A stretch of DNA of 28,198 nucleotides from Stramenopiles sp. TOSAG23-2 (Eukaryota; Sar), in the NCBI GenBank assembly GCA_900128395.1, contig LT649405.1, positions 1 through 28,198 of the forward strand. Direction: 5' to 3'. The notes below the pieces were generated by a model, which was not told the origin of the DNA, made no database searches, and was given only the letters and a program-made list of their open reading frames with translations. A program made the position numbers and the translations under genes. Position 1 is the first letter of the stretch; the number at the start of each line of letters is the position of its first letter. This document shows positions 1 through 28,198 of the stretch, in pieces.

Positions 1-110
1 CCAGGATAATTCTTTAAAAAATCGCTAAATTTCTCTTGAATATGGTGATTCTTATTTGGACTACTAATTATTGTACTTATATATATGCGATTTCCCTACC
101 TACTTCCGGG

Positions 111-312
111 TTAACAGGTACACAGGACTGGTTATTGGCAATGAACAAATAACCAGTGCTGTGCTGGCGTATCACTTTTATGGACCCGATCTGCTCTCCT
201 CATTATTTTTTTTTTTTTATAATAATTAACAGGTACACAGGACTGGTTATTGGCAATGCACAAATAACCAGTGCTGTGTAGGCGCATCACTTTTATGGAA
301 AATGGACCCGAT
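111..312. repeat. Tandem pair of hairpin-bearing repeats
   Basis: Two near-identical units, 111-190 and 226-312, both begin TTAACAGGTACACAGG and end TGGACCCGAT; a T-rich spacer separates them. Each holds an imperfect inverted repeat (121-163 and 236-278): arms CACAG-G-ACTGGTTATT and AATAACCAGT-G-CTGTG, that is 15 paired positions with one G/G mismatch, around an 11-nt loop GGCAATG(A/C)ACA. The units differ only by a few substitutions and a short insertion, and both stem arms are unchanged. Function is unknown. They could be termini of a small mobile element, a structured RNA or a protein-binding site. Confidence 0.85.
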
Positions 313-835
313 TAGTTAGCTAGGCCTGTACAAATATCCATACTCTCAGCTCAGCTCAGCTATAGGCGTTTCAAAAAATATCTCCAAAATTCTAAATTTA
401 TTATAGACCATATGACCACATTTAAAATAAAAAATGTGTGTGATAATTTGTTTAAACGAACTAATACGGATGCATCCATCAATCGTATATATATATAGTT
501 GTATATATTTAAATTGAGATAATAAATTGATCAGGGTGGTATTCAATATATAATAATATAATAAAACCACCCTTCTACTTTTTTGTCATTTCTTCCTCTA
601 TTTTTATTTTATACCATATTCACCTTTGCAATATTTTTCGATCCAATGTACAAAATTACATTTGCAATTGCGTTTCCCGTTGAATTTTCATTTGAGTATG
701 GTTTCCCTGTTCCTGGATTAGCGACACGTGTGGCAATATGTGCAATATCCAGTGCTTTTCTAAAATATTTAGTACTCGTACTTCGTATTTTGAATGCTGC
801 ATTTGGCATGTCTATTAAATTGAGTGCTTGAAGGA
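313..835. other. Intergenic, no convincing gene
   Basis: AT-rich stretch with short overlapping open frames on both strands. A minus-strand frame (609-809, MPNAAFKIRS...) has a protein-like composition and stays open for a further 19 codons upstream of its first ATG, but I recognise no family. The plus strand over the same bases is also open. Neither is called as a gene. Confidence 0.4.
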
Positions 836-1051
836 ATGTATATTTTAATAATACTCGTTAAACAAAATAAACGCGAAAGATTAACTGAGGATGATATGAA
901 AGAGTTGGGCTTGAAAATGGGAGATCGAAAGCGAGTGGCAATGGCACAAGCTTATTTTACCAACCAACAAGTGTCATCAAGTGGTAGTGGGGTGTGTAAA
1001 ACGTGGTACATATATATACACTCTTCTAAAAAAATCGTGGTACTTTTTTAA
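836..1051 (+). pseudogene. SAM-domain C-terminal fragment (remnant or lone exon)
   Basis: The frame from the ATG at 836 encodes, at about 872-958, RERLTEDDMKELGLKMGDRK followed by RVAMAQAYF. This fits the last two helices of a sterile alpha motif domain (LTEDDLKELGI..LG.RKK). The first three SAM helices are missing: an in-frame TGA lies just upstream at 821-823 and the preceding residues do not fit. After the SAM part the frame runs into serine-rich and low-complexity sequence and stops at 1051. It may be a decayed gene, or an exon of a gene whose other exons I cannot place. SAM domains mediate protein or RNA binding; nothing here says which. Confidence 0.4.
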
Positions 1052-1145
1052 ATTTTATTTTCCAAAAATATATTTTTATAAAAAAACAAAAGCTTCTAAA
1101 ATGTGTGTATCATACATCAAAATACTCCCTCTTACTCTCTTCCTT

Positions 1146-3440
1146 TCAAAAATAATAATCAACCCACCCATCCATTTCTAATTTTAAATCAACATTTTTT
1201 TGCGTTATATCCCAAAAAGACATATTTAGATGTTTCAAACCCAATGCCGTAGCTATCCATGTCTGTGTCCATCCAGTTTCAACACTAAAAGCTCCCCATC
1301 CAGCATCTGCATCGCTACCCCATATCTCGAATTTTTCAAAATCAAATGCCCTGAAGTATGCACCAGAATAGTTTTTATTTTCTGATCTTGACTGAATACG
1401 TATTAAAAAATCTTCGAGCTTATTTAACGCGTTTCCAATGGTGGTATTTTCTCCTTGCAAACAATGATACGCTTCATTTAAACCTATTAAAGCAAAATTA
1501 GAGGTGTACAGTAAATCAGAGACTGGATCAGTATTCTCTTGGTTCAATGGTGCTTCAAATGTACCATAATCGTTATTGTTAGGGACTCTCGTGGTTTTAT
1601 TCCATCCTTGCGCACTGATTTCTTCGCGTATAGCACCTGTCTTTTCATCTTGTCTTTCTAACAAACCATTCAATACATTATGAAGCCAATCAACATGTTT
1701 TTCCGTATTATTTACATTTACAAGCCATGCTAAAGGCAATAACATTCGTGCACGTTGCATTGTAATCCCATTGGATGTTGGAATCCAATATGTAGGATAA
1801 TGCTCCATCATATGCTCAATTGCAAGGTAAGCACGATTGTAAAACGGTTGGTATTGTGTATTCTGATAGGCCCATAAATATACAGCCCATAAATAACTAT
1901 GATAATGTGGACTATAATTGCTTCCTTCGTTTGAATAATCACTGTTATGGTATGATTCCCATCCATTTTTTATAATATCATCAAACGAAGCACTTGCTGG
2001 TCCAAATCCATTTATCCCCGTGATTCTAAAATTGGCTAAAATAGTAGAAATTAATATTGTATTATATTTCTCAGTTTTTAATAAAGAAGAAGTTGCAATA
2101 CCAGCAAGAATCCCTCTCGCAGCATCGTCTTTGTAGAAACGGCTAATACTAGCAACAGTAGAATCATCCCATTTCAAAAGCCCAAATGTGTCACCATTTG
2201 GATCTGGGGATAGTCGTGGAAAGAAACCATTTACAAAACTACCATGTATCCAAGCATAATTTAATAAATTGGAAGAGATAATTTCAAATTGATTTTCATT
2301 TTTTCCATTATTATTATTATTATTATCCAAATAATGTTTCATTGCAAATAACATAGCTGTTTCTGTTATACAATCATCACGTAAAGCATTTGCTACTTTT
2401 TGGGAACCATTTGGTAATATGCTTGTTGTAAAACCTTCAATGACACCTAATTTTCCATATGCATTCAAATTTGTTACTTTAATGCGATTCCCTTGTTTTC
2501 TATTTAATAAATTATACGACAACATCCCAGCATCAATAAACCAATTAATTGTATTATTTACAGCTATCAGATTCGCATTTGATGGTAAAGTTTGATTGAT
2601 AAAATACATAGCTTGAATTGTTGGAGGTTCGTATGATAATTTTTGAATCTCGTCGCTTTTCAATAAAAAGTTGAATATATGATCCATAAGAATAGTCCAT
2701 GATTTATATGGAGAAAATCTACCAACAATAAATGTAGATAATTTTGATGTTGAATATAATATATTACTATTATTATTATTATTATTATCATCATTATTCA
2801 TAAAATATAGTAATGGATATGTATTATTATTATTATCAGGCAAGGTACAGTTGTTATAACCAGCAACTTTACTAAAAACAAGCAGAGGAATATAATCATT
2901 TGAATTGGTTTTTGAATATTTTGTATCGATAAAATATGATTTGTGACTGTTTAAAAGCCTTCCGTAATAAAAATCTTCCTCTTTAAAAAATGTATTTGAT
3001 GTAACTACAACTCTTTCTAAATTTACTTGTGATATTATTGTAGGTGCTAATACATTATAATCATTAATAGAATGTTGTCCAAATTCAATATACAATTTAA
3101 TATTTTTTTTATTAACCATATTTTTTATGTCGGTGCTTAAATTGGTTGCAACTTTTGGATATGACGGTGCAAGTGAAATTACAATGCTATTTATACTTGC
3201 AGCGTTTACAGTTTCTGATAATGATTCGAAGCAACCATTTAATTTATATCCGGAATTACTTATTGCATTTAAAAAATTATTATTACTTTCAGCTTTATTG
3301 CAATGAGTAAAAATTTCCACATTATTATTATTATTACGTCTTGCAAATATTATTGGCGATATATAAATCTGAATCAATAATATTATATATAGAATAAATA
3401 ATAATGATGGCTTTTTCATCATATACATGTTCAATTTCAT
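1146..3440 (-). CDS. Secreted six-hairpin glycosidase-like protein
   Basis: The 764-residue product opens with a hydrophobic signal or anchor segment (residues 11-33). A first module, about 40-260, has the look of a class I GATase-like, beta-galactosidase-trimerisation-like fold, with the stretch LSTFIVGRFSPYKSW at 234-248. The C-terminal part, about 300-745, is an alpha-helical repeat region typical of (alpha/alpha)6 six-hairpin glycosidases, with DDAARGIL (438-445), RARMLLPLAWLV (563-574), GAIREE (602-607) and WGSDADAGW (707-715). Acidic catalytic residues are likely among these, but I cannot assign them. There are many N-glycosylation sequons. Asn runs at 36-40, 203-206, 219-224 and 373-378 are encoded by AAT repeats and look like insertions. 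The role is probably extracellular or lysosomal polysaccharide breakdown. The GH family number is not established. Several Met codons near the start (1, 5, 7, 8) leave the exact start open. Confidence 0.7.
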   Translation of the reverse strand: MKLNMYMMKKPSLLFILYIILLIQIYISPIIFARRNNNNNVEIFTHCNKAESNNNFLNAISNSGYKLNGCFESLSETVNAASINSIVISLAPSYPKVATNLSTDIKNMVNKKNIKLYIEFGQHSINDYNVLAPTIISQVNLERVVVTSNTFFKEEDFYYGRLLNSHKSYFIDTKYSKTNSNDYIPLLVFSKVAGYNNCTLPDNNNNTYPLLYFMNNDDNNNNNNSNILYSTSKLSTFIVGRFSPYKSWTILMDHIFNFLLKSDEIQKLSYEPPTIQAMYFINQTLPSNANLIAVNNTINWFIDAGMLSYNLLNRKQGNRIKVTNLNAYGKLGVIEGFTTSILPNGSQKVANALRDDCITETAMLFAMKHYLDNNNNNNGKNENQFEIISSNLLNYAWIHGSFVNGFFPRLSPDPNGDTFGLLKWDDSTVASISRFYKDDAARGILAGIATSSLLKTEKYNTILISTILANFRITGINGFGPASASFDDIIKNGWESYHNSDYSNEGSNYSPHYHSYLWAVYLWAYQNTQYQPFYNRAYLAIEHMMEHYPTYWIPTSNGITMQRARMLLPLAWLVNVNNTEKHVDWLHNVLNGLLERQDEKTGAIREEISAQGWNKTTRVPNNNDYGTFEAPLNQENTDPVSDLLYTSNFALIGLNEAYHCLQGENTTIGNALNKLEDFLIRIQSRSENKNYSGAYFRAFDFEKFEIWGSDADAGWGAFSVETGWTQTWIATALGLKHLNMSFWDITQKNVDLKLEMDGWVDYYF

Positions 3441-3879
3441 TTTTGCTTTATATTGTCTTTGATGGATTTTATTTCGTTGCCAATATATCTGTATATGTAT
3501 GTATATAACTCCCTCGTTATAAACCTGATCAATATAAAAGATACGTAAAATATTTTATGATAGGGGGAGGGACAGAGACGAGTGCACAACACACACCTTT
3601 CAGATTTTTTTAATTTCAGCGCTGTTGTCATCATCCAAGTTTTAAGTTCAACAATATCTCGAAAATCATGTTCGAAGAACGAAAACAAAAACAAAAGAAA
3701 GATTGTACACTTACACTGGTAGAACACAACATATTATATATTCATTGCGAGATTGATAGACTTACGGAACGAAAAGTAAAAGAGAAGGAACTGATACACT
3801 AGTCTTTTTTTAAAATATTAATATAAGAAGCCAAGATACATATAGAAAAATTTATCTCATACAACAACGAAAAATAATA
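3441..3879. promoter_or_regulatory. Divergent intergenic region between glycosidase and Cys-rich gene
   Basis: This 439-bp spacer lies between two divergently transcribed genes and must carry both promoters. It is AT-rich with a short GC-richer patch (3560-3600). A minus-strand open frame covers 3437-3727 but has low-complexity composition, and I treat it as non-coding leader. I see no defined element beyond this. Confidence 0.4.
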
Positions 3880-4167
3880 ATGAAAACTATTTACAACATG
3901 ATTCTTCTTACATCCATGGTAGTCATTGGCACCGCTGCCACGAACGACATTTTTCTTCGCGGTGCAGATGGTCAATGCACTCGATGCGAACTTCATAATT
4001 GCTGCTCCAATGGCTTGAAATGCAAAGCAGATGGCCATGATGGTATTTGCACTACATGTAAAGGAAAGTATGAATCTCCATGTGGTGACAAGTGCTGTAA
4101 CTCTGGCGAGGAATGCAATGGTGGTTCGTGTACAATACCATTAAAAATCCAAATTGCAGAGCATTAA
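3880..4167 (+). CDS. Small secreted cysteine-rich protein (two knottin-like modules)
   Basis: The 95-residue product has a clear signal peptide (residues 1-20, MKTIYNMILLTSMVVIGTAA), then a mature part with 12 cysteines in two similar modules. Each contains a CC pair and an S/NSG-x-x-C step: C-x2-C-x4-CC-SNG-x2-C, then C-x2-C-x7-C-x3-CC-NSGEEC-x4-C. The pattern suggests disulfide-rich knottin-like folding and export. No family is recognised. Predicted products with this architecture include secreted inhibitors, antimicrobial peptides, adhesins and toxins; nothing in the sequence chooses between them. The ATG at 3880 lies just after an A-rich leader. The gene is divergent from the glycosidase and convergent with the hydrolase downstream. 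Confidence 0.75.
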   Translation: MKTIYNMILLTSMVVIGTAATNDIFLRGADGQCTRCELHNCCSNGLKCKADGHDGICTTCKGKYESPCGDKCCNSGEECNGGSCTIPLKIQIAEH

Positions 4168-4388
4168 AAAAAAATAAAAAGTATGATACAGGTATGCAAC
4201 GTATTATATAATATGATTTTTTTAATATACGGCTTCGTAAAAATTTTCTCTTACTCATGTTTTAATATATATTATATATATATATATATATTGGTATTTG
4301 GTAATTACACATATATATAGTGAATATAAGAATTTTTTATATTCGTATTTGAAAACACAAAGAGATACATGTATATATCCAAATTTTT
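4168..4388. other. Convergent intergenic spacer
   Basis: AT-rich 3' regions of the Cys-rich gene and the DUF3089 gene, including a TA dinucleotide run near 4275-4291. No further feature is visible. Confidence 0.5.
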
Positions 4389-5669
4389 TTACAATTTACT
4401 ACTTTTTTTCTTCTTTTTGTTTAAGACAAACCTATCAACTCGTTCAATCACATTGTCACGTATATTTCCCCAAAAATATAAATAATCACATACGTGGTAT
4501 CCAAAAGGAAAGGAACCACCTGGTATTGGTGCACCGAATATATGATACCAATTTTTTAATTCTGGAAGATGTTCTGGTGGATCAGGAATCAGCAATTCAC
4601 CTGTTGTACTATTTATTTGTGTAGTAAATGTCCATTTGTTTTTATTATTGTTTCCATTATTAGGATTAAATAAAATATTTGGATCGAATCTCTTACCTAT
4701 TCCTTCTGCAACTGCACCAAATGCTAATCCAAGCATTGGATTTTCTGCATTTTCGATTGGTTTACCACCTGGACCATTAAATTTTATTTTTAAATTTAAA
4801 ATTCCTGTATTATAGGAACCAGATATAGGATTTACATCCCCCCCCGATCGCCATGTATATGGATTTGTTCCAATTATTTTAATTCCATCCGATGGTGGTT
4901 CTGCTTTTACACTTGCAGTATCCCAACCAATTACGACTCCAGATTCAAATGGACTTTGACACATTTTTAAATATTTATATTCATCAATTCTTTTCATTGG
5001 TATTCTAGCACCAATCATATAACATGCGATAAAGTTTGATTTTAATTCTTTCCAGTTATGTTCCAACTCTTCTTCAAGCAAACGTGACATATGACCTGAA
5101 CCTTGTGAATGTGACGCAAGAATGAAAGGTCTTCCATTATTATAATGTTGAATGTAATATCTAAATGCATTTGCAACATCATCGTATGCTAATGACCATG
5201 GATCTTTCGATGAATCATTATCTTTGCTAACATCCATTTGATCAGATGGTTTAATTAGTTTATCTCCCATGTAATACAATGCAGCACTTCCTTGTCGATA
5301 TTTTGGAGCATAGATTCTACAACGAGAAGAAAATGCTGATGCTTGGCCTGCTAACATAAAGCGTGTACGTTCATTTGCTTGTTCATCATCCGCTGGTTGA
5401 TTTAAATATTCAAAACCAAAGTATCCCGTCGGATGCACAAAAAAACAATCACATGGTCTATCTTTATTATCTAACAATGGTTCATCTACAGGTTCTAAAT
5501 CTGCATACGAAACAGGACCACTAGGCAACGCAGCCCATGATTCTTTCTTTGAATAATCGTATTTTGGTGGCGGTGGTTTTACTTTAATTGCAATCTCTTT
5601 TGGTAAATTCATGCCATCTAAATATTCACTTCTTTTCTCATTAAATGCATCATTATCTTTTTCATTCAT
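4389..5669 (-). CDS. DUF3089 alpha/beta-hydrolase
   Basis: The 426-residue product matches the DUF3089 serine-hydrolase family along most of its length. The hallmarks are YDYSKKESWAALP (38-50), DCFFVHPTGYF (73-83), QASAFSSRCRIYAPKYRQGS (109-128), the nucleophile elbow ASHSQGSGH with Ser188, and the C-terminal HVCDYLYFWGNIRDNV block that supplies the probable catalytic His. The elbow reads S-H-S-Q-G where most members have G-H-S-Q-G. There is no signal peptide, so a cytosolic enzyme is likely. The substrate is unknown for most of the family; bacterial relatives are annotated as lipases or esterases. The C-terminus is a basic Lys run. The ATG at 5669 is preceded on the coding strand by a TA repeat, in the manner of other genes here. 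Confidence 0.88.
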   Translation of the reverse strand: MNEKDNDAFNEKRSEYLDGMNLPKEIAIKVKPPPPKYDYSKKESWAALPSGPVSYADLEPVDEPLLDNKDRPCDCFFVHPTGYFGFEYLNQPADDEQANERTRFMLAGQASAFSSRCRIYAPKYRQGSAALYYMGDKLIKPSDQMDVSKDNDSSKDPWSLAYDDVANAFRYYIQHYNNGRPFILASHSQGSGHMSRLLEEELEHNWKELKSNFIACYMIGARIPMKRIDEYKYLKMCQSPFESGVVIGWDTASVKAEPPSDGIKIIGTNPYTWRSGGDVNPISGSYNTGILNLKIKFNGPGGKPIENAENPMLGLAFGAVAEGIGKRFDPNILFNPNNGNNNKNKWTFTTQINSTTGELLIPDPPEHLPELKNWYHIFGAPIPGGSFPFGYHVCDYLYFWGNIRDNVIERVDRFVLNKKKKKSSKL

Positions 5670-6631
5670 TGTATATATATATATGTATATTGACTCTCTG
5701 TTGTTGTTTTTGTTGTTGTTGTATATTATTATTATTATGTATATGATTTACTTTTACTCTCTAGACTAACTAGGCCGCCCATCTGTGGGGTGCCTATTTT
5801 TTTGTAAACCGGCTCCTTACTCCAATTGTTGTTGTTGTATATATATTTTAGATATTTTAGATATTTTCATAGTTGATTATGATTATTTCTTACGCAAAAA
5901 AAGGATAATATGTCAAACTTTTTTAAAAATATTATAAGTATGAATTTTGTATACTAATATTCCAATCAATGTGATTTTTGGTCAAATAGGAACAAATGAA
6001 GAATTATAGTAATAGCATAACTATACCATTATAGGAAATATATTATCGTTTTTTAAAATGCCAATTTTATTTTTTGTAGAATTGGAAAAAATAGCAAATA
6101 TCCGAAAACATAGAAAAAATGATGAATATTTCCCCCATAGTGAATAGTTTTAAGTGTACAGTTTTGACACGGTTTGTTGTTGTTGATAATTCTTATTATA
6201 ATAATCAATAAATACTTATAATATTATTAATAATTTTTTTTATATTATTGCAATATTATATATTATTATTATTAGAATTATATATATGGACTAATATACG
6301 TGTGTGTGTGTGTGTTAAGAATGTATGAATAACTGAAACAACAAGAAAGAGATTCATATCAATTTCCAAACGAGTCCAATTTTTATTGTTATTGTTATTG
6401 TTGTTGTTTAAAAACAAAAACAAATTAATATAATAATACAAATATTCATAATTATTCAAGCTGTCGAGACGAAAATTAAACAAAAAAACATTGGTAGAGG
6501 GTACCAATAAAAAAATTAAACCTAATAATAGTAACAATTCATCATCACCAAAACGAAAAAATAGAAAAAGTACTAGGACAAGCTCTACCAGAAATCAAAA
6601 GAAACAATTGAAAACAGAAAAAGACGAAATA
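5670..6631. promoter_or_regulatory. Long divergent intergenic region
   Basis: Spacer between the divergent DUF3089 and MBOAT genes. It holds GTT/GTTGTT and ATT triplet runs (5700-5740, 5829-5838, 6175-6185, 6385-6410), a TG repeat at 6300-6315, and one GC-richer patch (5765-5830) with the heptamer CTAGGCC at 5770. The part from about 6450 to 6631 is open in the MBOAT frame without any ATG, so it could be leader or the end of an upstream-spliced exon. No RNA gene is recognised. Confidence 0.45.
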
Positions 6632-8332
6632 ATGCCAACGACAAAAACAGCAGCAGAACTACCACAATCAACTTCAATAAACGATAAATATGGAAAAGTA
6701 GAAATTACACCATCAAGATGGTTCTCGATAGAGATGTATATTTTTTACATCGCTCTTATAATGTTTTTCGTTTATCCTTTAGCATTGTTTAGCCCAATAG
6801 CACGGAAGGTGTGCGACGAGAATCCACGATGTACACATTATTTGCGTGACAGTTGGATCGGAAGCATGGACCTTGCGGATGATCAATGGAGGGAATTTCG
6901 TAATAATATACCAATATTAATTGCTGCTTCGATATCTTTTTTATTAATAAGTCGTAGCGTTAGACATTATTGCAATGTTCAAATGCGTTTGGTTTGGTAC
7001 ACCATATCTTCCATCTTCTATATATGGTTGATATCGGGTGTTGGTGGTACGGTGATAGTACTTCTTATTACAACAATTAATTTTGGAATTGGTAAATCTT
7101 TTGGTAATTCTAAATTTAATCCAATAGTTACATGGGGGTTTGGTGTGATCTTAATGTATATGAATGAATTTCATCGTGATAAATTAAAGTTACGATATTT
7201 ATTTGGTTCCACTATGGCAATCTATGATCGTCCTGGTATTTTAAATATTCCAACCCAAATGTATATGCGTTTTATTTTTTTACGCATGGTATCCTTCAAT
7301 GTGGATTATTATTGGGCATTAAATGGTACAGGGGGAAAAGCATCTGGATGGCATTTGAAACAATTAGAACGTTATACGGAGAAGGAACGTGATGATATTG
7401 CTTCTGGTGGTGGGCCATATGGTTGGAGGGAAAAATCATCCAGGCCATTATCGGATTACAATTACATGGCATATTTGAGTTCCATCTTTTACATACCATT
7501 GATGTTAACGGGGCCTATATTGCCATTCAATGCATTTATTTCATACGTACACAAAATGCAAAATTCAATGAATACACGTTCGTTAAGCTTTTATTGTTTA
7601 AGGCTTGGAATATCATTTTTATTATTGGAAATATTTGCACATTATTATCCAGTAATCGCTATTTGTAAATCTGGTGCATATTCATCGATGAAACCACATG
7701 AATTAGCTGCGCTTGTATACGTAACATTAAAAACGATGTGGTTGAAATTTTTAATATTATGGAGATTTTTCCGTACATGGTCTTTATTTGATGGGATCGA
7801 ACCGGTGGAAAATATGAATCGTTGCATGTCTAATAATTGGACATTACAAGGATTTTGGAAATCATGGCATCGTTCTTTCAATCGATGGCTTGTACGATAT
7901 ATTTATATTCCAATCGGTGGAAGTAGATTCAAATATGTGAACGTCTTTGTAGTGTTTACATTTGTAGCATTGTGGCATGATATGAATTTTCAATTATTAG
8001 CATGGGGGTGGATCACAGGCGTAACATTTTTACCAGAAATGGCAATTGGTGTTATGTTTAAAAAAATCACTGCATTAAAAGCATTGAAACGTAAAAGTTA
8101 TTATCGTTTCATAGTTGCATTTGGTGGTGCAGGTAATATTTTATTACTAATGGCAGCAAATATGATTGGTTACAGTGTCGGCGTTAGCGGCACAGGAAAT
8201 ATTGCAGCTGCTATTACATGGGGACATTTCTTATTATTTATTTACGTATATACATGTTTGTATTTAGGTGTTATTTTTATGCAAGAATGGAGAGCAGAGG
8301 AACGAAGACAAGGAATTATTAAGCAGTTTTAA
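6632..8332 (+). CDS. GUP1/HHAT-type membrane-bound O-acyltransferase (MBOAT)
   Basis: From the first ATG (6632) the product has 566 residues, the usual size for GUP1-like proteins. It is a polytopic membrane protein, presumably in the ER. The diagnostic C-terminal block is intact: FWKSWHRSFNRWLVRYIYIP with His413, then FVVFTFVALWHDMN with the conserved MBOAT His449, then WGWITGVTFLPE. The N-terminal SPIARK...WIGSMDLADDQWREFRNNIP region fits the DS.AQYR.FR.N.P block of GUP1. In fungi GUP1 remodels GPI-anchor lipids; the animal homologue HHAT palmitoylates Hedgehog. GPI-lipid acyl transfer is the better guess here. The frame stays open about 60 codons upstream of 6632, with a basic Ser/Asn/Lys-rich sequence but no ATG. 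That leaves a possible upstream exon with its own start. Confidence 0.9.
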   Translation: MPTTKTAAELPQSTSINDKYGKVEITPSRWFSIEMYIFYIALIMFFVYPLALFSPIARKVCDENPRCTHYLRDSWIGSMDLADDQWREFRNNIPILIAASISFLLISRSVRHYCNVQMRLVWYTISSIFYIWLISGVGGTVIVLLITTINFGIGKSFGNSKFNPIVTWGFGVILMYMNEFHRDKLKLRYLFGSTMAIYDRPGILNIPTQMYMRFIFLRMVSFNVDYYWALNGTGGKASGWHLKQLERYTEKERDDIASGGGPYGWREKSSRPLSDYNYMAYLSSIFYIPLMLTGPILPFNAFISYVHKMQNSMNTRSLSFYCLRLGISFLLLEIFAHYYPVIAICKSGAYSSMKPHELAALVYVTLKTMWLKFLILWRFFRTWSLFDGIEPVENMNRCMSNNWTLQGFWKSWHRSFNRWLVRYIYIPIGGSRFKYVNVFVVFTFVALWHDMNFQLLAWGWITGVTFLPEMAIGVMFKKITALKALKRKSYYRFIVAFGGAGNILLLMAANMIGYSVGVSGTGNIAAAITWGHFLLFIYVYTCLYLGVIFMQEWRAEERRQGIIKQF

Positions 8333-8356
8333 AGAGAGAGAAAAAAAATATTTTAA

Positions 8357-8398
8357 TATATACAGTATGTGCATATATATATATATATACTGTATATA
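8357..8398. terminator. AT-rich hairpin just after the MBOAT stop
   Basis: A 12-bp perfect inverted repeat (TATATACAGTAT at 8357-8368 and ATACTGTATATA at 8387-8398) around an 18-nt AT-rich loop lies 25 bp past the stop codon. It probably falls in the 3' UTR and may affect RNA end formation. In an AT-rich genome such a hairpin can also arise from microsatellite slippage. Confidence 0.4.
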
Positions 8399-8464
8399 CC
8401 ACTACTGGTGGAAGGTCTATTTTACTAGTAAGGGGCATAAAAATAGCTACCACACATCATTGAT

Positions 8465-8724
8465 GTTAATGACCGCATCTCATGTTAATGACCGATTTTA
8501 GCCCTTGCTGTGTCAATGCTAAAATTGTTAATGACCGCTAAGGAGAACACAGCATTACAACTTTCGGTCATTAACAATTTGTTAATGACCGATGTTAATG
8601 ACCGAAAACACCATGGTATCTCCATGCTGAATAAATGTTAATGACCGACCATATTTCTACCAGGGTAATACAATGGGCCTTCGGTCATTAACATCGGTCA
8701 TTAACAATTTGTTAATGACCGAAA
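8465..8724. repeat. Ten-copy GTTAATGACCG array with 45-bp inverted repeat
   Basis: The 11-mer GTTAATGACCG occurs forward at 8465, 8484, 8527, 8581, 8594, 8637 and 8711, and reversed (CGGTCATTAAC) at 8565, 8682 and 8695. Two composite blocks, 8562-8606 and 8680-8724, are reverse complements over 45 bp with one mismatch. Each holds three copies, two of them forming a near-perfect 27-nt palindrome (8565-8591 and 8695-8721). The arms flank a 73-bp loop. Spacing between copies is irregular and orientation mixed, so this is not a CRISPR array. It looks like an iteron-type binding array, a foldback element, or the end of a transposon. Confidence 0.9.
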
Positions 8725-8839
8725 TTCCCATAGCATGGAATAGCATTAACACCCAAAATCAGCCTTAAAATTACTATTTGCCTTAAAGTAAGAAGGAAAA
8801 ATAACCTAAGTTACTTGAAATATATAGATACATACATTC

Positions 8840-9397
8840 ATGGATAATCAACATATACATAATTTATTCCAATCTTCACTAAATGCGCAGCGATGTGTAC
8901 AAAAAATGTTGTATCAAAAATTATGTTTTTTAAACTTACTATTATAACTCTTGTACCGAATCTCTTGACATCCAAGCTAATCAAACTTTCGTGAAGATTG
9001 CGGGATTAAATCTGTTTGAAATTGTCATTTTTATGAGAAAAATCTACCATATTTGTGGACAACATATCTGATTTTCACCAACAAAACGCTGTGTGTAGCT
9101 TCAAATTTTTGTACGGCATTTCCAACAGATATCAGTATTATTACTAAACAAAAGTTCTTGCATAATGTCATTAAGACGCCTTTTTATGTAACTACCCATA
9201 ATAACCAAGCAATTAGCAAACGATTGGTGGATAGTCTTCTGTCCCAAGTATGGTATACAATAATAGAACAACAAAGCATGTTAACAAACAAAACATTTAA
9301 AGCAATCTCACAGGATACATTTGAAAAGTTTCCAAATTACATTATTAGAGGAAATTGTACAATTCGTGATTGTGGGGTATATTTATTTTTGTTGTGA
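8840..9397 (+). pseudogene. Possible degraded coding sequence, family unknown
   Basis: Three open stretches follow each other on the plus strand. One starts with the ATG at 8840 and runs about 35 codons in frame 2. The second is in another frame from about 8946 to 9068. The third is again in frame 2 from 9020 to 9397, with no ATG near its start. The last part (NKTLCVASNFC..., ending in GNCTIRDCGVYLFLL) has protein-like composition, but I recognise no family. The pattern fits a gene broken by at least two frameshifts next to the inverted-repeat array, perhaps the remains of a mobile element. Chance open frames remain a real alternative. Confidence 0.25.
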
Positions 9398-9539
9398 AAG
9401 TACATATGTGATGCCAAATGTTAATTTCTCTATTTTTCTCTAATTAAGGAAAAGCTAATAAATTGCACTGCCTCATTTTTATCTACAGTTTGGTATACTT
9501 TTAAATATAAATATATAGGAATATAATTAAAATAATCCC

Positions 9540-9640
9540 TTTTTTCCCTTCTTTTTCCCTTTTTTTGTGCCCCTTGCGCCTTCGGCGCTGGTTTTTTTAT
9601 GCCCCTTGTGCCTGGCCAAAGCCGTGGAAGGTGGTAGAGA
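9540..9640. repeat. GC-richer island with repeated 20-nt unit and hairpin
   Basis: Within an AT-rich spacer, the minus strand reads GGC(A/G)CAAGGGGCA(T/C)AAAAAAA twice (about 9596-9615 and 9563-9582). The 13-nt perfect hairpin GCGCCTTCGGCGC lies at 9576-9588 between and overlapping them. The composition is unlike the surroundings. It could be a small mobile GC cluster or a structured RNA end. The minus-strand open frame over it (9430-9666) looks non-genic. Confidence 0.5.
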
Positions 9641-9937
9641 GAGTAGAGGATTTTCCGGGATTTCAAAACATAAACGTCTAAGTATCATAATTTAGTATAC
9701 TAATTTATCCTATTAGATTTGAATAAAACACAAAAACGACCATTTCTTCTCTGCACCTCTCGCGAAATTTTTATTTGTGAGACCGAAAAATTAATATCAG
9801 TAGCTACCAGGTATAGCATGGCAATACCATTAATATTGGGAAGAAAGAAAAGATAGTAATCACACACATCGCCAGATATTGCTGGATGATTGCAAAAAAC
9901 TACATGTAGTCGTCTCTCAATCAAACAGAAGAAGATT

Positions 9938-10091
9938 GTAGCATTTAATCATAGAAGAAGATTCTAGGTGTAGAGATATATATATAAGCATTTAATCATA
10001 GAAGAAGAAGAAGATTGTACGCTTCTCTCTCTCTCTGTATATATATATATATATATAAATACATTATTGATTGAAAAAACGTCTTTCACCA
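9938..10091 (+). promoter_or_regulatory. Leader/promoter of the Dicer-like gene with duplicated GAAGA block
   Basis: The block GCATTTAATCATAGAAGAAG occurs at 9941-9960 and 9988-10007, flanked by GAAGATTGTA. It is followed by a CT run (10023-10036) and a TA run (10039-10056) ending about 35 bp before the ATG. Other genes here (DUF3089, Sec6) also have TA plus CT/GA runs close to their ATG, so a short leader with a TATA-rich core promoter is plausible. Confidence 0.35.
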
Positions 10092-13000
10092 ATGAATAAT
10101 TTACCAACAACAACGATCCCACAATTGCCAACAGATTTTCCATTATCTGAATTATATGATGTATTGGAAAAAGTGAATATTATGATTCCAAATGGTAAAG
10201 GCCATTCGGTTGTGTTAAATCCACGTGCACAGGAAATACAATTTATGATAACATCCATTAATGTTATTTTAATCGATAATAATTACGTTTGTTTAGCAAA
10301 TTTTACCTACGATGAAGAAAAAGTATTGTTAGAAATACCAAATAGTGGATTTTGGTGTTCCTTTAAACGTGTTGTGGATGTCCTGTTGTGCCAAGAAACA
10401 GCTGAAAGAACTTTGAAGAAGCTTGCGGACATGGGATATGAAGGTTTTCATCCTGCATATTTTAATCGTGGTGCGAATAATAATCGTAAATTAAGAAGAC
10501 CAGCAAGTGTTCCAGTTGCTGCTTCACAAGTTCCACCTCCACGAGGTCCACAACAACTACCAATGGCACCAAATTTACCACCACAAGGTCCAAGAGGTGG
10601 TCCACGAGGTGGTCCACCTAATGATGATGACGACGATAAACAAAAAGAAGGAGATATTAACCCTGACTTGGTTTTTAAAACACGCAAACAAAAAAAAACA
10701 AATAACAAGAATACGGAAGAAGATAAAGGACATCAATATAAAAAGGAACAACAACAACGACACCAACAGCAACGACATATAAAAAAAACGGAGCCCAAGC
10801 AACAACCATGGGGTATGCAAACGAAAAAATCACCATGGGGACAACAACAAACAACGACTAAAAGCGAAAAACCTGTAAAACCATGGGGACTGCAAATGAA
10901 TGAATCTGTAAAACCATGGAGTGGAAAGAAATCAACCTCAACACCATGGGGACAAACAGCGACAGCTTCTAGTAAAAGTACATGGGGTACAACATTAAGA
11001 AAATCAGATGAAGAATATACTACGACCAAAAATATAAATAAAACAAAGACGCAAATGAAGGATATTTATTATGAAGGGACTAGTAGTGATGATTATGACG
11101 ATTATTTCTCGGAAGAAAACGATATCAATAATGGCGAAGAAAGTGAAAAGTTGCAGAGGGAAGAAAAAAATGATTTTCGTAATTCCATTTCTAACCCTCC
11201 TAACAACATAACCAAGAAAAAGAAAAAGAAAAAGAAAAAGAAAAAAGAGGACAAGACCCCAGTAATACTACAAAGTTACGAACCTATAATCAAACCGTCT
11301 GTAACAACAGCAACCACATTATCGTCGCATGGCGACAATGAAAGGAAAGAAAATCGTAAAGATTCGTTGCAAGATTCAAATGTGAGTCTGATCCAAAACG
11401 ACGCTGATATAGAGAAATCAGGTAACAATGATGACTTGATTCCAGAGGAAGGTAAAGTACGTCTTGGGACAGATATTTATGATGGTGCAAAAGCAATTAA
11501 AAAAATGTTGGCACATATGAGTGAAAAATATGATGAGATATTTAAACGTGATCGTACAAAAGAAGTTATTCCACTTGAACCAAATGATAAACAAGTCATA
11601 ATTGATTGTTTAAAATTTGATCCATCTGTTGACAATACCAAGATTCGTAACATTATGTATGGTAGATTTCCTAGTTTTCAATATGTTCAAATTAAATCGC
11701 GTCAAGGGAAAGCGAGAAAAGAAATATGGAAAAGACAAGATCGTGAAGAATCGTTTAAATATTTGCAATTTCCACTCAAATTTGGAAACTACAAGTCGAA
11801 AGTATGGGAGTTCATAAACGTTGATGACTTTAAAAACTATATTTACAATGAAAGGCGAATGGAAAATTGGCATTATAGGAAAGGAAAAGATGATGATAAG
11901 TTTTTGCAACATTGGTTTGTGACTTGGCAAAAATTAAAACGCACGGCATTGAAAATCCAACGCTGGTTCAGAAATTGCAAAAAGTATGATTTTTGGGGAA
12001 AAGAATTTACTGTAAGTCTTCAAGGCGATGCAAATAAAAAAAGAATTCATTTCATTCGCAAAGTAACAATATACAAAATTCCTCAGATATTGTATGAAGA
12101 GTATGATGCTGCAGGTAATAATTATGAATTGAAGCAATTTAAGAAGTCAAATGCAGTGCCAAATATGGATTTACTAAATCCAGGCATTCCAGGAGTGCAA
12201 CACAATATGCCGAAGCGAGAATATGACACGATATCACCATCCATGGTGGTACATCAACGGCATAAAAGAATTACTACATCGATTATTGATGAATTTGTAA
12301 GGCGTGATGTAAATTACAGAAAGTTCATTAATCACGTAAAAAATCGATCGGGAATTTATTTAAATGAAGCTGATCAAACGGATTTAATTAAACGCGGAGT
12401 GAAAGACGTAGACTTGGATACCTTTCAAAAAGAAGTCTTACTATTTACGATCAAAAGCAATCATGTAGGTATCGATCCGAATCTTGCTGTCACGTTGCCT
12501 GGTCTTACGAAGAGAAAGAAGTTAAATGAATTCCACAGTGAGCCTGGTTTATTTATTCCTGCAAAAACACCAGATAATAAAATTATTGGTGCGCAAATAA
12601 AGATATATAAGAACTCGGGGTGGAGAGAGCATACGTCAAAAAAATCTGAGATCGATAAAAAGTATGTTTGGTGGGGAAATAGCCTTTCCAATTCTGAACA
12701 ATGCGAATCTTACAATATTATCATGCGCGATTGCAAAGGTGTTGGACGTGTTGAAGATCCATTATTTTGCTGGCGAAATTTTGATCAACCTGCAAGCGAC
12801 GTAAAGACCATTGCGCTTTGTGAAGGCGCTTTGAAACCTGCGTTGGCATATTATTTTGCTAAAGATCGCGACTTTCGTTTTTTTGACAACCCGTCGAACA
12901 ATGATGATGATGATGATAATAAAAACGATGATATGGAGCGAAATGATATTCTTGGAGATACTACTTATAAACCGATTGATGCATGGGTTGGTGTAGTAGG

Positions 13001-16000
13001 TGGTGCATTCGAACACAATCGCGTTATGTTAAAATCGTATTTAAATCACTTTCCAAACTTGCAAAATGTAGTCATTGTTCCAGATGCAAATGCCGTCATG
13101 TTGGATGTGAAAATGTCACAGGGTGGTGTTTTAATTAATTTAGTAAAAGAAATTTTAAAAACTCGAAATGTATTGTGCCAAGACATGGAGATGACAGAAG
13201 ATTCGATTTTAGTGGCAACATGGCCGGAACAAAAGAGTCAGGATGAAAATGTGGAAGCGTTAGATATTGATGATTTATTAATGGTTCCAAGAAATATTAA
13301 CAAAATATCCATTATACCATGGAAACAATTTATTGAAGATGTCCATAATCTCGCTGATAAAAACGTCTCAAAAGAAGCGATTGCAGAATATGTGAAGGAA
13401 ACATACGCTAGTCGCCCAAGAGGTCAAAATCATGGCTCTACAATAATTGTCCCAGGAGACGATCTCATTGCATTACCTGAAAGCTCAAGGTTGAAAAAGA
13501 ATACAACAAATAGCAGCGATGCAATGCTTACGAATAATATTGGAAAAAAAGAGGACAAGAATGATCGTAAAAGTTTAGATCAAATGAAAGTCAGTAAAAC
13601 AACTTCATCGATATTACCTTCAAATGTTGTTTCTGTCAAGCCATCATTATCAAAAGTATCGAATATAGCAAATAAAATCGACTTGGGCAATAAATGTTTC
13701 TACACAATTGATGGTATAAATCAATATCGCTTTTCTTTATGCAAGAAATATGAAGTTGAATACAACACGGCATTCGGTCCACCAGAACAACAACATAATA
13801 CAATGAAAGATCAAATGTATGTTGACATCAAAGAACAAAACTTTTGGATTGATTGTTTGCGTTATCACGATGATTCGGTGAAAAAGTTGGAAAATTTAAA
13901 GAAAGTAATCTATGGATACGGAAATAAAAAAGGCGATGGTGCAACGTTGGAGCATTTTGCATCGGTCTTATTACTAAAAGAAGATGAAAAAGGCAATATT
14001 AGTAAAATTACATTTAGTATGAAAAAAATTATGAAAAAGCTAGGAAAAATTCTGAATAAAAATTTGAACTTGCAACCTGCAAAAGTAAAAAAGAAAAGTC
14101 AACCAGACAAAAATGTTAAATGTACTCCATCAAAAGCTCCATCACCAAAGGCCATTGAAAAAAACAGTGATTATGCTAAATATACTTCTGATACGCCAAC
14201 ACAGATGGATGAAAAGAAAACGACGAAAACACCTGGAATAAAAATGTACCGCTATTTGGTTGAAGTCTCGAAAACGTATCGAGGAGAGAAGATTCCATTT
14301 CAACAGCAAAATTGGCATTATGTTACATCAAAACCAGCCCTTCTTATTAAGAATCCATGTACCTGGGATACAACAGTATCGCAGTTGACAGACCGGGGTA
14401 CATATGAAGAAAAAAGAGGCCAGTACGACATTGAGGAAAATCAGAGGTACGATCGAAAGTTGGTACATAAAGTAGAAATTCTTAACGACGGGAAACCTTA
14501 TGAAATTCCATGGGATGATGACAATATAAGAAAACAAATTGTACATGCAGATTTGCTATTTTCAAAAGATTCAAAAGACTTCAGTAAATCTGCTACAGAA
14601 TCGAATTGGGTGTATTACATGCCGGATCTTTACAACGATGGTAACGATAATGAGAGTTTTCTTTGTTCCTTGAATAAATTACTTTCCAGTGATATTCATA
14701 AGGTATTTGATGGATTGAATGAAGAAACTGGTAAATTCAAAATTAATTCAAAGGTCTACAGCTCCATTCTTTTCTATAATCCTACATGCAATTTAATTGG
14801 TATTTGCAATCCAAGAGACAAATCGGAATATAAATCATTAAGAAGTCAGTGCTACCGAAAAGGCAAAAACTCAATTAGCTATAAAACTCATTATAGCAAG
14901 AAAGGATATAAGTTAATACATGAAAAACAGATGTTTCTACCTTTGCGTGGATTTCCAAAGACAAACGAAAAGATAGATATGATACCAGCAGAACTATTGT
15001 ACTTTCATTCCAAATTGACTACAAATCATTTTAAAACGTTGGATTTGTTGAAGAAATGGCATAAAGATGTTTTGCTTGGTGGTGAATTTTTACGAGTTGA
15101 AGGCAGATGGAAAAAAAAATTAACTGCTTCATTAAGTTCAAGTGGATTTGATTTTAAGTTGAAAGATGAGCGGTTGAATAAAGAAGTCAACATACACAAA
15201 TCATTTAGAGCTTCTCGTTATCCCGCAATGGATGACAATGGAAAAGATTTTTTAAATTATGAACGGTTGGAAACGCTTGGCGATGCTATTTTAGGATATT
15301 GCCTTGCAAGCCTTTTAACGTATACCTTTAAAAGTAACACTGCCTATGTTTGTTTCGTTCTACAAGCATTGTCTAGAAACAAAATATTGGCTGCGATCAA
15401 TCGGAAATTCAATATGTATTCCTTTTTGCAACATGTGGATTTGCCAAAAGATATAAATTCTCCTGGATTAAAAGATAAAATTTTAGCTGATCACGTTGAA
15501 GCATGGATTGGAGGGAAATATTTAGATACAGATATATCAGAAACACGTGCATGTATAGCTCATATGTTTTCTATCTGTACAGCAGAAGATTTATTTGAAT
15601 GCCTTGAAGATATGGAAACGGTGGAAAATACGATTTCATTTTCAACGGAGATGCGCAATTATATTGTCGATGTCGTGCATAGTTGGTCAAATCCGCGAAG
15701 TAGATTTGACAGTATTGCCCTTCAAAAGAAATTCGATATGAAACATCAACAATGGCTCTCCGAGTTACTTACAACAAGCAAATTAAAGCCACGAAACAAA
15801 GCAATGCAAATTGACGAGCATGACAATACCATTTTTAAGCAACACATCAAAAGATTGTCGAAATATTTGCCAGAACAAATAAACGTAAACACAGCATATT
15901 TAGCTATTTGCGACAACTTAATATCTCGCAAATTATCTCATGTTTTGAATATGTGGGGAAATCAACTTTTAAAACTTGTCGCAGTCGAATTTGCATTTAA

Positions 16001-16577
16001 TAAGAAATATGAATATATTGATTATCCTGACAAATATTATAAAAAACTCAATCCTGGCGATATTCATGGTTTTAAAAAGTTGTTCAGTTTTACTAAATAT
16101 CAAGATTCATGTGCACGATATGTATTTGAAGGGAGATTATTACGTAACATCCAAAAGATTACGGATGGTATAAAGGATACTGCAAATGATTTGCAAAATG
16201 AGGATCAAGTAAATGAGCGACATAGGCAAGCTGATTCCTTATTGAGAAAGAAATTTTATGTATTTGGTGCCTTTCTTGATGTATTTGATAGTAAAAATGT
16301 CAGTGGTAAATGTTCCAAGCTGTTTTTTAAAGACATTGTTATTGAAAGAATATTAAATGACTATGAATATTTAAGGACTGATTTTAGTCCTAGCAATCAA
16401 AGGAAAGTTTACAATGATGTTATGAAAAAAAGTTACCCTGGAAACAAACGAGTCATTGATCTAGAAGTTGATAGATTGAATAATTTGAATTTAGCTGATA
16501 TTTTTTCACATACTAATAATGATGATGGTAATAACAGTGATATTGTTGGAATAAAAAGAGAAGAGAAACTTGCGTAA
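10092..16577 (+). CDS. Dicer-like protein with WG repeats and Toprim/DUF3854 primase-type domain
   Basis: The 2161-residue single-exon product starts at the first ATG (10092). In order: an unrecognised N-terminal domain (1-130); a Pro/RGG-rich stretch (148-177); six Trp in PWG/PWS/TWG motifs (W240, 249, 265, 276, 286, 298) in a Ser/Thr/Lys/Gln-rich disordered region; a poly-Lys run (about 374-386); an IQ-like motif (IQRWFRNCKK, from 622); a DUF3854/CyRepA1-like Toprim region with PGLFIPAK (818), KYVWWG (858), ALCEGALKP (E911), VVIVPDANAV (D998) and DIDDLL (1058); a platform/PAZ-like part ending SYKTHYSKKGYKLIHEKQMF (1596-1615); and RNase III. The RNase III domain has ERLETLGDAIL and ADHVEAW, giving the four catalytic acids E1727, D1731, D1800 and E1803. 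A second RNase III-like domain reads LNMWGNQLL, with N1953/N1957 in place of Glu/Asp, and FGAFLD near 2059. It probably cuts dsRNA for silencing. No DExD/H helicase motifs or dsRBD are seen. The Toprim module could bind or prime nucleic acid; this is inference. Confidence 0.85.
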   Translation: MNNLPTTTIPQLPTDFPLSELYDVLEKVNIMIPNGKGHSVVLNPRAQEIQFMITSINVILIDNNYVCLANFTYDEEKVLLEIPNSGFWCSFKRVVDVLLCQETAERTLKKLADMGYEGFHPAYFNRGANNNRKLRRPASVPVAASQVPPPRGPQQLPMAPNLPPQGPRGGPRGGPPNDDDDDKQKEGDINPDLVFKTRKQKKTNNKNTEEDKGHQYKKEQQQRHQQQRHIKKTEPKQQPWGMQTKKSPWGQQQTTTKSEKPVKPWGLQMNESVKPWSGKKSTSTPWGQTATASSKSTWGTTLRKSDEEYTTTKNINKTKTQMKDIYYEGTSSDDYDDYFSEENDINNGEESEKLQREEKNDFRNSISNPPNNITKKKKKKKKKKKEDKTPVILQSYEPIIKPSVTTATTLSSHGDNERKENRKDSLQDSNVSLIQNDADIEKSGNNDDLIPEEGKVRLGTDIYDGAKAIKKMLAHMSEKYDEIFKRDRTKEVIPLEPNDKQVIIDCLKFDPSVDNTKIRNIMYGRFPSFQYVQIKSRQGKARKEIWKRQDREESFKYLQFPLKFGNYKSKVWEFINVDDFKNYIYNERRMENWHYRKGKDDDKFLQHWFVTWQKLKRTALKIQRWFRNCKKYDFWGKEFTVSLQGDANKKRIHFIRKVTIYKIPQILYEEYDAAGNNYELKQFKKSNAVPNMDLLNPGIPGVQHNMPKREYDTISPSMVVHQRHKRITTSIIDEFVRRDVNYRKFINHVKNRSGIYLNEADQTDLIKRGVKDVDLDTFQKEVLLFTIKSNHVGIDPNLAVTLPGLTKRKKLNEFHSEPGLFIPAKTPDNKIIGAQIKIYKNSGWREHTSKKSEIDKKYVWWGNSLSNSEQCESYNIIMRDCKGVGRVEDPLFCWRNFDQPASDVKTIALCEGALKPALAYYFAKDRDFRFFDNPSNNDDDDDNKNDDMERNDILGDTTYKPIDAWVGVVGGAFEHNRVMLKSYLNHFPNLQNVVIVPDANAVMLDVKMSQGGVLINLVKEILKTRNVLCQDMEMTEDSILVATWPEQKSQDENVEALDIDDLLMVPRNINKISIIPWKQFIEDVHNLADKNVSKEAIAEYVKETYASRPRGQNHGSTIIVPGDDLIALPESSRLKKNTTNSSDAMLTNNIGKKEDKNDRKSLDQMKVSKTTSSILPSNVVSVKPSLSKVSNIANKIDLGNKCFYTIDGINQYRFSLCKKYEVEYNTAFGPPEQQHNTMKDQMYVDIKEQNFWIDCLRYHDDSVKKLENLKKVIYGYGNKKGDGATLEHFASVLLLKEDEKGNISKITFSMKKIMKKLGKILNKNLNLQPAKVKKKSQPDKNVKCTPSKAPSPKAIEKNSDYAKYTSDTPTQMDEKKTTKTPGIKMYRYLVEVSKTYRGEKIPFQQQNWHYVTSKPALLIKNPCTWDTTVSQLTDRGTYEEKRGQYDIEENQRYDRKLVHKVEILNDGKPYEIPWDDDNIRKQIVHADLLFSKDSKDFSKSATESNWVYYMPDLYNDGNDNESFLCSLNKLLSSDIHKVFDGLNEETGKFKINSKVYSSILFYNPTCNLIGICNPRDKSEYKSLRSQCYRKGKNSISYKTHYSKKGYKLIHEKQMFLPLRGFPKTNEKIDMIPAELLYFHSKLTTNHFKTLDLLKKWHKDVLLGGEFLRVEGRWKKKLTASLSSSGFDFKLKDERLNKEVNIHKSFRASRYPAMDDNGKDFLNYERLETLGDAILGYCLASLLTYTFKSNTAYVCFVLQALSRNKILAAINRKFNMYSFLQHVDLPKDINSPGLKDKILADHVEAWIGGKYLDTDISETRACIAHMFSICTAEDLFECLEDMETVENTISFSTEMRNYIVDVVHSWSNPRSRFDSIALQKKFDMKHQQWLSELLTTSKLKPRNKAMQIDEHDNTIFKQHIKRLSKYLPEQINVNTAYLAICDNLISRKLSHVLNMWGNQLLKLVAVEFAFNKKYEYIDYPDKYYKKLNPGDIHGFKKLFSFTKYQDSCARYVFEGRLLRNIQKITDGIKDTANDLQNEDQVNERHRQADSLLRKKFYVFGAFLDVFDSKNVSGKCSKLFFKDIVIERILNDYEYLRTDFSPSNQRKVYNDVMKKSYPGNKRVIDLEVDRLNNLNLADIFSHTNNDDGNNSDIVGIKREEKLA

Positions 16578-16712
16578 AAAACTCTTATATATAAAATATT
16601 TTAGTATTAAACTTTAATTATAAAAATACGAATATTAAAAATGCATTCCATGTGTGTGATATTGTTTTACAAGCGCGCGCACACACATACACATAAACAA
16701 AACACCTTTCTC
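16578..16712. other. Convergent intergenic spacer
   Basis: Short 3'-to-3' spacer between the Dicer-like and MATE genes, with a GC/CA dinucleotide run at about 16673-16690. No other feature is seen. Confidence 0.5.
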
Positions 16713-18299
16713 TCATATTCGCATAAATTCAATTGTTGTAGATTCTTCTTCAACCTCGTCATTGTCATTAAAAATGGGTTGGTAACCATCTACTTCATTA
16801 TCATTCAATAAACGACGTTTATCTTGATTTGCTCGTTCAACAACGATTTTCGCAGCTTTCTGCCAATCCAAAAAGCAACCAAGAAATATACCAACTATCA
16901 AAATCCGTATAGACATATTAATAGGGGATAAACTAAATATCCATGACATACGTGCTACTAAAAAAACATCCCCATCTCCATATATTGTATTTGTCAATCC
17001 AATACAAATTATCAAAGGCACACCAATCAAATAATTACTGATTTTACTGACATTGGCAAAAATTCCACGACCAATAGGAATCAATATACATGATAAATTA
17101 ATAACAGTTATACGTACTTGGGTATGTATACACAATATCCAAATAAATGAGGAGAAATATTCTTGTACAACTTTTTCATTTGATACTAATTGAGACAATG
17201 GCACCCTAAAGCTAAATAATAATACATTGCCAAGAAAAACGCAAGATGCACTCAATATCATATTCAACTTTAAACTTTTCACAGCGCTGATGTGATCACC
17301 TTTCCCTAATAAATTCAATACCCTCATCTTTGCTGCATTGATCCATCCTGATTGAATCGCTGCCATTGTACTTTCCGTTTGTACCCAAATAGCCCCAGCA
17401 GCCAATGCAGCTTTATTGATCTCTTTGATGCGTGTAATAAATACAAGCTGCAATTCAAAGATGAACCATCCCATGAAATTACTTATGATTTGCGGAACTC
17501 CCAAATCCAAAAACGATTTAAATTCTTTTTTAGATAAAATAAATTCGTTTGAATTTTTATCATGCTTCAAAATTTTATCATATAAATTGTAATACCAAGT
17601 GGCAACTAACCATACGCATACTCTTGATGTTTTAACTACAATTTGCGCATATGCAGCGCCTGTCATCCCATACTCCAATTTATAGATGAACAAATAGGTA
17701 CAGCCTATATCAATTACCATCCCGGTGAACAGTGAATTACACGCCGCCAAGTTGGCATATTCCAAATTAATAAATATAGTTTCAAGATGTGCTTCAAGCA
17801 ATAATAACCATGATGAAATTATCATCAATCTTGTATAAATATCTATTTCATTTGTAATTTCACGATTGACACCAAATGAATGCAATATATCACCACTGAA
17901 AAATTGAAGTACAAAAAAAGGAATGATAAATATTGTGCAATAGAGCATACTACGATAAAAATATGAAGGGATTCTATCTTTTCGGTTTGCACCAACTGCT
18001 GCTGGTATCACACTATTGAAATAACTGGTAACACCAAACATTGTCATTAAAACTGTACAATTATAAAAGACTCTACCATATCCATATGCAGATTGTAATA
18101 GTTCTGAGTTATGTGTATGCCCAGCAAAAATCATGGAAGCCCATGGTGGTAAACCCCACTCCAACGTTGATGATAAACCAAGTGGTATCCCTTTTCTGAA
18201 AAAAAATGAGACATCATTATGAAACGAATATGGTAATATTTCTTCTTCGTCTTCTACATCTTCATCTAATAATCTTTCATCAATGTTTCGTTCGTCCAT
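16713..18299 (-). CDS. MATE-family efflux transporter
   Basis: The 528-residue product has an acidic cytosolic N-tail (1-28), then about twelve hydrophobic segments in two related halves. Near the first helix, LGLSSTLEWGLPPWASMIFAGH fits the MATE N-terminal region, and the loop that follows (YGYGRVFYNCTVLMTMFG) fits the second helix. The central EYGMTGAAYAQIVVKTSRV and the second-half VPQIISNFMGWFIFELQLVF match the mirrored repeat of eukaryotic MATEs. These proteins export organic cations, metabolites or xenobiotics using a proton or sodium gradient. Substrate and membrane cannot be told. The acidic C-tail is also cytosolic. The gene is convergent with the Dicer-like gene and complete. Confidence 0.85.
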   Translation of the reverse strand: MDERNIDERLLDEDVEDEEEILPYSFHNDVSFFFRKGIPLGLSSTLEWGLPPWASMIFAGHTHNSELLQSAYGYGRVFYNCTVLMTMFGVTSYFNSVIPAAVGANRKDRIPSYFYRSMLYCTIFIIPFFVLQFFSGDILHSFGVNREITNEIDIYTRLMIISSWLLLLEAHLETIFINLEYANLAACNSLFTGMVIDIGCTYLFIYKLEYGMTGAAYAQIVVKTSRVCVWLVATWYYNLYDKILKHDKNSNEFILSKKEFKSFLDLGVPQIISNFMGWFIFELQLVFITRIKEINKAALAAGAIWVQTESTMAAIQSGWINAAKMRVLNLLGKGDHISAVKSLKLNMILSASCVFLGNVLLFSFRVPLSQLVSNEKVVQEYFSSFIWILCIHTQVRITVINLSCILIPIGRGIFANVSKISNYLIGVPLIICIGLTNTIYGDGDVFLVARMSWIFSLSPINMSIRILIVGIFLGCFLDWQKAAKIVVERANQDKRRLLNDNEVDGYQPIFNDNDEVEEESTTIEFMRI

Positions 18300-19046
18300 T
18301 ATTTTATTTGTTCCTTCTCCAATTATTCAGGCAGAAGAAAATATATCATAAAAGAGCTGAATTACTACCTCCTTATTATTTTTATAAATATAAATTTTTT
18401 TAATAAATCTAAAAAGAGAAATATTTAATTATTGAAGATGAATAAATATATGTATATTATATGGAAGATATTAAAAGCATCTTCACATCTATAATAACTT
18501 TTCATTAAAATGTTTCATTATTCTATTTGTTGTTCCTTATACACACAACTTAATTAATAGTCTAGATTAAGATGTCGTGCTATAATATACTAGGCCTCGT
18601 ATCCATCAAGCCCTGTACAGTACAGTAAGGCAAGTGTTTGTCTTCTTTTTTTTTTTTCGTCGAATTGTGCGAATTTTTTCCTGTCCCCGCGTCTCTGATT
18701 TCCAGATTTCTGATTTCCATTTCTATTACCTATCAAATGACACATAAATTATACTTGAAGTGGAAATTAGAATATCAAACTATTCTGATTTTTGTGATTT
18801 GCGCAGCATTTTTTTGTTTTTTTGGGATTTTGTTGTTTTGCAACTTTTGACTTTTTTGCACTTTATATTTACCCAAAAGATACTTTAACTTTATGCATGC
18901 ATGCACAAGTATATCATCTGAACTAACAGTATATAATATTATATAAATATACATTTTTGATGAAGAGAAATAATTAGAAGAAATGTAATACTACTAGTGG
19001 TAAATATCTATAGAGAATATATAAATATATACACATACATACCAAC
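18300..19046. promoter_or_regulatory. Divergent intergenic region
   Basis: Spacer between the divergent MATE and MAPEG genes. It is AT-rich, with a short patch at 18585-18620 carrying the heptamer CTAGGCC (18590) and CCCTGTACAGTACAG. A TA-rich stretch directly precedes the MAPEG ATG (19015-19040). The small plus-strand open frame at 18638-18850 is Phe/Leu-rich low complexity, and I do not call it. Confidence 0.4.
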
Positions 19047-19580
19047 ATGGGGCAAGCACTTTCATACATATTTTATGCACATGGTATATTATCCATTGGT
19101 AAATTATATATCGAAGGGGATAGATATGATGAATATGATGACTATCCTATTGATAAGTTTCGTTCATTAATAGGTGTCACAGTTGGTTGGACGCTATTGC
19201 ATTATTCATTTTTATTTCGAGAGAGTGCTACTGCATTTTCTGTTCTTGCACAATTAAGAAAAGCTGGAGAAAAAATTGGAATCAATGCAATTAAATATGG
19301 CAGTGCAGGCGGAAATGTTATGTTAAATGCTGTACGAACTAGTGGAAATATGGTGGAACAATCACCAGCGTTCTTGATATTATTATGGCTACATGGAATC
19401 TTTATTTCACCCTCAAGTGCATCTTGGCATGGTTGGCTGTGGTTATTTTTTAGATCCATTTATCCTCAAGTATTTGGCACAATTCCATATATCTTTTTTA
19501 GCACATTTCCTGGTTATTTTATTATTGCAAGTTTAACATGGCCATTAGCAAGGTTAACATATAAAACTGATTCAGATTAA
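19047..19580 (+). CDS. MAPEG-like membrane protein
   Basis: The 177-residue product has about four hydrophobic segments. Its core AVRTSGNMVEQSPAFLILLW (residues 95-114) carries the MAPEG-type R-x3-N-x2-E-x2-P spacing (R97, N101, E104, P107), followed by a short loop and R-x-IYPQVFG (136-144). MAPEG proteins (microsomal glutathione transferases, leukotriene C4 synthase) are trimers in the ER membrane that conjugate glutathione or act on lipid peroxides. The first loop is longer and more acidic (24-36) than in typical members, and the activity here is unproven. It is a short, complete, intronless gene whose ATG follows a TATA-rich leader. It is convergent with Sec6. Confidence 0.75.
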   Translation: MGQALSYIFYAHGILSIGKLYIEGDRYDEYDDYPIDKFRSLIGVTVGWTLLHYSFLFRESATAFSVLAQLRKAGEKIGINAIKYGSAGGNVMLNAVRTSGNMVEQSPAFLILLWLHGIFISPSSASWHGWLWLFFRSIYPQVFGTIPYIFFSTFPGYFIIASLTWPLARLTYKTDSD

Positions 19581-19683
19581 AATACATTTTAATAAATTAA
19601 ATACACTGTGGGTGTTATAAATTTTTTTTATTATAAATATTAATATATCTCTCAGTATATCATATTCGTATCAGATATCATCA

Positions 19684-22548
19684 TTATGAAAAATACCACA
19701 CACACACACACACACACACACTCCCCCCCCCCCCTTTTTTTTTTCTTACTGATGGATCTTTTAAAAAACCATTTGTACTACTACTACCACTGCGTTCAAT
19801 TAATATTTTAAAAATCGTAATACCGTCATTTTTACGATAATTATCTTTGATATCTTTTATCAATTGATCAACATGTGGATTATCTAATATAGATCCATTG
19901 TTATTATCACTAGTATTGTAATCTTGACCATCATCATATCCTTTGATAAACGATGGTTGAGAAAAGAAATAAAATAAAATGTCCAATTTTTTGAAATATG
20001 ATTTTACACTTTTCATACCTGATTTAAATGCTGGTCCTTCCGCATGTTCTAATTGCTTTGATATCATTGTCACATATGTCTTCAAATCGTATTCCATACC
20101 AAATTGTAACATTTCATTTTCACATGTAAAATATTTTTGATTATTATTGCTACTGCTACTAACAACACGAGATTTTTTATTATTGTTTTTCTTTTTTTTA
20201 CTATTGTTTCTGTTACTTGGTAATTTGCCAGTTTCAATATTATAATAATCATCTAAGCTGTGGAATATATTTAAACTATTTCCTTCGTTATTTGTATAAT
20301 TCGAGTTGTATTCATTTACATTGATATATAAAATATGTAAATGATAAATATCAATAATTTCTTCGATTACCCCTAATAAAATGAAGGAACGATATAATTT
20401 ATTTGGTACCCATTCCCATAAATCAAGCAATAAATCGCTGCAACCTTCGCATAACATCTCTGCAGCATTTTCTTCTTGATTGTACCAATTGTATGTATAC
20501 AAGCATTTAAATATTTTCTTCCCATCTTCTAAATATGTATCAATAATTTTACGTACAATTCTTCTTCCTATTTTATTTGCAATATCTTTTGTATATTTAT
20601 ATATCATCACATTCAAATCATCGCGGCAATTTTCAACATATTCAAATGATTCTTGTTTTTCTTTTTCAATAAATTCATTATCACGCATATTACTATTATT
20701 ATTATTATTATTATTATTACTTTCCATCTCTTCTTCTAAATTATCGACGAAGTTCAAACAATTGTCAATCAATTTATCATTATCATTGATGTAGGCACAC
20801 ATAGTTGATATTAACACAGCATTTGCATCATGCCAATTTTCAACTAAATATTCAAATTGAATATGACCATATCGCGTCAATTGTATAAAACAAACTGAGG
20901 AAACACGATTGATATCTATCGAATGTAATTTTGCATTATGGCATACATCAATTTGATGATGCATGAAAAATAAAATATCTTGTGGCTCTTTTGTATATAC
21001 TGCACCATCATCATTTAACAAACGTGTTTTTGAACTTTCAGTCCATAATTTACTAGCTACGTTTGTTATAAATGCATCCATTTGATTTCGAATAGATGAT
21101 TTATGCTGAGAAATTAATTTATTTAATACTTCATCGATTAAACTAAGTTCCTTTAATTTATCTTTATTATTATCAATAGTAGTAGCATTATTGCTAGTAT
21201 TCATACTCGTCGTATCGGTAATGTTCTCACCACTATTGTTACTATCAGTATCTTTTGTATTTCTTATTATTAATAAACTTTCAATCTCATATATTTTATA
21301 TTTAAAATATCGTAAACGATCAATTAATTTCATAATATTTAATAAACTAAATTCTTTGATATTTTCAACAATATTTGTACGCAAAAATAACTTATCGTAT
21401 TCTTTGCAATAAATATTTAAACACAAATGATATATATCAAAGGTAGGTGGAAAACATGGCGTAACATTTTTATAAACATCTACTAAATCATTTTTTAACA
21501 TTTCTAATTGCAAGATAAGAATTTCATTTGCATCAACTGTTATTGGTAAAGAGTTATTATTGCTATTATCATCATCGCTTTTTGCAATACTGTTATGTTC
21601 TTGTTCTTGTTCTTCTTCTTCCTCCTCATCTTCTGCATTTTCAAATTCTAATTGCTCTTTTAATTTTGCATGTATTAATTTTCTTGCATTATGAAAACGT
21701 TTGATAATACCTTCTTTAATATACAAATGTATTATATTAGTTTGTCTTATATTATAATTATTATTATTGTTATTATCATGATTTCCAACATATAAAAATT
21801 GTAACGTTTGCAATGCACGAATTAATATACTTGGTTTTTTATTACTTAAATAAATGTAATTGGTTAAAATACTATTTACATTTGTTTGAATAATTGTTTC
21901 CACATTTATAATTGGATCTACATTATCATTTGAAAATCGTTTTACCATTAATTCCCATATATTCGTTTTAACAGGGATAATATCTTGAATCGATTTTTTC
22001 ATTTTATTTAATTCACCAATAGCACCTAATAAATTATGTTGATCTTTTGTTATATATTGCAAAATTTTACTACAGTTGATTTGTACATTTTCATATAAAT
22101 TAATGTATATTTGAAAATTTGCAATATTATCATTTGCATATGTTAAAGGTTTTAATAAGTTAATATTAATTACTTTTTCTTTAAATTCATTTGATAGTTG
22201 ATGTAATATGATGGCATCTTGTTTCATATTTGGTAATAAGTGTTTTGTTGGATTTTTATTTTCTAACAATTCAATTGCAGTTGATATATCATACGAAGTA
22301 GTTCGTGCGACAGCATCAATTTTATTATCGACGTGTCGTAATTTATTTTCATAATGCTTTTGTAACGCAGTTAATTTTTGATGTAATAATGTTGTAGTTT
22401 TATTATTATTGTTTCTTCCATTACTACTATTATTATTATTATTATCATTATTATTATTAATATTATTTTGTATTGGTATGTATTGTATATCTTTTGAAAG
22501 TAATTGTACCGCACGTCGTTGTGCAGTATTTTTTAATTGATCTTCCAT
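19684..22548 (-). CDS. SEC6: Exocyst complex subunit Sec6 (EXOC3)
   Basis: The 954-residue product is longer than usual Sec6 (roughly 750-800) because of poly-Asn and acidic insertions. The N-terminal third is coiled-coil-like and fits the CorEx region that binds other exocyst subunits. The best marker is CFPPTFDIYHLCLNIY, which matches the conserved CFPP-x-(Y/F)-(E/D)-I block of Sec6. The region RIVRKIIDTYLEDGKKIF and CEGCSDLLLDLWEWV fits the helical C-terminal half. The exocyst tethers secretory vesicles to the plasma membrane. The C-terminus runs through a homopolymer (Lys, Gly) and a TG microsatellite (VCVCVCVW) before stopping, so its true end may vary between alleles. The 5' end is the source of a duplicated fragment at 24052-24195. 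Confidence 0.82.
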   Translation of the reverse strand: MEDQLKNTAQRRAVQLLSKDIQYIPIQNNINNNNDNNNNNSSNGRNNNNKTTTLLHQKLTALQKHYENKLRHVDNKIDAVARTTSYDISTAIELLENKNPTKHLLPNMKQDAIILHQLSNEFKEKVININLLKPLTYANDNIANFQIYINLYENVQINCSKILQYITKDQHNLLGAIGELNKMKKSIQDIIPVKTNIWELMVKRFSNDNVDPIINVETIIQTNVNSILTNYIYLSNKKPSILIRALQTLQFLYVGNHDNNNNNNYNIRQTNIIHLYIKEGIIKRFHNARKLIHAKLKEQLEFENAEDEEEEEEQEQEHNSIAKSDDDNSNNNSLPITVDANEILILQLEMLKNDLVDVYKNVTPCFPPTFDIYHLCLNIYCKEYDKLFLRTNIVENIKEFSLLNIMKLIDRLRYFKYKIYEIESLLIIRNTKDTDSNNSGENITDTTSMNTSNNATTIDNNKDKLKELSLIDEVLNKLISQHKSSIRNQMDAFITNVASKLWTESSKTRLLNDDGAVYTKEPQDILFFMHHQIDVCHNAKLHSIDINRVSSVCFIQLTRYGHIQFEYLVENWHDANAVLISTMCAYINDNDKLIDNCLNFVDNLEEEMESNNNNNNNNSNMRDNEFIEKEKQESFEYVENCRDDLNVMIYKYTKDIANKIGRRIVRKIIDTYLEDGKKIFKCLYTYNWYNQEENAAEMLCEGCSDLLLDLWEWVPNKLYRSFILLGVIEEIIDIYHLHILYINVNEYNSNYTNNEGNSLNIFHSLDDYYNIETGKLPSNRNNSKKKKNNNKKSRVVSSSSNNNQKYFTCENEMLQFGMEYDLKTYVTMISKQLEHAEGPAFKSGMKSVKSYFKKLDILFYFFSQPSFIKGYDDGQDYNTSDNNNGSILDNPHVDQLIKDIKDNYRKNDGITIFKILIERSGSSSTNGFLKDPSVRKKKGGGGSVCVCVCVWYFS
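19697..19744. repeat. CA microsatellite, C12 and T10 runs inside the Sec6 3' end
   Basis: A (CA)n run at 19697-19721, twelve C at 19723-19734 and ten T at 19735-19744 encode the last residues of Sec6 (KKK, GGGG, VCVCVCV). Slippage here would change the frame and the C-terminus. A sequencing or assembly error in the runs is also possible. Confidence 0.9.
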
Positions 22549-23180
22549 GTTCTATAATATCAATCTCTCTCTCTCTCTCTATCTATATATATGTTTTTTG
22601 AATCCTAACTTTACTAGCAATACATATATCGTTTTGCAAACGTGATGTAGAGGATCAATTTATATATATATATATATAAATTCACAATAGCAACAATATA
22701 TCTCGACGAATGACTTCTTTTTAAACATCTTTCTTGTTTCCCATTTATTCCATTTATTTGATGGCATTAATTTTGTATTAATATAAATATCCGCATATCA
22801 AGGATTTATCAGGAATGAACTTTTACCATCTTTCTTGTTTCCCATTTATTCCATTTATTTGATGGCATTAATTTTGTATAAATATCCGCATAGCGAAAGG
22901 ATTTACAATATCAGGAATGAACTTTTAATTTATTACATGTTGTTGTGGTGTGCATGTAGTAGTGATGGAATAGATAGAAAGGTAGACGGGCGGATAGAAC
23001 GGAATAGTAGACATTGTTGTTTATCATTTTATTTATTTAGTGCTTTATATTATTTTTTACATTTTTTATAGGTTTCACGTTCTTTATTACATTTTTTACA
23101 GGTTTCATATTTTTTACAGGTTTCATACCCTGTTTATCAATTTGTTTTTTAGGAACTATATATTAGGATCTAGATTTACG
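22549..23180. promoter_or_regulatory. Region between Sec6 and four-TM gene A, with 100-bp tandem repeat
   Basis: This region holds a GA/CT run upstream of Sec6 (22564-22580) and an AT palindrome at about 22657-22681. A tandem repeat of about 100 bp follows (22726-22826 and 22827-22928, starting CATCTTTCTTGTTTCCCATT). After it comes a leader conserved with copy B (about 22960-23035), then three copies of ATTTTTTA(T/C)AGGTTTCA at 23061, 23091 and 23109. The last look like 3' splice acceptors. AAAG|GTAGAC at about 22978-22986 is a possible donor of a 5' UTR intron ending at TAG before GATCTAGA. Confidence 0.55.
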
Positions 23181-23918
23181 ATGTCGTCAGATATACCATA
23201 TGCATATGCTGCACCAGCGGTTGTATATGGAATCGTAGTGGAAGATCCAAGAGCAGCGATATTAGTACGCCGTGTATTAAATTTATCTATTGTTATGGGG
23301 ATTTTGGGAATCGTTTCAGTCATTATACGAACAAGTATGCCACATCCACAGTTGGGAAATAACAATTATAGTGGTGATGAACAAAACTTGGGATCGGGAA
23401 TATTTTATGTGTGTTGTGCATTACTTGTTCCTTGTTGTGGTTATTTTGGTGCAAAACAACGTGACCGAGGTCTCTTAACAATGTTTTGGATCTGTAATTG
23501 TATTGGAAGCTGTTGCTCAGCTTTTGGAGTTTTTGGCTTCATAATAGGCAGTTATATAATCAAAGGAGCTACTAATTGTGCTTGTAAGGACTCGAACATG
23601 GGAGGGAACTCAACAACGACAGACAAGCTAATATTTTTTAGTCCAGTAACGGGAGATTGTTTTATGGCTGACGACAGAACCAGTTACACATGCAAGGACA
23701 TGCACGATTACAACAATATGGTTACATTTATTACCATTGTATATCTTATTAACACGTTGTTAGGATGCGCCGGTTGTATCTATGGCAGAGAATTGACACA
23801 ACAAAGAACATTTGTTGAAATGAGAACTGAATATACAGCTACACCAATTGGTACAATGGAAGCAAACGATGTACAAAAAAACGGTGGTGTGACTACTGAT
23901 TATGCAGAGTTAAAATAA
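23181..23918 (+). CDS. Four-TM cysteine-rich protein, copy A
   Basis: The 245-residue protein is taken from the ATG at 23181 (MSSDIPYAYA...). That codon is conserved in copy B, while the open frame upstream is not. It has four hydrophobic segments (about 30-52, 73-92, 100-130 and 185-208) with short ends. Loop 1 between TM1 and TM2 is Asn-rich. Loop 2 between TM3 and TM4 contains Cys residues (NCACKDSN, DCFM, TCKD) and fits an extracellular loop closed by disulfides. This is a tetraspanin/claudin-like topology, but I see no CCG signature and assign no family. A short cytosolic tail ends DYAELK. Compared with copy B it carries a 10-residue insertion in loop 2. The function is unknown; surface or vesicle membrane is likely. 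Confidence 0.75.
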   Translation: MSSDIPYAYAAPAVVYGIVVEDPRAAILVRRVLNLSIVMGILGIVSVIIRTSMPHPQLGNNNYSGDEQNLGSGIFYVCCALLVPCCGYFGAKQRDRGLLTMFWICNCIGSCCSAFGVFGFIIGSYIIKGATNCACKDSNMGGNSTTTDKLIFFSPVTGDCFMADDRTSYTCKDMHDYNNMVTFITIVYLINTLLGCAGCIYGRELTQQRTFVEMRTEYTATPIGTMEANDVQKNGGVTTDYAELK

Positions 23919-24051
23919 ACAAAAATTTTGTACACGAACACATAATCTCACACAACATATACGTATTTATTTTTTTTTATTATATTTACGAACATGGATG
24001 GACAGAAACCTACTCATGCTTGAAGAGTATTACAGGTAGTTTGCAGACGTG

Positions 24052-24195
24052 AATGTTGTAGTTTTATTATTATTGTTTCTTCCATTATGATACTATTATT
24101 TTTATTATTATCATTATTATTATTAATATTTTTTGTATTGGTACTGTATGTACGAAGTATTGTAGTATATCTTTTGAAAGTAATTGTACCGCACG
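24052..24195 (-). pseudogene. Truncated copy of the Sec6 5' coding end
   Basis: The sequence matches 22388-22525 of Sec6, including the poly-Asn codons and the CTTTTGAAAGTAATTGTACC stretch that encodes VQLLSK. It has small indels that shift the frame. It ends before the Sec6 start codon region and joins directly to the 100-bp repeat. It cannot make Sec6 and is a by-product of the tandem duplication. Confidence 0.85.
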
Positions 24196-24329
24196 CAGTT
24201 CGCACATTTATTCCATTTATTTGATGGCATTAATTTTGTATAAATATCCGCATATCAAGGATTTATCAGGAATGAACTTTTTCTTTCATAAATTTTTTTG
24301 CACCTTTTATCGCTAATACTATTTAATTA

Positions 24330-25020
24330 TACTGGGTGGCATGGCTCAAACAACAGTTGGATTTTTGCAATATTTATAGTTTTAGTGTTATGTCCTTACT
24401 AAAGTAAAAATGATTTATTTATTTGTTATTTTTGTACACTTTTTTATAGAATATTTTTGTACTAAATTGATAGTAAAAATCCAATATTTTTTTGGATAGA
24501 ATTTTCCTATATAAAAGTATATTATTTTATGTGATAAGTAAGAGAAAATTAAGTTGCAAAGGGTTTTTTCGTGTGTTTTGGTGTTAAAGTGATACTTTTA
24601 TTAGGATTGAAATAGCAGGTAAATTTTGTGATTTTGATGGAGACAAAAGTTAAAATTGTTTGTGTTTTCGCTACATTTTGTGTTTGAGCAAGTATTTTTA
24701 CTAACAATTTGCTTCTACAATGGACACAGCAGGGCTTAAAAAATGTGCAAGAAAAGTCTAAAAAATCACCGGTGGAACAAATTGCCATGGCTATTTTTTT
24801 CACTAAGATTTGCAACAACAAAAAATTGTGAAAGATGTATCTTTTGGAAAGGCTCAATTTTCTCTATGTCTAAAAAACACTTTTCTTAAAGGTAAAATAT
24901 CTGGGAGCCTGCACAAACACATTAGGAAAAAGTAAAAAAAATTTTGGGACCAAAATATTTTTTCTAGGCAGAGAAAAAAATTCCCGGATAAACGTGTTGT
25001 TTGAGCCATGCCACCCAGTA
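24330..25020. mobile_element. MITE with 23-bp terminal inverted repeats and TA duplication
   Basis: Perfect 23-bp terminal inverted repeats, CTGGGTGGCATGGCTC... at 24332-24354 and its reverse complement at 24996-25018, are flanked by TA at 24330-24331 and 25019-25020. The TA duplication and short inverted repeats fit a Tc1/mariner-type non-autonomous element. The interior (about 640 bp) has no long coding frame; the open frame at 24549-24857 shows no transposase motif. It lies in unit B only, so it may have inserted after the duplication, or unit A may have lost it. Confidence 0.88.
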
Positions 25021-25298
25021 GTTATAGAATAGTAATAAATGTAACCTTTAGTAAAACCTGGGGGGAAAGATAAAAATTTCCCTTGTAAAAATCCTGATAC
25101 ATGATAATTTCAGCATTTTTTTTTTTTTAATAAAATAATAAATTTTCAACATAAAATAAATAATCTATTTTAATTTACATGTAGTGTAAGTGATGGAATA
25201 GATAGAAAGGTAGACGGGCGGATAGAACGAAATAGTAGACATTGTTGTTTATCATTTATTTATTTTTTTATATATATATTATAGGATCTAGATTCACA
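25021..25298. promoter_or_regulatory. Leader of four-TM gene B
   Basis: The first part (25021-25177) has no clear match to unit A. From about 25178 the sequence matches the gene A leader: GTGATGGAATAGATAGAAAG, then GTAGACGGGCGGATAGAACG. After a T/TA run ending TATAG, GATCTAGATT(T/C)AC leads into the ATG. The AAAG|GTAGAC and TATAG signals could bound a short 5' UTR intron. Confidence 0.4.
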
Positions 25299-26006
25299 AT
25301 GTCGTCAGATATACCATATGCATATGCTGCACCAGCGGTCGTATATGGAATCGTAGTGGAAGATCCAAGAGCAGCGATATTAGTACGCCGTGTATTAAAT
25401 TTATCTATTGTTATGGGGATTTTGGGAATCGTTTCAGTCATTATACAAACAAGTATGCCACATCCACAGTTGGGAAATAACGTTAGTTATAGTAATGAAC
25501 AAAACTTGGGATCGGGAATATTTTATGTGTGTTGTGCATTACTTGTTCCTTGTTGTGGTTATTTTGGTGCAAAACAACGTGACCGAGGTCTCTTAACAAT
25601 GTTTTGGATCTGTAATTGTATTGGAAGTTGTTGCTCAGTTTTTGGAGTTTTTGGCTTCCTAATGATCAGTTATATAGTCAAAGGAGCTACTAATTGTGCT
25701 TGTAAGGACTCGAACAAGCCATTTTTTAATCCAGGAACGGGAGATTGTTTTATGGCTGACGACAGAACCAGTTACACATGCAAGGACATGCATGATTACA
25801 ACAATATGGTTACATTTATTACCATTGTATATCTTATTAACACGTTGTTAGGATGCGCCGGTTGTATCTATGGCAGAGAATTGACACAACAAAGAACATT
25901 TGTTGAAATGAGAACTGAATATACAGCTACACCAATTGGTACAATGGAAGCAAACGATGTACAAAAAAACGGTGGTGTGACTACTGATTATGCAGAGTTA
26001 AAATAA
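25299..26006 (+). CDS. Four-TM cysteine-rich protein, copy B
   Basis: The 235-residue paralogue of copy A has the same four-TM layout, cysteine pattern and C-terminus (DYAELK). Nearly all differences are amino-acid changes in loop 1 (NNNYSGDE versus NNVSYSNE), TM3 (for example A to V, IIG to LMI) and loop 2, where SNMGGNSTTTDKLIFFSPV becomes SNKPFFNPG. After loop 2 the two genes are almost identical at the DNA level, apart from a silent CAC/CAT change, and the match continues into the 3' region. The ATG at 25299 is chosen because it is shared with copy A. The function is unknown. The two genes are transcribed in the same direction. Confidence 0.75.
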   Translation: MSSDIPYAYAAPAVVYGIVVEDPRAAILVRRVLNLSIVMGILGIVSVIIQTSMPHPQLGNNVSYSNEQNLGSGIFYVCCALLVPCCGYFGAKQRDRGLLTMFWICNCIGSCCSVFGVFGFLMISYIVKGATNCACKDSNKPFFNPGTGDCFMADDRTSYTCKDMHDYNNMVTFITIVYLINTLLGCAGCIYGRELTQQRTFVEMRTEYTATPIGTMEANDVQKNGGVTTDYAELK

Positions 26007-26352
26007 ACAAAATTTTTGTACACGAACACATAATCTCACACAACATATACGTATTTATTTTTTTTTATTATATTTACGAACATGGATGGATGGGAGAGTA
26101 TTACAGGTAGTTTGCAGACGTGCATTAGAGCTTTTACTATTAGTAGAGAGAGAGAGGATTGAACATAATATATTATTCACGAGATAGAGTATCTTGAGCA
26201 TAGTTATTTACCACGGGAATTAAAATTATTGTATAAACTTAGATTTTCACCATCATTTTTTATATTTTTCATTTCATACTATAAGAGATGTTTTTTTTTT
26301 AATCCCTCTCTCTTACATCTACATCTCTGTTATATCTACATCTCTCTTACAT
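26007..26352. other. Convergent intergenic region
   Basis: The first 115 bp are the duplicated 3' region of gene B (to 26122). The rest is unique AT-rich sequence with CT-rich repeats (CTCTCTTACATCTACATCTC) near 26306-26350, just past the TPGS1-like stop. No gene is seen. Confidence 0.5.
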
Positions 26353-27723
26353 TCATTTATGAATATTATTATTTTCCATTTTTGTCATTTCAAAGACACA
26401 ACGTGCAAATTCTTGTAATGTTATATTACCTAATGGATGACTTGATGCAGCATTAGCTACTTTTCTTTCTAATAATTTTAACGATGGAAATATTAATGAT
26501 GCACTTAACGGTGACATTGGCGATGATGGAATCGATGAATTGGAATCTATATTATTATTTGCATGAAGATTATTTTCCATAATACTCATCTTTAAAATAG
26601 TATCTCGTAATAAATTAACAAATTTCTTTGCATTTACACGTTTATTTAATCTATTATTATTGTTATTAATAACAGATCCTGTTGGTTTACTACTATTCAT
26701 TGTATCATTTGTCTTGCTACTACTATTATCATTGTCAGTATCATTACTATTATCATTCTCATTTACACTTTTTAATGCATTATCACTATTATTATTATTA
26801 TCACTGGATGATAATGTAGAAAAACTACTAGGTAATTTACCACTACCATTTGCACTTGATAAATTTTTCATATCAATTTTATCTGATGCAAATGTACCAC
26901 GAATGTCTGGTGTATTCAATACACGTTGCATTTGATACCAACGATTTTCTATAGTTACATTATGCGGCGTTGCATTGGAAGATATTAAATCAGGACATTT
27001 ACCACCAATTTTTTCAATTGAAGATTTGGTATTATTTATACCACCACTACTATTACGTGATAATGAGGAAGGTGAACTAGTGTATACAATGTTATTATTA
27101 CCCTCTTCCTCCTCCGCTTCTCCATCATCAGACGGTCCACATTCAATACTAGCAAACTCAAAAACTTCTTCCGCAATTTCAAAAAATTCTTCATATAAAA
27201 GACATGCTTTCGTTGCCAATGCAAATTCTTCAAACGTAACAACATCAGCCGCGCGCCTACCAAGTCGTCGTAAAATATTCGAACTAACATCAGGTGGAAA
27301 ATCATGACATAATAATGTCAATAATTTTGACATTTCCTCACCCGTTGCACCTATTGAACCTTTTCTTCTTGATAAAGATTTATATGACATATATAAATTA
27401 TCCATAAAAACGTCATTATTACGCTCTGTTAGACGTATGTACCGATAACTACGGTGGAGATAGCTACTTCCTTGTGCACAATTTCTATAATATTCCGTGA
27501 TGAAATCAATTGGATCATGTGGCCTATTTTCTAAAACTAACGTCATAACATCTTTAAAATATGCGGATAAGCCATATTTATTCAAATATTCTTCTGGTGC
27601 ATGCCTGGAAGGGTCTTCAAATTCAGTAGAATGTTGTGCAGTAAATTCCCTCATTGCGGCAGTGCGATGGCTGATCCCACCACTACTCTTAGGTCGTTGA
27701 CGATGTGAATATCCACGGTCCAT
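26353..27723 (-). CDS. TPGS1: TPGS1-like tubulin polyglutamylase complex subunit
   Basis: The 456-residue product has an N-terminal RIIa/DPY-30-like region, YLNKYGLSAYFKDVMTLVLE then NRPHDPIDFITEYYRN (residues 46-81). This corresponds to the RPEEPIAFLA..F block of animal TPGS1. It is followed by FMDNLYMSYKSLS (106-118) and MSKLLTLLCHDFP (131-143), which match the N-x3-(A/S)Y-x-(C/S)LS and S-x-LL-x3-C-x-D stretches of TPGS1. TPGS1 is a non-catalytic subunit of the complex that adds glutamate chains to axonemal and other tubulin. The C-terminal half, from about 200, is a long Asn/Ser-rich disordered region, so the protein is longer than the animal one (about 290). A final helical segment (about 420-450) is ordered. 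The gene implies flagella or cilia. The start at 27723 is the first ATG. Confidence 0.75.
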   Translation of the reverse strand: MDRGYSHRQRPKSSGGISHRTAAMREFTAQHSTEFEDPSRHAPEEYLNKYGLSAYFKDVMTLVLENRPHDPIDFITEYYRNCAQGSSYLHRSYRYIRLTERNNDVFMDNLYMSYKSLSRRKGSIGATGEEMSKLLTLLCHDFPPDVSSNILRRLGRRAADVVTFEEFALATKACLLYEEFFEIAEEVFEFASIECGPSDDGEAEEEEGNNNIVYTSSPSSLSRNSSGGINNTKSSIEKIGGKCPDLISSNATPHNVTIENRWYQMQRVLNTPDIRGTFASDKIDMKNLSSANGSGKLPSSFSTLSSSDNNNNSDNALKSVNENDNSNDTDNDNSSSKTNDTMNSSKPTGSVINNNNNRLNKRVNAKKFVNLLRDTILKMSIMENNLHANNNIDSNSSIPSSPMSPLSASLIFPSLKLLERKVANAASSHPLGNITLQEFARCVFEMTKMENNNIHK

Positions 27724-28198
27724 GGTTTATTTATTAATAATATTGAATAATATTTTGTTAAATGTAAATATTGTTCTACGTCTATGTGTAGATGCATTAA
27801 CATATTTTGTATATATACTGGTATATTTTTAAATTTATATAAAATCATAAATCAAAATTTAAATTAAAATTATTATTATTTATTAAAAATTGGTAACTAA
27901 AGCTATACTTATTAGAATACTCTATTATGTTTTTTTCTTTCTCTTGATTTTTTACTAAAATGGACTAAAGCTAAACTTATATAGAACTCCCAGAACTCTA
28001 TTTTACACATTTCTGTCTTGATTTTTGCGGAAGGTTTGGATCCGTCTTCATTCTACTAAACCTTGTAACCTTGTAAATGAGAAGGATTATTGTGCATTTC
28101 AAAATGGTGCTTAATTTAAGTACTAATTTAGTGTACTAATTTATGTATATTTGATAGAGAGGTATTGGATATTACAAAAAATCGGATATTCTTAGTTT
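27724..28198. other. Intergenic end of window
   Basis: AT-rich region upstream of the TPGS1-like gene. It holds an imperfect direct repeat (AACTAAAGCTATACTTATTA at 27894-27913 and GACTAAAGCTAAACTTATAT at 27962-27981), and at about 28126-28144 a stretch TAATTTAGTGTACTAATTTAT that nearly matches 9688-9708. No gene is seen. Confidence 0.5.

Follow-up and report, generated by a model that had tools for sequence, protein, structure and literature searches.

The 28,198-nucleotide contig LT649405.1 of Stramenopiles sp. TOSAG23-2 (the window, meaning this whole stretch of DNA) is eukaryotic by the evidence of its neighbouring genes and carries a gene which, judged from its sequence, encodes an RNase III with catalytic motifs together with a module related to plasmid Rep proteins. 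This architecture, a primase-type module and RNase III in one protein (P0001), is almost certainly real. If the module is active, strand making and duplex cutting would be coupled in one enzyme, and RNA silencing could start without an RNA-dependent RNA polymerase (RdRP). Even if it is inactive, a module of the plasmid-replication type would be fused to a eukaryotic RNA-processing enzyme.

Gene and domain architecture

The forward-strand frame 10071-16577 is free of stops over 2168 codons, and the TTG-started open reading frame begins at 10071. Residues are numbered accordingly, seven higher than in an earlier note on this DNA; the length of 2161 aa given there is right, counted from the first Met (nt 10092). 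Features are listed in Table 1.

Table 1. Features of the fusion gene in the window
Feature	Position	Strand	Remarks
RNase III-primase fusion protein P0001	10092..16577	+	2161 aa, first Met to stop, single open frame
Five WG dipeptides (residues 247, 256, 272, 293, 305)	10809..10988	+	low-complexity N-terminus; Argonaute-hook-like
DUF3223-like repeat 1 (residues 458-560), weakly supported	11442..11750	+	phmmer against P0004 segment
Primase-type module (DnaG RNA-polymerase-fold, CyRepX/CyRepA-type Toprim), residues 744-1092	12300..13346	+	AlphaFold2, Foldseek, VIA-align, hhalign
KY of KYxW (K864, Y865), N-terminal subdomain	12660..12665	+	invariant in fusion alignment A1
E918, Toprim Glu of EGALKP	12822..12824	+	Glu in 27/27 rows
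D1005-A-N1007, first Toprim Asp	13083..13091	+	Asp in 27/27 rows; second acid absent
D1065-I-D1067, third acidic motif	13263..13271	+	both Asp in 27/27 rows
DUF3223-like region 2 (residues 1203-1335)	13677..14075	+	aligns with Pfam DUF3223 of P0004
Conserved region upstream of RNase III (earlier "PAZ-like")	14241..15140	+	no PAZ match
RNase III domain	15165..15563	+	E1734, D1738, D1807, E1810 of catalytic motifs
Conserved C-terminal tail	15621..16574	+	35% / 21% identity (P0003 / P0004)

The homologue P0002 (99% identity to P0001, 2157 aa) differs in extent only by four gap columns and by what precedes Met8. Two diverged metagenome homologues, P0003 and P0004 (42% and 32% identity), presumed to be eukaryotic, carry the motif series and RNase III in one chain. 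Two claims of the earlier note are hence borne out in P0001 and in both diverged homologues, namely that primase-type motifs and RNase III occupy one chain and that the module lies upstream of the nuclease. The best-conserved parts across P0003 and P0004 are the motif region, whose halves show 50% and 53% identity in P0003 and 41% and 42% in P0004, and the RNase III domain (57% and 48%, respectively).

A misassembly, or two adjacent genes taken for one, could give the appearance of a fusion, and the assembly is fragmented (793 contigs). However, the frame is single and without stops, and P0002, P0003 and P0004, on other contigs, show the same domain order in one chain. Because the homologues share the fusion, a chimera is very unlikely indeed; its presence in two distant relatives marks the fusion as a retained innovation rather than an artefact of assembly. 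Among unsplit proteins within the searched length range, protein searches gave no fusion homologues beyond P0002, P0003 and P0004. When the whole alignment was the query and scoring was limited to the 7998 candidates that shared most words, the one protein recovered was P0002; those words were probably supplied by the low-complexity N-terminus. In the portions of the literature covered by our search, we found no RNase III protein that carries a primase-type domain.

The primase-type module

The motif series described earlier was located at PGLFIPA 825, CEGALKP 917 (E918), GVVGGAF 974, VPDANAV 1003 (D1005, N1007) and DIDDLL 1065. In KYxW, the first residue is K or R and the second Y in 24/24 bacterial rows of the alignment, which holds 27 rows in total (24 bacterial and 3 fusion sequences). 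The core motif of Toprim primases consists of a Glu, a DxD and a downstream acidic motif. In P0001 this set is incomplete, as the second Asp of DxD is missing: the position is held by Asn in P0001 and by Gly in all 24 bacterial rows, P0003 and P0004. Because Gly stands there in every bacterial row, the missing acid looks like the ancestral state, and Asn is not by itself a sign of decay, the usual form being Gly. The Asn reported in the earlier note is therefore present, but it is confined to the lineage of the window and is not a common form of the subfamily.

A comparison of a predicted structure with Toprim folds had also been suggested. The AlphaFold2 model of positions 12216-13421, which was built from three input sequences and is of moderate confidence (mean pLDDT 57.6), has the fold of the DnaG RNA-polymerase domain (Foldseek, VIA-align). 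Neither as a single sequence nor as a profile did the primase region give a significant Pfam or PDB sequence match, and none of the profile libraries searched names the module. The CxxC of an N-terminal zinc-binding domain occurs nowhere in P0001.

Relation to cyanobacterial plasmid proteins

The module is very probably kin to the Toprim domains of plasmid Rep proteins. Compared with the N-termini of cyanobacterial plasmid proteins, it reached 98.9-99.7% by hhalign, each value being that of a single comparison (99.7% over query columns 29-377). Of 28 cyanobacterial proteins, a profile of the fusion sequences matched 22 at E<=0.0036 (best 2.3e-8 for a search space of 100000), these 28 being a non-independent sample in which most were picked by similarity to the window; on 1120 shuffles and 28 reversed sequences, the best E of the same profile was 27. 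Similarity to the window was the basis for choosing L016-L020, and an alignment containing the window that for L021-L035, with one plasmid present twice as L020/L027 and another as L019/L033. L036-L043 are eight proteins picked by hand from a search that had L016 as its sole query and listed 40 rows (72 records); three of them (L041, L042, L037) singly reach E<=0.0036, and as a set they give 99.4% by hhalign. The six proteins above E 0.0036 or unscored are L035, L043, L038, L039, L036 and L040 (L040 not listed). The 24 bacterial rows used for hhalign, tree and residue counts omit L020, L027, L033 and L035 (859 aa).

The earlier note had assigned the module to DUF3854 and likened it to CyRepA1. 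The likeness to CyRepA1 stands by an indirect route: some NCBIfam CyRepA1 proteins have a relative of the module as their N-terminus (3 of 6 scanned relatives are so called). Direct membership in DUF3854 was rejected, with no PF12965 at E<=10, only 0.3% by hhalign to 12 Slr7037-like N-termini, and a best E of 210 for the three-fusion profile on the 12 Slr7037-like proteins. These stand-ins for DUF3854 are plasmid-protein N-termini similar to the CyRepA1 protein Slr7037; Slr7037 is described as DUF3854 in sections of PMC10079941, according to which DUF3854 has no known function. Taken together, the 24 bacterial relatives reached 79% over 120 columns by hhalign against the same 12 N-termini, and a distant tie of these relatives to DUF3854 seems likely.

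By its position (pSYSX 27957-31322), L040 is CyRepX1, a proven Rep. Sections of PMC10899382 report that CyRepX1 and CyRepX2 drive replication and that pSYSX carries two similar Reps; among the matches listed in the L016 search, there was one matching place on pSYSX. The words "primase" and "Toprim" are absent from the main text of PMC10899382. The kinship points to a primase-type module of zinc ribbon and Toprim at the N-terminus of plasmid proteins of the CyRepX type. As the module tree lacks a root and sets the three fusion sequences behind a long branch (1.77), it does not show the direction of transfer.

A viral origin was considered and rejected. Scans of viral contigs gave no relative (two of the scans relied on one and the same pair of patterns). 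Against phages, tblastn yielded a single match, at chance level (E 4), in a phage record that is present twice, and with a bacterial relative as query it yielded none. A structure search of a viral library returned phage primases, as expected from the DnaG fold.

The RNase III domain and other regions

Pfam recognizes RNase III by PF14622 (9.5e-11, best stretch 1699-1831) and PF00636 (1.4e-9, 1731-1820), both passing the cut-offs, and both catalytic motifs are kept in all four proteins (P0001-P0004). In profile searches against PDB, Drosha ranks first (8.6e-14) because two matches are added up (29.3 + 22.5 bits). The best single-domain match is bacterial RNase III (3e-12, one domain, 48.6 bits), not Dicer (1.7e-8 down to 0.029). 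The two Drosha stretches do not stand for a second RNase III domain, as one P0001 domain matches both Drosha domains.

Of the Dicer-like protein proposed earlier, RNase III holds, whereas the identity as Dicer is unproven, the searches having detected neither a PAZ nor a helicase nor a second RNase III domain. For the whole chain, Pfam gives two RNase III families only at E<=10 and thus no DExD/H helicase, and no dsRBD. The proposed PAZ-like domain was not confirmed, although a divergent PAZ is conceivable: Pfam and PDB profile searches of the region upstream of RNase III (residues 1390-1660, 46% and 32% identity to P0003 and P0004) gave no PAZ match, and a PAZ-like ending seen by eye (SYxxHY..KG...IPAE) found no support in them. 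For the C-terminal tail, phmmer gave no PDB match and hhalign no match to RNase III, and a second RNase III domain was thus not detected; the AlphaFold2 pLDDT there is 36. A WGN..LK segment read by eye as a decayed RNase III signature was likewise unsupported by hhalign or phmmer.

Residues 717-785 of P0004 match DUF3223 (PF11523, E 2.2e-8), the sole Pfam-significant case among the homologues; repeat 1 and region 2 of P0001 themselves have no significant Pfam match. In phmmer comparisons among six segments, region 2 reached about 1e-7 and repeat 1 reached 3.2e-4 and 4e-4 against that of P0004. Region 2 is mostly missing from P0003. Shuffling residues 1-458 of P0001 20000 times reached its WG count in 9 cases. 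P0003 has three WG in residues 1-250 (46/20000 shuffles), and P0004 has none in its N-terminus, where the conserved part begins after just 45 aa. The WG stretch, clustered in two of three lineages, is a candidate Argonaute hook.

Possible function

We hypothesize, at about even chances, that this is an enzyme of dsRNA processing in which the plasmid-type primase module handles, and perhaps extends, the substrate. The acidic site of the module would grip a nucleic-acid strand and metal ions, and the module would present the substrate, or make it locally double-stranded, for cutting by RNase III. The DUF3223-like regions may help to bind or fold RNA, and in lineages that have WG repeats these may pass products to a partner of Argonaute type. 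The most likely setting would be a small-RNA or transposon/virus surveillance path; a small-RNA role of the fusion protein is conceivable, if on balance somewhat doubtful. Active polymerisation by the module appears unlikely. Priming has possibly been lost, since the second Toprim acid is missing and P0001 lacks the CxxC of the bacterial N-termini, and the module is somewhat more likely to bind without polymerising than to synthesise primers.

Less probable, but a serious competitor, is a housekeeping RNase III (an rRNA or snoRNA processor in a role like that of Rnt1 or Drosha), in which a captured, non-catalytic primase fold serves as an RNA-binding scaffold with no link to RNAi. As neither PAZ nor a second RNase III domain was found, such a role keeps some weight. 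It would agree with the bacterial RNase III as best single-domain PDB match, Drosha (two matches summed) and Dicers being behind or weaker, and with the link of DUF3223 to pre-tRNA folding in Tetrahymena Mlp1 (sections of PMC9705548). The assembly, moreover, has a single RNase III match, and no Piwi was found in it. These last two points weigh little because the assembly looks incomplete: the proteasome has 14 subunits, and only 7 proteasome-family matches were found. A pure scaffold would not usually keep the Glu, the first Asp and the D-x-D invariant in 27/27 rows, and a further argument against it is that two of three lineages have WG repeats.

It is improbable that the module replaces an RdRP by making short RNA on a template, with RNase III cutting the duplex. 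The DnaG RNA-polymerase-domain fold of the model and the invariant acidic residues are in favour of this, as is the failure to find an RdRP in the assembly, which is weak evidence because the same search found none in any control genome. Against it are the absent second DxD acid and the lack of CxxC in P0001; nor did we find priming reported for the bacterial relatives. Distinctly improbable is a one-chain maker of small RNAs, whose module would copy or prime on single-stranded nucleic acid of an invader, with RNase III cutting, WG repeats handing over to Argonaute and no RdRP needed.

Comparison with known systems

The combination of DUF3223-like regions and WG repeats in P0001 resembles that of the C-terminus of plant Pol V NRPE1 (DeCL/DUF3223 and WG repeats, sections of PMC6753494), a likeness in which the DUF3223 link of P0001 rests on alignment with P0004, itself without WG repeats. 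The same sections term DeCL plant-specific, whereas Pfam DUF3223 is not. NRPE1 is a polymerase subunit; P0001 is not, and has RNase III joined instead. With Drosha, Dicer and RNase III, P0001 shares an RNase III domain with catalytic motifs, but it has one detected domain of this kind and, instead of PAZ, helicase and dsRBD, none of which Pfam detected, a primase-type module. To the bacterial DnaG RNA-polymerase domain, with which phage T7 gp4, the T4 primosome chain and Twinkle are grouped as known comparison systems, identity is 10-15%, and P0001 is without the second DxD acid, CxxC and helicase.

Toprim module, motif series and D-x-G form are shared with CyRepX-type proteins and part of the CyRepA1 family (L040, L036, L038, L043). 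The cyanobacterial Reps have CxxC in the first 200 residues (28/28), read as a zinc ribbon, which P0001 lacks. The CyRepA1 helicase part is found in L036, L038 and L043; this C-terminal DEXD part (NF042913) is absent from P0001, where NCBIfam shows RNaseIII only at E<=10. In turn, Pfam finds RNase III in none of 10 scanned bacterial relatives, whereas it is present in P0001.

The fusion and its conservation

The window's RNase III-primase fusion protein (P0001) is encoded by one open frame and has 2161 residues counted from the first methionine, as the earlier note had stated; residue numbers used here start at the ORF start and equal that note's numbering + 7. A protein search over 4810 candidates yielded three relatives, namely P0002 (99% identity), P0003 (42% in the alignment) and P0004 (32%). 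In both P0003 and P0004 a single chain holds the primase-type motif series together with RNase III, which confirms the fusion claimed before. Identity to P0001 is highest in the enzymatic parts, i.e. the two primase-type halves (50% and 53% in P0003, 41% and 42% in P0004) and the RNase III part (57% and 48%, respectively), with other regions at 0-46%. Since the fusion is kept and identity peaks in these two parts, sequence comparison makes a decayed passenger or an assembly chimera very unlikely; the latter, raised by the earlier note, is made improbable by the same fusion in P0003 and P0004. Between P0001 and P0002 there are 23 substitutions in all, nine of them in the N-terminus and four in the primase-type part (three of these at residues 932-963, in or near an acidic insert); the RNase III part and the C-terminal tail carry no substitution.

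Pfam matches were obtained for 6 of 8 neighbouring frames scanned (DUF3089, MBOAT, MatE, MAPEG, Sec6, TPGS1_C). The contig is eukaryotic, because Sec6, an exocyst component, and TPGS1 are among them. Two adjacent membrane-protein-like frames of the same orientation are very similar by eye, apparently a recent tandem duplication.

Coordinates of features in the window, its homologue P0004 and plasmid pSYSX
Feature	Location	Remark
Open frame of P0001	nt 10071-16577 (+)	2168 codons without stop; first Met at nt 10092
WG repeats, P0001	nt 10809-10988	five WG dipeptides, within the low-complexity N-terminus
Primase-type (Toprim) module, P0001	residues 744-1092	upstream of RNase III
DUF3223-like segment, P0001	residues 1203-1335	aligns with P0004 DUF3223, about 1e-7 (six-segment comparison)
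RNase III, PF14622, P0001	residues 1699-1831	9.5e-11, above cut-off (Pfam)
RNase III, PF00636, P0001	residues 1731-1820	1.4e-9, above cut-off (Pfam)
DUF3223, PF11523, P0004	residues 717-785	2.2e-8 (Pfam)
Membrane-protein-like frame	nt 23040-23918 (+)	
Membrane-protein-like frame	nt 25242-26006 (+)	
L040	pSYSX 27957-31322	presumed CyRepX1 gene
L040 with upstream genes	pSYSX 26096-31322	

RNase III domain and relation to Dicer

All four family proteins contain the motifs YERLExLGD and ADxVEAWIG with E1734, D1738, D1807 and E1810, which we take to be the RNase III catalytic acids. In a PDB search with a profile built from three family members, Drosha was top (8.6e-14), but this value combines hits to its two domains, of 29.3 and 22.5 bits. 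Judged by single domains, the strongest entry among those listed was a bacterial RNase III at 48.6 bits; Dicers ranked behind (1.7e-8 down to 0.029). The protein had been considered Dicer-like with a PAZ part. This identity is not established, as neither a helicase (Pfam), nor PAZ (Pfam, PDB profile searches), nor a second RNase III domain was detected in P0001.

Searches of the assembly (17.45 Mb, 793 contigs) found no Piwi, no RdRP and no RNase III beyond that of P0001; control genomes also gave no RdRP match in the same search. Eukaryotes have 14 proteasome subunits. Only 7 proteasome-family matches were found in this assembly, each one open frame at full profile length, which suggests that introns are few in this genome and that the assembly is about half complete; the absence of Piwi, RdRP and other RNase III hence means little.

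Kinship with cyanobacterial plasmid proteins

A tblastn search against plasmids (E limit 10) returned 7 records, each from a member of the Nostocales, with a best E of 0.02, which is weak alone. The matches fall in 'hypothetical proteins' (the two complete frames have 1225 and 1226 aa), cover 91-97% of the query in 6/7 cases and share the block ELPLFCWK..CEGALK..IGTA..LKDYL..PDAGA..LDIDELL..R..EIKL. A profile of three fusion sequences (search space set to 100000) gave E<=0.0036 for 22 of 28 cyanobacterial plasmid and contig proteins (L016-L043), at best 2.3e-8; the best control value was 27 over 1120 shuffles and 28 reversed sequences. By hhalign, the fusion profile scored 98.9% against 16 L016-like proteins, 99.4% against eight proteins found without the window sequence (L036-L043), and 99.7% against all 24. 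Among genome contigs, 15 loci were found, all in genera of cyanobacteria that presumably belong to the Nostocales; scanned viral contigs gave no module relatives.

The proposed DUF3854/CyRepA1 kinship holds in part. Relatives of the module front CyRepA1 proteins in 3 of 6 scanned by NCBIfam (L036 4.7e-92, L038 2.0e-67, L043 8.3e-67), the match covering the helicase part behind the module, but DUF3854 was matched in none of the eight L036-L043 proteins (Pfam, E<=1). Because the NCBIfam model matches the helicase part, CyRepA1 proteins appear to carry N-termini of at least two kinds, either DUF3854 or the present module. In plasmid proteins of the CyRepX type and in some of the CyRepA1 family, the N-terminus resembles a zinc ribbon combined with a Toprim module. 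Pfam names no such N-terminus in 10 scanned among L016-L043.

L040 adjoins a pSYSX duplication reported to end at 27,731, and from this position should be Slr6031/CyRepX1. On its own it received no score from the three-sequence profile; it joins the set via L016 (27% identity, 3e-15). Slr6031/CyRepX1 is described as similar to helicases and as needed if a test plasmid is to replicate autonomously, since no colonies formed when its gene carried a stop; the main text uses neither 'primase' nor 'Toprim' (PMC10899382). One gene each of the siphovirus Gp157 and Rad52/Rad22 families lies upstream of L040.

Active site and possible mode of action

A DnaG fold is predicted for the module. Over 27 rows (3 fusion, 24 bacterial), no variation is seen at the Toprim Glu, the first Asp, the EGxxK Lys or either Asp of D-x-D (27/27 each). 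The second acid of the Toprim DxD, noted earlier as Asn, is indeed Asn in the window, but Gly in the other 26 rows. As all 24 bacterial rows, P0003 and P0004 share this Gly, the acid was probably lost before the fusion arose; working plasmid Reps are found in a family that shows this loss. All 28 bacterial frames have CxxC within the first 200 residues, read as a zinc ribbon, and P0001 has none. That the invariant acids are retained speaks against a dead scaffold; the lack of the second acid and of the zinc ribbon speaks against ordinary priming.

WG repeats bind Argonaute. The five WG of P0001 were reached by 9/20000 shuffles and three in the P0003 N-terminus by 46/20000, while the 45 N-terminal residues of P0004 have none; the repeats of P0001 and P0003 resemble Argonaute-binding platforms. 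A weaker DUF3223-like repeat precedes the module in P0001, P0003 and P0004 (E about 1e-4 in comparison with the P0004 segment); the window's DUF3223-like segments alone have no significant Pfam match. DUF3223 is described in plant Pol IV/V subunits (as DeCL; PMC6753494), in Mlp1, a La protein of Tetrahymena in which it aids pre-tRNA folding (PMC9705548), and as HamC next to Hachiman defence genes (PMC8565338).

We hypothesize that the module may grip a nucleic-acid strand and present or complete a duplex for RNase III, that the DUF3223-like regions may aid RNA binding, and that the WG repeats may recruit a partner. The titles and abstracts retrieved for Dicer with Toprim, and for Dicer with primase, RNase III and protist, mentioned no RNase III-primase fusion. 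The RNase III and primase-type parts are both of known kinds; their combination appears to be new.
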